From Claveliimonas bilis (GTDB taxonomy: Bacteria > Bacillota > Clostridia > Lachnospirales > Lachnospiraceae): a stretch of 64,000 bases of DNA. The notes beneath the pieces are model-generated. The model saw only the letters and a list, made by a program, of their open reading frames with translations. It did not search any database and was not told where the DNA came from. A program made the position numbers and the translations under genes. Shown here piece by piece: positions 1 through 64,000 of this stretch (position 1 is the first letter of the stretch; each line of letters opens with the position of its first letter). The stretch is taken from assembly GCF_030296775.1 (NCBI RefSeq), contig NZ_AP027742.1, positions 2,790,001 through 2,854,000 of the forward strand, in the 5' to 3' direction.

Positions 1-2550
1 TTCCGGCTCCATTCCCAACGCCCGAAGCAGATCATCCGGTTCCTCATAATCAAACCCTATTTTTTCTCCATTTATGATTTCCGGGTCATACTGTTTCAGT
101 TTTATCATCCCGGCGTTATATTGGCGCATGAGATCCAACATCTTTTCCTGCTTTTTTTCACTATCTGGAATCTTTTGGAATTGATCTGTCATTTCTTTCA
201 ATTCCCCCACAATTCCTTTAACTTCATTAAAAACGGATTGAAACGGCTTTGCTATAATACCCGATTTTTCATTGAAATCTTTTCGTTCTTCATCCGACAG
301 TTTTGCTGAATCTCTGTTGGCATATACAGAAAGAGCTTCATTCATCAACTTTTCGTTCTGAGCCGGCCAGCGATAATTAACAATCCTTCCCCATGGTTTT
401 GCCTCCCGATCTGAAATCCGGTTTGTTCTGGAATATGCCTGAATAAGATTCGCCCCTCGCAGCACTCTGTCCACATAGAGCGTATTCAGTTCCGGAGCAT
501 CAAAGCCTGTCAGAAGCTGATCGACTACAATTACCAGATCCAGATACTTTCCGTCAATGGCCGTACGATCCAACCTACTCCTCACATCTTCTGTATAAGC
601 AGATATATCCTTCATTTCAAACTCTGTATCAAATTCCTTATTATACTGATCTATTGCCTCAGACAGTCCTCGATTCGTTTCAAGCTGGCTATCATTATTT
701 GATGTATTCAAACTAAACGTAACCGCTACTTTTAAAGTCGGTTTTCCTTCTTTTTCATTCTTTTGATTCACCCGCTGAAATTCTCTGTAATACATCATAG
801 CCATGGGGGTACTGGCTCGTCCTCCTCCCACATGCGTAGTAAACATTGCATTATATTTTCCATCTCCGGAACGATTTTTCCAGTTCTTAAAAATATCTTC
901 CACTACTAATTTTACATGTTCTTCATTCTCATCATAAAAGCTTGGCTCTATCGTGTCATCGATATCTTCTACTGTTAAATGTTTTATTTTTTCTTCAATC
1001 TGTTCCTTGGTCCATTTCGGGAAGCGCGCTTTATAAAACTCTGGGAGATATTCTGTTCTCATTTTTTCTTCATCAATTGTAGTTTCAAAATCCACCTTAA
1101 ATCCAAGTACATTTTTGTCCGCAATGGCCTCACGAATTGTATAAGCATGAAGAAGTTTTCCAAATATATCTTCCGTCCTAAGTCCTGTTGTCGTTTCATC
1201 AAACATTGGCGTTCCTGTATAACCCACCCACGCCGAGCGTTTAAATGCTTTCTGTATTGCGGCAAAATTATCTCCCGCCGTACTTCTGTGCGCTTCGTCT
1301 ACAATAAACACAATATTCTTATCCGGGGATTTAAAACTTTTCCTTTTTACCAGTGTCCCTAGTTTTTGCACGGATGTCACTATAATCTTATTATCTTTAC
1401 TTCTTAATTTCCTGCTTAAATCGGTCGTGTTTTTTGTATCCTCTACCCCTCCTGTTGCAAAGCTTTCTCCTGCATACCCATCCGGATCATAAGCCTGATA
1501 TTTCTCATTTGTCTGTCTTGTAAGCGCAATCCTGTCCACGACGAACACAACTTTGTCTACATTTGGTAATCTGCTTGCCAGCCATGCCGTTTTAAAACTG
1601 GTAATCGTTTTTCCCGACCCTGTTGTATGCCAGATGTATCCCACTTTTTTATCACCGGCCTCAAAGTCCATATGTTTGATTCCTTCTATTACTTTCTGTG
1701 TTGCATAGACTTGATAAGGACGCATTACTTTTAATGTTTCCTTGTTTTTCGTTCCATCCAGAATCATATAATTTACTGCCATTTGATGTGCCATAGGAAT
1801 ACTGAGCATACAATCTGCAAATTCTCTCCAATCACGCACAATGGAGTTGTCTTTTCTTCTCTGCCAATGAAAAGCAAAATCTTTGTTAAACTTTTCTATT
1901 GTAGTATTTGCCATATACTTTACATTATTTGGCGTCATTGCAACTAAAATTTGCAACGTGGAATAGATATTCCCATACTGATTCTCGTCTATGTACTGGC
2001 GCATTTGATTGAGCGCTTCATTGACATCATGAGTATCGGATTTTTCTTCAATCTGTATGATTGGAAGACCATTAATCAGAAGAGTGGTATCAAATATCCT
2101 TTCTTGCTTTCCTGCGATAACCGGCTGACGATGAATTTGATTCACCACCTGATAAATCGTATCCCCTGCCCCAATTTGCTTCTGATCAAATACAGTGAGA
2201 AAGACATGGCGGCCATCGTCCAAATCTATCTCAATCTGCGAAACTCCATTTAGGCCATATAAGAATTGTCCTGCCTCATATGGCGTATGAAGATCTGAAA
2301 TAATCTTTTTTACCTGATTAAATTCTACCACACTCAAGGGGTAATCCAGAGTAGCCTGGTTATGCTGTTCTAATATTTCTTTAAAATTTTTCCACAAAGC
2401 TTCTGTCGTTTTGATGTGTGGTTCATATTTCCACTTTTTCGTTTTTACAATATAGCTGCCCGTTTCACGAATTTTGTTATTTGATTTATCCCCTATACTT
2501 TCTCCCGAAAGATAACGGATTAATTCATTTTCAAATACAAGTTCTCTCAT
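1..2550 (-). CDS. hsdR: Type I restriction enzyme, R subunit (partial, C-terminus beyond window)
   Basis: The minus strand is open from an ATG at 2550 to the window edge, giving 850 visible residues that begin MRELVFENELIRYLSG. It carries an N-terminal HsdR nuclease-type region and then the SF2 motor: Walker A TTGSGKT (about residue 310), DEAH box VDEAHRS, and a late helicase motif QAYSRTNR. The R subunit cleaves and translocates DNA in a complex with HsdM and HsdS. Its start overlaps the end of the upstream half-length hsdS by 20 bp, so the two are translated together. No hsdM lies between hsdS and punA, so hsdM would have to lie left of position 1 or elsewhere. The family call is secure; whether the system is complete cannot be seen. 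Confidence 0.93.
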   Translation of the reverse strand, partial: MRELVFENELIRYLSGESIGDKSNNKIRETGSYIVKTKKWKYEPHIKTTEALWKNFKEILEQHNQATLDYPLSVVEFNQVKKIISDLHTPYEAGQFLYGLNGVSQIEIDLDDGRHVFLTVFDQKQIGAGDTIYQVVNQIHRQPVIAGKQERIFDTTLLINGLPIIQIEEKSDTHDVNEALNQMRQYIDENQYGNIYSTLQILVAMTPNNVKYMANTTIEKFNKDFAFHWQRRKDNSIVRDWREFADCMLSIPMAHQMAVNYMILDGTKNKETLKVMRPYQVYATQKVIEGIKHMDFEAGDKKVGYIWHTTGSGKTITSFKTAWLASRLPNVDKVVFVVDRIALTRQTNEKYQAYDPDGYAGESFATGGVEDTKNTTDLSRKLRSKDNKIIVTSVQKLGTLVKRKSFKSPDKNIVFIVDEAHRSTAGDNFAAIQKAFKRSAWVGYTGTPMFDETTTGLRTEDIFGKLLHAYTIREAIADKNVLGFKVDFETTIDEEKMRTEYLPEFYKARFPKWTKEQIEEKIKHLTVEDIDDTIEPSFYDENEEHVKLVVEDIFKNWKNRSGDGKYNAMFTTHVGGGRASTPMAMMYYREFQRVNQKNEKEGKPTLKVAVTFSLNTSNNDSQLETNRGLSEAIDQYNKEFDTEFEMKDISAYTEDVRSRLDRTAIDGKYLDLVIVVDQLLTGFDAPELNTLYVDRVLRGANLIQAYSRTNRISDREAKPWGRIVNYRWPAQNEKLMNEALSVYANRDSAKLSDEERKDFNEKSGIIAKPFQSVFNEVKGIVGELKEMTDQFQKIPDSEKKQEKMLDLMRQYNAGMIKLKQYDPEIINGEKIGFDYEEPDDLLRALGMEPE

Positions 2551-3115
2551 ATATTTCCTCCAATCTACTGAATATAAGCAACTTTTCTTCTTCTGCCTTT
2601 CTCTTTTTCAAAGCCTCCACCCTCGTCTGCTTCAGATAAACTTCTCCTATTCCTCGCTGTATTTCCAATAGCGGCAGCGATGGAAACCTTATTTCTTTTA
2701 ATTGTTTCAATGTATATTTTAAAACAGAAGAGCCTTGCAAGCCCGACCTAAGCTGTTTCCTTACTTTTCTGTCCTGATTCAAAAGATAGACCAAAAATGA
2801 CGGATCCAGATTTTCATTTGGACAGATTTTGATATAGTTTTGAGTATACAAAAATCCCTTATGAGCTTCTCCCACGACACAGGCATAACCTGATATTAAA
2901 CTAAACACTGTATCGCCCGCATCCAGGGTAGACACTATATCATTCGTATAGATTTTCTTGCTCGTTTCACAATTATCTTCTATTCCAGTCAGATCTTCCA
3001 TAAGATCCTTTTGACTGTACATCTCATATTCTTTGGCCTGTCCCCTCGAGAGCTCTACTATTCTAAATTGAGGTGATCCACTCATAAATCTGACATATTT
3101 TTTCAATTCATACAT
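2531..3115 (-). CDS. hsdS: Half-length type I restriction specificity subunit (single TRD)
   Basis: This 194-residue protein ends in a coiled-coil-like conserved region of HsdS (LPLLEIQRGIGEVYLKQTR, then a Lys/Glu-rich helix) preceded by one target-recognition domain. Usual HsdS proteins are about 400 residues with two such domains, so this is a half subunit; half subunits of this kind are known to work as dimers that read a palindromic-type bipartite site. I chose ATG 3115 because a GAAAGG ribosome site lies 7 nt upstream; a TTG at 3130 is possible but lacks one. It could also be a truncated remnant. It is immediately upstream of hsdR and likely shares its transcript. Confidence 0.75.
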   Translation of the reverse strand: MYELKKYVRFMSGSPQFRIVELSRGQAKEYEMYSQKDLMEDLTGIEDNCETSKKIYTNDIVSTLDAGDTVFSLISGYACVVGEAHKGFLYTQNYIKICPNENLDPSFLVYLLNQDRKVRKQLRSGLQGSSVLKYTLKQLKEIRFPSLPLLEIQRGIGEVYLKQTRVEALKKRKAEEEKLLIFSRLEEIYERTCI

Positions 3116-3221
3116 AATCGTGCCTTTCAATAATTACAAATTTTTTATATTCACTATATCATATTTATTTACTAGGTACAATATTTTTGTAATTTTTCAA
3201 AATTACTTCTATTTCATATAT

Positions 3222-3248
3222 AAAAAAGGATGGTTTCTACCACCCTTT
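3222..3248 (-). terminator. Rho-independent terminator of punA
   Basis: Read on the minus strand, AAAGGGTGGT and ACCATCCTTT form a stem with an AGAA loop followed by a run of T. It lies just downstream of the punA stop codon. Confidence 0.75.
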
Positions 3249-3293
3249 CATATTCTAAACACCAATCCTCTTTTAACCATCTGCCGTAACCGC

Positions 3294-4109
3294 TTATTTT
3301 CCCACCAGTCCGGTAATCAGATTCTCAAATTTTTCTTTTGCCTGATCCGCGCTCTTTTGCACCTCCCGGTGATCCAGAGGCTGATCCAAAATTCCGGCGG
3401 CCATATTCGTAATACAGGAAATCCCGCATACTTTCATTCCCATATGACGGGCGGCAATCGCCTCACAGACAGTACTCATACCTACCGCATCTGCACCCAG
3501 CGCACCCAGCATCCTTATTTCCGCCGGCGTCTCATAACTGGGACCGCTGCACTGCACATAAATCCCTTCTCTAAGGGAAATACCCTGGCGCGCCGCCGCT
3601 TCTTTCGCCGCCTCCTGAAGCTCCGGATCATAGACATGGCTCATATCCGGAAAACGAGTTCCCAGCTCATCTATATTTTCTCCTCTGAGGGGATTCGGAA
3701 CCGCTATAGAAATATGATCCGTGATCAGCATCAGATCCCCCGCCTGGAACGTCCTGTTGATCCCACCTGCCGCATTGGTAAGGATAACCGTATCTGCTCC
3801 CAAAAGTCCCATCAGACGCACCGGGAGCACCACATCTTCCATGGGATATCCCTCATAGTAATGCACTCTTCCTTTCATCAAAATAACGGGAGTGTTTTTT
3901 ACGTAGCCAAACAAAAACTTCCCGTCGTGACCCTGTACAGTGGACACAGGAAATCCCGGAATTTCACGGTATGGAATTTCACAGGATATTTCCATATTAT
4001 CGGCATATCCCCCAAGCCCGGATCCAAGCACAATTCCCACCTGGGGCCTGAAGTCTGTCCTTTTTCGTATTTCCTCCCGGCATTTCAGCAATCTTTCATA
4101 TGGACGCAT
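3294..4109 (-). CDS. punA: Purine nucleoside phosphorylase
   Basis: A 271-residue protein of the trimeric PNP family, the usual length. Visible landmarks are the phosphate-binding GSGLGG near residue 30, GRVHYYEG near 80, TNAAGG near 112, GPSYETPAEIR near 190 and GMSTV near 210. It splits purine ribosides and deoxyribosides with phosphate into base and (deoxy)ribose-1-phosphate in the cytosol. It follows the adenosine deaminase gene by 37 bp on the same strand, so the pair forms a salvage operon: deaminase makes inosine, and this enzyme releases hypoxanthine. A terminator follows its stop. Confidence 0.95.
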   Translation of the reverse strand: MRPYERLLKCREEIRKRTDFRPQVGIVLGSGLGGYADNMEISCEIPYREIPGFPVSTVQGHDGKFLFGYVKNTPVILMKGRVHYYEGYPMEDVVLPVRLMGLLGADTVILTNAAGGINRTFQAGDLMLITDHISIAVPNPLRGENIDELGTRFPDMSHVYDPELQEAAKEAAARQGISLREGIYVQCSGPSYETPAEIRMLGALGADAVGMSTVCEAIAARHMGMKVCGISCITNMAAGILDQPLDHREVQKSADQAKEKFENLITGLVGK

Positions 4110-4146
4110 ATTTCTTTCCTCCTTTTTCCATCACTGGACAATAACC

Positions 4147-5121
4147 TTATATTTCATATAGACGAAGCAGACGGTTTTTCACTGCTTCATCAGCAAAAGA
4201 TACTTCCACTGCATTTCTCATCATCCTAAAAATTTCTTCGTCTTTTATTCCATAATTTTTCTGAATAAACTTTAGCTCATCCGTAACCGTTGTTCCGCTC
4301 ACGGTCCGGTTATCTGTATTCACCGTTACCAAAAGCCCTTCTCCTAAAAACAGATTCATGGGATACTCCCGGCGGTCCGGCACCGCTTTCGTCTGCAGAT
4401 TGCTGACCGGGCACATTTCGATCCCAATCTGTCTTTCCCTGCAAAGGCAGCGGATTTCCGGATCTTCCCTCATAGCAATCCCGTGTCCGATCCTCGAAGC
4501 TCCCACCTCCACAGCCTCTTTGGTATTCTTCGCACTTCCGCATTCCCCGGCATGGATCGTAAATGGCATGTCCATTTTCTTCACTTCCCCAAAAAGTTCC
4601 AGAAATCCCTCCATCGGATAGGCTGCCTCATCTCCTGCCAGGTCGGCGGCGCACACTCCTTCTCCAAGAAATTCTCTCGCCTGCCGGATCATGTGCAGAT
4701 TATCCTCCAGGCTGTGATGCCTCATGGCACAGACGATCACATTGTACTCTACTTGAAATTCCTTTTTTCCCTGCTCCAGTCCCTGCAGAACGCTCTCTAT
4801 CACCTGTTTTGTCCCCAGATTTTCGTGTACAGAAAGCAAAGGGGCAAACCGAACCTCTATATACTTCACATTTTCCTTTGACACCGAACGGATCAAGTCA
4901 TAGCCGGCTCCTTTTAAGCCTTCCTCATTCTGCAGCGCCAAAAGTGGCAGATCAAATTTCTGCAAATATTCCGCCAGATTTTTACACTCCCATCCAGCCT
5001 GAATCTGCGACAAAGAAATATCCTGTCTTAGCCTTTCTTTTAAAAATTCTAAAGACAAGGAGCCATCTAAATGACAATGAAGCTCCAGCTTGGGCAAATT
5101 CCGCAGCAATTCGTAATCCAT
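4147..5121 (-). CDS. add: Adenosine deaminase
   Basis: A 324-residue TIM-barrel deaminase. The zinc-binding HCHLDGS motif is at about residues 15-21, the HAGE motif with the catalytic Glu near 190, GHGIAM near 212, and NTDN with the late Asp near 268. It converts adenosine and deoxyadenosine to inosine forms. The length is normal for the family and the motifs are intact. It is the first gene of a two-gene operon with punA and is transcribed away from the SDR gene on the other strand. Confidence 0.95.
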   Translation of the reverse strand: MDYELLRNLPKLELHCHLDGSLSLEFLKERLRQDISLSQIQAGWECKNLAEYLQKFDLPLLALQNEEGLKGAGYDLIRSVSKENVKYIEVRFAPLLSVHENLGTKQVIESVLQGLEQGKKEFQVEYNVIVCAMRHHSLEDNLHMIRQAREFLGEGVCAADLAGDEAAYPMEGFLELFGEVKKMDMPFTIHAGECGSAKNTKEAVEVGASRIGHGIAMREDPEIRCLCRERQIGIEMCPVSNLQTKAVPDRREYPMNLFLGEGLLVTVNTDNRTVSGTTVTDELKFIQKNYGIKDEEIFRMMRNAVEVSFADEAVKNRLLRLYEI

Positions 5122-5252
5122 ATCCTCCCCCGCCTTTCTACCATGTCAACCACTTTTTGTATACAATTTTGTGTAAGCAAATTGTACCATAATTTCCGAA
5201 AGAAACAAATATAAATGTGACCAAATCACTGTTAATGCATTTTTTACCGGAC

Positions 5253-5258
5253 TATAAT
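5253..5258 (+). promoter_or_regulatory. Candidate -10 box for the SDR gene
   Basis: A TATAAT lies about 38 bp before the SDR start codon, whose AAAGGAG ribosome site is at 5280-5286. No convincing -35 is seen (TGTTAA at 5230 is the best at 17-nt spacing), so the promoter may need an activator or be weak. Confidence 0.45.
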
Positions 5259-5295
5259 ATAAAATAACAGAAAACACCGGAAAGGAGAATTACTT

Positions 5296-6093
5296 ATGAG
5301 ACTAAAAAACAAAGTGGCTGTTGTAACAGCATCTACCAGAGGAATCGGAGCTGCTATTGCAGAAACATTCGCACAGGAAGGAGCCAAAGTTTATCTGGCT
5401 GCCCGCAATCCCGAACGTGCTCAGGCTATGATCGACCGCCTGACGAAAGAAGGATGTTCTGTTTCCTATGTATATAATGATGCCTATAAGCAGGAGACTT
5501 ATAAAAGCATGATCGAAGAGACTGTTGAAAAGGAAGGACGAATCGATATCCTTGTCAATAACTTCGGTACTTCTGATCCGACGAAAGATCTGGATATTAA
5601 ATCCACAGAATACGATGAATTTCTAAGAACCCTCAATGCAAATATCGGAAGCGTGTTCCTCGCTTCCCAGGCTGCTATTTCACATATGGCAAAAAATGGC
5701 GGCGGAAGCATTATCAATATTTCTTCTATCGGCGGTTCTGTACCGGACATTTCACAGATCGGTTATGGTACCAGCAAAGCTGCCATCAACTATCTCACTA
5801 AACTGATCGCCACCCAGGCTGCCAGAGATAACATCCGCTGCAATGCCGTACTCCCGGGCATGACTGCAACTGATGCCGTTATGCAGAACCTGACCCAGGA
5901 TTTCCAGGATTTCTTCCTGAAGCACACGCCAATCAAACGGATGGGAACTCCGGAAAACATTGCGCAGGCTGTATTGTATTTTGCAAGCGATGAGTCTTCC
6001 TACACAACAGGCCAGATCCTGGAAGTATCAGGAGGCTTCGGAATGCCTACACCGGTTTTCGGTGATATGATCGAGATGAAGAATAGGAGATAA
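5296..6093 (+). CDS. Short-chain dehydrogenase, hydroxysteroid-dehydrogenase-like
   Basis: A 265-residue classical SDR. The nucleotide-binding TASTRGIG is at residues 11-18, NN(F)G near 93, the catalytic Ser in NISSIGG near 146, and the YGTSK Tyr/Lys pair near 158-162. From memory of the family, the pattern resembles clostridial NADP-dependent 7-alpha-hydroxysteroid dehydrogenases (VTxSTRGIG, VYLAAR, VPDIS, IRCNAVLPG, and a C-terminal GGF followed by an extended tail), more than FabG. That suggests oxidation or reduction of a bile acid hydroxyl, but the position and stereochemistry cannot be read from sequence. It is a single gene with its own terminator; the neighbours give no pathway. Confidence 0.7.
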   Translation: MRLKNKVAVVTASTRGIGAAIAETFAQEGAKVYLAARNPERAQAMIDRLTKEGCSVSYVYNDAYKQETYKSMIEETVEKEGRIDILVNNFGTSDPTKDLDIKSTEYDEFLRTLNANIGSVFLASQAAISHMAKNGGGSIINISSIGGSVPDISQIGYGTSKAAINYLTKLIATQAARDNIRCNAVLPGMTATDAVMQNLTQDFQDFFLKHTPIKRMGTPENIAQAVLYFASDESSYTTGQILEVSGGFGMPTPVFGDMIEMKNRR

Positions 6094-6113
6094 TTCAGAC
6101 ATCAATTTAGTTC

Positions 6114-6156
6114 AAAAAAGTCCATACTTCCCTTTGGGGAATGGTATGGACTTTTT
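6114..6156. terminator. Bidirectional terminator between SDR gene and CRISPR array
   Basis: AAAAAGTCCATAC and GTATGGACTTTTT form a perfect 13-bp stem around an 18-nt centre. T-runs occur on both strands, so it can end the SDR transcript on + and the pre-crRNA on the minus strand. Confidence 0.85.
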
Positions 6157-6275
6157 AGTTATTTCTGAATTAAGGCTTTTCATTATTGTAAATACCTGTT
6201 ATGTTCTACTTTTTTGAATATAGTGTCACAAACGTTCATCGCTTTTAAGCACACCATCCGAAAGTCTTTCTGGAT

Positions 6276-6309
6276 ATTTTATTACCCTATATTTACACTA
6301 CTCTCAAAC
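6276..6309 (-). repeat. Degenerate terminal CRISPR repeat
   Basis: This copy matches the array repeat except for a 2-bp deletion (the GA of CTATAGATTT on the + strand), A for G at its first base and T for C at position 5. It marks the trailer end of the array. Confidence 0.9.
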
Positions 6310-8021
6310 TACGGTTCATGCAGCACCTGTCCGGAACTTGTTTCATTACCCTATAGATTTACACTACTCTCAAACTTCAGATCATCCCACATCACAAGCA
6401 AAGGAGTTTCATTACCCTATAGATTTACACTACTCTCAAACGATGATGTTGCAAATACAGAAAGTGACATAGTTTCATTACCCTATAGATTTACACTACT
6501 CTCAAACTAGCTCTTTGGATTGTGTGCGGATATTAGGTTTCATTACCCTATAGATTTACACTACTCTCAAACGAGGTATTGGATATTGAAAGCCCAAACA
6601 CCGTTTCATTACCCTATAGATTTACACTACTCTCAAACGATATTCATAGAGGTATAAATCAAATCACTGTTTCATTACCCTATAGATTTACACTACTCTC
6701 AAACTCCCTTAATAAGACAGAGTATGATGCAGAGGTTTCATTACCCTATAGATTTACACTACTCTCAAACTGCCCTGTGTCCTCTGACCTAACCGCGTTG
6801 TTTCATTACCCTATAGATTTACACTACTCTCAAACACTCTGTGCAAGTTCCATTCCATTGTTTCCGTTTCATTACCCTATAGATTTACACTACTCTCAAA
6901 CTTGACTGCTGCCGTCGCAACTCCCGCGATCGTTTCATTACCCTATAGATTTACACTACTCTCAAACTACTTGTGTTTTCTCATTTACACAAACTACGTT
7001 TCATTACCCTATAGATTTACACTACTCTCAAACCCTGCATATGGATTTTTCTCCTCTTCGTCAGTTTCATTACCCTATAGATTTACACTACTCTCAAACT
7101 GAAGGAGATTCTGGAATTACGGATAAAAGTTTCATTACCCTATAGATTTACACTACTCTCAAACTACTCCTTTTACATCATGGTATGGTGACGAGTTTCA
7201 TTACCCTATAGATTTACACTACTCTCAAACCGTATCACCGCCCTGATTGTTCTTTCCCTCGTTTCATTACCCTATAGATTTACACTACTCTCAAACTTTG
7301 TCTCGATAACCTGCATTCCTTCTTGGGTTTCATTACCCTATAGATTTACACTACTCTCAAACCCGTACCCCGGAAGAAATGCGGCTTTTATGGTTTCATT
7401 ACCCTATAGATTTACACTACTCTCAAACTAACTGGATCATATCCGATGTAAAATTCGGGTTTCATTACCCTATAGATTTACACTACTCTCAAACTGTGTT
7501 TACGCCGGTTTTCTGATGCGCAAGTTTCATTACCCTATAGATTTACACTACTCTCAAACTGTGCCGAGAGACGGATACCATGGGCTTTAGTTTCATTACC
7601 CTATAGATTTACACTACTCTCAAACGAAAGAGACACTTGAATTTTTTAAAGCAATGTTTCATTACCCTATAGATTTACACTACTCTCAAACCGTAGGTCT
7701 TAGAGTTCATAGTCCAGAACAGTTTCATTACCCTATAGATTTACACTACTCTCAAACGGAGAAACGGGAGCATACGGAGGGTTCCAGGTTTCATTACCCT
7801 ATAGATTTACACTACTCTCAAACTGCGGGCATATACTTTCTGGATATTTACAAGTTTCATTACCCTATAGATTTACACTACTCTCAAACAAACCTGTCCT
7901 GCGTGGATAGTGTCGCTCTGTTTCATTACCCTATAGATTTACACTACTCTCAAACCTCTACCGCCAAAGCACAGTATCTACATGGGTTTCATTACCCTAT
8001 AGATTTACACTACTCTCAAAC
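6276..8021 (-). CRISPR. Type II-A CRISPR array, 26 exact repeats plus one degenerate
   Basis: Repeats of 36 bp recur every 65-66 bp. In the crRNA sense (minus strand) each starts GTTTGAGAGTAG and ends GGGTAATGAAAC. I count 26 identical copies from 7986-8021 down to 6340-6375, then a degenerate 34-bp copy at 6276-6309 that lacks two internal bases and has two substitutions. The 26 spacers are 29 or 30 bp. Transcription is leftward: csn2 and the leader lie at the high-coordinate end, and the degenerate copy is at the far (oldest) end, as expected. No spacer was seen to be duplicated. The identical repeats and intact adaptation genes suggest a recently active locus. Confidence 0.98.
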
Positions 8022-8072
8022 CTCAAATTCAAGAAAACGACCTGCTATCGCCGTGAAATCTATAGGGATTAT
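8022..8072 (-). promoter_or_regulatory. CRISPR leader with an inverted partial repeat
   Basis: Only 51 bp separate the csn2 stop from the first repeat, so the leader is very short or runs into csn2. At 8053-8067 the + strand reads GTGAAATCTATAGGG, which is the crRNA-sense repeat segment GTGTAAATCTATAGGG missing one T, but in the orientation opposite to the array. The leader transcript therefore contains an anti-repeat-like CCCTATAGATTTCAC that can pair with the first repeat. The last leader bases before the repeat are TTGAATTTGAG. Confidence 0.7.
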
Positions 8073-8738
8073 TCAAAACTCACATAAATCACGATCAACA
8101 ATCAATCGACTTTCATTTTCCAACCCTTCGAAATCATGACTGTCAATCAACAACACTTGAAAAGAGTGTCCTGTCACAGTATCTGCAAACTCCTGTAGCT
8201 GCTCTCTTCCAATATAACTACTCAAATTAACAAAAATAAACAGCTTATCTCCTTCAAATTCCCGCACCAGTTCCATATATGCATAGATTTTGTCAACCAG
8301 TCTATCATACTCATCTGCCACTGTCAGTTCTGCCGCTTTAAGTATCTGCTGAAGAGAGATATCATGACACTCTATATCTGCATCAAAATTAAGGCTCAAA
8401 TCATTAATATATGTTTCAATTTCAGCCATCAATTTTTGTGTCCGTTCATAGTATACATCATCCTGTCCGCATTTTTCCATAGCTGCCAGCACCTTTTTTA
8501 TGATCGTCCTGTTATTCATCTCAACAGCCAATGGATCAGTGACCAGTTCCGCATATTTATGAAAACTAACAGGTTCATCATGAATCGAGAGAACCGTATC
8601 ACCATCAAGATTATCCATCTGTCGTTTTATATCAGTTAACACTTCATACAGAAAATCCGGTGCTTCAATCACAAGCACATTGATTCGTTGATCTGATATT
8701 TCAATCCTACTGCTTATCTTTGGATGTACAACTTTCAT
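8073..8738 (-). CDS. csn2: CRISPR adaptation protein Csn2
   Basis: A 221-residue protein in the canonical II-A position after cas2 and before the array. It has the Csn2 look: a beta-rich start ([14 protein letters not shown]), a central acidic helical region, and an ending that includes [11 protein letters not shown] and [11 protein letters not shown]. Csn2 forms a ring-shaped tetramer that binds DNA ends and is needed for spacer acquisition. The start overlaps the cas2 stop by 4 bp, so translation is coupled. Its presence defines subtype II-A. Confidence 0.93.
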
Positions 8739-9055
8739 AATATAACCAGCCTTTCATCTGTATCTATCACTTCTTTGTTTGATTTTCCCACCAAAAATTC
8801 CATTTTTGAAAATTGTTTCTCCGTAACAGACAGAACCTGTACTAATCCTGATGGGGGCTTGGCTTTTCGAATTGTATCAACCACACTTTTTTCTATACTT
8901 GGATTCAAGACCATTCTACAATAAACAGATTCCTGCATCATAAAAAAACCGTTTTTCAAAAGTGTTTTTCGAAATGATCGGTAATTTCTTATATCTTCTG
9001 ATGTTTGTACCGGCAAATCAAAGAAAACTAAAATTCTCATAAATCGATAACTCAT
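8735..9055 (-). CDS. cas2: CRISPR-associated endonuclease Cas2
   Basis: A 106-residue protein with the ferredoxin-like Cas2 start [11 protein letters not shown] (residues 6-16), including the conserved Asp near residue 13, and FLVGK with a C-terminal strand. Cas2 dimers bridge two Cas1 dimers in the spacer integrase. It overlaps cas1 and csn2 by 4 bp each. A start at MRIL (residue 6) is possible, but the upstream ATG overlaps the cas1 stop in the way the other cas genes do. Confidence 0.95.
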
Positions 9056-9918
9056 AATCCATAAAATGTAATCAATGATAAATCCTTTTCATTTATCGCA
9101 TCAAAAACGCTTTTCACATAAATCTTAATACCATTATTCAGCACTTGCCGTGTATTGTTAATACCTATTTCCTGTTGTAGAAGTTCTAACATTCTGTGCT
9201 TTTCTTCCACCGAAAACTCTGTAAATCCACCGGCATAAACATATCGGTCTACCAGGACACGAAACGGTTCCATCAAATCACAGCTCAAATTGAATTGATT
9301 GAACATATTATCATGAAAAAATCCCAGTTGTGTCAGATAACCATTCGCCACAACCTCCCGGTTAATTGTCGACAAGATGAGAGAATATCCATAGTTCAAA
9401 GCCGCATTGACAGGATTGTCATCGTTTCTGGTAAATTCTTTTCCAAACAGTGCATTAAAATAAACTTTTGCTGCATGTCCTTCCCGATTCGTTGCATCCC
9501 GATATTCCATTTCGTCTATATAGCCCCTAAGCAGCGCTTCTTCATCTTTTTGTAAATCTGCCAAAAAGTCTGCCTGTTTTCGGATTTTCTCTTTCACAAT
9601 TCTCGTCCATATCTCACCTTTTAATTCTTCACTCCAGGATATCTGTAATTTAATTTTGCTGGAACAATCATGGCAGCCATAATAAGGGACTAATTCTGAT
9701 TGAGGATTCCTTTTACTGTCACAAAAAATCACTTTGATCTTTTTCTGCATCAATGCCTCAATCAGACAACCTGTAAGAGATACAGCCGGATTCTCTATAA
9801 TGATTGTATGAATGTCATCTAAGAGAATCCTCTTTGTATCTTCTTTTCTCACTTCCAGGAAGTTCATTTTGTAATCTAATTTACAGCGTTTCGTAATAAC
9901 AACAGTTCTAAAACTCAT
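9052..9918 (-). CDS. cas1: CRISPR-associated integrase Cas1
   Basis: A 288-residue type II Cas1, the normal length. It begins [19 protein letters not shown] and carries the metal-site residues in [11 protein letters not shown] (Glu near 148), a later GFFHDN with the His near residue 206, and CDLMEPFR with an acidic residue near 220. With Cas2 it cuts the leader-repeat junction and inserts new spacers. It overlaps cas9 by 4 bp at its start. Confidence 0.96.
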
Positions 9919-12900
9919 AATAACTCCAATAGATTTTGAGAGACCTTTCTATGCAGCCCAGCTGCAGAAATATCAACAATTCGGACGTCTTTGAAAGACT
10001 TTTTCCAGTTAGACAATTTAGAATTAGTAGTAAAAATAGCAGCCTGTCCAACTCCCCCTAACGCTTTTAAATCACATCCTGTTGTCCTTCCTGTCTGAAA
10101 AACTGAAAGGATATTTAAAAGTACTTCTACCTGCTCTTCCAGTGTTAATTTTTCAAACTGATCCTTACCATTTTTCAGCACCTCCAATTGACTTCCAAAT
10201 ATCGCATCATACGGTTTAGTCTCTAATTTACCTTTAAAAAATGAATACATGGAGCTATTTTCCGCTTTTGTTATTTTGTCATATGTTTCCTCCACATATA
10301 ATTCTTTGCTTTGCTTTTTCTTTTTAGAGAAACTCTCCAGACGTTTTATATATCTTTCTTTCTCACGATCCACAAGCAACGGCATCATAGATCTGAATAA
10401 TAACTTTTGTCCTCCACTAGATTTTCCTGCAATAGCCACGTCAAATCCATCCAATGACAAGAGCGTATTTACTTTTAGTTTTCTCATACCTAATGGAAAG
10501 CTTACTTCCTGCACCGTTTCTCTTGGTTTCCCGATAATCTGTGCAATTGTTTTTCCTACATATTCTTCCGCATATGTTTTATTGTCCATGATTCGCTTCG
10601 TTTCCATCAAATCAATCGGGACAAACATCACGTCTTTCTTGGGTTTTTTCCCCGCTTCTGTATATTTTGCCAACAGGAAATAACTTGCGGTTGATTTATT
10701 ATAACCGCCATACTTTTCCGTATCCAATCCACCTTTTCGTTCAATCAATCCAGCTGCTGCTCTCAATGGCTGTTGGTCAAACAAACCGCCTTTTCTCTCA
10801 AAAGCATATCTCGTGTAATGGACACTGTTCTTAGCAAGCACTTTCTTCACTCGTGCAATATCTTTTCCACCATTCCACACCAATTCTTTTCCACACCATA
10901 CTTTATTCCCAAAAATCACCTTAGTTTTGACTGAATAATCATCCTGATCAATCTTAAAGAACTTTGTAGTAAATCTGGCATTATACACCTCTCCTGCCAC
11001 AATATTTAAATATGCATCTTTGGCATGATGAAGGTCATTGACACTCCTGCTTTTCACGGATTCCAGCACCTGATTTCGGAAATCAGAAACTAAGCCTGCC
11101 TTTACGAAAACTATTTCTGTTTCGGGAAAGACATATTGAAGAATCCTCGTCACTGCTTTTGTAGACTGACGTGTTTCCACTAATTGACGATTGATAAATT
11201 CCATTTTCTCAGTATTTGAAAACGAAGTTTTTCTTGTTAAACGTAGATATTTTTCATCTGAAATCAAGCCTTTTTTATGATAAACTCTCCACATATCAGC
11301 CATTTTTTCCTGGATTTCTGCACTGATCGGATATTTATCCCCTTTTGCTCCATTTTCTTCCGATAGAACAAGTACTTTATTTGACAGACTGTCATCCTTT
11401 ACTCTACATTGCGGATAAATGTGATCTACGTTATAGGCATCTGTTGGCAATTTATTAATATCAATCGGTTTCCCGGAATACATACTTCTTCCAAGCTGCA
11501 TAAAATATAAAAACAGTACTTCACTTCTAAGTTGACGTTCTCCCCTGTCTTCCAGCTGCTTTGACAATTCACGCACTTCTGCTTTATCCATGTTCTTATA
11601 TAATTCCAGAATCTGTTCTTTTCTTGATTTTTTACGACTTTTCTCCTCTTCCTGTCCTCTTGCCATCTCTACATAAATCTTTTTTGGCGCTGTCTTACAA
11701 ACACTTTTAATATCTTTTATTATGTCTAACGTTCTGTAAATCGGACGCTTTACAGCATTTGAAACATACATTTCATCCAACAAAGACTCTATTGTCATCG
11801 GATGTTCTGCATAGTATTCTCTTTGTTCTTCTTCAATGCGCTCTTTGAACGTATAGCGGTCTGAAAGCAACTTCATTAAATTATCATTTTTCTCCCACAA
11901 TGCCTGTATAATAGTAAAGCTCTCACCTGTCTCCTTGTCTGCAGCACGGATTCCAGTAAGCAATTTCTTAGACAGCCTCCCAAATCCAGTATATTTCAGT
12001 TTCGATAAATATTTTCTGTCTTCCTCTGATAGTTTTGGAAACTCTCGTTCTAATCGCCGCAAAATCCTACTGCGTTCTTCCGAATATGTAATGCATTCTA
12101 TAATTCTTTCAACTTCTCTTTCGCTTAAGATTCCAGAACGCAGAAGTCTTTTGAAATCATGCTGCGGCTTTAAAGAAGATTTTATCGCAATATCAATACC
12201 GCCAAGTGTATCTCCCGATTGCATATAGTTGTTACTGATCAAATATTTCTTTATTTTATCAACAGTTACCTTTTTATTTTCTTCAAAAAGGCCATAAATT
12301 TCCTGTTTACATTTTACCGAAATTGGCTCCCCATTGACCTTAATATTATTGATCTCATTCAATACAGTGAATTTACAGTACAATAAGGAGTTCTGCGGCA
12401 GCACAGTCTCACCTGGCAGATAAGAACAACTATTTGTCATCCGATCAATAAACGCATCCTCGCTCTGATCCAAATCCACCTTTTCCTCAAAATTCCAAGG
12501 ATAGATTTTCCCTTCTGTCTTCCGTTTCAACCACGCATGTTCGCTAGCTAGGCAAAGAGGCCCCACAAAATATGGAATACGGAATTCAAAAACAGAAAGC
12601 AATTTCTCTTTATTAGAAATTCCATCCTCATCTGTCTCACGCAAAAACGGCAGATAAGTTTCTGCATTTTCCAGAATTTTTTTTAACTCGTAATAATAAA
12701 GTTGGTATGGTATTACACGATTGTCCCCGTTTACCTGTTTCGGCATAAACGTATATGTCTCCAATCGGAGCATGATTTCCTGATATACCTCCTGGTCTTC
12801 CGGCTCACATGTGATATCCTTTAATTTCTTTTTCAGATAGTCGCAAAATTCCTCTTGTGTTGCTTTTTTCTTATAGTCCTTCGTTCTTTTTTCTTTTGGT

Positions 12901-13982
12901 ATATTATATACATACGCCGCATAGTTTTCTTTATCTACACTCTTAAAAATTGCGTTAAACTCATCCGGACAATACTTATGAACAAAATTTTTTAACACAT
13001 TCAAATCTGATTTGTGCTGATCATAATCCTTTACTTTTGCTTCGGAAATACTGGAACAGCCATGCAAAGAATCCACCAGCAAAGCCCAGTCATAAAGTGC
13101 TCTAAGCCGGATTAGGTATTCTGCATCTTCTGCATCCATTTCACTTAATATCAATTGAAAATCTTCTTCTGATTTTCTCAAAGAAATGGAAATCTTCTCT
13201 TCAAAATCTTTCTGACAGAATAGTTTTCCTGCTTCTACAGTTCCACCGGCAAGAAGTTTTATAATCCCCTCCTTGCTAATATGGTCCTCTTCCTCGGTCT
13301 TCGGTTTCTTTCCAGCATATAACAGATCCCAGAATTGACGCTCTTTATTTCTAACCGTCTGATTCAACAGGAGAATACTTTGAAATTTTTCTTTATCATC
13401 ACACATCCACGGCTTTTCAGAAAAAAGTTCCATGAAATTTCCATAGATCGAATCGAAATCAAGTAATGCAGCAATATTATCCTTGTTTACCTCACTCAAA
13501 AAATGCCCGCGGTGCGCCATAAGCCACGCAACTGCCAAATAAACCAACCGAACATCATGTGGAGTTTGATCCTCCATTAATTCCTTAATGAGATGATGAA
13601 TGGTCGGATAATCTCTGTGATACTCCTTGTCCGTATATGTTTCGTCTTGAAAAAAGATATAGGTATCTCTCCCGCTGGTATCTTCCCGAAATAATGCGCT
13701 TTCTTTCAATCGTATAAAAAAACGCTCGTCAATTTCACTGATAGCTTTTACAAAAATCTGTTGTGTCAAGTGAACCCTCTGCTGCCTGCGGTCTAAACGT
13801 CTGCGTGCCGTTCTATATCCGCGCCGCTCCGCACACTGCTTACCTTCTTCAAACACGTGCGATCCCCACATAGGTTCTCCTTTATGCTTCAATAAATTGA
13901 AACATTCATCTGTCACTGCATAACCAACAGAATTTGTTCCAATATCCAATCCCACATAATAATTCTCTTTCATTCTTGACAT
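9915..13982 (-). CDS. cas9: Cas9 endonuclease, type II-A
   Basis: A 1355-residue Cas9. RuvC-I is VGLDIGTNSVGYAV with the catalytic Asp at residue 13 (10 if the ATG at codon 4 is used). The Arg-rich bridge helix (RRGYRTARRRLDRRQQR) is near residues 54-70, RuvC-II KKIYVEMARG near 770, HNH NVDHIYPQ with its His near 850, and RuvC-III HHAKDAYLN near 986-994. The C-terminal part is the PAM-interacting region. All catalytic residues are present, so it should cleave. It is the first gene of a leftward cas9-cas1-cas2-csn2 operon with 4-bp overlaps. GAGGTGGG lies just before the first ATG. A divergent tracrRNA promoter overlaps its first codons. Confidence 0.98.
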   Translation of the reverse strand: MSRMKENYYVGLDIGTNSVGYAVTDECFNLLKHKGEPMWGSHVFEEGKQCAERRGYRTARRRLDRRQQRVHLTQQIFVKAISEIDERFFIRLKESALFREDTSGRDTYIFFQDETYTDKEYHRDYPTIHHLIKELMEDQTPHDVRLVYLAVAWLMAHRGHFLSEVNKDNIAALLDFDSIYGNFMELFSEKPWMCDDKEKFQSILLLNQTVRNKERQFWDLLYAGKKPKTEEEDHISKEGIIKLLAGGTVEAGKLFCQKDFEEKISISLRKSEEDFQLILSEMDAEDAEYLIRLRALYDWALLVDSLHGCSSISEAKVKDYDQHKSDLNVLKNFVHKYCPDEFNAIFKSVDKENYAAYVYNIPKEKRTKDYKKKATQEEFCDYLKKKLKDITCEPEDQEVYQEIMLRLETYTFMPKQVNGDNRVIPYQLYYYELKKILENAETYLPFLRETDEDGISNKEKLLSVFEFRIPYFVGPLCLASEHAWLKRKTEGKIYPWNFEEKVDLDQSEDAFIDRMTNSCSYLPGETVLPQNSLLYCKFTVLNEINNIKVNGEPISVKCKQEIYGLFEENKKVTVDKIKKYLISNNYMQSGDTLGGIDIAIKSSLKPQHDFKRLLRSGILSEREVERIIECITYSEERSRILRRLEREFPKLSEEDRKYLSKLKYTGFGRLSKKLLTGIRAADKETGESFTIIQALWEKNDNLMKLLSDRYTFKERIEEEQREYYAEHPMTIESLLDEMYVSNAVKRPIYRTLDIIKDIKSVCKTAPKKIYVEMARGQEEEKSRKKSRKEQILELYKNMDKAEVRELSKQLEDRGERQLRSEVLFLYFMQLGRSMYSGKPIDINKLPTDAYNVDHIYPQCRVKDDSLSNKVLVLSEENGAKGDKYPISAEIQEKMADMWRVYHKKGLISDEKYLRLTRKTSFSNTEKMEFINRQLVETRQSTKAVTRILQYVFPETEIVFVKAGLVSDFRNQVLESVKSRSVNDLHHAKDAYLNIVAGEVYNARFTTKFFKIDQDDYSVKTKVIFGNKVWCGKELVWNGGKDIARVKKVLAKNSVHYTRYAFERKGGLFDQQPLRAAAGLIERKGGLDTEKYGGYNKSTASYFLLAKYTEAGKKPKKDVMFVPIDLMETKRIMDNKTYAEEYVGKTIAQIIGKPRETVQEVSFPLGMRKLKVNTLLSLDGFDVAIAGKSSGGQKLLFRSMMPLLVDREKERYIKRLESFSKKKKQSKELYVEETYDKITKAENSSMYSFFKGKLETKPYDAIFGSQLEVLKNGKDQFEKLTLEEQVEVLLNILSVFQTGRTTGCDLKALGGVGQAAIFTTNSKLSNWKKSFKDVRIVDISAAGLHRKVSQNLLELL

Positions 13983-14005
13983 CCCACCTCAGAATATGAT
14001 ATTTT
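13976..14005 (+). promoter_or_regulatory. Candidate tracrRNA promoter overlapping the cas9 start
   Basis: TTGACA at 13976-13981, 18 nt, then TATTTT at 14000-14005 on the + strand would start RNA near 14012, just before the anti-repeat. TATGAT at 13995 is a better -10 but only 13 nt away. The -35 lies inside the first two codons of cas9 on the opposite strand. Confidence 0.5.
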
Positions 14006-14011
14006 CTATTT

Positions 14012-14130
14012 GTAAATCATTACCCTATAGATTTACACTGCAAGTTCAAATAATATTATTATGAAATCGTCGGGCAACCGACAAACACAGTGTGTGTTAT
14101 TAAAGAGTCTATCTTTGATAGGCTTTTTAT
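14012..14130 (+). ncRNA. tracrRNA
   Basis: The + strand at 14018-14038 holds a 21-nt perfect complement of the crRNA repeat (CATTACCCTATAG then ATTTACAC). It is followed by the typical bulge TGCAAG and a lower-stem TTCAAAT pairing to the GTTTGA of the repeat. Downstream hairpins are GTCGG-GCAA-CCGAC (14069-14082), AACACA-GTG-TGTGTT (14084-14098), and a terminator stem AGTCTATC/GATAGGCT (14106-14124) with a T-run. This matches the layout of II-A tracrRNAs. It is transcribed divergently from cas9. The 5' end is inferred from the promoter, so it may shift by some bases. Confidence 0.93.
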
Positions 14131-14143
14131 TTTTCTTGATTTT

Positions 14144-14171
14144 AATATACCATCTTTTTCCATAAAAACAA
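14144..14171 (-). promoter_or_regulatory. Candidate cas operon promoter
   Basis: Minus strand TTGTTT (14166-14171), 16 nt, TATATT (14144-14149). The transcript would run back through the tracrRNA gene in antisense before reaching cas9. The -35 match is only moderate. Confidence 0.4.
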
Positions 14172-14195
14172 CTAAAAATCTCCTAATTTTTAGTT
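14170..14195. repeat. 10-bp perfect inverted repeat upstream of cas9
   Basis: AACTAAAAAT (14170-14179) and ATTTTTAGTT (14186-14195) flank a 6-bp centre. It abuts the candidate cas -35 box, a position suited to an operator, although it could also act as a weak hairpin. Confidence 0.55.
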
Positions 14196-14281
14196 ACTTT
14201 TTCACAATTATAATAGTAACATATAGTTCTCTTTCTTATCTAAATTTACCTTTATAAAAATCCAGCTATTCTTATTCTACG

Positions 14282-14316
14282 AAAAAACCTCCCAAGACCA
14301 AAGTCTTGAGAGGTTT
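14282..14316 (-). terminator. Terminator of rplM-rpsI
   Basis: Minus strand AAACCTC-CAAGAC stem closes with GTCTTG-GAGGTTT and continues into a T-run (AAAAAA on +). It follows the rpsI stop by about 40 bp. Confidence 0.85.
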
Positions 14317-14356
14317 GTAAATTTTCTTTTGAAATTGTCTGCTCTGAAACGTCTGA

Positions 14357-14749
14357 TTATCGTTTGGAGAACTGCGGAGCTCTACGAGCTGCTTTGAGTC
14401 CGTATTTCTTACGCTCTTTCATACGTGGGTCACGTGTCAGGTATCCTGCTTTCTTAAGGATCGGTCTGTAATCAGCATCTGCCTCAAGAAGAGCTCTGGA
14501 AATTCCGTGGCGGATTGCTCCTGCCTGTCCTGTGTAACCGCCGCCTTTTACGTTAACGATCACATCAAATTTTCCTTCTGTCTCTGTCGCAACAAGCGGC
14601 TGACGAACAATAACTTTCAGTGTTTCCAGTCCAAGATACTCATCGATATCTCTTTTATTTATTGTAATTTTTCCTGTTCCAGGTACTAAATATACTCTTG
14701 CGATTGATTTTTTTCTTCTTCCTGTTCCGTAGAATTTTCCGTTAGCCAT
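14357..14749 (-). CDS. rpsI: 30S ribosomal protein S9
   Basis: A 130-residue S9 with the family start ([14 protein letters not shown]), the [19 protein letters not shown] segment, and the C-terminal [27 protein letters not shown] that reaches the decoding site. It is the second gene of the universal rplM-rpsI pair, 28 bp behind rplM. In many Firmicutes this pair sits next to truA and the ecf genes; here those are about 20 kb away. Confidence 0.98.
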
Positions 14750-14777
14750 TTCTTAATATCCTCCTTTCGACCTCTGA

Positions 14778-15206
14778 TTAAAATTTCAGTTCTTCTGGTT
14801 TCTGAGCCTGATGTGCATGCTCTGGTCCAGCGTATACATGAAGTTTCTTAATCATGCTTCTTCCTAAAGGTCCCTTCGGAAGCATTCCTTTTACAGCCAG
14901 CTCAATTACTTTTTCCGGTTTCTTATCCATCATCTCTGCCAGTGTAGTTTCTTTCATTCCGCCTACATAATCAGAGTGATTGTAGTAAATTTTCTGAAGC
15001 ATTTTCTTTCCGGTTACTTTTACATCTTTTGCATTGATCACGATCACGTAATCACCTGTGTCGATATGCGGTGTAAATTCCGGTTTGTTCTTTCCTCTCA
15101 AAACCTTAGCTACTTCTGATGCTAAACGTCCTAATGTATATCCTGCAGCGTCAACTACATACCATTTTCTTTCAATCTTGTCTGGACTAGCCATATAAGT
15201 TTTCAT
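14778..15206 (-). CDS. rplM: 50S ribosomal protein L13
   Basis: A 142-residue L13 with [18 protein letters not shown] near the start, [16 protein letters not shown], and [19 protein letters not shown] near the end. I start it at ATG 15206 because AGGAGG lies 7 nt upstream; an in-frame ATG at 15233 has no ribosome site. It assembles early into the large subunit. It is the first gene of the rplM-rpsI operon. Confidence 0.97.
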
Positions 15207-15322
15207 TGGTTTACCTCCTATGAATCGTTGCATTCTATGCGTTTACTTATAGATATTATATCGAAATCAGCCAGGTTCCGGGGCTTTGGTGCCTGCTGTT
15301 TCTCCTTTTGTCATACTGCATT

Positions 15323-15351
15323 ATTATATTATACGCTTCCACGCGTGTCAA
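15323..15351 (-). promoter_or_regulatory. Strong consensus promoter of rplM-rpsI
   Basis: Minus strand TTGACA (15346-15351), 17 nt, TATAAT (15323-15328): a perfect sigma-A consensus. The transcript would start near 15316 and leave a leader of about 110 nt. The L13 protein is known to autoregulate through leader RNAs in Firmicutes, and this leader has short GC-rich complementary segments (CAGG/CCTG near 15262-15285), but I cannot confirm that fold. Confidence 0.85.
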
Positions 15352-15453
15352 CTGTTTTTATGGATTTTTTGCTGTATTTCTTCAGTATTTTTACCTTATT
15401 TTATTTGGCAAAAATCTGGAATAAATATTTCCGGACTAATCTTTGTTTATAGA

Positions 15454-15482
15454 TTGACAATTTTCTTCTTTTATCCTATAAT
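15454..15482 (+). promoter_or_regulatory. Strong consensus promoter of the NADH oxidase gene
   Basis: TTGACA (15454-15459), 17 nt, TATAAT (15477-15482). The start would be near 15489, leaving a 155-nt leader. A dyad AATAAC-N7-GTTATT at 15492-15510 lies just after it and could be an operator; the remaining leader shows no gene. Confidence 0.8.
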
Positions 15483-15643
15483 CGTCTTAAAAATAACAGT
15501 AATAGTTATTATTACCTTTTAGGTATGTGTTCCGGACATCAGAAAGATTTATCATCCAAAAAACAAACAGTACGGATATACGGCTGTTTTATTTATAAAA
15601 AGTAAAATCCTATCAAAAACTATTTATCAAAGGAGGAACAACT

Positions 15644-16972
15644 ATGAAAACTGTAATTATTGGAGCAAATCATGCTGGAATTGCTGCAGCCAACACTCTC
15701 TTGGACAACTATCCTGATCAGAAGGTGGTTATGCTTGACCAGAACACAAACTTAAGCTATCTCGGATGCGGAACTGCACTGTGGGTCGGACGCCAGATTG
15801 ATTCTTATGAAAATCTTTTCTATACCGATAAAAGTGCTTTCGAAGCAAAGGGCGCTGTTATCCGCATGGAAACAACGGTAGAAAAGGTAGATTTTGAAAA
15901 GAAGATTGTTTTCTGCAGAACAAAAGATGGTGCTTCTTTTGAAGAAAATTATGACAAGCTGATCCTTGCTACAGGTTCTCTTCCAATTGCGCCGACACTT
16001 CCCGGCAGTGATTTAAAAGGGATCAGTTTCCTGAAACTTTTCCAGGACGGCCAGAATGTAGACCGCCAGATCAGCGATCCAAACGTCAAAGACGTGGCTG
16101 TCATCGGAGCCGGATACATCGGTGTGGAAATTGCTGAAGCAGCGAAACGCCGGGGCAAAAATGTCCGCCTTTTCGATGTAGCTCCCACTTCCCTTGCCAG
16201 CTATTATGATCCGTGGTTTGCAGAAGATATGGACAAAAATCTCGCTGCACATGGAATCGAGCTTCATTATGGCGAGCGCGCTACTGCCTACAAAGGCACA
16301 GAACATGTAGAAGCAGTTGTGACAGATAAGGGAGAATATAAAACAGATCTTGTCATCAACGCAATTGGCTTTCTTCCAAACAACGCTCTTGGAAAAGATC
16401 ATCTGGAGTGTTTCCGGAACGGAGCATATAAAGTAGATAAACATCAAAAGACAAGCGATCCGGATGTATACGCCGTAGGCGACTGCGCCACAATCTACTC
16501 CAACGCGCTTCGGGCTGAGACTTATATCGCACTTGCCACCAATGCAGTCCGTACAGGAATTATTGCCGCTCACAACATTGGCGGAACCACCCTTGACGCT
16601 ATTGGAGTACAGGGTTCCAACGGCATTTCCATCTTTGGCTACAATATGGTTTCCACCGGATTGTCCGTTGCCGCTGCACAGAAAAACAATATGAGTGTGG
16701 AATATACTGACTACGAAGACCTGCAAAGACCGGGATTCATGAAGGAAAACGCAAAAGTTAAAATCCGTATCGTATACGAATCAGATTCCCGCCGCATTGT
16801 AGGTGCACAAATGGCTTCAACAGAAGATATTTCCATGGGAATCCATATGTTCTCCCTTGCAATCGAAGAGGGCGTAACTATTGATAAACTGAAACTTTTG
16901 GACATTTTCTTCCTTCCTCATTTCAATCAGCCGTATAACTACATTACTATGGCTGCACTTAGCGCAAAATAA
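15644..16972 (+). CDS. nox: Water-forming NADH oxidase (FAD, Nox type)
   Basis: A 442-residue flavoprotein disulfide reductase. It has an FAD GxNxxG-type motif at VIIGANHAGIAAAN (residues 4-17) and the single redox Cys in SYLGCGTALWVG (Cys about 43), typical of NADH oxidase and CoA-disulfide reductase relatives. An NADH-binding AVIGAGYIGVE lies near 152, VYAVGDCA near 280, and the C-terminal LDIFFLPHFNQPYNYI near 420. The pattern matches streptococcal/lactobacillary H2O-forming Nox, which reduces O2 to water and regenerates NAD+, protecting anaerobes from oxygen. AAAGGAGG lies 8 nt upstream. It is monocistronic, with a strong promoter and a terminator. Confidence 0.9.
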   Translation: MKTVIIGANHAGIAAANTLLDNYPDQKVVMLDQNTNLSYLGCGTALWVGRQIDSYENLFYTDKSAFEAKGAVIRMETTVEKVDFEKKIVFCRTKDGASFEENYDKLILATGSLPIAPTLPGSDLKGISFLKLFQDGQNVDRQISDPNVKDVAVIGAGYIGVEIAEAAKRRGKNVRLFDVAPTSLASYYDPWFAEDMDKNLAAHGIELHYGERATAYKGTEHVEAVVTDKGEYKTDLVINAIGFLPNNALGKDHLECFRNGAYKVDKHQKTSDPDVYAVGDCATIYSNALRAETYIALATNAVRTGIIAAHNIGGTTLDAIGVQGSNGISIFGYNMVSTGLSVAAAQKNNMSVEYTDYEDLQRPGFMKENAKVKIRIVYESDSRRIVGAQMASTEDISMGIHMFSLAIEEGVTIDKLKLLDIFFLPHFNQPYNYITMAALSAK

Positions 16973-16996
16973 AAATCCGCCTGCAAGAGGCAGGCA
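16970..16996 (-). terminator. Terminator for the acetyltransferase gene
   Basis: GCCTGC (16979-16984) pairs with GCAGGC (16990-16995). On the minus strand the stem is followed by GGATTTTTATTTT. It serves transcription coming from the right. Confidence 0.65.
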
Positions 16997-17003
16997 AAAA
17001 TAA

Positions 17004-17066
17004 GAAAGGCCCTCTATCCCTTCCATTTCTTTATAGGAAGGGATAGAAGGTCTTTCCTGTTTTTTC
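17004..17066 (+). terminator. Large terminator of nox
   Basis: An about 20-bp stem (GGCCCTCTATCCCTTCC with GGAAGGGATAGAAGGTC) with a TTTCTTTATA-type loop is followed by CTGTTTTTTC on the + strand. It separates the convergent nox and acetyltransferase genes. Confidence 0.8.
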
Positions 17067-17087
17067 ATGCAGCTATACTGACCGCAG

Positions 17088-17468
17088 TTATTTCGCTTTA
17101 TCTATCATGTAGGATTGCAGGCTTTTTTGACAGCCATTTTTTTCATAAAATCTTTCCACTCCCGGCTGCGCGCCAAAATATAACATAGTAGGAGTGTTCT
17201 CCTTTGCAAGTTCAAGAAGTTTACTTCCTACACCTTGCCTTTGATATTCCGGAAGAACAAGCAATTCTGTAATCGTTCCAAAAAAATACCCGTCTGTAAG
17301 AATGCGCAGGCACCCCACAAGTATTTCATTATCATACGCTGTAATATTCACTGTCTTAGATAATGCAGTTTGTGTCCGTTCCATATCATAATCGCCTTGC
17401 CATATTTGATTGACAAAGGGCAGGAAAACCGAAGCCGCAAGCTCTGTATCATTTACTTTATATTCCAT
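17088..17468 (-). CDS. GNAT family N-acetyltransferase
   Basis: A 126-residue protein with the GNAT core: ITELLVLPEYQRQGVGSKLLELAKE (about residues 66-90), with the acetyl-CoA-binding Q-x-x-G-x-G/A of QRQGVG, then LYFGAQPGVERFYEKNGC near the end, as in many small acetyltransferases. The substrate is unknown. I start it at ATG 17468 with AGGG five bases upstream; an in-frame ATG at 17498 lacks a ribosome site and lies in what is probably the IS110 left end. The insertion may therefore have separated the gene from its original promoter. Confidence 0.8.
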   Translation of the reverse strand: MEYKVNDTELAASVFLPFVNQIWQGDYDMERTQTALSKTVNITAYDNEILVGCLRILTDGYFFGTITELLVLPEYQRQGVGSKLLELAKENTPTMLYFGAQPGVERFYEKNGCQKSLQSYMIDKAK

Positions 17469-17491
17469 TTTATCCCTGGTATATTGTAATT

Positions 17492-17687
17492 GACTCATCT
17501 AACGGTCACTTACAAATATACCGTCTCCTTTCTATCAACCTTTTAGTCCGTGGTTGATTACGGTATTGTACATTTGTATGATGTAAATATGTGATGTGGA
17601 TTTGTATTTTTTTATCCTGTGGCTTTGACTACTTGTAGGAGGTTCTCACCACACCTTATTTCTAAATAATGATTAGTTAGATGAGTC
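17492..17687. repeat. 12-bp perfect inverted repeat in the IS110 left end
   Basis: GACTCATCTAAC at 17492-17503 and its exact reverse complement GTTAGATGAGTC at 17676-17687 are 172 bp apart. The second copy is inside the candidate bridge RNA, so the RNA would be complementary to the top strand at the presumed left end. Confidence 0.85.
17554..17582 (+). promoter_or_regulatory. Candidate bridge RNA promoter
   Basis: TTGATT (17554-17559), 17 nt, TATGAT (17577-17582), predicting a start near 17589, well before the transposase gene. Confidence 0.6.
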
Positions 17688-17765
17688 TTGAATTCCTATC
17701 TTGTACCAGGTTTTACGAAGTAAGTGCTGTGGATAACACATTGCATATTTTTTACGAAAGGAATG
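17589..17765 (+). ncRNA. Candidate IS110 bridge RNA
   Basis: The 180-odd bases between the promoter and the transposase ribosome site hold no ORF, and the size matches the bridge RNAs described for IS110 elements (IS621: about 177 nt). It contains a 12-nt segment (17676-17687) complementary to the presumed left end, as a donor guide should be, and local complementary stretches such as AGGAGGT/ACACCTT. The ends and loops are inferred, not folded. Confidence 0.5.
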
Positions 17766-17772
17766 TATTATC

Positions 17773-18957
17773 ATGATTTTAGTCGGAATTGACATTGGTA
17801 AACATCAACACATCTTCTCCATCATTGACAAACAATCCGGTGAAATACTTTCTAATCCTTCTGTTTTTCATAACAATCAAGATGGCTTTTTGTTACTCAT
17901 CGGAAAACTAAGCTGCTATGCCAAATCACAGCTTCTTATTGGCATGGAAGATACCGGGCATTATCATTTTGCCTTACTCAAATATCTTCTTAACAGGCAC
18001 TATACTGTTGCTCTGATCAACCCAACCACTACTGACCTTACCAGAAAACTTCAGGGCGGCATTACCAAAAACGATCCCCTGGATTCTCTTACCATTTGTG
18101 ATGTCATCGGCTCAAATCAGCGTAAAAAGCCTTATCGCATTACAAAAGTAAACCGTTTCGACCTTTATGAACAAAAGCAGCTGACACGCCATCACCACAA
18201 CCTGAAAGAGGAATTAAACCTCTACAAAAACCGGCTTCAGAAATGTATTGATATCGTATTCCCTGAATTTAATTCCTTATTCCGTTCAAAGTATGGCATT
18301 GTTTACATGAATGTTTTAAAATCGTTTGCTTCTGCTGAAAAGATTGCAAACTCTGATATCCGGACCATCCGGAAATGTTTTGAATATGAGGGGCGCGGAA
18401 AACGGATTCAACTTTCTGCCGAACAGCTTAAAACAGCAGCCAAAGCTTCTGTCGGCATCTCTTCTGTTGCTGAAGAAATCCAGATCAGACACCTTGTAAG
18501 TCAAATTGAAATGATAGAAGAACAACTTTCTGAAATAGACAAAAAGATAGAAGAGTTTTCCCTGCAAAACAACTCTCCTATCCTCTCCATACCAGGAATT
18601 TCACACTTCTCTGGTACTTCTATTTTAGCGGAATTAGGAGATGTTTGCAACTATACAAAAGCGTCTCAAATCATTAAATTTGCCGGTGTCGCCCCATATC
18701 ACTATGAATCCAGTCAGTTTATCGCCCGGCATACTGCAATCACCAAGAAAGGTTCCCGGTATCTGAGAAAAACACTGTATCAGATTATCTTGCCGGTCAT
18801 CAATCACAACAGGGTCTTCACTTCTTATTACAACAAAAAGATAGCCGAAGGCAAAGGTCACAGATGTGCTCAGGGTCACTGTATCAGAAAACTTTTAAGA
18901 GTCATCTATCATCTTCTAAGTACCGGACAGAGTTTTGATTCTACGTTACTGATATAG
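17773..18957 (+). CDS. IS110-family DEDD transposase (bridge-RNA recombinase)
   Basis: A 394-residue recombinase. The RuvC-like DEDD domain shows Asp7 (GIDIGK), Glu59 (GMEDTG), and Asp101/Asp104 (KNDPLD). A coiled-coil region spans about 235-265 (QIEMIEEQLSEIDKKIEE). The Tnp20 domain has ILSIPGISHFSGTSILAELGD near 270-290, and the predicted nucleophile Ser at 313-314 sits in APYHYESSQF before KKGSRYLRK. All catalytic residues are intact, so it may be active. The start has AAAGGA 9-10 nt upstream. It lies directly after the candidate bridge RNA. Members cut and join DNA without target duplication. Confidence 0.92.
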   Translation: MILVGIDIGKHQHIFSIIDKQSGEILSNPSVFHNNQDGFLLLIGKLSCYAKSQLLIGMEDTGHYHFALLKYLLNRHYTVALINPTTTDLTRKLQGGITKNDPLDSLTICDVIGSNQRKKPYRITKVNRFDLYEQKQLTRHHHNLKEELNLYKNRLQKCIDIVFPEFNSLFRSKYGIVYMNVLKSFASAEKIANSDIRTIRKCFEYEGRGKRIQLSAEQLKTAAKASVGISSVAEEIQIRHLVSQIEMIEEQLSEIDKKIEEFSLQNNSPILSIPGISHFSGTSILAELGDVCNYTKASQIIKFAGVAPYHYESSQFIARHTAITKKGSRYLRKTLYQIILPVINHNRVFTSYYNKKIAEGKGHRCAQGHCIRKLLRVIYHLLSTGQSFDSTLLI

Positions 18958-19313
18958 CTATAATTACAACCCAGCTTATTACAATGAGCCTTCTTGGGAA
19001 GGTCTGTTTGTTGTGCCACAAAATCCATAATTATTCACATATTTTCAAAGTACATACTTTTACTAACTAAAATTCAATGTTAAAAAAACTACTTGATTTT
19101 TATATAGTTAGCTCCTATATATAATGAATCATATTCCGATAATCTTTCCATCTATGCCTGCATCTTCGCATACACTGGATTTTTCATATTCTCATTCTAC
19201 CATAGCTCTCCTTTTTCCGGCAATCTCTGTTCTCCCTGTTCTTTCTATATTATTTATATTTTGCCGTAAGTGAAATGGACTTTTCCCTTGCCTGTAATCT
19301 GCTCATTTGATTC
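18958..19313. other. Non-coding stretch: IS110 right end and relic DNA
   Basis: About 350 bp without a gene. The first 50-100 bp must hold the right end of the IS110 element. The remainder is AT-rich and has many stops in all frames. On the minus strand short fragments near 19120-19230 are preceded by a GGAGAGC ribosome-site-like sequence but stop within ten or so codons; I recognise no protein in them. Confidence 0.5.
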
Positions 19314-19343
19314 TTGCCTTCCCTCCTGTGCAAAGAGTATAAT
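19314..19343 (+). promoter_or_regulatory. Promoter of the MATE gene
   Basis: TTGCCT (19314-19319), 18 nt, TATAAT (19338-19343). The start near 19350 gives a leader of about 126 nt containing the long hairpin at 19369-19437. Confidence 0.6.
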
Positions 19344-19368
19344 ATGTTGGCATTAGATTTTTTTACTT

Positions 19369-19437
19369 TAGCGTCGGTGTACAAGGGGGACAAAATCTAC
19401 CCTTCACCGCCGTGTTGCCCCTTGTACACCGACGCTA
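19369..19437. repeat. 20-bp perfect inverted repeat in the MATE leader
   Basis: The left arm 19369-19388 (TAGCGTCGGTGT then ACAAGGGG) is exactly complementary to 19418-19437, with a 29-nt loop. No T-run follows, so it is not a standard terminator. It sits between promoter and ribosome site. Confidence 0.9.
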
Positions 19438-19475
19438 TCATCCTTTAATGAAAGAACACTCTGGAGGAATCATCT

Positions 19476-20879
19476 ATGAGAAAAAATATTGACCTCGTAA
19501 ACGGCCCTGTGCTGAAATCTCTGACACAGCTCGCCCTTCCCATTATGGCCACCTCTTTGATACAAACCGCCTACAACCTTACGGATATGCTCTGGATTGG
19601 AAGAGTCGGCAGCAATGCTGTCGCGTCAGTGGGGGCTGCCGGAATGTACATGTGGCTCTCCAATGGTCTTGCTGCTCTGCCAAAAATGGGCGGTCAAGTA
19701 AATGTGGGGCATGTGCTGGGAGCTGGCCGTCCCAAGGATGCAGCCAACTACGCAACAGCCGCACTTCATATTTCTATAATTTTCGGCCTCGTTTTTGGAC
19801 TGGTCTGTATCTTGTTTTCCAATCCGCTGATCGGATTTTTTAACCTGACCGGACATCAGGTCATCGCCGACGCTCGCATTTACCTGAAGATCACCTGCGG
19901 ATGTGTCATTTTTTCTTTTTTAAACCAGACACTTACCGGAATATTTACTGCAGCCGGCAATAGCCGCTCCTCTTTTATGGCAACTTTAACCGGCCTTCTT
20001 ATCAATATGATATTGGATCCGGTACTTATCTTCGGACTTGGACCATTTCCTGTCATGGGTGTGGCCGGAGCGGCTATCGCAACTGTACTGGCACAGGCGA
20101 CAGTAACCCTTATCTTTTTTGTCTTTGCCAAAAAAGACAACATTATTTTTTGCCATATAAAACTATTTCGAATCCCGGACAGAAGTCTTTTTTCTTCTAT
20201 TGTCAGAATCGGATTCCCAACTTGCATACAAAATATGATTTTTACAGGTATTTCCATGATCATTGCCCGGCTCGTTGCAGGATATGGAGATGCCGCTGTT
20301 GCAGTGCAAAAAGTTGGTTCACAGATTGAATCCATCTCCTGGATGACTGCAGATGGATTTGCCGCTGCTGTAAACTCTTTTCTTGCTCAAAATCATGGTG
20401 CCGGAAAATACAGCCGAATCCCAAAAGGATATTACAGCGCAATGAAAGTTGTTCTTGTATGGGGACTTTTCTGTACACTACTGCTAATTTTCCTCCCTGC
20501 CCCTGTATTCCGCCTTTTTATTACAGAAGCAGACATTCTCCCCATGGGAGTAGATTATCTCATGATACTTGGTGTGTCCCAGCTCTTCATGAGTGTTGAG
20601 ATTACCACCGCCGGTGCATTTGCAGGGCTTGGCAGAACTTTGCCCCCTTCTGTAACCAGCATCGTTTTGACAGGTATGCGCATCCCGCTTGCTATGCTCC
20701 TGATCCATACGCCACTTGGACTGAATGGAATCTGGTGGAGTATTACTATTTCCAGTATTTTCAAAGGAATTATCTTATTTATATGGTTCCGTCATCTGCT
20801 CGCTCACAGGAAAAACTATGTTGATATATCCGACAGCGGGAAAATGTATACAGAATCTTCTAAATGTAGTAAAATATAA
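19476..20879 (+). CDS. MATE family multidrug/Na+ efflux transporter
   Basis: A 467-residue membrane protein with about twelve hydrophobic segments in two related halves. The start LVNGPVLKSLTQLALPIMATSLIQTAYNLTDMLWIG is the typical MATE N-lobe, and IGFPTCIQNMIFTGISMIIARLVAGYGDAAVAVQKVGSQIE (about residues 245-285) is the matching C-lobe. Such pumps export cationic drugs or metabolites using a Na+ or H+ gradient. GGAGGA lies 8 nt upstream. It is followed 102 bp later by a GH13 gene on the same strand. The substrate cannot be read; the hairpin leader suggests regulated expression. Confidence 0.93.
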   Translation: MRKNIDLVNGPVLKSLTQLALPIMATSLIQTAYNLTDMLWIGRVGSNAVASVGAAGMYMWLSNGLAALPKMGGQVNVGHVLGAGRPKDAANYATAALHISIIFGLVFGLVCILFSNPLIGFFNLTGHQVIADARIYLKITCGCVIFSFLNQTLTGIFTAAGNSRSSFMATLTGLLINMILDPVLIFGLGPFPVMGVAGAAIATVLAQATVTLIFFVFAKKDNIIFCHIKLFRIPDRSLFSSIVRIGFPTCIQNMIFTGISMIIARLVAGYGDAAVAVQKVGSQIESISWMTADGFAAAVNSFLAQNHGAGKYSRIPKGYYSAMKVVLVWGLFCTLLLIFLPAPVFRLFITEADILPMGVDYLMILGVSQLFMSVEITTAGAFAGLGRTLPPSVTSIVLTGMRIPLAMLLIHTPLGLNGIWWSITISSIFKGIILFIWFRHLLAHRKNYVDISDSGKMYTESSKCSKI

Positions 20880-20981
20880 ACACAATTTCGTACGTACTGA
20901 TCAGGAACAGCTCCTGTCAGGACTGTAAATGATCCAGGCTAATATAATAATCAATAATAATGACAAAGAGAGGTTAAAACT

Positions 20982-22289
20982 ATGTGGGCTTACAATAGCA
21001 TTTTTTATCAAATATATCCTATCGGCTTTTGCGGGGCTCCGGTTCATAATGACGGGGAATGTGTACCGCGTATACGTAAAATTATGGAGTGGAGTGAATA
21101 TCTGGAAAAACTCGGTGTAGATTCTATTTTACTGAACCCGATTTTTGAATCCGACAATCATGGTTATGATACCCGCGATTTCAAAATCATCGACTGCCGT
21201 CTGGGGACAAACGAAGACTTTGCCGATGTCTGCCAGGATCTTCACAATCACAATGTAAAAATTGTGTTGGATGGCGTATTTAACCATGTCGGCAGAGGAT
21301 TCTGGGCTTTTAAAGATGTCTGTGAGAAGAAATGGGATTCTCCATACAAGGACTGGTTCCACATCAATTTTGACGGCAACAGCTGCTACAATGACGGCTT
21401 CTGGTATGAAGGATGGGAAGGTCATTTTGAGCTGGTAAAGCTGAACCTGCAAAATCCCGCTGTGACGGATTATCTTCTGGAATGTGTCAAATTCTGGGTG
21501 GATACTTTTGATATCGACGGCCTGCGCCTGGATGTGGCCTACTGCCTGGATCCTGATTTTATGCGCCGTCTGCGTTCCTATGCCCAGGAACTGAAAGAAG
21601 ACTTTGTCCTGATCGGGGAAGTTCTTTTCGGAGACTACAATCGTATTGTCAACGATGAAATGCTCCACAGCTGTACAAATTACGAATGTTATAAAGGAAT
21701 TTATTCCAGTTTTAATTCCATGAATATGTTTGAGATTGCCCATTCACTTCAGCGTCAGTACGGCCCGGAACAATGGTGCCTGTACCGCGGAAAACATCTG
21801 ATGACCTTCGTAGATAATCACGATGTCACCAGGATCGCAAGCATTCTCACAAACAAAAACCACCTTCCCCTGACTTACGGGATTCTTCTTGGAATGCCGG
21901 GCATTCCCTGCATTTACTATGGAAGCGAATGGGGAACATTAGGTGAAAAAGCGCCCGACAACGATTATGCACTTCGCCCCTGCTTCGAACAACCCAGCCC
22001 CAATGAACTTACAGAACTCATCCACAAGTTAATCCGAATCCGCCAGCAAAGCGATGCACTGTGCAGCGGTTCTTACCGCAATGTCGTACTTACGAACCAT
22101 CAGCTCATTTTCGAGCGCGCATCCGAAAAAGAACGCATGTTGGTGGCGATCAACGCCTCCGACACTGACTACACCGCATACCACGGCGATCTCCAGGGAA
22201 ATGCCCGTGAACTGATAAATGAAAAAATTTTAAGCCTTGACGGAAAACTGGAAATGCCGGCCTACAGCATACAATATCTTGTGTTTTAA
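20982..22289 (+). CDS. Cytoplasmic alpha-amylase family glycosidase (GH13)
   Basis: A 435-residue GH13 enzyme without signal peptide. The (beta/alpha)8 motifs are present: DGVFNHVGRG near residue 97, the nucleophile Asp in FDIDGLRLDVAYC near 180, the acid/base Glu in LIGEVLFG near 210, and FVDNHDVTR near 275. The short length and the lack of N-terminal modules resemble cyclomaltodextrinase/neopullulanase-like or maltogenic enzymes acting on imported oligosaccharides; exact specificity is open. AGAGAGG lies 8 nt upstream. The next gene is a PfkB kinase, which may act on released sugar, though that is inference. Confidence 0.88.
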   Translation: MWAYNSIFYQIYPIGFCGAPVHNDGECVPRIRKIMEWSEYLEKLGVDSILLNPIFESDNHGYDTRDFKIIDCRLGTNEDFADVCQDLHNHNVKIVLDGVFNHVGRGFWAFKDVCEKKWDSPYKDWFHINFDGNSCYNDGFWYEGWEGHFELVKLNLQNPAVTDYLLECVKFWVDTFDIDGLRLDVAYCLDPDFMRRLRSYAQELKEDFVLIGEVLFGDYNRIVNDEMLHSCTNYECYKGIYSSFNSMNMFEIAHSLQRQYGPEQWCLYRGKHLMTFVDNHDVTRIASILTNKNHLPLTYGILLGMPGIPCIYYGSEWGTLGEKAPDNDYALRPCFEQPSPNELTELIHKLIRIRQQSDALCSGSYRNVVLTNHQLIFERASEKERMLVAINASDTDYTAYHGDLQGNARELINEKILSLDGKLEMPAYSIQYLVF

Positions 22290-22340
22290 GCAATTTTGCA
22301 CAGGGTGTTTCGCAGTTTTGCACGGGGTATATTGCAGATG
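22290..22340 (+). repeat. Two-unit imperfect tandem repeat
   Basis: Two units of about 24-25 bp, each containing TTTTGCAC(A/G)GGGT and ending in GCA, lie directly after the GH13 stop and before the long hairpin. Confidence 0.6.
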
Positions 22341-22380
22341 AGGACGTAACACTTTTAAACTTTGTTACGTCCTCATCTGC
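22334..22380. repeat. 18-bp perfect hairpin directly before the kinase ribosome site
   Basis: GCAGATGAGGACGTAACA (22334-22351) is exactly complementary to 22363-22380, with an 11-nt loop CTTTTAAACTT. The kinase ribosome site AAAGGAG begins 3 nt after the right arm. Confidence 0.9.
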
Positions 22381-22394
22381 AGAAAGGAGCCAAT

Positions 22395-23339
22395 ATGAAC
22401 CATCCTATCTTTATCATTGCCGGAGCCGCTATCATGGATGTTCTTGCGCGACCGGTGAATCCTTCTGTCTTTCGGACCGGTTCCATACCGGCGAAGGGGA
22501 TTACGATGCGCACCGGAGGCGATGCCATGAATGAGGCCAAGGCACTCTCTTCTCTTGGCAATCCGGTCCGTCTGATCAGCAAGATTGGCCGGGACACCGC
22601 CGGGGATACGATCATGACGGAATGCTCCATGTCCCGTATTGACACGAGCTGCATCTGCCGTTCCGAGGATATCCCTACCAGTGTGAATATTGTTCTTGTG
22701 GACGATCAGGGAGAACGTCATTTCATCACTTCACCCCGGGGTACCCTTCGGAATCTGTACCCGGAAGACATTCCTGACAGTGCTTTGGAAGGAGGTAAAT
22801 TTTTCTGTTTTGCCAGTATTTTTGTATCTCCTTTTTTTGACAACGCCGCCCTCACGGATCTGTTCCGAAGAGTCAAAGATCAGAAAATGACCTTATGTGC
22901 CGATATGACCAAGTGTAAAAACAAGGAGACACTTGCAGATATGAAGGAGTGCCTCTCTCTTCTTGACTATGTCTTTCCCAACTATGAGGAAGCCGCGCTT
23001 CTTACCGGCAAGACGGACCTTGACGATATTGCGGATGCTTTTCTTCAATGCGGAGTGAAACATGTTGTTATTAAAAACGGTTCCCGGGGCTGTTTTATCA
23101 AAACCAATCAGGAACGCTGGGAAATACCGGCATATTCCGGTGCGAAATGTATAGATACAACCGGAGCCGGCGATACCTTCACCGCATGTTTTCTCCATGC
23201 ATTAGGCAAAAATTTTTCCCTCCCCGACTGCGGCCGTTTTGCAAATGCCGGAGCTTCCATCTGCATTGAAAATCTGGGAGCCTGCGGCGCCGGGAACGAT
23301 ATAAACGTTATTTTAAAAAGAGCAGGACTTGAGGAATGA
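22395..23339 (+). CDS. PfkB-family carbohydrate kinase
   Basis: A 314-residue ribokinase-like protein. It has the substrate-side TGGDAMNEAKALSSLG (about 40-56), the VFPNYEEAALLTG segment near 205-217, and the catalytic DTTGAGDTFTACF near 255-267 with the base Asp. It phosphorylates a sugar or nucleoside with ATP; the substrate is unknown. I chose ATG 22395 because AAAGGAG is 5 nt upstream; an in-frame upstream start would fall inside the hairpin. The hairpin separates it from the GH13 gene. Confidence 0.87.
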   Translation: MNHPIFIIAGAAIMDVLARPVNPSVFRTGSIPAKGITMRTGGDAMNEAKALSSLGNPVRLISKIGRDTAGDTIMTECSMSRIDTSCICRSEDIPTSVNIVLVDDQGERHFITSPRGTLRNLYPEDIPDSALEGGKFFCFASIFVSPFFDNAALTDLFRRVKDQKMTLCADMTKCKNKETLADMKECLSLLDYVFPNYEEAALLTGKTDLDDIADAFLQCGVKHVVIKNGSRGCFIKTNQERWEIPAYSGAKCIDTTGAGDTFTACFLHALGKNFSLPDCGRFANAGASICIENLGACGAGNDINVILKRAGLEE

Positions 23340-23369
23340 TTCCCAGGTCCTGCCTTTCTATTACCGCCC

Positions 23370-23891
23370 TTATTCTCTTACAAGAACTTTCTCGATTTCC
23401 GCCATATACATCACATGATAGTCTTTCTGCGGATACCAGGTTTCTTTGCTTTTTTCGTCCACAAAACACTCCGGAAGCATTTCCTGCACATAGAGTTTTC
23501 TGCAGACAAAGATCATTTCCGCCTCGGAAACAGCAACTGCTTTTCCGCCTTCTACTTCGACACAGCAGGGCGTAAGACCCGCCGTCTCCCATTTATCTGC
23601 CACATCTCTTCCGGAAACAGAACCGCAGATTTTAAGAGCCTCTCTTTTTTCTTCCGTCAAAAAGGAAAGGGTGAATCTGTCATTTGTATCTACAAATTCT
23701 TTTGTGTATCTCTGGGGGCGGATATAGGCGGTTGCAACCGGTTTCCCCCACATAAATCCAACGCCTCCCCAGCTTGCTGTCATTGTATTGGATTTCTCCT
23801 GATCTCCTGCTGTGATCAGCATCCACTGTTTGCTGATCTTATCAAAGGGATTAAACTGCAGCGTATGGATATCTACTTCTTTAAAGGCCAT
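23370..23891 (-). CDS. Flavin reductase / flavoredoxin-like FMN-binding protein
   Basis: A 173-residue split-barrel FMN-binding protein. The signature near the N-terminus is WMLITAGDQEKSNTMTASWGG (residues about 23-43), with ATAYIRPQRYTKEF following, as in flavoredoxin and FlaRed-type proteins. These bind FMN and pass electrons from NAD(P)H or reduced partners. It is convergent with the kinase gene; a stem GCAGGAC/GTCCTGC spanning the kinase stop codon may terminate between them. No partner oxygenase is nearby. Confidence 0.85.
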   Translation of the reverse strand: MAFKEVDIHTLQFNPFDKISKQWMLITAGDQEKSNTMTASWGGVGFMWGKPVATAYIRPQRYTKEFVDTNDRFTLSFLTEEKREALKICGSVSGRDVADKWETAGLTPCCVEVEGGKAVAVSEAEMIFVCRKLYVQEMLPECFVDEKSKETWYPQKDYHVMYMAEIEKVLVRE

Positions 23892-24037
23892 ATTTTTTCC
23901 TCCTCGTTGTCTCTGTTTCTCTTAGTACCAGCGCACCATTGGGAAATCATTGTCAATTCCATTTGTCGACACAATCTGGTGCAGGTCAATCATTCCATTT
24001 ATGAGGATTATTTTTTATTTTCCCGATAAAAAATCTC

Positions 24038-25258
24038 TTATTTCATCACAATTTTACGGAAGTTTTTCTTTCCCTTTTTCAGCACAATACCTGCTTTAAA
24101 TGCATCCTCTGTGAACACTTCATGGATGTTTTCCACTTTTTCGCCATCCACGGAAACGCCGCCTTGCTGCACTGCACGTCTTGCCTCTGATTTAGAAGGA
24201 ACCAGCCCGCTCTTTACAAGCATTGTGAGGATATCGATGCATCCGTCTTCCATATCCTCTTCCGTAAGCTCTGTAGTCGGCATCTGTGCCGCTGCACCCT
24301 GGCTGAACAAAGCTCTTGCAGACGCCTGTGCTTTTTCTGCTTCTTCCTCGCCATGCACCAGTTTGGTAAGCTCGTAAGCAAGGATCTCTTTTGCAGTATT
24401 TAACTGTGCGCCTTCCCAGGAATCCATCTTGTCAATCTCTTCCAGCGGAAGGAATGTCAGCATACGGATACATTTCAGTACGTCTGCATCTGCCACATTT
24501 CTCCAGTACTGATAGAAATCAAACGGAGAGGTCTTTTCCGGATCAAGCCATACTGCGCCGCTCTGTGTTTTTCCCATCTTCTTTCCCTCGGAGTTCAGAA
24601 GAAGTGTAATGGTCATAGCGCATGCATTTTTACCCAGCTTACGGCGGATCAATTCAGTTCCTCCCAGCATGTTGCTCCACTGGTCGTCCCCGCCGAACTG
24701 CATGTTGCAACCGTATTTCTGGAACAGTTCATAGAAATCATAGCTCTGCATGATCATATAGTTAAACTCCAGGAAACTTAATCCCTTTTCCATTCTCTGT
24801 TTATAGCATTCTGCCGCAAGCATACGGTTTACGGAAAAATGCGGTCCCACTTCCCTGAGAAGATCAATATAATTCAGATCCAGAAGCCAGTCTGCATTGT
24901 TTACCATCAAAGCCTTTCCGTCAGAGAAATCAATGAAACGGCTCATCTGCTTCTTAAAGCAGTCGCAGTTGTGCTGGATCTGCTCCGGCGTCATCATGGA
25001 GCGCATGTCTGATCTTCCCGAAGGATCGCCAATGTAGCCTGTTCCTCCTCCGATCAGGGCGATCGGTCTGTTTCCAGCTTCCTGGAGACGTTTCATCAGA
25101 CAAAGCGCCATAAAATGTCCTACGTGGAGGCTGTCTGCTGTAGGGTCAAATCCAATATAAAAGGTTGCTTTTCCATTGTTGATCAGTTCTCTTATCTCTT
25201 CTTCATCTGTCACCTGGGCAATCAGTCCTCTTGCCTGCAGTTCTTCATAAATTCCCAT
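24038..25258 (-). CDS. tyrS: Tyrosyl-tRNA synthetase
   Basis: A 406-residue class I synthetase. It has [16 protein letters not shown] with the HIGH-like HVGH near residues 43-46, [12 protein letters not shown] near 190, a KMGKT motif (KMSKS equivalent) near 230, and an S4-type RNA-binding domain at the end ([21 protein letters not shown]). Start at ATG 25258 with AAAGGAG upstream; longer forms would reach into the leader. It charges tRNA-Tyr. Its expression is controlled by the T-box leader directly upstream. Confidence 0.97.
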
Positions 25259-25381
25259 TTTTTCTTCTCCTTTTTTCTGATTCTTTTTTGACTCATTCTG
25301 CTTTGATCTCTGATACATGAAAGGCCTGTGCATTCTGTCCGGAGCGTTTTATTCAGTAGGGAACGAAGATTCCTATTGAAT

Positions 25382-25698
25382 AAAAAAGCCCCTACTGTTT
25401 TTCAACAGTAAGGGCGAATTGCTCGCGGTACCACCTTATTTCACCGCTGCCTCACAGCAGACGGCCTTTCAAGGCTGCGTTCTCTTTTACAGCCTGTGCA
25501 TGATAACGTATGCCACCTACGTCGCATCCTACTTTCTTTTGACCTTTCCTTTGGCCTTTTCCGATTTCAGTGCGAAGCTCCAAGATGTATTCACATCCGA
25601 CTCCTTCATGCGCCTCTCATCCGCCGGCAGCTTTCTGTCTGGGTGTTTCGAATGCTACTTCTTCTTTTCAAAGCCTTTTTATATTTGTCGTTTCTCTG
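25382..25698 (-). promoter_or_regulatory. Tyrosine T-box riboswitch of tyrS
   Basis: On the minus strand the leader shows the T-box bulge GGTGGTACCGCG (25424-25435) and a terminator made of GCCCTTACTGTTG / CAACAGTAGGGGC-type halves followed by TTTTTT (25382-25415). Stem I lies upstream; a UAC at 25587-25589 in the context GUGAAUACAUC is the likely specifier codon. Uncharged tRNA-Tyr would bind and prevent termination. The promoter is at 25705-25733. Confidence 0.93.
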
Positions 25699-25704
25699 TC
25701 TGCA

Positions 25705-25733
25705 ATCCTAACGTATTTGCATATATTTGTCAA
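25705..25733 (-). promoter_or_regulatory. Promoter of the T-box-tyrS transcript
   Basis: Minus strand TTGACA (25728-25733), 17 nt, TAGGAT (25705-25710); start near 25698. Confidence 0.8.
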
Positions 25734-25757
25734 GCACAATATAAAGTAAAATCTCCT

Positions 25758-26459
25758 TTACCTGTGATACGGACAGGCCTTTTTCAGGCACTGCTGATTT
25801 TCCTCCGAAAAAGTGCAGACGATTTCCGCCGGGCAGTCCATTTCCACCCCAAGTTCCTTTGCCGTCATCTCCGCCGCTTTTCGGATCGCCGTAAATGTAT
25901 CCCGCTTGCAGCACCTGGGGCCTCCAAGCTCCCCGATGGCCTCCAGCGCCTTGGCCGTTGTCCGGTTTGCCAGCCCCCAGGAGCGTCCCGCAAGAGGCGT
26001 GGCTCCCGTTACAATACTCATATAGATCCCTGTGCTGACTCCTGCTCCGCAGCACCCCCAGAAGCCGCACACGCCGCCCGGTATCTGGCTGCCTCTTTCT
26101 TTCATCTCTTCCAGGGCCTCTTTTAAGTCGATATCGCCGCCGCTGTTGCGGTATGCCGTAAGAAGAACCGCTCCCACCATGACATGATGTTCCGGCCCAT
26201 GCATGTAAATGTAGGGATCTTCCATGATCTTCCGGGCAATTTCCACCGGATTTTTTGAATCCGTCTTTTGGCAGATTTCCATAATGACCTCAATGCCTTT
26301 TTTAGCATGGCAGGCATCGCAGACATAGTGCCCTTTCTCGCAGGAAGCATGAGAAAGTTCCGTCTTTCCACAGAAAACACATTCCATCTCCACTGCTTTG
26401 GGATAATAAGTCAGATTTTCTCCGCATACCAGGCAGGCGCCTCTTTTTCTCTCACTCAT
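25758..26459 (-). CDS. DUF5714-type cysteine-rich protein
   Basis: A 233-residue protein with 18 or so cysteines. The first 50 residues hold zinc-ribbon-like pairs (CLVCG, CVFCG, CEKGHYVCDACHAKKG), followed by HGPEHHVMVGAVLLTAY, then GGVCGFWGCCGAGVSTGI, GGPRCCKRDTF, and a Cys-containing tail. I recognise this as the DUF5714 family, often seen in anaerobes next to radical-SAM or metal-handling genes; its function is not established. The conserved His and paired Cys suggest metal or Fe-S binding. It follows nagA by 28 bp and is probably cotranscribed, with no evident link to amino sugars. Confidence 0.7.
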   Translation of the reverse strand: MSERKRGACLVCGENLTYYPKAVEMECVFCGKTELSHASCEKGHYVCDACHAKKGIEVIMEICQKTDSKNPVEIARKIMEDPYIYMHGPEHHVMVGAVLLTAYRNSGGDIDLKEALEEMKERGSQIPGGVCGFWGCCGAGVSTGIYMSIVTGATPLAGRSWGLANRTTAKALEAIGELGGPRCCKRDTFTAIRKAAEMTAKELGVEMDCPAEIVCTFSEENQQCLKKACPYHR

Positions 26460-26487
26460 TGTCGTATTCCCTCTTTTTCCCTTTTTA

Positions 26488-27636
26488 TTACACAGCTTGC
26501 CTTTCTAACATTTTCCCGTCTTTTATGACTGCTTTCAGGTTCAGATCCTTATCAAGGAGCAGCATATTGGCCTTTTTCCCCACGGAAATAGATCCGTATT
26601 TATCATAGACTCCAAGGCTTTTAGCCGGATTTACTGTGGCGCATCCGATAGCTGTCTCCAGAGGAATCTCCATCTTTTTAACTGCCGTCCGCACACAGTC
26701 CATCAGATTGGTTGCAGATCCTGCCAGAGATCCATCCGATACAAGGGTTGCGCGGTTCCCCTTCACATCCACGTCCAACCCTCCCAGTGTGTATCTGCCG
26801 TCCGGCATACCGGTGGCTCTCATACTGTCGCTGATGAAAATGATCCGTTCTTCTCCAAGCATTTTAAAGGTTGTACGCACCACTGCCGGGTGAATATGCA
26901 CCCCGTCGCAGATCAGTTCCGCCATCACATGAGAGCTGTCCGCCACAGCCCCTACAACGCCCGGCGCCCGGTGAGAAAAGGCCGGCATGGCATTGTACAG
27001 ATGAACCGCATGACATGCCCCTTTGTCGTACGCTGCCTTTGCAGAGTCATAATCCGCATTGGTATGAGCCAGGGAAACATGGACTTCGTCTTTTACCTCT
27101 TCCACAAATTCCAGCGCTCCTTCTTTTTCCGGCGCGATCCCGATATATTTCACAAGTCCTTCTGCCGCATTCTGGAAACGCCGGAACATGCCGGCATCAC
27201 ACCTGCAAATATTCCTTGCATCCTGGGCCCCTTTCTTTTCTTCACTGATAAACGGTCCTTCCATATTCACGCCCAAGAGGTCGGCCCCTCCATGAGCGCC
27301 TTTCCGATATCCTGCCGCTGTGGCAAGAATGTGCTCCAGCTCTCCTGCCGGAAGCGTCATAGTGGCCGGGCAAATGGCTGTCACGCCTACAGACGCCTCG
27401 TATTCCGCGATCTTCTCTATTGCCTCTGTTGTGCCGTCACAGAAATCATAGCCTTTGCAGCCGTGGAAATGGATGTCAATGAATCCGGGAACTGCAAAGC
27501 AGCCCTCTCCATCTATCACTTTCCCTTCCGGCAAATTTTCGCCTTCCGCAAAAATCCCTCTGTCTTCATCTATAAAAATTTCTCCTTCTTCAAATCGTTT
27601 GTCTTCTCCGTATACTTTTACATTTTTAATCTGCAT
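26488..27636 (-). CDS. nagA: N-acetylglucosamine-6-phosphate deacetylase
   Basis: A 382-residue amidohydrolase, the usual length. Visible are the metal-binding DIHFHGCKGYDF near residue 54, the metal Glu in NMEGPFI near 125, HTNADY near 195, HLYNAMPAFSHR near 215, DGVHIHP near 250, and the catalytic Asp in FISDSMRATG near 272. It makes glucosamine-6-phosphate and acetate from GlcNAc-6-P for sugar catabolism and wall recycling. AAAGGAG lies upstream. No nagB is in the window. Confidence 0.95.
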   Translation of the reverse strand: MQIKNVKVYGEDKRFEEGEIFIDEDRGIFAEGENLPEGKVIDGEGCFAVPGFIDIHFHGCKGYDFCDGTTEAIEKIAEYEASVGVTAICPATMTLPAGELEHILATAAGYRKGAHGGADLLGVNMEGPFISEEKKGAQDARNICRCDAGMFRRFQNAAEGLVKYIGIAPEKEGALEFVEEVKDEVHVSLAHTNADYDSAKAAYDKGACHAVHLYNAMPAFSHRAPGVVGAVADSSHVMAELICDGVHIHPAVVRTTFKMLGEERIIFISDSMRATGMPDGRYTLGGLDVDVKGNRATLVSDGSLAGSATNLMDCVRTAVKKMEIPLETAIGCATVNPAKSLGVYDKYGSISVGKKANMLLLDKDLNLKAVIKDGKMLERQAV

Positions 27637-27709
27637 GATCTTTTTCGCTCCTTTCCCTGCTCTTCCCGGACAAATTCCCTTTCCGGGGCGGACAATGCTT
27701 TATGCAAAG

Positions 27710-27738
27710 ATTGTAACATTTACCGTCAACAAAAGCAA
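27710..27738 (-). promoter_or_regulatory. Promoter of nagA
   Basis: Minus strand TTGCTT (27733-27738), 17 nt, TACAAT (27710-27715), about 75 bp before the start codon. Confidence 0.6.
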
Positions 27739-27747
27739 TTTCCAGCA

Positions 27748-27776
27748 TTGTGGATTGTTATGCTTTTTGTTATAGT
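27748..27776 (+). promoter_or_regulatory. Promoter of the cysteine desulfidase gene
   Basis: TTGTGG (27748-27753), 17 nt, TATAGT (27771-27776), 32 bp before the start codon. It is back to back with the nagA promoter. Confidence 0.6.
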
Positions 27777-27807
27777 AAAGTTGTAATCATACAAATCGGA
27801 GGAAACA

Positions 27808-29091
27808 ATGAACGGGGAAATTTATAATAATTACGTAGAAATTTTAAGAACAGAACTCATACCTGCTCTTGGATGTACGGAGCCGATCGCTCTTGCCTAT
27901 GCTTCCGCAAAGGCAGTAGAAGTCCTTGGAGATTTTCCGGAAAGTATAAAGGCTCTGTGCAGCGGTAATATCATCAAGAATGTAAAAGGAGTAAAAGTTC
28001 CCAATTCCGGAGGGTTAAAAGGGGTAGAAGCCGCTGTCATCCTGGGAGCGCTGGGCGGAGATGCCGGGCGTAAACTGGAAGTACTGGAAACCGTTTCTGA
28101 AAAAGACCGCATAAAGACAAAGGAACTTCTGAAATCTCATTTCTGCACCTGTCTCTTGAAAGAAGGTGTACCCAATCTTTTTATTGAGATTCACGCCTGC
28201 AAAGGAACAGACAAAGCAGTTGTACGTATTGAAAACAGCCACACCTGCATTACTTTGATCGAACGAAATGGAGAAGTTATCTATCAGGGAGACGCCGATC
28301 CTGTGAAAGCACAGGTGGACAAGTCTCTTTTAAACCTAAAAGACATTATTGCTTTTGCGAAAGAAGTAGATCTGGGTGAAGTCCGGGAAGTTCTGGAACG
28401 GCAGATTGCATATAACACAGCTATTTCAGATGAAGGTCTGGAACATGAGTGGGGCGCCGGGATCGGCCGTATGATCCTTGAAGAGTTCGGAGACGACGTC
28501 AAATGGAGATCCATTTCGCGGGCTGCCGCCGGATCTGACGCCAGAATGAGCGGCTGTTCCCTTCCTGTTATTATTATCTCAGGTTCCGGCAATCAGGGAA
28601 TGACCTGTTCCCTTCCTGTGATCGAATACGCGAAGGGCACCGGAAAATCACAGGAGCAGCTCCTTCGCGCTCTTTGCATTTCCAACCTGGTTGCCCAGGA
28701 TCAGAAACGTTATATCGGTCCTCTTTCCGCCTACTGCGGCGCTGTCTGTGCGGCTGCCGGGGCAGGGGCAGGCATCACCTATCTGTGCGGCGGTACACAG
28801 GAACAAATTGAAAATACAGTGATCAATACCATCGTAAATGTGGGAGGGATCACCTGCGACGGCGCAAAACCAAGCTGTGCCGCTAAAATTTCCTCCTCTC
28901 TTCAGGCAGCGTTTCTCGGTCACAAAATGGCAATGAAAGGCATCCGCTTTGAAGCAGGCGAAGGTCTTGCCATGGAAACGGCAGAGGACACCGTAAAGGC
29001 CATCGGATATATGGGACGGGAAGGCATGCGTCAGACCGATGTGGAAATCCTGAATCTCATGATCGGAAAAACTGATCTTTCCTGTATTTAA
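27808..29091 (+). CDS. cyuA: L-cysteine desulfidase family protein (CyuA/UPF0597)
   Basis: A 427-residue protein of the UPF0597/YhaM family, related to L-serine dehydratase. Landmarks are PALGCTEPIALAYASAKA (Cys about 23), KVPNSGGLKG near 66, AGSDARMSGCSLPVIIISGSGNQGM near 238-262, and late Cys residues in GITCDGAKPSCAAKI near 350. These Cys are expected to hold an oxygen-sensitive Fe-S cluster. Family members release H2S, ammonia and pyruvate from cysteine. GGAGG is 6-8 nt upstream. It stands alone, with its own promoter and terminator and no transporter partner nearby. Confidence 0.88.
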   Translation: MNGEIYNNYVEILRTELIPALGCTEPIALAYASAKAVEVLGDFPESIKALCSGNIIKNVKGVKVPNSGGLKGVEAAVILGALGGDAGRKLEVLETVSEKDRIKTKELLKSHFCTCLLKEGVPNLFIEIHACKGTDKAVVRIENSHTCITLIERNGEVIYQGDADPVKAQVDKSLLNLKDIIAFAKEVDLGEVREVLERQIAYNTAISDEGLEHEWGAGIGRMILEEFGDDVKWRSISRAAAGSDARMSGCSLPVIIISGSGNQGMTCSLPVIEYAKGTGKSQEQLLRALCISNLVAQDQKRYIGPLSAYCGAVCAAAGAGAGITYLCGGTQEQIENTVINTIVNVGGITCDGAKPSCAAKISSSLQAAFLGHKMAMKGIRFEAGEGLAMETAEDTVKAIGYMGREGMRQTDVEILNLMIGKTDLSCI

Positions 29092-29111
29092 AAATCACAA
29101 TTACAATGAAG

Positions 29112-29143
29112 AGAGCAGGTCACCTAAAAACCTGCTCTTTTAT
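29112..29143 (+). terminator. Terminator of cyuA
   Basis: AGAGCAGGT and ACCTGCTCT form a 9-bp stem followed by TTTTAT. Confidence 0.85.
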
Positions 29144-29190
29144 ATTTTCTGCTTCTTCCGGCACATAGATGCCTTTTACGCAGATGCTTT

Positions 29191-30729
29191 TTACGGCACG
29201 GTTACGGTGCGCACCGCCACCTGTCTGACAAAGTCATAATCGTGCTCCACCAGCAGCATTGTTGGCTGATATTTTCTGATCAGTTCTATGATCTGCTGCC
29301 GGGAAAAAATATCAATATAGTTCATTGGTTCATCCCAAATATAAAGATGGGCCTGCTCACATAAACTTTTTGCAATAAGAACCTTCTTTTTCTGTCCCAT
29401 GCTGTAATCTTCCAGTCTTTTTTCAAACTGCATTCTTGAAAAATCCATCTTCCGAAGCAGCGCAAGAAAAGTAGATTCGGGAAGATCATATCTGTCCGCG
29501 TATTCCTTTAATGTTCCTTCCAGTCCTGACGGCGTCTGGGGAACATAGGAAATAATAAGTCCTGCCGCTGTTTCTATTTTCCCTTCCTTCTTCAGCTCAT
29601 CCCGGCTTTCTTCCTTCTCTTGTCCTTTCAAGCCGGCGTCTTCTTTCCATCCTGTAGCCTCCAGCACTGCCTTTAAAATACTGGATTTCCCGCATCCGTT
29701 AGGCCCCTGCAGGAGAATCCGCTCATTCTGGCAGATCTTTAAATCCCATCCTCTGCACACTTCATGGTTCCCATAGGCCAGAGTCACATCTTCCATGGCA
29801 ACAAGACATTGCTTATGATGGGTGAGAGGATAAAGCTTCAGCTCTTCTGTATGCTCCACATTTTTCAGGAGCTTTTTCTTTTCCTCTGCCGCAGCATTTC
29901 TCCGGTTTTCTATACTTTTTGAACGTTTCATCATTTTTGCCGCCTTATGTCCGATCGCTCCCCGGTCAGGGCGCAGTCCCGCTATTTTGCTGCCTGTCTT
30001 TGTCCGCTCCACCGCATCTGACCAGCCTTCCGTCCGTCTGGCTGCCTCCTCCAGGCGTCGGATATCCTTTTTCAATTTTTCATTTTCTGCCTGCTGGGAA
30101 ACGTCTCTTTTCTCTTTCTCTGACTGCCATGTAGAAAAATTCCCACGGGTTATTTCTATATTTTCCGGGTTAATGGCAAGAATGTGATCCACACATCCGT
30201 CCAGGAAATGTCTGTCGTGAGACACCAGGATAAATCCCTTTTTTCTCTTTAAATACTGCATGACCTGCTCTCTTGCCCCCATATCCAGATGATTGGTAGG
30301 TTCATCGATCAAAAGAAAATGATTATCCCTTGAAAACAGAACTGCCAGCATGACCTTCGTCTGTTCTCCGCCGCTCAGCGAGTCAAAAGGACGGTACAGC
30401 ACTTCACTGTCCACATCGAGAAAGGACAGTTCCCGGCATATTTTCCAAAGCTCATAATCCGGATCCAGCTCCTTGGCTATCACGATCGTATCCTGCCCTG
30501 GATCCGTGATCTCAAAAGGAAAATAATCCATTTCCCCGGCTCCTGTTATGGTTCCTGTATATTCGTATTTTCCCTCTAATATGTGAAGAAGCGTTGTTTT
30601 ACCCCTTCCATTCCTGCCAGTCAGCCCCAGCTTCCAGTTTGTGTCGATCTGGAAGGAGACATCTTCAAAGACCGGCTCTATCCCTCCCTCATAGCAAAAG
30701 GAAAGATGATTTACACTTATCAAAGACAT
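29191..30729 (-). CDS. ABC-F ribosomal protection protein, Lsa-like
   Basis: A 512-residue soluble protein with two ABC domains and no membrane segment. The first domain has GRNGRGKTTL near residue 38 and LSGGEQTKV near 128; the second has GPNGCGKSSI near 345 and the divergent MGQKKKV signature near 458. Between them is a basic linker of about 80 residues (ERTKTGSKIAG...KAAKMMKRSKSIENRR). The segments TNWKLGLTGRNGRGKTTLL and IWDEPMNYIDIFSRQQ resemble Lsa-type proteins, which displace lincosamides, streptogramin A and pleuromutilins from the ribosome. Resistance is therefore plausible, not proved. Start chosen at ATG 30729 with AGGAGG 9 nt upstream. A leader with attenuator precedes it. Confidence 0.87.
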   Translation of the reverse strand: MSLISVNHLSFCYEGGIEPVFEDVSFQIDTNWKLGLTGRNGRGKTTLLHILEGKYEYTGTITGAGEMDYFPFEITDPGQDTIVIAKELDPDYELWKICRELSFLDVDSEVLYRPFDSLSGGEQTKVMLAVLFSRDNHFLLIDEPTNHLDMGAREQVMQYLKRKKGFILVSHDRHFLDGCVDHILAINPENIEITRGNFSTWQSEKEKRDVSQQAENEKLKKDIRRLEEAARRTEGWSDAVERTKTGSKIAGLRPDRGAIGHKAAKMMKRSKSIENRRNAAAEEKKKLLKNVEHTEELKLYPLTHHKQCLVAMEDVTLAYGNHEVCRGWDLKICQNERILLQGPNGCGKSSILKAVLEATGWKEDAGLKGQEKEESRDELKKEGKIETAAGLIISYVPQTPSGLEGTLKEYADRYDLPESTFLALLRKMDFSRMQFEKRLEDYSMGQKKKVLIAKSLCEQAHLYIWDEPMNYIDIFSRQQIIELIRKYQPTMLLVEHDYDFVRQVAVRTVTVP

Positions 30730-30796
30730 ATCCGCATTCCTCCTTTTTCCAGGTGCATGACAGCAGAAAAAATACCGGGAACAAAGTTTCCTGTCA

Positions 30797-30827
30797 AATA
30801 AAAAAGACACGGAACAATTTCCATGTC
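30797..30827 (-). terminator. Attenuator terminator in the ABC-F leader
   Basis: Minus strand GACATGGAA-ATTG-TTCCGTGTC followed by TTTTTTATTT. It lies upstream of the ABC-F start codon (30729) and downstream of the promoter, so it would stop transcription unless antiterminated. Confidence 0.8.
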
Positions 30828-30968
30828 TTCCTTCTTTTCCATTTGCCTTTTTATGCTGCGCCGTAGCATTCCATACGCAGTTTCTTTTCCGGATTCCAGG
30901 ATCTTCTTCTCTGCATGCACACACCATTTATCATTGCGATCATTGTGCGCCAAATATGAAATTCATAT

Positions 30969-30989
30969 TTATCTGCAGAAATTCTTCAT
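30969..30989 (-). CDS. Candidate leader peptide of the ABC-F gene
   Basis: A short ORF encoding MKNFCR and stop, with GGAG 8 nt upstream, lies inside the leader between promoter and attenuator. Ribosome stalling here by a drug could change leader folding; this is inferred from known ABC-F gene regulation. Confidence 0.4.
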   Translation of the reverse strand: MKNFCR

Positions 30990-31069
30990 CCTTTCATCTC
31001 CTGTTCTATATCAGATTCATTCCTTTTACATGATCGACTGCATCTTTGCAGCCAACTGCTGTCTCTATT

Positions 31070-31098
31070 AACCTACCACAGTATCCGGAGCATGTCAA
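31070..31098 (-). promoter_or_regulatory. Promoter of the ABC-F leader
   Basis: Minus strand TTGACA (31093-31098), 17 nt, TAGGTT (31070-31075). The start near 31063 gives a leader of about 330 nt. Confidence 0.7.
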
Positions 31099-31114
31099 TC
31101 TGTATTCTTGTTCT

Positions 31115-32401
31115 CTAATTCTTCACTACCCGGCTGTTTCTGTAAACGGACAGAAGAAGTCCTGTGTAAATGTAGGTCACTGTCATATTAGTCCCTCCAA
31201 TCGTACAAAACGGCATATAACCCTGACCTGACGGCAAAAGCCCCAGATTGCTTCCCAGATACCAGATGATCTGAACCGCAACAAAGCTTACGCATCCCAG
31301 CCCTATCAGAAATCCCAGACGATTTTTTTGCCGGAAAACCGCCAGAAAGAGAAAGACAAGAAAAAGGACTGCCAAAACAGTAAGCAGCGTAACCGGAGCC
31401 ATCCCAAAACGATAAAACAAATAAAGCCACAGAAAATCGCCCCGCACATCAAACCTTGTCCACTCAAGTTCGCTTCCGGTAAGATCCACTCCCGCCTTAT
31501 CCATTGCCGCAAGACTCTGAACATTTTCACGCACCGTCTGACTGTATTCCATTGGGATGAAATGATTCCCTGTATACCAGGCAAGCAAAAGAGCGCCGAC
31601 TGCCGTCAAAAGGATAAGCCCCAGTAAAATCCGGATTTGTTTTTTGTCTTTCTTCTGATTTTGTTTTTGGAAAAACCAGCCTTTCCACACTGTCACACAG
31701 AGCATTGTCCCGCAGATTCCAAACACAACCGAAGCATATATATGGTTCTGAAGCGGAAGCAGAAAAAGAATGCCAATCACAAGCAGCCATCCTGCACTTT
31801 TGGCAATTCCTTTTTCTTTGCCTCCCCTGCCGCTCCACAGCATTCCGGCAAAGGCAGGCAGAAGAAGGCAGTCGATCAGCGCTCCATAAGAGTAAATTCC
31901 CCCATTGATCCATATTCCCCTGTACCACATCACGTTTACCGCATAAGTGAATACCTCCAGACCAAGAACCGCCAGCCATATCCTGCCCGCATATCTCCCG
32001 ATCAGGCTGTAATCCATAAAACAAAGCAGGATCATAATTACAAAACCTGCTGCCGAATATCTTACCTGCCTCCAGACTTCTGCCGCTTTATATGCAGAAT
32101 CGGGCTGCTGATAAGTCATCCACTGAAGAAGCAGCCCAACTGCTGCCAACAGAAACGCAACTGCCAGAAGCTTCCAGTCCATTATGGGGCGATGGATGTG
32201 ATTCAGACTCATTCCGGTTTCTTCCGGATCTCCCATCTGCCGCACCGCTTCCTCCTCCGCTTCTTTTTCAGTCATTCCCTCTGCCATGCAGTCGATCTTC
32301 TGATCTTCAATATGATCCCTAAGTTTCTTTTCTATCATGGGCCACGCCCTTCTGCACCGGATCTGCTCTGAAACTGTCATGAGATAATCATGCATATTCA
32401 T
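31115..32401 (-). CDS. SEDS (FtsW/RodA/SpoVE)-like membrane protein with N-terminal permease-prefix domain
   Basis: A 428-residue protein. The first 75 residues are a soluble helical prefix (IEKKLRDHIEDQKIDCMAEGMTEKEAEEEAVRQMGDPEETG) of the kind found in front of Firmicutes permeases regulated by PadR proteins. About ten membrane segments follow, ending in SNLGLLPSGQGYMPFCTIGGTN, which echoes the SEDS signature NxGLLPxxGxxLPFxSxGG. True SEDS proteins polymerise glycan strands or work in division; the substitutions here leave the activity unsure. The ATG at 32401 has GGGAGG 8 nt upstream. It overlaps the PadR gene by 14 bp, so the two are translationally coupled. Confidence 0.75.
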   Translation of the reverse strand: MNMHDYLMTVSEQIRCRRAWPMIEKKLRDHIEDQKIDCMAEGMTEKEAEEEAVRQMGDPEETGMSLNHIHRPIMDWKLLAVAFLLAAVGLLLQWMTYQQPDSAYKAAEVWRQVRYSAAGFVIMILLCFMDYSLIGRYAGRIWLAVLGLEVFTYAVNVMWYRGIWINGGIYSYGALIDCLLLPAFAGMLWSGRGGKEKGIAKSAGWLLVIGILFLLPLQNHIYASVVFGICGTMLCVTVWKGWFFQKQNQKKDKKQIRILLGLILLTAVGALLLAWYTGNHFIPMEYSQTVRENVQSLAAMDKAGVDLTGSELEWTRFDVRGDFLWLYLFYRFGMAPVTLLTVLAVLFLVFLFLAVFRQKNRLGFLIGLGCVSFVAVQIIWYLGSNLGLLPSGQGYMPFCTIGGTNMTVTYIYTGLLLSVYRNSRVVKN

Positions 32402-32729
32402 ATACTGCACCTCCCAGTACATTTGCAACTGCACGGGAATACTCCTTCCACTCTTTCGTTTTTTCCTTCAGCTGTTTTTTTCCCTCCTTTGTGATCCGGT
32501 AGTACTTTCTCACCTTTCCCCCTATTTCACTTTCATAGGACTCCAACGCCCCTTTTTCTTCCAGAGAATGCAGAAGCGGGTACAGGGTACCTGCTTTCAG
32601 CTCAAAAACATTTTCAGACCGCTCCCGAAGAGTTTCTATCATTTCATATCCATACATTTCCTTTTCTTCGAGAAGCTTTAAAATCAGCATAGCCGTACTT
32701 CCTGATAAAAGACTTTTTTCCACAGCCAT
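32388..32729 (-). CDS. PadR family transcriptional regulator
   Basis: A 113-residue winged-helix protein with the PadR core: MLILKLLEEKEMYGYEMIETLRE (about 15-37), LKAGTLYPLLHSLEEKGALESYESE (49-73) and RKYYRITKEGKKQL (82-95). PadR proteins repress stress, efflux or membrane operons as dimers and lose DNA binding on ligand entry. It is the first gene before the SEDS-like gene and presumably controls both through the palindrome at its promoter. Confidence 0.92.
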   Translation of the reverse strand: MAVEKSLLSGSTAMLILKLLEEKEMYGYEMIETLRERSENVFELKAGTLYPLLHSLEEKGALESYESEIGGKVRKYYRITKEGKKQLKEKTKEWKEYSRAVANVLGGAVYEYA

Positions 32730-32764
32730 AGTTCCTCCTTATATAGATTATCGATATATCGGTT

Positions 32765-32799
32765 ATCTATATAATATATAGATGTCCGATATATGTCAA
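32765..32799 (-). promoter_or_regulatory. padR promoter with overlapping palindrome
   Basis: Minus strand TTGACA (32794-32799), 17 nt, TATTAT (32771-32776). A 19-bp near-perfect palindrome (32765-32783, ATCTATATA on each side of a centre base) covers the -10, and a second CGATATATCG palindrome lies near 32752-32761. Both suit autorepression by PadR. Confidence 0.75.
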
Positions 32800-32822
32800 G
32801 GCAAATCCGTAAAGTTTCATAC

Positions 32823-32872
32823 AAAAGAAAGCCGCCCAAACTATAGAAGCAAAATATCCATAGTTTGAGCGG
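32823..32872 (-). terminator. Terminator of the pyrophosphatase gene
   Basis: Minus strand CCGCTCAAACTAT pairs with ATAGTTTGGGCGG, followed by CTTTCTTTTG. Confidence 0.75.
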
Positions 32873-32927
32873 TCCTTCTTTTCTACTCTAAGTTCAGGTT
32901 ATTCTTTTTCCTTACCCCGTCATTCTT

Positions 32928-34910
32928 CTATAAAAGTCCTCCGATCGACAAAAACAGCGGTGCAAATACCAGTGATACAATAGTCATTAATTTAATTAAA
33001 ATATTGATGGACGGTCCGGATGTATCCTTAAAAGGATCCCCCACGGTATCTCCAACAACTGCCGCTTTATGGGCATCGCTTCCCTTGCCTCCATGGTTAC
33101 CGTCCTCGATATACTTTTTCGCATTATCCCAGGCGCCTCCTGCATTGGACATAAATACCGCCATCATCACTCCGGTTACAAGAGATCCTGCCAGCAGACC
33201 TCCAAGCGCGTCCGGTCCTAAGACAATACCGATCAGAAGAGGCGCCGCTACTGCCATCACTCCGGGAACCAGCATTTCCTTTAATGCTGCTGTTGTGGAA
33301 ATCGCTACACAGGACTTGTAATCCGGCCGCTGTGTTCCTTCCATGATTCCCGGCATAGCTGCAAACTGTCTCCGTACTTCCTCGATCATCTGATAGGCAG
33401 CCTTGGAGACCGATTCCATCGTCATTGCTGAAAACAGAAACGGAAGCATGCCTCCAATAAAAAGTCCTATGATCACACGGTTATTTAAAAGATCGATCTG
33501 TGTCAGCTGGACAGCTTCTGCATAAGATACAAATAAGGCCAGCGCCGTCAGGGCTGCAGAACCGATCGCAAATCCTTTGCCGATGGCTGCCGTTGTATTG
33601 CCCACTGCATCCAATTTATCTGTGATCTTCCTTACTTCCGGCTCCAGTCCGGACATTTCTGCAATTCCTCCTGCATTGTCGGCGATCGGTCCATAAGCGT
33701 CCACTGCAACGGTAATGGCTGTAGTGGAAAGCATACCTACAGCGGCAAGAGCAATTCCATAAAGACCACTGAACTGATAAGCGGCAAAAATTCCCACACA
33801 GATCAGAAGGATCGGTGCTGCCGTCGATTTCATTCCCACGGCAAGGCCGCTGATAATAGTGGTAGCGGAACCTGTTTCCGACTGTGCTGCGATTTCTTTT
33901 ACTGATTTGTAATCTCCTGATGTATATATTTCAGTGATGATACCGATCACCAGACCAACGATCAATCCGGCTACAATAGAAATCGCTTCATTCATGCCCC
34001 CAAACATGAACCAGCTGAATACAAATGCAGCAATCACCACAAAAATACTGGAAACGTATGTACCCATCTTCAACGCCTTATGTGGATTGGAATTTTCATC
34101 TCCTCGCACAAAAAAGCTTCCCAGTATAGACGCCAAAAGTCCCAGTCCGGCTATGATCAGCGGATAGGCTGCACCTGCTATCTGATAATAGACAACTCCA
34201 AGTGTAAGAGCTGAGATCAATGCTCCCACATAAGATTCAAATAAATCCGCTCCCATGCCTGCAACATCTCCTACATTGTCACCTACATTATCTGCAATGA
34301 CTGCCGGGTTTCTCGGATCATCCTCCGGGATGCCGGCCTCTACTTTTCCCACCAGGTCAGCTCCCACATCTGCAGCCTTTGTGTAAATGCCTCCGCCCAC
34401 ACGGGCAAACAATGCAATCGAAGAAGCGCCGAGACTGAATCCGGACAGGATCTCTACATTTTCCGTCAATGCATAGATCAAACCCACCCCCAGCACTCCA
34501 AATCCAGCCACGCACATCCCCATAACAGCGCCGCCGGAAAATGCAATGGATAAGGCTTTATTCATCCCGCTGTTTCTTGCAGCATTTGCCGTTCTGACAT
34601 TAGCCCGTGTAGCCACCTGCATTCCGCAGTACCCGGCAAGGGTGGAAAACAAAGCTCCGCAGACAAAGCATACTGCCGTGATCCAGTTGCCGATTCCCAG
34701 GCCGATCAGCACAAATAAAATGAGTACAAAAAATACGAGAATCTTGTACTCTGCCATGAGGAAAGCTCTGGCCCCTTCACTGATGGCCGATGCGATTTCC
34801 TTCATGCGCTGTGTTCCTTCTTCCTGCCTTGACACCTTTGCTGCCAGATAGGCCGCAAAAATTAATGCCAGAATGCCGAAGAACGGAACCACCTTCAACA
34901 ATCCTTCCAT
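32928..34910 (-). CDS. hppA: Membrane-bound ion-translocating pyrophosphatase, K+-dependent type
   Basis: A 660-residue protein with about 15-16 membrane helices. The substrate motif [17 protein letters not shown] is near residue 208, [12 protein letters not shown] near 420, and DNAKKYIE with [14 protein letters not shown] near 605-640. In the [10 protein letters not shown] stretch the residue that is Lys in K+-independent enzymes is Ala, which places it in the K+-dependent class; members of that class pump Na+ and/or H+ using PPi. Start at ATG 34910 with GGAGG 8 nt upstream. It would recover energy from pyrophosphate. Which ion is moved I cannot say. Confidence 0.93.
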
Positions 34911-35024
34911 ACAAAATACCTCCGTTCTCTTTTTTCGTACATTCATTCTAACATTAATTTCTATCAATTACTATATTTCTATTGTATTTTCTGTGTTTTT
35001 CATTTATACATTTGAATTAGCACA

Positions 35025-35813
35025 TTATTTTTCAGATTCTCCGTAAAGTATTTTAACCAAAACCAGTCCCTGGGGCGGAGCTGTCACTCCCGCTTCCGTC
35101 CTCTTTTTCATCTGCAAAATCTGCTCTACCTTCTCCGGCTCGTAGAATCCCCGTCCTACACGGATCAGGGTCCCGACAATAATACGCACCATATTATAGA
35201 GGAATCCATTGCCTTTAATACGGATGACGATCTCTCTTCCGCCAAGGGAAGACTCTTCCTCTGTCTGCTCTTCCCGTGTCAGAATCTGTATATCCTCAAT
35301 AGTACGGACCGTATCTTCCGTGTTGGTCCGTACATTGCAAAAACTTGCAAAATCATGCTCTCCTATGAGGTAGTCTGCCCCCATCCGCATTTTTTCTATA
35401 TCCAGGGGAAAAGAAACAAAGGCGGCATAGCAGCGCTTCATCGGGTCAGGCACCGGCCCGTTGTAAATATGATATTCATATATTTTGCTGATGTTATCCT
35501 GATATCTGGGATGCCAGTCAGCCGGAACTTCCCGGGAATCTGTGATCACAATATCCTCCGGCAGTTTCTGGTTCAGAGCATAGGCAAACCGCTGCGGCGG
35601 TATTGAGGATTCCGTATCAAATACCGCCACATTTCCAAGGGCGTGCACGCCGGAATCCGTTCTGCTGGCTCCGATCACTTTGATATCTTCTCCGGTAAGA
35701 GCGCTGATCTTTTTATTAAGTACCTCCTCTACCGTCAGTCCATTCGGCTGGATCTGCCAGCCACAATAGTTTGTTCCGTCATAAGCGACTGTTAATTTTA
35801 TTCTTTTCCGCAT
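35025..35813 (-). CDS. truA: tRNA pseudouridine(38-40) synthase
   Basis: A 262-residue TruA. It has VAYDGTNYCGWQIQPNG near residues 7-23, the catalytic Asp in GASRTDSGVHALG near 55, and IKGNGFLYNMVRIIVGTL near 200-218. It modifies U38-U40 in the anticodon arm. I start at ATG 35813; in-frame starts further upstream would overlap the ecfT region and look artificial. AAGGA lies 10 nt upstream. It is the last gene of the ecfA1-ecfA2-ecfT-truA run, the common Firmicutes order. Confidence 0.94.
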   Translation of the reverse strand: MRKRIKLTVAYDGTNYCGWQIQPNGLTVEEVLNKKISALTGEDIKVIGASRTDSGVHALGNVAVFDTESSIPPQRFAYALNQKLPEDIVITDSREVPADWHPRYQDNISKIYEYHIYNGPVPDPMKRCYAAFVSFPLDIEKMRMGADYLIGEHDFASFCNVRTNTEDTVRTIEDIQILTREEQTEEESSLGGREIVIRIKGNGFLYNMVRIIVGTLIRVGRGFYEPEKVEQILQMKKRTEAGVTAPPQGLVLVKILYGESEK

Positions 35814-35893
35814 GTTATCCACATCCTTTTCCACATTTTGGGGATATCTCTTTTTATAAAGGGATGTTTCCAAATCAAAGAAAAACGGAGGCT

Positions 35894-36709
35894 CTAAAAA
35901 ACCCCCGTCCCCAGTTTTCCAATACAGAACACTGCCGCAACATAAACGATCACGATAATATAAGCGGCCCGGTCTCTGCCATGATATTTCAGCGGTTTCA
36001 TTTTTGTACGTCCTTCGCCGCCCCGGTAACACCTTGATTCCATAGCCATGGCAAGGTCATTGGCTCGCCGGAATGCAGACACAAACAGAGGAACCAGTAT
36101 AGGTATCATACTTTTGGCCCTCTGGATGATATTTCCACTCTCCAGATCGGCGCCTCTGGCAATCTGCGCTTTCATGATCTTATCTGTCTCTTCCAGAAGA
36201 ATAGGAATAAACCGAAGCGCAATGGACATCATCATGGCAACCTCATGCACCGGAACATGGATCTTATTCAGCGGATGCAGAAGACTTTCAATCCCGTCCG
36301 TCAGCGCATTAGGCGTTGTTGTAAATGTCATAAGAGAGGAGCCCGCAATCAGATAGATCAGACGTATCGCCATAAAAACTGCCGTCCGAAGACCTGATTC
36401 TGTTATGGTAAAAATCCAGGCATGAAAAAGTACATCTCCTCCTCTGGTAAGAAAAAGATTGAAAAGCACTGTTATCAGCAAAAGCATAATGATCGGCTTC
36501 ATGCCTTTCATAATATAGCTGAAAGGAACCTTAGACAAACGGATAATTGTAATCAGAAAGACCGTTGCCACAAGATAGCCCCAAATATTATCAAAAAGGA
36601 ACAAAGATATCAGATATAAAAGCGTTCCAACCAGTTTCACTCTCGGATCAAGACGATGCAGTACACTCTTGGCCGGATAATATTGTCCTATTGTTATGTC
36701 TCGTATCAT
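35894..36709 (-). CDS. ecfT: Energy-coupling factor transporter transmembrane protein EcfT
   Basis: A 271-residue membrane protein with about five hydrophobic segments. The cytosolic coupling helices carry MKAQIARGADLESGN (Ala-Arg-Gly motif near residue 170) and AFRRANDLAMAMESRCYRGG (second motif near 210-230), which contact the two ATPases. It scaffolds exchangeable S components that bind vitamins. No S component lies nearby, as in group II ECF systems. It overlaps ecfA2 by 4 bp. Confidence 0.95.
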   Translation of the reverse strand: MIRDITIGQYYPAKSVLHRLDPRVKLVGTLLYLISLFLFDNIWGYLVATVFLITIIRLSKVPFSYIMKGMKPIIMLLLITVLFNLFLTRGGDVLFHAWIFTITESGLRTAVFMAIRLIYLIAGSSLMTFTTTPNALTDGIESLLHPLNKIHVPVHEVAMMMSIALRFIPILLEETDKIMKAQIARGADLESGNIIQRAKSMIPILVPLFVSAFRRANDLAMAMESRCYRGGEGRTKMKPLKYHGRDRAAYIIVIVYVAAVFCIGKLGTGVF

Positions 36710-37572
36710 TCTTTTCTCCCCCGCCTCGCCTGAACTGCCTGCATAATCTCTTCTGCCGCTTCCGCCACTGTCGTTGCCGTCACTTTCACATCAAACCCCT
36801 TCTCTTTCAAATCGTGCATGATATAAGTCACCTGGGGCGCTGCCAGACCAATCTGCTCCAATTCCTGATAATGAGAAAAAACCATCTTGGGCCTGTCATT
36901 ATACAGGACCTGACCTTTATTCATCACGATCAGCCGGTCTGCATATTTTGCAATGTCTTCCATACTGTGGGAGACAAGGATTACTGTCATGTCTCTTTGC
37001 TGGTGCAGATACGCGATCTGATCAAGGATCTCATCACGACCCTTGGGATCCAGCCCCGCCGTCGGCTCATCCAGAACCAACACATTGGGATCCATTGCAA
37101 GAACACCTGCAATGGCTGCTCTTCTTTTCTGCCCTCCCGACAGCTCAAAAGGAGAGGATTTATAATATTTTTCCTTTAGTCCTACCAGCTTTAAAGCTTC
37201 CCTTGCCTTCTCTTCACACTCTTCCGGTGAAAATCCCTGGTTTTTGGGACCAAAACATACATCGGACAGAACATCCACTTCAAAAAGCTGATGCTCCGGA
37301 TACTGAAACACAAGTCCCACCTGGCTCCTAAGCTTCTTCATGTCATAGCCTTCTTTATAGATGTCCTCTCCGTTATAGTAAATCGTTCCGCTGGTTGCCC
37401 GGATCAGTCCGTTTAAATGCTGGATCAGTGTCGATTTTCCGGATCCGGTATGACCGATGATCCCTACAAATTCCCCATGAGGAATCTCAAGGCAGATATC
37501 CTTAAGCGCCTGTTTTTCGTAAGCAGTTCCGGGACTGTATATATAATTCAGATGTTCTAATTTAATTGACAT
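36706..37572 (-). CDS. ecfA2: ECF transporter ATPase EcfA2
   Basis: A 288-residue ABC ATPase with Walker [10 protein letters not shown] near residue 40, the Q-loop [11 protein letters not shown] near 90, signature ELSGGQKRR near 144, and Walker [14 protein letters not shown] near 164. The [10 protein letters not shown] form and C-terminal extension are typical of EcfA subunits. It pairs with EcfA1 to drive vitamin uptake. It overlaps ecfA1 by 16 bp at its start and ecfT by 4 bp at its end. Confidence 0.95.
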
Positions 37573-38414
37573 AGTGCTTCCACCAATTCTTCTTTCTTTA
37601 AAATTCCCGCCGGAATATCCAGCCCCTTTTTCCTAAGTTCATCCGCCAGCATGGTAACCTGCGGCACATCCAGGCGGTAATGCTTCAGCATGTCCACCTG
37701 TGAGAAAATTTCTTTTGGAGTTCCATTCATCACTACTTTTCCATGATCCATTACAAAAATCTTATCTGCATATATGACTTCTTCCATATAGTGCGTGATG
37801 AGGATTACCGTAACGTTTTTCCGATGGCGGAGCGCCCGCACGGTATTTAACACTTCTTTTCTTCCGATCGGATCCAGCATGGCAGTAGGTTCATCCAGCA
37901 CAACGCATTTTGGTTCCATAGCGATCACACCTGCAATAGCGACTCTCTGCTTCTGTCCGCCGGACAGCTTGTTGGGAGAATGATGGCGGTATTCAATCAT
38001 TCCAACAGCCTTTAAGCTGTCCTCCACACGCTTCCAGATCTCATCTGTGGGAACGCCCAGATTTTCCGGTCCGAATCCCACATCCTCTTCCACCACTGTG
38101 CCAATGATCTGATTGTCCGGATTCTGAAATACCATTCCCGCACTTTGACGCACATTCCAGAGTTCTTCCGGATCTTTCGTATCCTTTCCGTCTACCCAGA
38201 TCGTCCCTCCTGTGGGAACAAGGATCGCATTGATATGTTTTGCCAGTGTTGACTTACCAGAACCGTTGTGACCTAAAATGGCAATAAACTGGCCTTCTTT
38301 AATATCCAGATCCACTTCATCGATCGCACGGGAACTGCCGATCACGTTTCCTTCTTCATCCCGCTTTTCATATTCAAAGACAAGGTCCCTTGTCCTAACC
38401 ATTTCTTCTGCCAT
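37557..38414 (-). CDS. ecfA1: ECF transporter ATPase EcfA1
   Basis: A 285-residue ABC ATPase with Walker [10 protein letters not shown] near residue 49, Q-loop [12 protein letters not shown] near 95, signature [10 protein letters not shown] near 152, and Walker [14 protein letters not shown] near 173. The QNPDNQ form marks EcfA1. With EcfA2 and EcfT it makes the common energy module for several substrate-binding S proteins located elsewhere. GGGAGC lies about 8 nt upstream. Confidence 0.95.
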
Positions 38415-38470
38415 CTTTTTGCCGCTCCCTTTCCGGTCAATTTTACTGTGTCCTATTTTACGTTATCCTT

Positions 38471-38989
38471 CTATGCCTTCTCCGGTTCCGGATAATCTAC
38501 GCCCATTGTGTCTACTGTCACCTTTGCCATTCTCTGCACATTAAGAGGTCTGTCACTGTAGTCTGTGTCAGTCTCTGCAATCTTATTTACAATGTCCATT
38601 CCCTCTGTGATCTTACCGAACGCCGCATATGCACCGTCCAGGTGAGGTGAAGTTTTGTGCATGATAAAGAACTGGCTTCCTGCAGAGTCCGGATGCATTG
38701 CTCTTGCCATGGACAGCACTCCCTCTGTATGCTTCAGATCATTTGCAAAACCATTCTGGCTGAATTCTCCTTTGATATTGTATCCCGGACCGCCTGTTCC
38801 GATTCCGTCGGGGCATCCGCCCTGGATCATGAATCCGCTGATCACACGGTGAAAGATCAGACCGTCATAGTATCCTTTCTTCACCAATGAGATAAAGTTA
38901 TTGACTGTATTAGGAGCAATCTCCGGATACAGCTCTGCTTTCATGATATCTCCGTTTTCCATTTCAATCGTAACGATAGGATTTGCCAT
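38471..38989 (-). CDS. Peptidyl-prolyl cis-trans isomerase, cyclophilin type
   Basis: A 172-residue single-domain cyclophilin without signal peptide. It shows FHRVISGFMIQGGCPDGIGTGGPGY (about residues 47-71, with the catalytic Arg), GVLSMARAMHPDSAGSQFFI near 90-110, and LDGAYAAFGKITEGMDIV near 120. It catalyses proline isomerisation in cytosolic proteins. It precedes the ecf genes on the same strand, with a 56-bp gap. Confidence 0.93.
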   Translation of the reverse strand: MANPIVTIEMENGDIMKAELYPEIAPNTVNNFISLVKKGYYDGLIFHRVISGFMIQGGCPDGIGTGGPGYNIKGEFSQNGFANDLKHTEGVLSMARAMHPDSAGSQFFIMHKTSPHLDGAYAAFGKITEGMDIVNKIAETDTDYSDRPLNVQRMAKVTVDTMGVDYPEPEKA

Positions 38990-39075
38990 ATTTTCTTACC
39001 TCGTTTCTTTCATCAGATTTCCTGAATATTGTAACATGGGGACAGTGCTTTTTGCAAACTCCTTCATCCCCTATC

Positions 39076-39726
39076 CTAAAAAGCGGACTCCCTCTTTTCC
39101 CCATCTTCAATGGAGTAAAGGATCATCCCTCCTTTTGGCTCTCTCCCGGTTTCCCACAGTTCATCCAGAACAAATGTGGTTGCCTGACCGTAAGTTGCCG
39201 CTGTCACCAGCCTTTTCTTCTGATCTCCCGCTGTTTTTTCTTCATACCCCACCAGGAGAAACCAGTGCCAGATAAAGTCTCTGAACTGCCCTGTATCTTC
39301 GTGGCGCAGCAAAAGGTAAGGAATCGGATATCCGGCGTCAATCTGTCTCTTAATTACTTCCCAGGCTTTGTCACAGGAATTTTCCCCTGCAAAAGCCTCC
39401 ATACGGATATGTTTTCCCGACTGTTCCACATCCTGAAGATAATCTGTCATCCCGTCTATGTAAAGTTCCAGTTTATCTACGCCGCCTTTTCGTGGTTTCA
39501 GATAAGGCTTCATTTTCATACTGAAACTTTTGTAATCTCTCTTTGAAAGGTCATAGGGAGCATAGGGATAAAGATGTTTCATCCCTTTTTCCCGCGCAAA
39601 ATAGATGCAGCTGTCACATGCTGTAGCAGCGGCGCATCCGCCAATGTGCATCACTACGTTTGTAAACCAGTCCTGGTTCCCTCCGAACTCTCCTTCTATT
39701 TCAAAATAATCCAGTTGTTTTTTCAT
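39076..39726 (-). CDS. C39-like peptidase-fold protein of unknown function
   Basis: A 216-residue protein from ATG 39726 (a TTG 18 codons earlier is possible but poorly placed for translation). GGNQDWFTNVVMHIGGCAAATACD resembles the start of papain-like/C39-type folds, with a Gln before a Cys. Later IWHWFLLVGYEE supplies a His that could complete the site, and an acidic/Asn residue may follow. It has no signal peptide or membrane segment. Function is unknown; it may be an active peptidase or a transglutaminase-like acyl transferase. It stands alone between the cyclophilin gene and a divergent membrane protein. Confidence 0.5.
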   Translation of the reverse strand: MKKQLDYFEIEGEFGGNQDWFTNVVMHIGGCAAATACDSCIYFAREKGMKHLYPYAPYDLSKRDYKSFSMKMKPYLKPRKGGVDKLELYIDGMTDYLQDVEQSGKHIRMEAFAGENSCDKAWEVIKRQIDAGYPIPYLLLRHEDTGQFRDFIWHWFLLVGYEEKTAGDQKKRLVTAATYGQATTFVLDELWETGREPKGGMILYSIEDGEKRESAF

Positions 39727-39914
39727 GTCTGACTGCAAACCTCCATCTGCAATATAGCTGATTTCTTCTCTCCATATCAATCCTAAATTTCAATGCTTAA
39801 TTTTTCCGTCAAAAATCTTTCGGAAATCTTTATAATTTTCCGCCCTATATCTTTAATTCTTTCTTTTACACTATAGGCAGATAAAAAAGAAACGATCATG
39901 AAGGGGGTAATGTT

Positions 39915-40520
39915 ATGAAAACTGCTGTAAACCGTATGGAAAACCTGCTTTTATCCATCCGTCCGTCTGCTTCTTTGGAATATCAGAAACACTATTCCTT
40001 CCCGTCGCTTGTTCTGATCTTCTTTACCTTTTCCGGTATTGGATGGCTGTGGGAAGTCCTCCTTCATCTTGTTATGGACGGCATGTTCATCAACCGCGGC
40101 GTCCTGACCGGTCCGTGGCTGCCGATTTACGGGACCGGCGGAGTCCTGATCCTTCTTGTGCTGAAGAAATGGCAGGACCGTCCGCTCCGCCTCTTCGGCA
40201 TGACGATGCTGTTGTGCGGCATCATCGAATACTTTTCCGGACTGGCTCTGGAAACTTTATTCCAAGTCCGCTGGTGGAACTATTCGGACATGCTTTTTGA
40301 GATCCAGGGAAGAGTCTGCCTGACAGGACTTCTGATCTTCGGCATCGGCGGACTTGCCATCGTATATATCATCGCTCCAAAGCTTGAAGGGATATTTTCC
40401 CGCATCCCCCAAAAATACCTCTGCCTTCTCTGCGCGGCTCTTCTTCTTATTTTTGCTGCCGACATTGCCGTATCCTTTCTGCATCCCAATACAGGATTCG
40501 GTATTACAACCGCCATCTGA
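39915..40520 (+). CDS. PF06541-type putative ABC-transporter membrane protein (CmpB-like)
   Basis: A 201-residue protein with five predicted membrane segments. The family mark is FSGIGWLWEVLLHL then INRGVLTGPWLPIYGTGG (about residues 38-75), followed by IIEYFSGLALETLFQVRWWNYSD. The family is common in Firmicutes and named for a putative transporter role that has not been proven. GAAGGGGGT lies 5-8 nt upstream. No ATPase partner is adjacent. Confidence 0.75.
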   Translation: MKTAVNRMENLLLSIRPSASLEYQKHYSFPSLVLIFFTFSGIGWLWEVLLHLVMDGMFINRGVLTGPWLPIYGTGGVLILLVLKKWQDRPLRLFGMTMLLCGIIEYFSGLALETLFQVRWWNYSDMLFEIQGRVCLTGLLIFGIGGLAIVYIIAPKLEGIFSRIPQKYLCLLCAALLLIFAADIAVSFLHPNTGFGITTAI

Positions 40521-40660
40521 CTTTCGACTTTACCGTTGATTTTATCACAGATGTCTTGTCCATGTACAGAGAAAAGAAACTTTCGCGGCAGTTATATCAT
40601 ATGCAAAACTATGCAGCGGCCATTTCTCACCTGATTTTAGAAATTTTCATTTAAAATTGA

Positions 40661-40689
40661 CTGACAAACTGGTATGATGACAGTATAAA
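40661..40689 (+). promoter_or_regulatory. Candidate promoter of the frameshifted membrane gene
   Basis: CTGACA (40661-40666), 17 nt, TATAAA (40684-40689). The 220 bp before the gene otherwise show nothing I recognise. Confidence 0.5.
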
Positions 40690-40743
40690 TCTATGGAACA
40701 ATTTAATAGAGCAAGCGTTTTATTTTCATGAGAGGGGAAACAT

Positions 40744-41168
40744 ATGAGAAAGTTTAATAAAAAACCATTTTCACAGCTCTGTTGGTCTATCTCTATTCCA
40801 TCCTTGCCGTTCCTGCCATAAACTTCCGATTAGAACAGAGCATTTCAGACCCCATAAGTCTTGTCGGTTTCCAGGCCATACATGTCATCATCTCATACAT
40901 ATTGTTCGCTCTTGCGATCGTAAACATAGGCCGGGAGAAGAAGCGGTCAGAGTCATTGTTATGGGAAATCCTCTTGATCGACCTCCCATCTGTCTGGATG
41001 GCAACCTTATCGATCCAGATATATTTATTCGCTATGTATGCCGGAGTCTCACTCTTAGAAACGAATGCCATGTTTCTGACCCGCATAGGCGCGTTGATGG
41101 CAGGCGCCGAGATTTACCGATATATCAGATATATCAAAGGCAGGAAACATAAAACAGAATCCGAATGA
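40744..41168 (+). pseudogene. Small membrane protein gene with a single-base frameshift
   Basis: GAGAGGGGAAAC precedes ATG 40744, which encodes MRKFNKKPF and then runs into a stop after 25 codons. The long hydrophobic frame (LVYLYSILAVPAINF...) starts at about 40782 in a different frame and has no ribosome site. Adding one T in the TTTT run at about 40769-40772 joins them as MRKFNKKPFFTALLVYLYSILAVP, a natural membrane protein of about 141 residues with four membrane segments. So one base was lost from a homopolymer: mutation, phase variation or sequencing error. The family is not recognised. Confidence 0.75.
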
Positions 41169-41186
41169 TCTGAAACATAAAATTCA

Positions 41187-41228
41187 GGGGAGACCGCAAC
41201 TTTTCGCAAGGTACGATCTCCCCTTCTT
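41187..41228. terminator. Terminator between the membrane gene and the sirtuin gene
   Basis: GGGGAGA (41187-41193) pairs with TCTCCCC (41217-41223) around a 23-nt centre, followed by TTCTT. It lies between convergent genes and could serve both. Confidence 0.6.
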
Positions 41229-41241
41229 ATCATCCTATATT

Positions 41242-41976
41242 TTATCTTACCTGGATCTGTCCCAATATTTCTCCGATAGGCGCCGCAATACTAAGTTCTG
41301 CCCCCACTTCTTTTGCAGTGGCGCTCTTATTGATTACCACCAGATGTTTTTCGTGAAAATAGTCGATAAAGCCTGCCGCCGGGTATACTACCAGGGATGT
41401 GCCTCCAATGATCAGCGTATCGGCGCTGCTGATAGCCTCTATGCTTCCCCGGATGGTAGATCCGTCCAGACTCTCCTCATAGAGTACCACATCCGGCTTG
41501 ATGATCCCGCCGCACTGGCATCTGGGAACTCCCCGGGATTCTTTTACATAGGCTGCGTCATAGAATTTTCCGCATTTCTGGCAGTAATTCCGGTGAACGC
41601 TGCCGTGGAGCTCATACACCTTTCGGCTTCCTGCCATCTGATGAAGTCCGTCAATATTCTGGGTGATGACCGCCGCAAGCTTTCCCTTCTCCTCCAGCTC
41701 TGCCAGCTTTTTGTGAGCCTGATTCGGCTTCGCCTCAAGACATACCATCTTCTCTTTATAAAAATCATAAAACGCTTCCGTATGACGCACAAAAAAGCTG
41801 TGGCTTACAACCTGCTCCGGAGCGTATTTATACTGCTGGTGATAAATACCGTCAGCGCTTCTGAAGTCAGGTATTCCGCTTTCTGTAGACACACCTGCCC
41901 CTCCAAAAAATACGATCCTTTCACTGTCATCAATAATTTCCTGCAGCTTTTTTATCTCTTCTTCATACATATTCAT
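41242..41976 (-). CDS. NAD-dependent protein deacylase (sirtuin)
   Basis: A 244-residue Sir2 protein. NAD-binding GGAGVSTESGIPDFRSADGIY is near residues 20-40, TQNIDGLHQMAG near 105, the catalytic His in ELHGSVHRNYC near 123, and four zinc Cys in CQKC and CQCG near 130-155. It removes acyl groups from lysines. It is the last gene of the fab-acc run, 13 bp behind the MarR gene. Acyl-lysine removal next to lipid synthesis genes is suggestive, but linkage may be chance. Confidence 0.92.
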   Translation of the reverse strand: MNMYEEEIKKLQEIIDDSERIVFFGGAGVSTESGIPDFRSADGIYHQQYKYAPEQVVSHSFFVRHTEAFYDFYKEKMVCLEAKPNQAHKKLAELEEKGKLAAVITQNIDGLHQMAGSRKVYELHGSVHRNYCQKCGKFYDAAYVKESRGVPRCQCGGIIKPDVVLYEESLDGSTIRGSIEAISSADTLIIGGTSLVVYPAAGFIDYFHEKHLVVINKSATAKEVGAELSIAAPIGEILGQIQVR

Positions 41977-41989
41977 CCCTCCCGGAGCC

Positions 41990-42436
41990 TTATGATTTCT
42001 GACTGTACCCCCGGAAAAATTCAGACAATCCGTCCAGGGTTTTCATCAGGACCGGAATCTCATCTTCGCTTAGCTTCGCCAGGATCGCTTCTGTCATCTG
42101 GCGATGATAATCTTCGTGGTGCTGATAGGCACGGATACCTTTTTCTGTAAGCTTTACATAGACAACTCGCCGGTCTTTTTCGCTTCTGCTTCTTGAAACA
42201 TAAGATTTGTTTACAAGGCTGTTCATAGCTGTCGTCAACGATCCTACCGTAATATTCAGTTTTTTTGCAATGGATGACATATTGTTACCTTCCTCTGGGC
42301 CGATCGCTTCTATGACATGCATATCATTGTTGGTGAGATCTTTAAATTCTTCTGTAATGATCGCTTTTTCTTCCAACTCCCAGATTTCGTTGATAAGATT
42401 CACCAGGATATCGTTGATCGTTTTGTATGCATCCAT
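41990..42436 (-). CDS. MarR family regulator, FabT-like by context
   Basis: A 148-residue winged-helix protein with MSSIAKKLNITVGSLTTAMNSLVNKSYVSRSRSEKDRRVVYVKLTEKG (about 54-102), the MarR recognition helix and wing. In streptococci a MarR protein, FabT, controls the same fab-acc cluster in response to acyl-ACP. Here the gene lies near the end of the operon instead of its start, 38 bp after the NMO-like gene. A FabT-like palindrome is present at the fabH promoter. The regulatory role is inferred. Confidence 0.85.
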   Translation of the reverse strand: MDAYKTINDILVNLINEIWELEEKAIITEEFKDLTNNDMHVIEAIGPEEGNNMSSIAKKLNITVGSLTTAMNSLVNKSYVSRSRSEKDRRVVYVKLTEKGIRAYQHHEDYHRQMTEAILAKLSEDEIPVLMKTLDGLSEFFRGYSQKS

Positions 42437-42474
42437 GAAAAGCCCTCCTTCCTGTAAACATTTCTCTATTTCTA

Positions 42475-43566
42475 TTATACCGGTTCCGGCAGCAAAGAGG
42501 CAATGACTTCTTTCACTGTTTCGATCCTTTTTGCCTTATAGGCATATGCTCCGCAAAAGAGAAGAGCCTGTTCCGTCTCTCCTTTTGCCGCGTTGATCAG
42601 TGCGTCTGTGATACAATATGGTATCTCCTTTGGATTACAGGAATGAAGGCACTGATGGCAGGGACTGTGAGGAATTTTTCCTTCCTTTATGACCCTCTCC
42701 ATAAACGCGTTCCGGATTGCCCTTCCCGGCATTCCCACCGGGCTTTTTACAATGATAATATCCCCTTTTTCCGCTTTTATATAAGCTTCCTTATATCGGA
42801 TATCCGCATCACATTCTTCTGTGGTTACGAAGCGTGTCGCCACCTGTACGGCGTCTGCTCCCAGCTCAAATGCCCGTTTTACCTGCTCTTTTCCCTCTAT
42901 TCCGCCTGCAAGGGCTACCGGGATTTTCCGGCCGTATTTTTCTTCAAATTCTCTCACCGCTTCCAGTATATTCCGGATTTCCTCTTCATAGGAATCTTTG
43001 CCAAAATGCTCCAGCTGATCTTTAGTAAATCCAAGGTGCCCCCCTGCAAGAGGTCCTTCTATTACCAGAAGATCCGGAATCCTCTGATATTTTCTGTCCC
43101 AGTACCTTAAGATAACGCGGGCAGACTTTTCTGTGGAAACAATGGGTGCAAGCAGTACTTTTCTGTCTCTTTTATATTCTGTCTCTGCTTTTTTTGCGAT
43201 CCTCGGCAGATCCATGGGAAGGCCCGCTCCCGATATGATAAGATCTGCTCCTGCTTTGATCACTTCCCTGACATAGTCCTCATAAAATTTCATAGCCACC
43301 ATCAGATTGAAGCCGATCACACCATCCGGCGAGATCTTTCGTGCCTTCTCATACTCTGTCGTTATCGCTCTTAGGTTGGCCGCTTTGGGATCCCGGTCAA
43401 AATCCGGTTCCCGATATCCAATCTGTGCTGCGGAAATGATTCCGATTCCTCCCTCTTTGGCAACAGCCCCGGCAAGACCGCCAAGGCTGATGCCCACTCC
43501 CATTCCTCCCTGGATCACCGGGAGTTTTGCTGTAATCTCTCCCAGCTTTAATGGCTCTATTTTCAT
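42475..43566 (-). CDS. Nitronate monooxygenase / enoyl-reductase-like FMN protein
   Basis: A 363-residue TIM-barrel flavoprotein with PVIQGGMGVGISLGGLAGAVAKEGGIG (about 15-41), ISGAGLPMDLP near 110, EGPLAGGHLGF near 170, and a phosphate-binding ALAGGI followed by GADAVQVATRF near 217-243. Three late Cys (CHQCLHSC, near 306-313) set it apart from FabK. It may detoxify alkyl nitronates or reduce an acyl intermediate. It begins 10 bp after accDA. A true fabK-like gene lies earlier in the operon, so this is a second paralogue. Confidence 0.82.
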   Translation of the reverse strand: MKIEPLKLGEITAKLPVIQGGMGVGISLGGLAGAVAKEGGIGIISAAQIGYREPDFDRDPKAANLRAITTEYEKARKISPDGVIGFNLMVAMKFYEDYVREVIKAGADLIISGAGLPMDLPRIAKKAETEYKRDRKVLLAPIVSTEKSARVILRYWDRKYQRIPDLLVIEGPLAGGHLGFTKDQLEHFGKDSYEEEIRNILEAVREFEEKYGRKIPVALAGGIEGKEQVKRAFELGADAVQVATRFVTTEECDADIRYKEAYIKAEKGDIIIVKSPVGMPGRAIRNAFMERVIKEGKIPHSPCHQCLHSCNPKEIPYCITDALINAAKGETEQALLFCGAYAYKAKRIETVKEVIASLLPEPV

Positions 43567-43576
43567 ATAAATTCTC

Positions 43577-45292
43577 CTACATACGGCGGAAACGCTGATA
43601 TCTTCTTTCTGTCAATTCTTCTTCCGGCATTTCCTGATAAACAGTTAAGAACCTCTGAATATCCTGGCAAAGGTTCTCCGTTACCTTCTCTATGTTCATA
43701 ACCGTATAGTGCTCCGGTTCCGGAATCACCTTTTCTACGATCCCCGCCCGATAAAGATCTCCGGCAGTCAGTTTCATGACTTCTGCCGCTTCTTTTGCCT
43801 TGGTACTGTCTTTCCACAATATACTTGCAAATCCTTCCGGAGACAAAATTGAATAAATGGAATTTTCCAGCATCCACACCTCATCGGCGGTAGCCATAGC
43901 AAGTGCGCCGCCGCTTCCGCCTTCGCCGATAATAACAGAAAGTACCGGAACTTTCAAAGCGGACATTTCATAAATGCTTCTTGCAATCGCTTCTCCCTGC
44001 CCTCTCTCTTCTGCTTCCAGTCCGCAGAACGCGCCGGGCGTATCTACAAAACAGATGACCGGTCGATGGAATTTCTCTGCCTGTTTCATCAGCCGGAGAG
44101 CTTTGCGGTATCCGTCCGGTGAAGGCATTCCGAAATTCCGTTCAATATTCTCTTTCGTATTTGTTCCTTTTGCCTGTGCGATCACTGTTACCGGCTGTCC
44201 TTTAAACCTGGCAACGCCTCCAATGATCGCCTTGTCATCTGCAAAATATCTGTCTCCGTGAAATTCCATAAAATCCGTAAATAAAGCACGGATATAGTCT
44301 TCGCCTACCGGCCGGTCCTTCATTCTGGAAAGCTGCACTCTCTCCCACGCGCTGATATCCTGGCCGGAAAGCTGTCCTTTTTCCTTCTGGTTTTCAGATT
44401 CTTTCAGGGAAGGGCTCTCAACCGCTGCCTTCTCCTTTTTATGAAGTTTAAGGATCTCCGAAAGTACTGATTTCATTTCCTGACGCTCTACAATCCGATC
44501 CACAAATCCATGTTCCAAAAGGAACTCGGATCTCTGGAATCCTTTCGGAAGCTTCTGACCGATAGTCTGTTCAATCACCCTCGGCCCTGCAAAACCGATC
44601 AATGCTTTCGGTTCAGCCAGGATAACATCTCCCAGCATGGCAAAGCTTGCCGTCACGCCTCCCGTTGTCGGATCTGTCAGTACGGAAATATAGAGAAGGC
44701 CTGCATCGCTGTGGCGCTTCAATGCAGCAGATGTCTTAGCCATCTGCATAAGGGATGTGATCCCCTCCTGCATTCTGGCTCCGCCGGAACAGGCGAACAG
44801 GATCACAGGCAGCTTTTCTTCTGTTGCTCTTTCTATTGCTCTTGCAACCTTTTCTCCCACTGCCTCTCCCATGCTTGCCATGAAAAAACGACCGTCACAT
44901 ACGCCGATCACAGCGTCGGTCCCCTCAATCTTCGCTTTTCCTGTCACAACTGCTTCCCGAAGATTTGTTTTCTCCTGGACTGCCTTCATTTTTTCCGGAT
45001 ATCCCTTATAATCCATAGGATTTCCGCCGATCAGGTCTTTGTCCCACTCCTCGAATGTTCCCGCATCAGCGATCATTTCAATCCTTCTGTAGGCATGGAC
45101 GCGAAAATATCCTCCGCACTTCGGACAAATATAATATCCCCGTTTTACATCTTCGGCAATAATAGCGCTTCCGCATTTATTACATTTTCTAAGCAGTCCT
45201 TCCGGCACTTCGGGGCGTTTTTCCCGCAATGAAATATAAGATTTTTTCCCAGATGCTGTTCTGGTCTTTTTGAACATATTTTCTAACTTCAT
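43577..45292 (-). CDS. accDA: Acetyl-CoA carboxylase carboxyltransferase, fused beta and alpha (AccDA)
   Basis: A 571-residue fusion. Residues 1-290 are AccD: a four-Cys zinc ribbon ([16 protein letters not shown], then CPKC, near 36-58), [11 protein letters not shown] near 165, and [12 protein letters not shown] near 203. A charged linker (about 290-315) leads to Acc[12 protein letters not shown] near 343, [22 protein letters not shown] near 405-426, and [10 protein letters not shown] near 443. It transfers the carboxyl group from biotin to acetyl-CoA to make malonyl-CoA. In most bacteria the two subunits are separate. It overlaps accC by 4 bp. Confidence 0.95.
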
Positions 45293-46656
45293 TTCTTCGC
45301 TCTTTCCAGTTCCTCAATAAATTCAATATCTATATTTCCAGCTATGTAATCCGGGTTGTTCAGAATTTCATACTGGTAGTCTACATTGGTGTCGATTCCC
45401 TCAATAATGATCTCGCCGAGAGCGCTCTGCATTTTCCGTATGGCTTCCCCGCGGTTTTTGGCCCACACGATCAGCTTGGCGATCATGGAATCATAGTAAG
45501 GCGGGATGGTATAACCGCTGTAAATTGCAGAATCGATGCGTATTCCCTTGCCTCCCGGAAGATAGATATCTGTGATCGTCCCCGGTGAAGGGCGGAAGCC
45601 TTTTTCCGGATTTTCAGCATTGATTCGGCACTCGATGGCATGACCGGTAAGTTTTACATCTTCCTGGGTATAGGAAAGCTCCATTCCAGATGCAATGCGG
45701 ATCTGCTCTTTGATCAGATCAATGCCTGTCACCCATTCCGTAACGGGATGTTCCACCTGTATTCTGGTATTCATTTCCATGAAATAGAAGTTTCCATTTT
45801 TTTCCAGAAGAAATTCAATGGTTCCCGCATTGACATATCCTGCTGCCTTCGCAGCCTTTACTGCCGCCTCGCCCATTTGCCGGCGCAGATCTTCTGTAAG
45901 GGCCGTGGAGGGAGATTCTTCGATCATCTTCTGATGATTTCTCTGGATGGAGCAGTCTCTCTCTCCAAGATGAATGACATGTCCGTATTCATCCGCCAGA
46001 ATCTGAAATTCAATGTGACGCGGGTGTTCTACAAAGTGCTCAATGTACATCGTATTATCCCCGAACGCCATCTGCGTTTCCTTCTGTGCTGTCAAAAAGC
46101 TGGACTCAAATTCTTCCGGTGTCTGTGCAACGCGCATTCCTTTTCCGCCGCCTCCGAGAGCTGCCTTTACAATAACAGGATACCCTACTTCTTCCGCGAC
46201 TTTGGCACCGCTTTGCGCATCGTAGATCGGCTCCTTACTTCCCGGAATAACCGGCACGCCGGCCGCCACCATTGTATTTCTTGCTTCCTGCTTATTTCCC
46301 AGCTTTGCAATGACTTCGGCTTTCGGGCCGATAAAGGTAATGTTGCACTGCTCGCACAGCTCGGCGAATCTGCTGTTTTCTGAAAGAAATCCAAAACCCG
46401 GATGAATGGCGTCGGCTCCGGATATGATCGTCGCGCTGATAATGCGGTCCATGCTTAAATAGCTCTCTGTCGAAGGCGCCGGACCGATACAGACCGCTTC
46501 ATCTGCAAGCTGCGTATGAAGCGCTTCTTTATCCGCTTCCGAATAGACGGCAACGGTCTCAATCCCCATTTCCCGGCACGCCCGGATAATGCGCACTGCA
46601 ATCTCGCCGCGGTTGGCAATCAATACTTTTTTTATTTCATGTCTCATCTGTTTCAC
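45289..46656 (-). CDS. accC: Biotin carboxylase, acetyl-CoA carboxylase subunit
   Basis: A 455-residue ATP-grasp enzyme with [23 protein letters not shown] near the start, the glycine-rich [13 protein letters not shown] near 168, [14 protein letters not shown] near 292-305, and [11 protein letters not shown] at the end. It carboxylates biotin on AccB using bicarbonate and ATP. A GTG start at 46656 with GAGG 6 nt upstream is more likely than the ATG three codons later. It lies between fabZ and accDA. Confidence 0.96.
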
Positions 46657-46666
46657 CTGTTTCCTC

Positions 46667-47095
46667 TTAACCTACCATAAAGGTCAGCTCCGCGCTGACT
46701 ACAACCTTCCCGTCCACACTGGCTGTTGCCTCTCCAATTCCCATGGGACCTTTGGCTTTGATAATCTTAGTCTCCAGTCTCACTTTATCTCCGGGAACAA
46801 TTTTCCCTTTAAATTTACATTTACTGATACCGCCGAAATAAGCGATCTTTCCCTTGTTTTCTTCCTTGCTTAAAATTGCAACCGCACCTACCTGTGCAAG
46901 GGCCTCTACCGTCAGAACGCCGGGCATAACAGGCTCCTGGGGGAAATGCCCTTTGAAGAAGTCCTCCCGGTATGTGACACATTTGTATCCCACAGCAAAC
47001 TGTCCCGGTTCATAATCTTCGATGTAATCCACCAAAAGGAACGGATGTCTGTGAGGTATGATCTCTTTGATCTGATTAATATCTAAATGGTTCAT
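46667..47095 (-). CDS. fabZ: 3-hydroxyacyl-ACP dehydratase FabZ
   Basis: A 142-residue hot-dog-fold protein with [15 protein letters not shown] near residues 9-23 and the active-site stretch [20 protein letters not shown] near 48-67 (catalytic His and Glu). It dehydrates 3-hydroxyacyl-ACP. Placement between accB and accC is the usual Firmicutes order. No fabA or fabM is seen in the window, so how unsaturated acids are made is open. Confidence 0.96.
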
Positions 47096-47112
47096 ATGTC
47101 CTCCTTCCGGAA

Positions 47113-47619
47113 CTAGGAAATGCGGAATAAAGGCTGTCCGTACTCAACTCCCTGCCCGTTTTCTACAAGGATCTCCGCAATAGTTCCGTCGTAATCACTC
47201 TCAATTTCATTCATCAGCTTCATAGCCTCAACGATTGCAAGTACCTGTCCTTTTTTCACTGTGTCGCCCACAGATACATAGGCCTTTGCATCTTCTGCCG
47301 GAGCCGCATAAAATGTTCCTACAAGGGGAGACTTCACGATCTTTCCGCCAAGGTCTGCCGCCTTCACTTCTGTTTCCTGTACTTTATCATCAGCGCTGGT
47401 ATCCTCCGCTGCTCCTGTACTTTCTCCCGCTGCCGCGGAAGATACAAAGGCTGGCGTGCCGGCTGCAAATTCCATAGCCGGGCCGGAACACTGTGTCGCA
47501 ATTACAGTGTCTTTTTGCTTTGTCAGATGTATTTTTACCCCTTTTTCTTCATATTTCAGCCCAGTCAGTTCTGAATCAGATACTGCCTGGATCAATGTCA
47601 GCAGGTTTTTAAATTCCAT
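47113..47619 (-). CDS. accB: Biotin carboxyl carrier protein
   Basis: A 168-residue protein: an N-terminal helix ([25 protein letters not shown]), an Ala/Thr/Ser-rich linker (about 45-85), and the biotinyl domain with [11 protein letters not shown] and the biotin-accepting Lys in [11 protein letters not shown] near 133. It carries carboxybiotin between AccC and AccDA. It lies 16 bp after fabF. Confidence 0.96.
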
Positions 47620-47635
47620 GTTTGATATACTCCTT

Positions 47636-48877
47636 TTACTCTTCGTATTTTTTAATCAGTAAAGTAGCATTGTGTCCGCCAAATCCAAGGGAATTTGTCA
47701 TGGCGTAATGAATTTCTTTTTCAACCGGCGCTCCTATAGCATAGTTCAGATCGCACTCTTCGTCTGCCTGAACGGTTCCCATAGTCTGATGGATGAAGCC
47801 GTCTTCAATGGCCTTTACACAGGTAATAAATTCTACGCCGCCGGCTGCTCCAAGCAGATGACCGATCATGGATTTTGTAGAGTTGATCACTACATCTTTT
47901 GCCGCTTCGCCAAAAGCTCTCTTGATGGCTCTTGTCTCAAACAGGTCGTTGTGATGTGTACTTGTTCCGTGAGCGTTAATATATTCAACCTGCTCTGGCG
48001 ATACGCAGGCTTCCTCCATAGCAAGCTCCATGGCCTTTGCGGCTCCGGCTCCGTCCTCTGCCGGAGAGGTAATATGGTACGCATCTCCTGTAGATCCGTA
48101 TCCGACTACTTCCGCATAGATCTTCGCTCCTCTGGCCTTTGCATGCTCCAGCTCTTCCAGAATCACAACTCCGGCTCCTTCTCCCATAACAAATCCATCT
48201 CTGTCCTTGTCAAAGGGGCGGGATGCTTTCATTGGATCTTCATTCAGAGAAAGCGCGGTAAGCGCGGTGAATCCTGCCACTCCAGTAGGACAAATCGCAC
48301 TTTCTGTTCCTCCGGCGATCATAATGTCTGCATCATTGTACTGAATTGCCCGGAATGCATCACCAATACAGTTTGTACCGGAAGCACAGGCTGTCACCAC
48401 ATTCGTACATTTTCCTCTGAATCCAAGCTGAATGGAAACATTCCCTGCCGCCATATTGGAGATCATCAGAGGCACCATAAGCGGATTTACTTTGCCAGGT
48501 CCCTTCGTGCTGATCTTCTCACAGCTGGATTCTGCCTGCTGCAGACTTCCGATTCCGGATCCGATAATGACGCCGGCGCGGAAAGGATCTTCTTTTTCAA
48601 TATCAAGTCCTGAATCCTCATAGGCTTCTTTTGACGCGGCAACAGCATACTGTGAAAATGCTTCCATTCTCTTGGCCGCTTTAAAATCCATTCTTTCTTT
48701 TGCCACAAAATCTTTGACTTCTGCAGCGATCTTTACTTTATAATCAGAAGTATCAAATTTCGTGATAGGCCCGATTCCTACTTTTCCTTCTTTAATTCCT
48801 GCCCAGAAATCTTCTACCGTATTTCCGATCGGAGTCACCGCTCCAAGTCCTGTCACTACTACTCTTCTTTTCATCAT
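47636..48877 (-). CDS. fabF: 3-oxoacyl-ACP synthase II
   Basis: A 413-residue condensing enzyme with the nucleophile Cys in [10 protein letters not shown] near 163, the first His in [12 protein letters not shown] near 303, a Lys in STKSMIGH near 336 and the second His in GHLLGAAGG near 340. It elongates acyl-ACP with malonyl-ACP. It overlaps fabG by 4 bp. Confidence 0.97.
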
Positions 48878-49614
48878 ATTGCCATTCCTCCGTCTACCTG
48901 GATCACCTGTCCTGTAATATAACCTGCAGCGTCTGAAGCAAGGAAGGCTGCTGTCTTTGCAATATCTTCCGGTTTTCCGAATTTCCCAAGGGGGATCTGA
49001 GCAATAGACGCTTCTTTTACCGCATCAGACAGTACGTCTGTCATCTCTGTCTCAATGAATCCCGGTGCAATTGCGTTGACTGTAATTCCTCTGGAAGCCA
49101 GTTCTCTGGCCGCTGCCTTCGTAAGACCGATCACTCCGGCCTTTGAGGACGCATAGTTTGCCTGTCCTGCATTTCCGCTGATTCCCACAACAGAAGACAT
49201 ATTAATGATACGTCCGCTTCTTTGCTTCAGCATCTGCCTGGAAACAAAACGGATCGTGTTAAATGTCCCCTTTAAATTCACGTCGATCACCTGGTCAAAG
49301 TCCTCCTCTGACATCTTCATCAAAAGACCGTCCCTGGTAATACCTGCATTGTTCACCAGAATATCAATTCTTCCATACTCTTTTACAACATGTTTCAGAA
49401 ATTCTTCGCATGCGTCAAATTCTGATACATTACACTGATAAATTTCAGCGCTGCCGCCGTTTTTCTCTATCTCAGCCTTTACTTCCTCTGCCCGCTCTTT
49501 CGAACCATTGTAATTGATCACCACAAATGCTCCGGAAGCTGCAAGTTCCAGGGCAATTGCCCGTCCGATTCCGCGGGAGGCTCCTGTTACTACCGCTACT
49601 TTCTGTTCTGCCAT
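48874..49614 (-). CDS. fabG: 3-oxoacyl-ACP reductase
   Basis: A 246-residue [17 protein letters not shown] near 9-22, [14 protein letters not shown] near 90, catalytic Ser in NMSSVVG near 141, and YASSKAGV with the Tyr/Lys pair near 153-157. The C-terminal [14 protein letters not shown] is typical FabG. It reduces 3-oxoacyl-ACP with NADPH. It lies between fabD and fabF. Confidence 0.97.
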
Positions 49615-49668
49615 TTTCCATTTGGGACGGGGTATTTTGAAAAATATCCCGTCCCTACCTCCTTCGAT

Positions 49669-50601
49669 TTACTTTAAGTTCTCTACCACTTTTTCCACAT
49701 CGTCCCATATCCCGATGTTGTATACCTTCACATCGCGGCTGATCTTCCGCATAAATCCGGCAAGTGTCTTTCCCGGACCGATCTCCACAAAAGTGTCCAC
49801 ACCGTCGGCGATCAGGTTCTCCATACTCTGCTGCCATTTTACAGAAGAGCTGACCTGCTTTGCCAGCAGATCTCTTGTCATTCCGATATCGCTGACCTGC
49901 TCTGCTGTTACATTTGTCACATACGGCACTTTCAGAGGGGACAGCTCAACGTCCTTCAGAACTTCAGCCAGTTCTTCCCCTGCTTTTTCCAGCATAGGAG
50001 AATGGAACGGACCGCTTACGTTAAGCATAACTGTCCTTTTCGCTCCGGCCTCCTTCAGTTTCTCTGACGCTTCCTCCACTGCCTTTGTCTCTCCGGTAAT
50101 GACAATCTGTCCCGGACAGTTGTAATTAGCAATGGAAACGCCTGCCATTCCTTCAATGACTTCTTCAATGGCTTCTCCTGTCATACCCATCACTGCCGCC
50201 ATGGCTCCTTCTCCTGCCGGCACCGTGTTCTGCATCAGCAGACCTCTTTTTCGCACCAGACGGATGGCATCTTCATCTTTCATGCCGCCTGCTGCCGCAA
50301 TAGCAGAATATTCTCCCAGGCTTAAGCCCGCCGTCACATCCGGATGGATGCCGGCTTCCTCCACAACCTTTGTCATGGCAAGGCATGTGGTTACCAGCGC
50401 TGCCTGTGTATATTCTGTCAAATCCAATTTATCGTTCTCATGAAAGCACAGGTCTTTCATGTCAATGTCCATGTTATCTTTCAGTACTTCTGACGCCATA
50501 TCATATACTGCTTTGGCGGATGTACTGTTTTCGTAAAAATCTGCACCCATTCCGCATTTCTGGGCGCCCTGCCCCGGGTAAATAAATGCAATCTTACTCA
50601 T
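49669..50601 (-). CDS. fabD: Malonyl-CoA:ACP transacylase
   Basis: A 310-residue protein with FIYPGQGAQKCGMG near 5-18, the nucleophile Ser in AGLSLGEYSA near 93, the Arg in LVRKRG near 118, and the His in NVSGPFHSPM near 203. It loads malonyl groups on ACP. It overlaps fabK by 8 bp. Confidence 0.97.
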   Translation of the reverse strand: MSKIAFIYPGQGAQKCGMGADFYENSTSAKAVYDMASEVLKDNMDIDMKDLCFHENDKLDLTEYTQAALVTTCLAMTKVVEEAGIHPDVTAGLSLGEYSAIAAAGGMKDEDAIRLVRKRGLLMQNTVPAGEGAMAAVMGMTGEAIEEVIEGMAGVSIANYNCPGQIVITGETKAVEEASEKLKEAGAKRTVMLNVSGPFHSPMLEKAGEELAEVLKDVELSPLKVPYVTNVTAEQVSDIGMTRDLLAKQVSSSVKWQQSMENLIADGVDTFVEIGPGKTLAGFMRKISRDVKVYNIGIWDDVEKVVENLK

Positions 50602-51532
50602 AAAATCCTGCTCCTTTTATCAGCGCATCTGTTTCCTTCACCAGCTTATCGATCAGCTCCTTACAGGTCATTTTTTCTTTTACCATACCTGCGATCTGAC
50701 CTGCCATTACACTTCCGTTCTTCACATCGCCTTCCACAACGGCCTTGCGAAGTCCTCCAAGTGTCAGAAGCTCCAGCTCTTCAAAGCTTGCCCCGCTGTT
50801 TTCCAGTTCCAGATATTTTTTTGTCATGTCGTTTCTAAGCGCACGGACCGGATGTCCTGTCGTACGTCCTGTCACGCGTGAATCAATATCTTTCGCTTTA
50901 AGGATACGCTCTTTATAGTTTTCATGTACCTGGGACTCTTCTGTCACAACAAAATGAGTTCCCATCTGTACTCCCTTCGCTCCCAGCATAAATGCAGCGG
51001 CAATTCCTCTTCCGTCCGCAATTCCTCCGGCAGCAATTACAGGAATATTCACGGCATCTACTACCTGCGGTACCAGTACCATCGTCGTATTTTCACCAAT
51101 GTGTCCTCCTGCTTCCGTACCTTCTGCCACAAGAGCATCAGCTCCGCAGCGCTCCATACGTTTTGCCAGTGCAACGGAAGCAACAACCGGTATAACCTTT
51201 ACTCCCGCTTCCTTCCACATCTTCATGTATTTTTCCGGACTTCCGGCTCCTGTTGTAACAACCTTCACGCCTTCTTCCACAATAACTTTTGCCACGTCAT
51301 CCGCATGAGGACTCATAAGCATGATATTTACTCCAAAAGGCTTATCAGTCAGTTTCCTTGCCTCCCGGATCTGTTCGCGTACCCAGTCCGCCGGAGCACT
51401 TGCAGCTCCAATAAGCCCAAGCCCACCGGCATTTGATACGCCGGCTGCCAAGTGATACTCTGCAACCCAGGCCATTCCTCCCTGAATAATCGGATATTCT
51501 ATTCCAAGCAATTCGGTTACTTCTGTTTTCAT
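50594..51532 (-). CDS. fabK: Enoyl-ACP reductase II (FabK)
   Basis: A 312-residue FMN TIM-barrel enzyme with YPIIQGGMAWVAEYHLAAGVSNAGGLGLIG near 11-40, EGTEAGGHIGE near 135-145 and AAGGIADGRGIAAAFMLGAKGVQMGTHFV near 170-198. Position in the fab operon and form fit FabK, which replaces the FabI type in streptococci and many Clostridia. Start at ATG 51532 with GAGG 8 nt upstream; a longer in-frame start is charged and unlike the family. Confidence 0.93.
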   Translation of the reverse strand: MKTEVTELLGIEYPIIQGGMAWVAEYHLAAGVSNAGGLGLIGAASAPADWVREQIREARKLTDKPFGVNIMLMSPHADDVAKVIVEEGVKVVTTGAGSPEKYMKMWKEAGVKVIPVVASVALAKRMERCGADALVAEGTEAGGHIGENTTMVLVPQVVDAVNIPVIAAGGIADGRGIAAAFMLGAKGVQMGTHFVVTEESQVHENYKERILKAKDIDSRVTGRTTGHPVRALRNDMTKKYLELENSGASFEELELLTLGGLRKAVVEGDVKNGSVMAGQIAGMVKEKMTCKELIDKLVKETDALIKGAGFYE

Positions 51533-51623
51533 ATTGACAACCTCTTTTTCTTCTTTCTCTGTTTTTATTTCTCTTTTTGTTTTCTTACTCAAAATCAACT
51601 GCTCCCATTTAAGGCGCAGGTTC

Positions 51624-51848
51624 TTATTGATGGGATTCGATATATTTTACAACGTCGCCTACTGTTGCGATGCTTTCCAGATCTTCTGTCGGAATCTCTA
51701 CATCATACTCTTCTTCCAGAGCCATAACCAGTTCAAACAGGTCCAGAGAATCTGCTCCCAGATCATCTTTGAAGGATGATTCCTCTGTAATTGTTCCAGC
51801 GTCCACTCCCAATGAGTCAGCGATCATTTCTTTAATTTTTTCTAACAT
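51624..51848 (-). CDS. acpP: Acyl carrier protein
   Basis: A 74-residue acidic protein with [19 protein letters not shown]; the Ser of DSL near residue 35 takes the phosphopantetheine arm. It carries the growing acyl chain. Typical length and fold. It sits between fabH and fabK. Confidence 0.97.
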
Positions 51849-51931
51849 TTTTGTTCTCCTTTTCTTCTACTCTTTCATTTCTTTTATTACATCACTGCTG
51901 TAAAACAGTGGTGTTCTCTTGCTTCATTCTG

Positions 51932-52897
51932 TTATTTATTCCATTCCAGGATAGTTGCCCCCCAGGAAAGTCCCGCTCCGAATCCTGCCAGGATGATCTT
52001 CTGACCTTTCTTCAGTCTTCCGTCCCGGCTCATTTCATCCAGAAGGATCGGAATGCTGGCGGAAGAAGTATTTCCATATTCCTGAAGATTCATAGGAAAT
52101 TTGTCAATGGACACATCCAGTCTTTTGGCTACCGCTTCCACGATCCTTTTATTTGCCTGGTGAAGGATAAAATAGTCAATCTCTTCTGCTGTCATATTAT
52201 TTTTTTCCAAAACCTCTTTGACAGCTTCCGGCACTCTTTTGACGGCAAACTTAAATACAGCCTGTCCGTCCATCTGCATATAAGTCTCTTCCAGCGGAAT
52301 CTCTTCCCAGTTTCTGTTATGTCTGCTGGTACAGGTCAGCGCCTCTCCCTTAAAACCATCGGAATGAGTGACCGCTCTGTAAAGCTTTCCCTCTGCCGCC
52401 TTTACAACTGCAGCTCCCGCACCGTCTCCAAACAGGATACAGGTTCCTCGGTCCTTCCAGTTTGTAAGATTGGATAAACTTTCACTTCCAATGATCAATA
52501 CGGTTTGGTACATGCCGCTGGCCAGATAGGCAACAGCAGTATTGTAGGCAAAAACAAACCCGGTACATGCCGCACTTAGATCAAAGCAGGTCGCATTTAC
52601 CGCGCCGATCGCTTTTTGCACTTCGCAGGCCGCGCATGGCAGGATTACATTGGAAGAAATGGTAGACACCAGTATCAGATCCACTTCTTCGGCAGAAACA
52701 TTTCCATTTTCCAACGCTTTTCTCGCAGCGTCGGCTGCCATGGAAACGGTTGTTTCTTCCTGGATGATATGGCGCTTCACGACTCCTGTCCTCTCGCGGA
52801 TCCATTCATCATTTGTCTCAACGAGCTGTGCAATATCGTTATTATCCATTGTATGTACAGGTATATATGACCCTGTGCCGCATATTACTCCAGTCAT
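51932..52897 (-). CDS. fabH: 3-oxoacyl-ACP synthase III
   Basis: A 321-residue KAS III with VICGTGSYIPVHTMDN at the start, the nucleophile Cys in DLSAACTGFV near 112, the His in FILHQANKRI near 247, and the Asn in YGNTSSASIP near 277. It starts fatty acid synthesis from acetyl- or branched acyl-CoA. I start at ATG 52897 with GAGG 9 nt upstream. It is the first gene of the long operon and lies behind the promoter and FabT-like palindrome. Confidence 0.96.
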   Translation of the reverse strand: MTGVICGTGSYIPVHTMDNNDIAQLVETNDEWIRERTGVVKRHIIQEETTVSMAADAARKALENGNVSAEEVDLILVSTISSNVILPCAACEVQKAIGAVNATCFDLSAACTGFVFAYNTAVAYLASGMYQTVLIIGSESLSNLTNWKDRGTCILFGDGAGAAVVKAAEGKLYRAVTHSDGFKGEALTCTSRHNRNWEEIPLEETYMQMDGQAVFKFAVKRVPEAVKEVLEKNNMTAEEIDYFILHQANKRIVEAVAKRLDVSIDKFPMNLQEYGNTSSASIPILLDEMSRDGRLKKGQKIILAGFGAGLSWGATILEWNK

Positions 52898-52956
52898 TTT
52901 TTGTTTCCTCGTTTCCTCAATTCTTCTGTTACTCAAATATTTTTAATTATGAATAT

Positions 52957-52969
52957 TTTGACTTTCAAA
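52957..52969. promoter_or_regulatory. FabT-like operator palindrome
   Basis: TTTGACTTTCAAA has 5-bp arms TTTGA/TCAAA, close in form to the streptococcal FabT box (TTTGA-N-TCAAA). It overlaps the predicted transcription start of fabH. A second, looser dyad (TCAAATA/AATATTTTGA type) lies at 52933-52961. Confidence 0.5.
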
Positions 52970-52998
52970 GTATATAGCAGCATATACTCTCTTGTCAA
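52969..52998 (-). promoter_or_regulatory. Promoter of the fab-acc operon
   Basis: Minus strand TTGACA (52993-52998), 18 nt, TATACT (52969-52974). No other promoter or terminator stands out before 41.2 kb, so this probably serves about 11.7 kb. Confidence 0.75.
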
Positions 52999-53031
52999 GT
53001 ACCTGAATTAATTTTGTCCCATCTCTTTCTT

Positions 53032-53760
53032 TTACAATTTGGCTGCACCGACTAAAAGCATCATCGGCCTCCTCATTTCATCTTTCATCCCCGGGATATC
53101 TATCATTGCCGGATCCGGCATGGCTTCCTCCAACGCCTCTATCACAAAACCATTCTCAAGGAGACCTCCCAGGATCTGTGTCAGCGTATGGTGCTGTTTA
53201 ATTACATCCTTTCCCAGAAAATTCGTTTTTCTCTCTCCCGGATAAAAATAGTCATCCACCGGCCAATACAATACATTCCCCTTGTCATCTCGGATCCATT
53301 CCTGACCTACACTTCCGGTAAATACCGGATGTTCTATATTAAAGAGAAATTTGCCCCCTGGTTTCAGCGTATGGTATACCTTCTGATAAATCCCATTTAA
53401 ATCCTGAATATAGTGCAGGACAAGATTCGACAAAACGATATCGTATTCATTTGCCGGATAAGAATAGTCTTCTGCCCCGCATACCTGATACTGTATCCTG
53501 TTGTCGCTGTTCCTCTTCTGCGCCTCCTCGATCATCCGCCGGCTGGAATCTATCCCCCTTACTTCTGCCGCGCCTTTCCGAACTGCATAGGCACAATGCC
53601 ATCCATACCCGCATCCGAGATCCAGAACTTTTTTCCCTTTCATTTCCGGAAAAAATCTGCAAAACTGATGCCACTCTCCAGCTCCCTGCAGCCCTTTTTC
53701 ACTTCTTTCCATCTGCGCGTAAGCCTGGAAAAACCCTTCATCATCATATATATTTTTCAT
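53032..53760 (-). CDS. SAM-dependent methyltransferase (class I)
   Basis: A 242-residue protein with motif I VLDLGCGYGWHCAYAVRKGA (about 45-64), VRGIDSSRRMIEEA near 68-81, DIVLSNLVLHYIQDLN near 105-120 and LKPGGKFLFNIEHPVF near 132-147. The substrate is unknown; the pattern is the UbiE/COQ5-like small-molecule type. ATG 53760 has GAGG 6 nt upstream. It stands alone between the fab operon and sdaAA. Confidence 0.85.
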   Translation of the reverse strand: MKNIYDDEGFFQAYAQMERSEKGLQGAGEWHQFCRFFPEMKGKKVLDLGCGYGWHCAYAVRKGAAEVRGIDSSRRMIEEAQKRNSDNRIQYQVCGAEDYSYPANEYDIVLSNLVLHYIQDLNGIYQKVYHTLKPGGKFLFNIEHPVFTGSVGQEWIRDDKGNVLYWPVDDYFYPGERKTNFLGKDVIKQHHTLTQILGGLLENGFVIEALEEAMPDPAMIDIPGMKDEMRRPMMLLVGAAKL

Positions 53761-53890
53761 CACACACCTCATTTCTGACGGTCTTTCAATAACCCAAGAT
53801 CAAGATATCAGTAAAACAAACATGTCCGCAAGCATACAGGAAGCGCTGACAGCCGCCAGCGCTCCTTCTCTTTTACATACAATAATGAAA

Positions 53891-54766
53891 TTATATTTCC
53901 GCTGTCATCTTCTCCGCAACTTCCATGCCCTTCAGGCTGGCAGCCACTCCTCCTGCGCCTGTCTCGCGCAAAGTGACATCCATCTTTTCTCCAACTTCCC
54001 TCATGGCATCGATCACCTGATCTACCGGAATCTGGCTTTCAATTCCAGCCAGAGCCATATCCGCTGCTGTCAATGCGTTTACAGCTCCGCCTACATTTCT
54101 CTTCACACAGGGAACCTCGACCAGCCCGGCCACCGGGTCACAGACAAGTCCCATCAGATTTTTCAGCGCCATTGCTGCTGCATGTTCCATCTGCATAATA
54201 TCGGCTCCCTTTACATGACATATGGCTGCTGCCGCCATGGCAGAACCGGATCCGATCTCCGCCTGACATCCTCCTGCTGCACCTGCCAGAAATGCACGGT
54301 TTGCAATGACCTGACCTACGCCGGCCGCTACATACATTGCCTCCACCATCGTTTCCTCCGGCACTTCATTTTCTTTGAAATAAGGGATCAGAACCGCCGG
54401 AAGAACACCGCACGCCCCGGCTGTGGGCGCCGCAATGATTCTCTTCATACATGCATTGTTGCATCCCATTTTCAAGGCTACTGTCATGACTTTCGCAATA
54501 AAATCTCCGCAAAGAGTATCTCCCTTTTTCTGATATTCCTCCATCTGGCCGCCTTCTTTTCCAACCAGGCCGCTTCTGGATACAAGATCCGGCTCATAAG
54601 CGTCCACGTTTTCACACATAATGCGCCACATGCGTGTCATCTCATTCCAGGAATCTTCCGTCGAAGCCCCTCTCTCATTGCAGTCTTCCAATTGTACGGC
54701 CTTCCAGAACTCGATTCCTTCCGCTTCACATCTTTTTCTTATTTCTTCCATTGACTGATATGACAT
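53891..54766 (-). CDS. sdaAA: L-serine dehydratase, iron-sulfur-dependent, alpha subunit
   Basis: A 291-residue protein with MKRIIAAPTAGACGVLPAVLIPYF (near 128-151), QAEIGSGSAMAAAA near 185 and GLVCDPVAGLVEVPCVKRN near 220-238. Cys residues in CNNAC, GACG and VPC are expected to bind the [4Fe-4S] cluster. With the beta subunit it makes pyruvate and ammonia from serine. It follows sdaAB by 16 bp. A stem GGAGCGCTG/CAGCGCTTCC at 53838-53872 may end the transcript. Confidence 0.95.
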   Translation of the reverse strand: MSYQSMEEIRKRCEAEGIEFWKAVQLEDCNERGASTEDSWNEMTRMWRIMCENVDAYEPDLVSRSGLVGKEGGQMEEYQKKGDTLCGDFIAKVMTVALKMGCNNACMKRIIAAPTAGACGVLPAVLIPYFKENEVPEETMVEAMYVAAGVGQVIANRAFLAGAAGGCQAEIGSGSAMAAAAICHVKGADIMQMEHAAAMALKNLMGLVCDPVAGLVEVPCVKRNVGGAVNALTAADMALAGIESQIPVDQVIDAMREVGEKMDVTLRETGAGGVAASLKGMEVAEKMTAEI

Positions 54767-54782
54767 ATTCTTTCTGGCCCTC

Positions 54783-55460
54783 CTATTCCTCTGCTGTTCC
54801 GCTCACATTCAGAAATGTTACTTTAATAATGCCCTCCAGATTTTCCAGCCAGGAAATTGCCTGATCCGGAATAATCTGATCCGTCTCGATCACCATAACG
54901 GCATAGCCGCCCCTCTTATCTCTGAAGAGCTGCATGGTTGCAATGTTGATCTCCTTCTGACTCAGGATATTCGCCACCTGAGCCACATGTCCCGGCTGAT
55001 CTACATTATGTACGATCAGAGTATTGCTCTCCGCGTTAAAATTCACCTCAATGTCATCCAGCTTGCTGACTTTAATTCTTCCGCCGCCAATGGAACATGC
55101 CTGTATCTTCAGACTGTCTACTCCATCTGCTTCCAAAGTCATCTGAACTGTGTTTGGATGAGCTCCCCTGATCTCCTTTTTCTGAATGGTAAAATCCATC
55201 CCCCATTCTTTCGCAATTTCAAAACTATTTGGAATGCGCATATCGTCAGGCTTCATCCCCAAGAGTCCTGCTACAATGGCTCGGTCTGTACCATGTCCCT
55301 CTCCCGTCGCTGCAAAAGAACCGTGCAGATAGATCAATGCCTTTTTCGGCTGTTTCCCAAGAAGCTGTCTTCCTATCAGCCCAATTCTGACTGCCCCCGC
55401 AGTATGGGAGCTGGATGGTCCTACCATTACCGGACCAAGAATGTCGAAAATACTTGCCAT
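54783..55460 (-). CDS. sdaAB: L-serine dehydratase, iron-sulfur-dependent, beta subunit
   Basis: A 225-residue protein with SIFDILGPVMVGPSSSHTAGAVRIG (the SSSHTAG substrate motif, residues 15-21) and an ACT domain at the end (NTLIVHNVDQPGHVAQVANILSQKEINIATMQLFRD), which in the family senses serine. Start at ATG 55460 with GGAAAGG 7 nt upstream. A long structured leader precedes it. It pairs with sdaAA. Confidence 0.95.
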   Translation of the reverse strand: MASIFDILGPVMVGPSSSHTAGAVRIGLIGRQLLGKQPKKALIYLHGSFAATGEGHGTDRAIVAGLLGMKPDDMRIPNSFEIAKEWGMDFTIQKKEIRGAHPNTVQMTLEADGVDSLKIQACSIGGGRIKVSKLDDIEVNFNAESNTLIVHNVDQPGHVAQVANILSQKEINIATMQLFRDKRGGYAVMVIETDQIIPDQAISWLENLEGIIKVTFLNVSGTAEE

Positions 55461-55482
55461 TTTTTTACCTTTCCTTTCTACT

Positions 55483-55582
55483 CTACAGTATTTACTGCCC
55501 GCCCCACCGGGCCACATCACGGGAATCTGCCATCCTCCGACCGGCATGACAGATGGGAGGCCCGTGCTTCCTCCGTCTGTAG
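55483..55582 (-). promoter_or_regulatory. Structured 5' leader of sdaAB, possible unrecognised riboswitch
   Basis: Read on the minus strand, CUACAG (55577-55582) and CUGUAG (55483-55488) can close the whole region. Inside, CACGGG (55561-55566) pairs with CCCGUG (55518-55523), enclosing AUCUGUCAU (55546-55554) with AUGGCAGAU (55525-55533). The bulge CCUCCC (55555-55560) is complementary to GGAGG in the hairpin loop, a possible pseudoknot. A further stem is GCCCG/CGGGC (55497-55512). I do not match it to a known riboswitch. Confidence 0.5.
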
Positions 55583-55615
55583 TTGCTTTTATGTCTCATA
55601 AGCTAAGTTAAATTT

Positions 55616-55621
55616 ATTATA
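55616..55621 (-). promoter_or_regulatory. Extended -10 promoter of sdaAB-sdaAA
   Basis: Minus strand TATGGTATAAT has a TG one base before TATAAT (extended -10); no good -35 is seen. The start near 55609 gives a leader of about 149 nt. Confidence 0.6.
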
Positions 55622-55676
55622 CCATATAGCGACTTTAGAAACCTCATAAATATTTTTTAATTTTTTCAAAAAAACA

Positions 55677-55706
55677 TTTGCAAATCTCTTCGTTATGTGA
55701 TATGAT
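55677..55706 (+). promoter_or_regulatory. Promoter of tRNA-Leu
   Basis: TTGCAA (55677-55682), 18 nt, TATGAT (55701-55706), 13 bp before the tRNA. Confidence 0.65.
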
Positions 55707-55718
55707 ACTTCTTGTCGA

Positions 55719-55801
55719 GCGGAGATGGCGGAATGGCAGACGCGCTAGATTCAGGTTCTAGTGGGAGCAATCCTGTGAGGGTTCAAGTCCCTTTCTCCGC
55801 A
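55719..55801 (+). tRNA. tRNA-Leu (anticodon CAG)
   Basis: An 83-nt class II tRNA with acceptor GCGGAGA/TCTCCGC, anticodon arm CTAGA-TTCAGGT-TCTAG giving CAG, a variable arm TGGGAGCAATCCTGT, and a T arm GAGGGTTCAAGTCCCTT. The discriminator is A and CCA is not encoded. Confidence 0.96.
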
Positions 55802-55811
55802 TGGATTTAGA

Positions 55812-55856
55812 AGAGCGGAAATCCTTTATTTTTCAAGGGTTTCTGTTCTTTTTTTA
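55812..55856 (+). terminator. Terminator of tRNA-Leu
   Basis: AGAGCGGAAATCCTT pairs with AAGGGTTTCTGTTCT and is followed by TTTTTTT. Confidence 0.85.
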
Positions 55857-55933
55857 TTACTTTTACGCCGGTAAAATTTGATTACCTTTGATTACCTTTT
55901 AATGGAAAAAAATTTCCTATTAAACCAAAAAAG

Positions 55934-55982
55934 AGCAAGAGACAGACTTCCGGAAAATCCGGGAGTCTGTCTCTTGCTTTTA
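55934..55982. terminator. Isolated 20-bp hairpin, terminator-like
   Basis: Arms 55934-55953 and 55959-55978 (AGCAAGAGACAGACT...) are complementary with one mismatch. T-runs lie on both sides (CTTTT on +, CTCTTTTTT on -). It stands between tRNA-Leu and the Cys-rich gene with no gene of its own; the surrounding 230 bp are otherwise empty. Confidence 0.65.
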
Positions 55983-56089
55983 CACCCTTCCGGATGTTAT
56001 CATGGTCAGGGAGTACCGGCATGTATGCGAGGCAGAGAATGCTATTGTTGTATTCCATTTCGTAGAAAGAAGTTTTCAGGAGGTACAAA

Positions 56090-56380
56090 ATGATCATTGA
56101 AAAAAATCCAAAAGAACTGGCTGCAATGGAAGAATTTCACAAGGGCAACCGTAAAGAAGGACTTCGGCTCCAGGAAGAATTTGCCGCTAAGTTTCGCGAA
56201 GAATATAAGGACAAGGATCACTGTCCCTGTCAAAAAGCCTGTAAATACCATGGAAACTGTAAAGAATGCGTGGCAATCCACAGAGCGCACCAGGAACATG
56301 TACCGAACTGTATGAGAGCCATGATAAATAATAAACTGAAAGTTCTGTCAGAATTGACAGAGCATACTTTCTGCCCGTAA
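56090..56380 (+). CDS. Small cysteine-rich protein of unknown function
   Basis: A 96-residue protein. The first 40 residues are a charged helix, followed by a Cys cluster CPCQKACKYHGNCKECVAIH and a further Cys in PNCMR and FCP. The spacing C-x-C-x3-C-x4-C-x2-C with His suggests a small metal-binding module that I have seen as a stand-alone domain in Firmicutes but cannot name. AGGAGG lies 7 nt upstream. The next gene, a MIF homologue, follows by 47 bp on the same strand. Confidence 0.65.
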   Translation: MIIEKNPKELAAMEEFHKGNRKEGLRLQEEFAAKFREEYKDKDHCPCQKACKYHGNCKECVAIHRAHQEHVPNCMRAMINNKLKVLSELTEHTFCP

Positions 56381-56427
56381 CAAACTGCCCGGATCATCTT
56401 TATTTTTTCAGACAAGGAGGAACCCAT

Positions 56428-56769
56428 ATGCCATTTATAAATACGAAAACAACTTTACCACTGGATGTTTCCAAAAAGGAAACTCTCTCTGACGGCCTCG
56501 CACAGATTGCAAAGGACTGTCTTGGAAAATCCGAAAACTGGCTGATGACCGGATTTGAAGAAAAAGCTGACATCTATTTCCGCAAAACCTGGACAGCCGC
56601 CGCCTACATCGAAGTAAAATTGTGCGGTCATGCCGATTCTGCTGCATTTTCACAGATGACAGAAAAGATCTGCTCCCTCTATGAGAAGGAGCTTGGACTT
56701 CCGGGTGAACGCATCTATGTATCTTATTTCCCCACACCGGACTGGGGATGGAATGGGAAAAACTTCTGA
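56428..56769 (+). CDS. MIF / phenylpyruvate tautomerase family protein
   Basis: A 113-residue protein of the tautomerase superfamily, MIF subfamily by length. The start MPFINTKTTL leaves Pro as the N-terminal catalytic residue after Met removal, and the end ERIYVSYFPTPDWGWNGKNF matches the MIF C-terminus (W-x-W-N-G). MIF proteins form trimers; those of gut bacteria are close in form to the host cytokine. AAGGAGG lies 7 nt upstream. Function here is unknown. Confidence 0.85.
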   Translation: MPFINTKTTLPLDVSKKETLSDGLAQIAKDCLGKSENWLMTGFEEKADIYFRKTWTAAAYIEVKLCGHADSAAFSQMTEKICSLYEKELGLPGERIYVSYFPTPDWGWNGKNF

Positions 56770-56786
56770 TTTCCACTTACCATCTA

Positions 56787-58283
56787 TTACCGGCCAAGAA
56801 TTTTTTCTTTTATCTTTTCCTCCAGATTCATGCGGAAATAAGGAATATCATGTTCCCGCATACTCACTGCGGCAAGAAGGGAGAAGGATCCTTTCTGAAT
56901 GCCGCAGAGTCTGGCAGGAAGATTCTGTTTTAGCTCCACATATTGAATCTTGTCATATCTTACCGCAACCAGAGTCTTTCCGAAAAATCCATCGGCAGTT
57001 CTCAAAACCCGCTCATCCACAGCAATTCCCGCTGTCAGATAATCCATAAGAACCAAAACAGGAACAAAAATTCCGGCAAATACGGCAACTGCCACTACGA
57101 TCATCCGGTATTCTTCCAGAAATGCAACCACTCCCATCGCTGTCAATATCAATACTGCCTCGTATATGACAAGAGGAATTGCTCTGACGGCCAGGGCAAG
57201 CGCGGGCTGCCTTGTCACCTTTGCATCGACCACGCCTGCAAATTCCGGCAACAGTTTTTCTAGTTTCTCTTCTACATCTTTTTTCTTACCATAAAGGATA
57301 AAGAAGGAGTTTTTTTCCGACTTATCATCCCCCATACCTACATTGATCAATTCTGCCATACACATTCCCATTGCCCGTGCGATCAATGTCTGGCGGATTT
57401 TCAATGCCTGTATTTTATCAACAGGAATGGTGTATTCCACCTTCTTCAGGACTCCATACCGGATATAGAGTTCGTCTTTTCTTCTTTTAACGCCAAAATC
57501 AAAGTAACGGATGAAATCTTTTACTATGTCCCATATGGCAGACAAAATAAAAGAAAATGCTGCAAGGATTCCTACAATACTGCTTATGGCAGTCTTCAGA
57601 ACTTCTCCTTCTTCTGTAAGGCGTGACAAAACTTCTATCAGTCCGCCCACTCCCACAACTACAACTACAAGAGAGAGTACTGTAATTGAGCAGAACCCAT
57701 GCCGCAGTATATCTGCAGTGGAAGCTGTCACATCAAACGTTTCCCTGCCGTGATCATCGACAACAGAAAGTCCTTCTTCAGCCGCCTCCCCTTTTGCTTC
57801 CTTAAGGAGGACCGCAACTGTACGGCGAAACGCCTCTGCATCCGCCTTTTTCAAAACGATCTTCACATCCGTCTGATCCGCCGTAGACAGACTGCTTGTA
57901 TCGATCTTAATTTTGCAGGTTCCCATGATCATCTCAAATAAATTCTGCTCTGTATTAATATTGGAAATATTTTTTATGCCGATGGTATTTACCTTCTGAT
58001 TCACCGTATTTCTCTCGATCACGATCGTCTGTCCGTCTATATAGATCCATGTCTTTGACCATGTCCACATTTGCTTTACCGCCGCCGCAATAAAAAGCAG
58101 AAGGATTCCTCCTACGATCATCAGACCTCGTCCGGCTTCTGCAAAGGAAAAATCAACCTCCATCAGCTCATCTGCATTCTGGATCAGGATTCCGAACGCA
58201 ACTGCGGCCAGCGCCGCAAATCCGCCACCGATCTGTTCTGCCACGATTGAAATATGATTTCTGATCTTCTTATTCTTCTCCAT
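56787..58283 (-). CDS. PH-domain membrane protein (YdbT-like)
   Basis: A 498-residue protein with several membrane segments in pairs (about 20-65, 215-265, 355-410) separated by bacterial PH (bPH2) regions, such as WIYIDGQTIVIERNTVNQKVNTIGIKNI near 90-117 and DELYIRYGVLKKVEYTIPVDKIQALKIRQ near 265-295. The C-terminal repeat is RTADGFFGKTLVAVRYDKIQYVELKQ. YdbS/YdbT pairs in Bacillus are linked to membrane stress resistance. It overlaps the YdbS-like gene by 14 bp. Confidence 0.85.
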   Translation of the reverse strand: MEKNKKIRNHISIVAEQIGGGFAALAAVAFGILIQNADELMEVDFSFAEAGRGLMIVGGILLLFIAAAVKQMWTWSKTWIYIDGQTIVIERNTVNQKVNTIGIKNISNINTEQNLFEMIMGTCKIKIDTSSLSTADQTDVKIVLKKADAEAFRRTVAVLLKEAKGEAAEEGLSVVDDHGRETFDVTASTADILRHGFCSITVLSLVVVVVGVGGLIEVLSRLTEEGEVLKTAISSIVGILAAFSFILSAIWDIVKDFIRYFDFGVKRRKDELYIRYGVLKKVEYTIPVDKIQALKIRQTLIARAMGMCMAELINVGMGDDKSEKNSFFILYGKKKDVEEKLEKLLPEFAGVVDAKVTRQPALALAVRAIPLVIYEAVLILTAMGVVAFLEEYRMIVVAVAVFAGIFVPVLVLMDYLTAGIAVDERVLRTADGFFGKTLVAVRYDKIQYVELKQNLPARLCGIQKGSFSLLAAVSMREHDIPYFRMNLEEKIKEKILGR

Positions 58284-58758
58284 TTTCCCTTCTCTGCTCC
58301 ACTACAATCTCATTGATCCTTCTGCGCAGGCTCTCTGCAATCTGCTCTGCCTTCTTTTCATCCAGAAAAGAAATCGTCACATCTCCGCCGGCAGTCGTCA
58401 CTACTACCTTTGCCACTTTAAAAATCTGATCGATCGGCCCTTTTGCGGTTTCCAGTTTATGCAGCCTTTCAATCGGTACAATATGCCTCTTTACAAACAG
58501 ATACCCTTCCTGAATGTCAATACATTCTTCATTAATGCTATAGCGATATCTGTGATAACGGAAAACAGGACTGATCAGAGCGTCGATACCGATCAGAATC
58601 AGGAGCGCCAATGAAATCCATTTCCCGATCTCAATATCTTTTGGAAAAATCCAGAAATAATTTACTGCTCCCAGAATCGCTATTACGACAACGGCTGTAA
58701 GGATACCCGCCGTGTACATACAGTAAAGCGCATTTTTCGATAATTTTTCGTATTTCAT
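58270..58758 (-). CDS. PH-domain membrane protein (YdbS-like)
   Basis: A 162-residue protein with two N-terminal membrane helices (about 13-58) and one bPH2 domain: YRYSINEECIDIQEGYLFVKRHIVPIERLHKLETAKGPIDQIFKVAKVVVTTAGG. It is the usual small partner of the YdbT-like protein and is translated first. The genes are divergent from a two-component system. Confidence 0.87.
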   Translation of the reverse strand: MKYEKLSKNALYCMYTAGILTAVVVIAILGAVNYFWIFPKDIEIGKWISLALLILIGIDALISPVFRYHRYRYSINEECIDIQEGYLFVKRHIVPIERLHKLETAKGPIDQIFKVAKVVVTTAGGDVTISFLDEKKAEQIAESLRRRINEIVVEQRRENGEE

Positions 58759-58936
58759 TTTCCCTCCTCCTTATGTACTTTTATACTATCTCAATAATAC
58801 AATTAAGTCAATTGATATCTTTTTCATTTTGTAATCTTAAGAAAATTGTAAAAAATATGAATAAAATTTCTTGCTCCTTTCTGCTATACTAACTTCAGTG
58901 TTCAGGAGAACCATTTGGCACACAGGAGGATTTATT

Positions 58937-59641
58937 ATGGAACAGTACTGCATTTTAGTCGTTGACGACGACCGGGAGATCGTTCGCTCTCTTGGGAAAC
59001 TTCTTGAGCGGGAGGGCTATGGGGTCAAAAAAGCTTATGACGACAAAGAAGCCCTGGATCTTCTTTTGTCTGAGACCATTCATCTTATCATCCTGGATGT
59101 CATGATGCCTCAGCTTAACGGCCTGTCCGCTCTCATGAAAATACGGGAAAAGAACAACATTCCGGTCATTATGCTGTCGGCCCGAACAGAGGAAAGCGAC
59201 AAAGTGATCGGCCTGTCCATGGGTGCGGATGACTATGTAACAAAACCATATAATACGGCAGAACTTATGGCGAGGATCCGCTCACAGCTTAGGCGGTATT
59301 TTTCTCTTGGATCAGCTCTTTCGCAAAATGATGGCGACACACTGAAAAACGGCAGTCTGCTCCTTGACCGCAATACAAAACAGGTAACTGTAGACGGCGC
59401 TCCGGTAAAACTGACTGCCACAGAATTTAAAATCCTGGAGCTTTTAATGGAGCATCCCGGCTATGTCTTTTCCGCTGAACAGATTTACAGCCGTGTATGG
59501 AAGGAAGACGCCTATGCCGGGGAAAAAACAGTCATGGTACATATTCGCAGAATCCGGGAAAAAATCGAAATCGATCCGAAAAATCCAAAATATTTAAAGG
59601 TGGTGTGGGGAATTGGTTACAAAATTGAAAAAGATACCTAG
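58937..59641 (+). CDS. OmpR/VanR-type response regulator
   Basis: A 234-residue regulator. The receiver has the acidic pair in ILVVDDDREI near 6-15, the phosphorylated Asp in LIILDVMMPQLNG near 54, and a Lys in YVTKPYNTAEL near 105. A winged-helix DNA-binding domain follows (TATEFKILELLMEHPGYVFSAEQIY; VHIRRIREKIE). ATG 58937 has AGGAGG 7 nt upstream. It overlaps the kinase gene. Its targets are not evident. Confidence 0.95.
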   Translation: MEQYCILVVDDDREIVRSLGKLLEREGYGVKKAYDDKEALDLLLSETIHLIILDVMMPQLNGLSALMKIREKNNIPVIMLSARTEESDKVIGLSMGADDYVTKPYNTAELMARIRSQLRRYFSLGSALSQNDGDTLKNGSLLLDRNTKQVTVDGAPVKLTATEFKILELLMEHPGYVFSAEQIYSRVWKEDAYAGEKTVMVHIRRIREKIEIDPKNPKYLKVVWGIGYKIEKDT

Positions 59642-61175
59642 ACGTACAAAAATCGTATTCTTTGCATGGCTGCTTAGCGGCTGCATCCTGGCCGGAATCG
59701 CCGGGATGAGTCTATTTTACTTATGGAACGCCTATTATTTCTACAATTCTATGGGACACATGTTTCGTCTGCTCCTTGGCGGGCTGGCAGGTATTGCTGT
59801 GCTTATCTACCTTGTTTTTCTCTTTTACCGTCCTTCCTCCTGGAAAAATATAAAGCCGTTGTCTCTGGATCATATCCATCTGGAACTGCTGGCGGCTTTT
59901 ACCGGCTTCACCGGCTTCCTCTGGCTTCACTCGCTTTATATCTGTATGAGAGACAGCCTGCTGTTTGGTTACTTTTTCATTGGTCCAGGCGCTGTGCCCA
60001 TTGTATCTGTTCTCTTTTTTCTTCCGCTGGCACTTTTGTTCCTTGGCGAATGTCTGCTTGTGATGCGGCGCTTCCTTCTTGGCAGTGTAAAACAAACTTC
60101 ACTATTATATGGGATGGCAGAAAAATGGCGGGAAGCTACCCCTCTGGAGAAACGCCTTGCAAGGAAAAATCTGTGGCCGTTTCTCTTCATCCTCGCGGGA
60201 GTCGGATGCTGTATCTGGGTGGCTTTTGATGCGGTCGGTTCTGTGTACTTTCTGTTCATCATAGCAGGATCCGCTATTATATTGGTTGCCGCCGCCAAAG
60301 GACTGATCCACAACCGCATTTACAAAGACCTGGGATGTCTGATCCAGCAGATCAATGAAATGGCAAAAGGAGATCTGAATACTTCCGTTTACTTTTCGGA
60401 AAATTCGGAACTTTATCCGGCGTCACAGTCTCTTCTGGCAATCCGTTCCAACCTGAAATCTATTCTGGAAAAGCAAATGAAATCCGAACGGATGAAAATA
60501 GAACTGATCACCAATGTATCCCATGATCTCAAAACGCCTCTCACATCCATGATCGGCTATGTGGAACTTTTAAAAACAGAACCTTTAAGCGACGAGGCAA
60601 AGGACTATGTGGAAATTCTGGCTGACAAGCAGGAGCATCTGAAACGGATGATACAGGACATTTTTGATCTGTCAAAATCCACAAGCGGCACAGCAGAGTT
60701 TGAACTGGAAGAACTGGATATGAAAAAACTTCTGGAACAAACTCTTGGAGATATGGAAGACGCCATTCAGAAAAGCGGCATGGTCATCCGGGAAAATATC
60801 GCCGAAACGCCTCTGAAATTTATCGGAGATGGGAAAAAGCTGTACCGCGTACTGCAGAATCTCCTGGACAACGCTCTGAAATATTCCATGAAAGGAACCC
60901 GCATTTTCGTTTCTGCTGAAAAAAAAGAACAGAAAGTAATCGTAACGATTAAAAACACCGCCTCTTATGAGATGGCTTTTACTCCTGAAGAGATCATGGA
61001 ACGATTTTCACGGGGGGACAAGTCCAGAAATACAGAAGGACACGGCCTGGGACTTGCCATAGCCGAAAGCTTCGTTAAAAATATGGGAGGCGAGCTGACC
61101 GTCCATATAGACGGAGATCAATTCAAAACATCTCTCTGCTTCGATCTGCTGGGAGTCTCTTCCGAAGAAATATAA
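59613..61175 (+). CDS. Membrane sensor histidine kinase
   Basis: A 520-residue kinase with five to six N-terminal membrane segments (about 14-235), a short HAMP-like stretch (LIQQINEMAKGDLNT), the His box NVSHDLKTPLTSMIGYVELL near 300, N box QNLLDNALKYS near 420 and G2 box GHGLGLAIAESF near 482. The many membrane segments with little outside sequence suggest sensing within the membrane. The start is uncertain: TTG 59613 lies inside the regulator gene by 29 bp, and another TTG follows at 59625. Confidence 0.9.
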   Translation: MVTKLKKIPRRTKIVFFAWLLSGCILAGIAGMSLFYLWNAYYFYNSMGHMFRLLLGGLAGIAVLIYLVFLFYRPSSWKNIKPLSLDHIHLELLAAFTGFTGFLWLHSLYICMRDSLLFGYFFIGPGAVPIVSVLFFLPLALLFLGECLLVMRRFLLGSVKQTSLLYGMAEKWREATPLEKRLARKNLWPFLFILAGVGCCIWVAFDAVGSVYFLFIIAGSAIILVAAAKGLIHNRIYKDLGCLIQQINEMAKGDLNTSVYFSENSELYPASQSLLAIRSNLKSILEKQMKSERMKIELITNVSHDLKTPLTSMIGYVELLKTEPLSDEAKDYVEILADKQEHLKRMIQDIFDLSKSTSGTAEFELEELDMKKLLEQTLGDMEDAIQKSGMVIRENIAETPLKFIGDGKKLYRVLQNLLDNALKYSMKGTRIFVSAEKKEQKVIVTIKNTASYEMAFTPEEIMERFSRGDKSRNTEGHGLGLAIAESFVKNMGGELTVHIDGDQFKTSLCFDLLGVSSEEI

Positions 61176-61187
61176 CATGTATAGAAA

Positions 61188-61228
61188 AGCTGCTGTCTGG
61201 ATCCCGATCTCCCAGACAGCAGCTTTTA
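61188..61228 (+). terminator. Terminator of the two-component operon
   Basis: AGCTGCTGTCTGG pairs perfectly with CCAGACAGCAGCT, followed by TTTAATT. Confidence 0.9.
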
Positions 61229-61486
61229 ATTCTCATAAAAAACACCAAAACAAAAAACGAAAACAATTAAAAATATGTGAATCAGCCGGCACTTTCTAAC
61301 CATTCACTTTTTCAAGCGCAAGCGATAAAACTATCCTCCTTCCATTCTTCTTTCTCCTACTATCAAGTATAGTAACATTCTCTGACAAATGCCAATTGTT
61401 TTTCCACATATATTTATAGACAAATTCTATAACCCTTCTTTTTCATATCCTGTATAATAGACATTAACAAAAATTGGAGGAACTCT
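61229..61486 (+). promoter_or_regulatory. AT-rich intergenic region with HAD gene promoter element
   Basis: About 260 bp without a gene. A TATAAT at 61453-61458 lies 28 bp before the HAD start, with no clear -35. The ribosome site TTGGAGGA is at 61474-61481. Nothing else is recognised. Confidence 0.5.
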
Positions 61487-62215
61487 ATGTATAAAACTTG
61501 CATTTTTGATCTATACGGCACATTAATCGATATCCATACAGACGAAGAACAACCATTGGTATGGGAAAAATTAGCTCTTTTTTATCGGTATTACGGTGCT
61601 TCCTATACGCCGGTCCGGCTTAAGGAAGCCTATGAGAATATAACAGAAAATCAATCAGCCGGAAATCTGTTCCGGGGAGACTCTCACGAAGCATTCCCCG
61701 AGCTGAAACTTGAGCATGTTTTTCTTGAACTTTTCACCAGGAAAGGCGTAGAAGCCAACACGGAACTTGCCATTCACGCCGGTCAGTTTTTCCGCATCTT
61801 ATCTACAGAATATATCCGGCTTTATCCTCATACGCTGCAAATGTTGGAAGCATTAAAGAAAGCCGGGAAAAAACTTTATCTTCTCTCCAATGCACAGAAG
61901 ATTTTTACGGAGTACGAAATGAAATCTCTCAATCTCCGGGACTATTTTGACGGCATTTTTCTGTCGTCAGATTACGGAATCAAAAAGCCGGATCCGCGCT
62001 TTTTTCAAAAGTTAGCAGATACCTGTCATATTTCTCCTGCCGGAACCATTATGATCGGAAATGACGGCAACTGTGATATCGCCGGCGCAAAACAGATCGG
62101 ATGGGATACACTTTATGTACATTCTAATATTTCGCCAAAAGAAGCAGCGCCCGCTGCCACATTTGTTCTGCCGGAAATGGATATGAGAAAGATCCGGCAA
62201 ATTCTCCTCAAGTAA
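61487..62215 (+). CDS. HAD superfamily phosphatase (YjjG/YfnB-like)
   Basis: A 242-residue HAD hydrolase. Motif I is CIFDLYGTLID (Asp nucleophile near 8), motif II LYLLSNAQ near 133, motif III Lys in YGIKKPDPRFF near 167, and motif IV IMIGNDGNCDIAGAKQIGW near 190-208. A helical cap lies between I and II. Relatives clean up nucleotide or sugar phosphates; the substrate is unknown. It is convergent with the kinase gene. Confidence 0.88.
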   Translation: MYKTCIFDLYGTLIDIHTDEEQPLVWEKLALFYRYYGASYTPVRLKEAYENITENQSAGNLFRGDSHEAFPELKLEHVFLELFTRKGVEANTELAIHAGQFFRILSTEYIRLYPHTLQMLEALKKAGKKLYLLSNAQKIFTEYEMKSLNLRDYFDGIFLSSDYGIKKPDPRFFQKLADTCHISPAGTIMIGNDGNCDIAGAKQIGWDTLYVHSNISPKEAAPAATFVLPEMDMRKIRQILLK

Positions 62216-62236
62216 AAAGGAGCAGGTAAAACCTGC
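62212..62236 (-). terminator. Terminator of the PfkB kinase operon
   Basis: GCAGGT-AAA-ACCTGC with extended A/T arms. On the minus strand it is followed by CTCCTTTTTACTT. It starts at the HAD stop codon and may weakly serve both directions. Confidence 0.7.
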
Positions 62237-62240
62237 CCCT

Positions 62241-63296
62241 TTACTGCTTCGCCCACCCGGCTTCTATTTTCTTCTCCAGTTCTTCCAGAGTTCTTAAACC
62301 TCCCAGTGCATCGTAGGCTTCCACACAGCTTGCCCCTTCCGCCGCCGCCAGATGAAGGCAGGTCTCTATGGAGCGCCCGTCCATAACCGCTTTTAGAAAC
62401 GCCGCAATACATGTATCTCCAGCCCCTGTTCCGGAACGAACGATTTCCGGCTTATAACTTCTCTCAAAAATCCTGATCTTGCCATTCTGAAAGTACAGCC
62501 CGGCAGCTCCGCATTTAATCAGCAGATTTCCGGTTCCCATTTCCAGGACTTTCTCCGCCAGGGGAGCAACGTCTTTTTCAATATCCAGCACAGTGGTAAT
62601 ATCCTGACTGCCGGCTCTCTTCTGCCATTCCTCGTATCTCTTCTTATCGACCATGGCGCAGAGTTCTTCCACACTCGGAACAAAATAGTCCACATAGGGC
62701 AGCACGTTCCGAAGGATCTTCTCCCAGTCGGCTTTTCCCGCCTCGCTGTCCTCATCTACAAACGCCATATCAAGAGATGTAATCGTTCCCGTCTCTTTTA
62801 TCCGCCGGAACATCTCGATCAATTCTCGTCCATCCTCTGCATAGGTACGCTTCATAAGAGGAGGATACCCAAAATGGAAAAGGTCTGCCTCAGCAATTTT
62901 TCCAAAATCCAGATCCTCCAGTGAAAAGGTATCATTCGCTCCCGGATTATGCAGAAAAATCCGATCTGTTCCCGGAGGCGCGATGGCTATTGTATAAGAC
63001 GTACTGCTGTCCTTTGATACAATAAGTCCCTTCTCCGCATTATACTTCTGAAAACGGCTGTACACGATCTGTCCCAGCTCATCTTTTCCGATTTTTCCCA
63101 TCAGCTCTACATCAGCGCCCAAAAACTTTAAAGCCAGTCCGGTGTTTGCCACAACACCGCCTGTACTTAGGGTAATATCCTTCATCTGTGTCAGCTTGCC
63201 CGGAACCATGATCTTTTGAAGCGGCAGGACTTTTTCTGCCGAAAACACCGGAGTGATATCCAGACAGACATGTCCCGCAACAATGATCTTTGCCAT
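62241..63296 (-). CDS. PfkB-family sugar kinase
   Basis: A 351-residue ribokinase-like protein with AGHVCLDITP near 6, STGGVVANTGLALKFLGADV near 44-63, VDYFVPSVEELCAMV near 200-214 and the catalytic SGTGAGDTCIAAFLKA near 288-303. The large size and neighbouring class II aldolase suggest a sugar-acid or ketose pathway in which a phosphorylated product is split by the aldolase. The substrate is not known. It lies 51 bp after the aldolase gene. AAAGGAG is upstream. Confidence 0.88.
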   Translation of the reverse strand: MAKIIVAGHVCLDITPVFSAEKVLPLQKIMVPGKLTQMKDITLSTGGVVANTGLALKFLGADVELMGKIGKDELGQIVYSRFQKYNAEKGLIVSKDSSTSYTIAIAPPGTDRIFLHNPGANDTFSLEDLDFGKIAEADLFHFGYPPLMKRTYAEDGRELIEMFRRIKETGTITSLDMAFVDEDSEAGKADWEKILRNVLPYVDYFVPSVEELCAMVDKKRYEEWQKRAGSQDITTVLDIEKDVAPLAEKVLEMGTGNLLIKCGAAGLYFQNGKIRIFERSYKPEIVRSGTGAGDTCIAAFLKAVMDGRSIETCLHLAAAEGASCVEAYDALGGLRTLEELEKKIEAGWAKQ

Positions 63297-63347
63297 ATCC
63301 TCTGCTCCTTTCCCTTACGTTTTCCAAACAGACGCATATGCTTTTAT

Positions 63348-64000
63348 CTAAGCTCTGTTCACGCTTCCGAACACCTTCATTTTCTTCATGGTCTCCTGCT
63401 TCACTGCCTCGATCACCTGATTCTGTATATTCGTCTGCCCCAGTCCTTCCCTGTAATTTTCATAAGCAGCCTTTGCGGCGATACAGTTGATATCCGTGAA
63501 AATATTAATCTTCGTAATTCCGTTTGCCACACAGTTTCTGAAATCGTCATCGGAAAGTCCGCTTCCCCCGTGCAGCACTAAAGGAGTTTCTATTGTACGG
63601 GATATTTCCGCAAGCCTTCCGATATCGAGTCTGGGCTTTTCCTTATACGCTCCGTGAGCCGTTCCAATAGCCACTGCCAGCGCATCCACATTTGTCCGCT
63701 TGGCAAAATCCTTTGCCTGCTCCGGCTGGGTATAAATGCTGTCATCCTCTGCATCTGTTTTTCCCAGATTTCCCTCATTGGCTCCTACATGCCCCAATTC
63801 TGCTTCTACTGATGCACCAAAGGTTCCTGCTGTTTTCACCATATCCGCCACACGTTTTACATTATTCTCATAGGTATCTGTAGAACAGTCATACATGACA
63901 GAGGTATACCCCAGCTTCAGCGCCTCCATAATCCTCTGCTCGGTTACTCCGTGGTCGAAATGCAGCACGACCGGAACAGAAGCTTTCTTCGCCATGGGAA
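63348..64000 (-). CDS. Class II fructose-bisphosphate-type aldolase (N-terminus beyond window)
   Basis: The visible 217 or so residues are the C-terminal three quarters of a class II aldolase. PVVLHFDHG carries zinc His and catalytic Asp residues, SVEAELGHVG is next, then the zinc His in AIGTAHG near the middle and LHGGSGLSDDDFRNCVANGITKINIFTD near the end. The family splits or joins fructose- or tagatose-bisphosphate-like ketoses (FbaA, GatY, KbaY). Which sugar is used cannot be decided. The frame stays open to the window edge, so an internal Met is not the start. It is upstream of the PfkB kinase on the same strand. Confidence 0.92.
   Translation of the reverse strand, partial: PMAKKASVPVVLHFDHGVTEQRIMEALKLGYTSVMYDCSTDTYENNVKRVADMVKTAGTFGASVEAELGHVGANEGNLGKTDAEDDSIYTQPEQAKDFAKRTNVDALAVAIGTAHGAYKEKPRLDIGRLAEISRTIETPLVLHGGSGLSDDDFRNCVANGITKINIFTDINCIAAKAAYENYREGLGQTNIQNQVIEAVKQETMKKMKVFGSVNRA

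What the first reader, a model, noticed from the sequence alone, without database searches (positions are those of the whole stretch)
17490..17772. IS110 element with a likely bridge RNA and matching donor guide
A promoter (TTGATT-17-TATGAT) is followed by about 180 nt without ORF, ending at an intact DEDD/Ser transposase gene. Within it, GTTAGATGAGTC is exactly complementary to GACTCATCTAAC at the presumed left end, 172 bp away. IS110 bridge RNAs carry donor guides that pair with the element's own ends, so the match fits a right-donor guide and places the left end near 17490-17500. Only a few bridge RNAs have been studied.
Basis: partly seen in the sequence, partly recalled or inferred. Interest (0 to 1): 0.7.

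Follow-up and report, generated by a model that had tools for sequence, protein, structure and literature searches.

The report
Shine-Dalgarno-seeking IS110 element with bridge RNA
This is a mobile DNA element whose own guide RNA steers it into the ribosome-binding sites just in front of genes; a second conserved stretch at its left end looks able to switch off half of that guide RNA.

Summary
The 12-nt complementarity, promoter-like motif and intact IS110 recombinase are real. Four near-identical genomic copies and three empty sites in a second genome of the species fix the element at 17476-19113 with a CT core. The left end is 17476, not 17490-17500. A bridge RNA is strongly supported: in 34 guide sets from relatives, the left and right target guides match each element's own insertion site (permutation p<5e-5, z=9.0 and 7.6), and the predicted helices covary (0/500 shuffles).

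GTTAGATGAGTC overlaps the left donor guide, which matches the right end; the right donor guide lies at 17697-17709 and pairs at the core.

Two further results. (1) The target guides spell a Shine-Dalgarno sequence. 41 of 56 insertions sit antisense in it, 4-16 nt from an ATG opening an ORF (background 8%). IS900 is a known precedent. Folding of RNA starting at the RE-LE junction promoter shows the 12-mer helix replacing the donor-binding loop. IS621 lacks it. An auto-occlusion switch is inferred, not shown. No RNA data were available.

The parts
17476..19113 (+). IS110 element, 1636 bp plus the shared CT core (17476-17477 left, 19112-19113 right)
   Evidence: Four near-identical copies in the genome; three empty sites in a same-species genome rejoin with one CT
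17477..17485 (+). Extended -10 (TGGTATATT) of the junction promoter; pairs with TTGATT at 19093 across 17 bp only when RE and LE are joined
   Evidence: Sequence; conserved in relatives
17478..17522 (.). Left-end hairpin/palindrome GGTATATT...AATATACC with the 12-mer in its loop
   Evidence: 8 pairs, 96.8% of cells paired, covariation score reached by 0/500 shuffles
17492..17503 (+). GACTCATCTAAC: complementary to left donor guide plus donor-hairpin arm; at the expected start of the junction-promoter RNA
17534..17558 (+). 5' stem-loop ATCAACC...GGTTGAT, in the position of the IS621 5' stem-loop
   Evidence: 6 of 7 pairs change on both sides
17554..17582 (+).
   Evidence: Same slot and spacing in nearly all of 28 relatives
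17595..17653 (+). Target-binding loop, closing stem 17595-17599 with 17649-17653
   Evidence: 95% of cells paired
17609..17618 (+). Left target guide TTTTTATC plus core CT
   Evidence: Matches own targets across 34 guide sets, z=9.0, p<5e-5
17619..17632 (+). Target-loop hairpin GTGG-CTTTGA-CTAC
   Evidence: 100% of cells paired
17633..17641 (+). Right target guide TTGTAGG plus core AG; with the left guide spells a Shine-Dalgarno sequence
   Evidence: z=7.6, p<5e-5; AGGAGG match
17655..17724 (+). Donor-binding loop, closing stem 17655-17662 with 17717-17724
   Evidence: A-U/G-C 22:6 and C-G/U-A/U-G 19:6:3 with no exceptions at two pairs
17673..17682 (+). Left donor guide TTAGTTAGAT, copy of RE end ATAGTTAGCT
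   Evidence: Follows RE in subfamilies: AGTTAG, AGTTGT, AGTTCG against RE AGTTAG, AGTTGT, AGTTCA
17676..17687 (+).
17683..17695 (+). Donor-loop hairpin GAGT...ATTC
   Evidence: 100% of cells paired
17697..17709 (+). Right donor guide TAT-CTTGT-ACCAG, pairs with CTGGTATA (17476-17483) discontiguously
   Evidence: Invariant or nearly so in 28 sequences
17773..18957 (+). IS110 recombinase, 394 aa
   Evidence: PF01548 3e-33, PF02371 1e-18, NF033542 above cut-off
19093..19098 (+). TTGATT, -35 of the junction promoter in the right end
17088..17468 (-). Host GNAT acetyltransferase gene whose Shine-Dalgarno (AGG-AG-GGATAAA-ATG) holds the insertion

Best explanation
An intact IS110-group element moves by bridge-RNA-guided recombination at a CT core. 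Its bridge RNA is encoded between the left end and the recombinase gene. The target-binding loop reads a Shine-Dalgarno sequence, so the element inserts in one fixed orientation, antisense, into ribosome-binding sites just upstream of start codons. The donor-binding loop reads the joined right and left ends. Shown by sequence: ends, empty sites, guide-target matching, RNA helices, insertion context. Inferred: transcription, RNA-protein assembly and catalysis. Further inferred (about 0.45 likely): RNA starting at the RE-LE junction promoter carries GACTCATCTAAC at its 5' end, which pairs with the left donor guide and closes the donor loop, whereas RNA starting at the internal promoter, or processed RNA, lacks it and is active.
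For: Four copies and three empty sites in the same species. Guide-target matching by permutation, p<5e-5 on both sides. Helices: 96.8% of cells paired, 9 pairs changed on both sides, 0/500 shuffles. Start codon plus ORF 4-16 nt from the core at 44/56 sites, 41 ATG, against 16% and 8% background (binomial 1e-32 for ATG). The same context in the sister group at 45-46% identity. LDG follows RE. 12-mer pairing: 95.8% of cells paired, p=7.5e-4 across subfamilies. Folding: mean probability of the 12-mer helix 0.87 and of the donor-loop closing stem 0.05 in junction-start RNA, against 0.48 without the 12-mer.
Against: No RNA or transposition data. Some guides fit their target poorly (L050, L066, L073). 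Within the 28-sequence alignment the 12-mer shows conservation but no covariation beyond shuffles. The 12-mer is also the loop of a left-end hairpin, so its conservation may have another cause. Some insertions (L039, in coding sequence) are not at real ribosome-binding sites. The window copy itself has no clean empty site: only its left half aligns in G329.
Confidence: 0.9

Rival explanations
1. One reading: GTTAGATGAGTC is the right donor guide and the left end is near 17490-17500.
For: Exact 12-nt match, more than chance; the RNA segment would pair with the left end's top strand, as a right donor guide does.
Against: Left end is 17476 by copies and empty sites; pairing must include the core (Durrant 2024, PMC11208160), and the 12-mer starts 14 nt past it. 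A core-adjacent right donor guide exists at 17697-17709. The segment matches the right end as left donor guide and follows it.
Confidence: 0.03
2. The 12-mer is a DNA-level site: an extended or second binding site for the donor loop at the left end, for example for excision from the integrated state.
For: The left end's top strand pairs collinearly with hairpin arm and left donor guide beyond the core-adjacent right donor guide; conserved and tracking the guide; also sits in a palindrome.
Against: A 22-bp donor suffices for IS621 (PMC11208160). The left donor guide cannot pair with both ends at once.
Confidence: 0.3
3. The 12-mer occludes only read-through RNA from outside, protecting the element from unwanted activation; the left-end hairpin has the same role.
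For: The hairpin contains the junction -10, so it can form in RNA only in read-through transcripts; the 12-mer helix also forms there, mean 0.54.
Against: The predicted junction start coincides with the 12-mer, which would be a coincidence.
Confidence: 0.2
4. Insertion near start codons comes from promoter-region or purine preference of the recombinase, not from the RNA guides.
For: All targets are purine-rich on the minus strand.
Against: Guides and targets match element by element, including lineages where the core sits in another register of the Shine-Dalgarno.
Confidence: 0.04

Closest known systems
IS621 (IS110 group) and its bridge RNA
   Same: Recombinase domains and catalytic residues, CT core, long left end with 5' stem-loop, target loop and donor loop, discontiguous right donor guide, junction promoter (PMC11208160, PMC11208158; IS621 copy L176)
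   Different: Different target (REP-like, from general knowledge, against Shine-Dalgarno), longer right target guide, conserved internal promoter, and a left-end 12-mer complementary to the donor loop; IS621's longest such match is 5 nt
IS900 of Mycobacterium avium subsp. paratuberculosis (IS110 group)
   Same: Targets translation-initiation signals: motif CATGNNNNNNTCTCCTT (Conde 2021, PMC8141618; Doran 1997 as cited there), same antisense placement
   Different: No bridge RNA guide analysis of IS900 was found in the papers read; IS900 carries a hed frame on the other strand, none sought here; different phylum
ISEc21 / seekRNA elements (IS110 and IS1111)
   Same: Non-coding RNA upstream of tnp guides target choice; junction promoter (PMC11187229)
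   Different: Different targets; no donor-loop occluding segment reported in the text searched

Membership tests
IS110 family, IS110 group | DEDD RuvC-like plus Transposase_20 domains with catalytic Ser | tested here: met
   PF01548, PF02371, NF033542; D7, E59, D101, D104, S313/314
IS110 family, IS110 group | Long non-coding left end, shorter right end, no terminal inverted repeats | tested here: met
   LE 295 bp, RE 156 bp
IS110 family, IS110 group | No target duplication beyond the core; precise empty sites | tested here: met
   Joined flanks with one CT match G329 over 302 bp at three sites
Bridge RNA | Target guides complementary to both strands of own insertion sites | tested here: met
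   z=9.0 and 7.6, p<5e-5
Bridge RNA | Donor guides complementary to RE and LE next to the core | tested here: met
   LDG follows RE; RDG pairs with CTGGTATA in nearly all of 28
Bridge RNA | Conserved secondary structure with two internal loops | tested here: met
Bridge RNA | Transcribed and bound by the recombinase | not testable with these tools
   No RNA-seq or binding data; Rfam has no matching family
IS110 family, IS110 group | Circular intermediate | tested here: inconclusive
   RE+LE junction forms TTGATT-17-TATATT, but no circle reads available
Shine-Dalgarno-targeting IS110 (IS900-like behaviour) | Insertion antisense between Shine-Dalgarno and start codon | tested here: met
   44/56 sites, sister group

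The most novel reading that the evidence does not exclude
A self-switching bridge RNA: RNA made from the circular form begins with a segment that captures the left donor guide and dismantles the donor loop, while an internal promoter or processing yields the active form. One element would then make two RNAs of opposite activity from the same stretch, timing excision and insertion.
Probability: 0.4. Interest if true: 0.75.

Novelty: new variant of a known kind. Interest (0 to 1): 0.6.

Why it matters
It gives an RNA-guide explanation for why some IS110 elements land on translation start signals, known for IS900. Because the Shine-Dalgarno is everywhere and essential, it is a target that never runs out; guides in different lineages have kept it while shifting register. 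The conserved donor-loop complement suggests bridge RNAs may be regulated by their own 5' end, which is directly testable and relevant to engineering bridge recombinases.

Tried and rejected
Rejected: 12-mer as right donor guide; left end at 17490-17500. My first reading of the core as CCT and of AATTCCT as left donor guide was dropped once relatives showed RE ending TAGTTAG-CT. Rfam gave no match. Family-wide search of 397 genomes found no further close relatives, so relatives came from genome contigs and another order. A dedicated outward promoter in the left end for the split host gene was looked for by eye and not found. The first LE:LDG script failed on a wrong pattern and was redone.

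Full report
Observation. GACTCATCTAAC (17492-17503) and GTTAGATGAGTC (17676-17687) are exact complements, each unique in the window. A 12-nt inverted repeat of this kind arises in 3 of 2000 dinucleotide shuffles of the region. The promoter-like pair TTGATT-17-TATGAT is at 17554-17582, and the recombinase gene 17773-18957 is intact.

Ends. The genome holds four near-identical copies. Aligning them and then comparing relatives places the core CT at 17476-17477 and 19112-19113. In a second genome of the same species without the element (G329), joined flanks with a single CT match over 302 bp for three of the four copies: 100%, 99% and 99%. For the window copy only the left flank is found.

Bridge RNA. 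32 loci with relatives came from genome contigs, one from viral contigs and more from another order. In 34 distinct guide sets the left target guide matches 5.8 of 8 target bases, against 4.5 when guides are permuted; in the 28 sets with a right flank the right target guide matches 5.0 of 7 against 3.5; both p<5e-5. Five helices (5' stem-loop, target-loop closing stem and hairpin, donor-loop closing stem and hairpin) have 96.8% of cells paired and 9 pairs with changes on both sides; 0/500 shuffles reach this, and sliding the partners destroys it. The layout is that of IS621: 5' stem-loop, target loop, donor loop. Rfam has no matching family.

Donor guides. ATAGTTAG-CT at the right end is copied in TTAGTTAGAT (17673-17682), the left donor guide. 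In subfamilies where the right end reads AGTTGT or AGTTCA, the guide reads AGTTGT or AGTTCG. The left-end CTGGTATA pairs with TAT...ACCAG (17697-17709), invariant or nearly so in 28 sequences. This is the discontiguous right donor guide described for IS621 (PMC11208160).

Target. Read on the minus strand, the guides spell purine runs that match the anti-Shine-Dalgarno complement over 5.5 nt on average, against 3.9 for shuffles; the window's spells TTGTAGGAGGATAAAAA. Of 56 insertion sites, 44 have a start codon opening an ORF of at least 40 codons (or one running off the contig) within 3-21 nt of the core on the minus strand, 41 of them ATG. Random positions give 16% and 8%; the binomial probability for ATG is 1e-32. 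In the window the split site is AGG-AG-GGATAAA-ATG of a GNAT gene. The sister group at 45-46% identity, whose core appears to be AT, also lands a few bases from ATG next to CCTCC. IS900 has the motif CATGNNNNNNTCTCCTT (PMC8141618), so this targeting has a precedent; I found no paper linking it to bridge RNA guides, within an open-licence library only.

The 12-mer. Within the 28-sequence alignment its pairing is kept in 95.8% of cells but does not covary beyond shuffles. Across subfamilies it tracks the donor-loop sequence, p=7.5e-4 over 15 distinct classes and p=0.01 over 9 core classes; relatedness is not fully controlled in that test. The right and left ends joined form TTGATT-17-TATATT with an extended -10, from which RNA would start near 17492, the first base of the 12-mer (inference). 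Folding such RNA gives the 12-mer helix mean probability 0.87 over 28 sequences and the donor-loop closing stem 0.05; without the 12-mer the closing stem rises to 0.48. The internal promoter, kept in position and spacing in nearly all of 28 relatives, would make RNA without the 12-mer. IS621 has no such complementarity, longest match 5 nt. I infer a donor-loop occluder, at about 0.45; a DNA-level role is the main rival.

Verdict. A real IS110 element with a well-supported bridge RNA, guides reassigned, Shine-Dalgarno targeting established by comparison, and a testable regulatory feature.

Noticed in passing
17525-17536 (minus strand GATAGAAAGGAG): A Shine-Dalgarno-like sequence on the minus strand of the left end is conserved in nearly all relatives, just inside the left-end hairpin; it could serve translation of the split host gene, or be a resident pseudo-target.
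   Followed up: partly
L058 2064-2205: A partial left end of one copy, cut exactly at its left-target-guide CT, is followed by a full copy: the guide-coding DNA is itself a perfect left target, so self-targeting seems to have occurred.
   Followed up: partly
L161, just upstream of the left end: One copy is inserted next to AGCATATAGTTGT-CT, which resembles its own right end, suggesting insertion at a donor-like site.
   Followed up: no
19040-19113 and relatives: The right end carries an inverted copy (ACTAACTA; AGCTAACT in relatives) some 50 nt before the terminal TAGTTAGCT; function unknown.
   Followed up: no
L039 (G000:C1 near 1184000): One copy lies inside what reads as a coding sequence at GTAGGAGGATATGG, a chance Shine-Dalgarno look-alike; this fits guide recognition rather than gene context.
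   Followed up: partly
G000:C1 775416, 522092, 525288, 1478307: Other, distantly related IS110 copies or fragments in the same genome; their guides were not studied.
   Followed up: no
L060/L129: A relative with an enlarged left-end hairpin (extra inverted repeat) around the 12-mer region.
   Followed up: no
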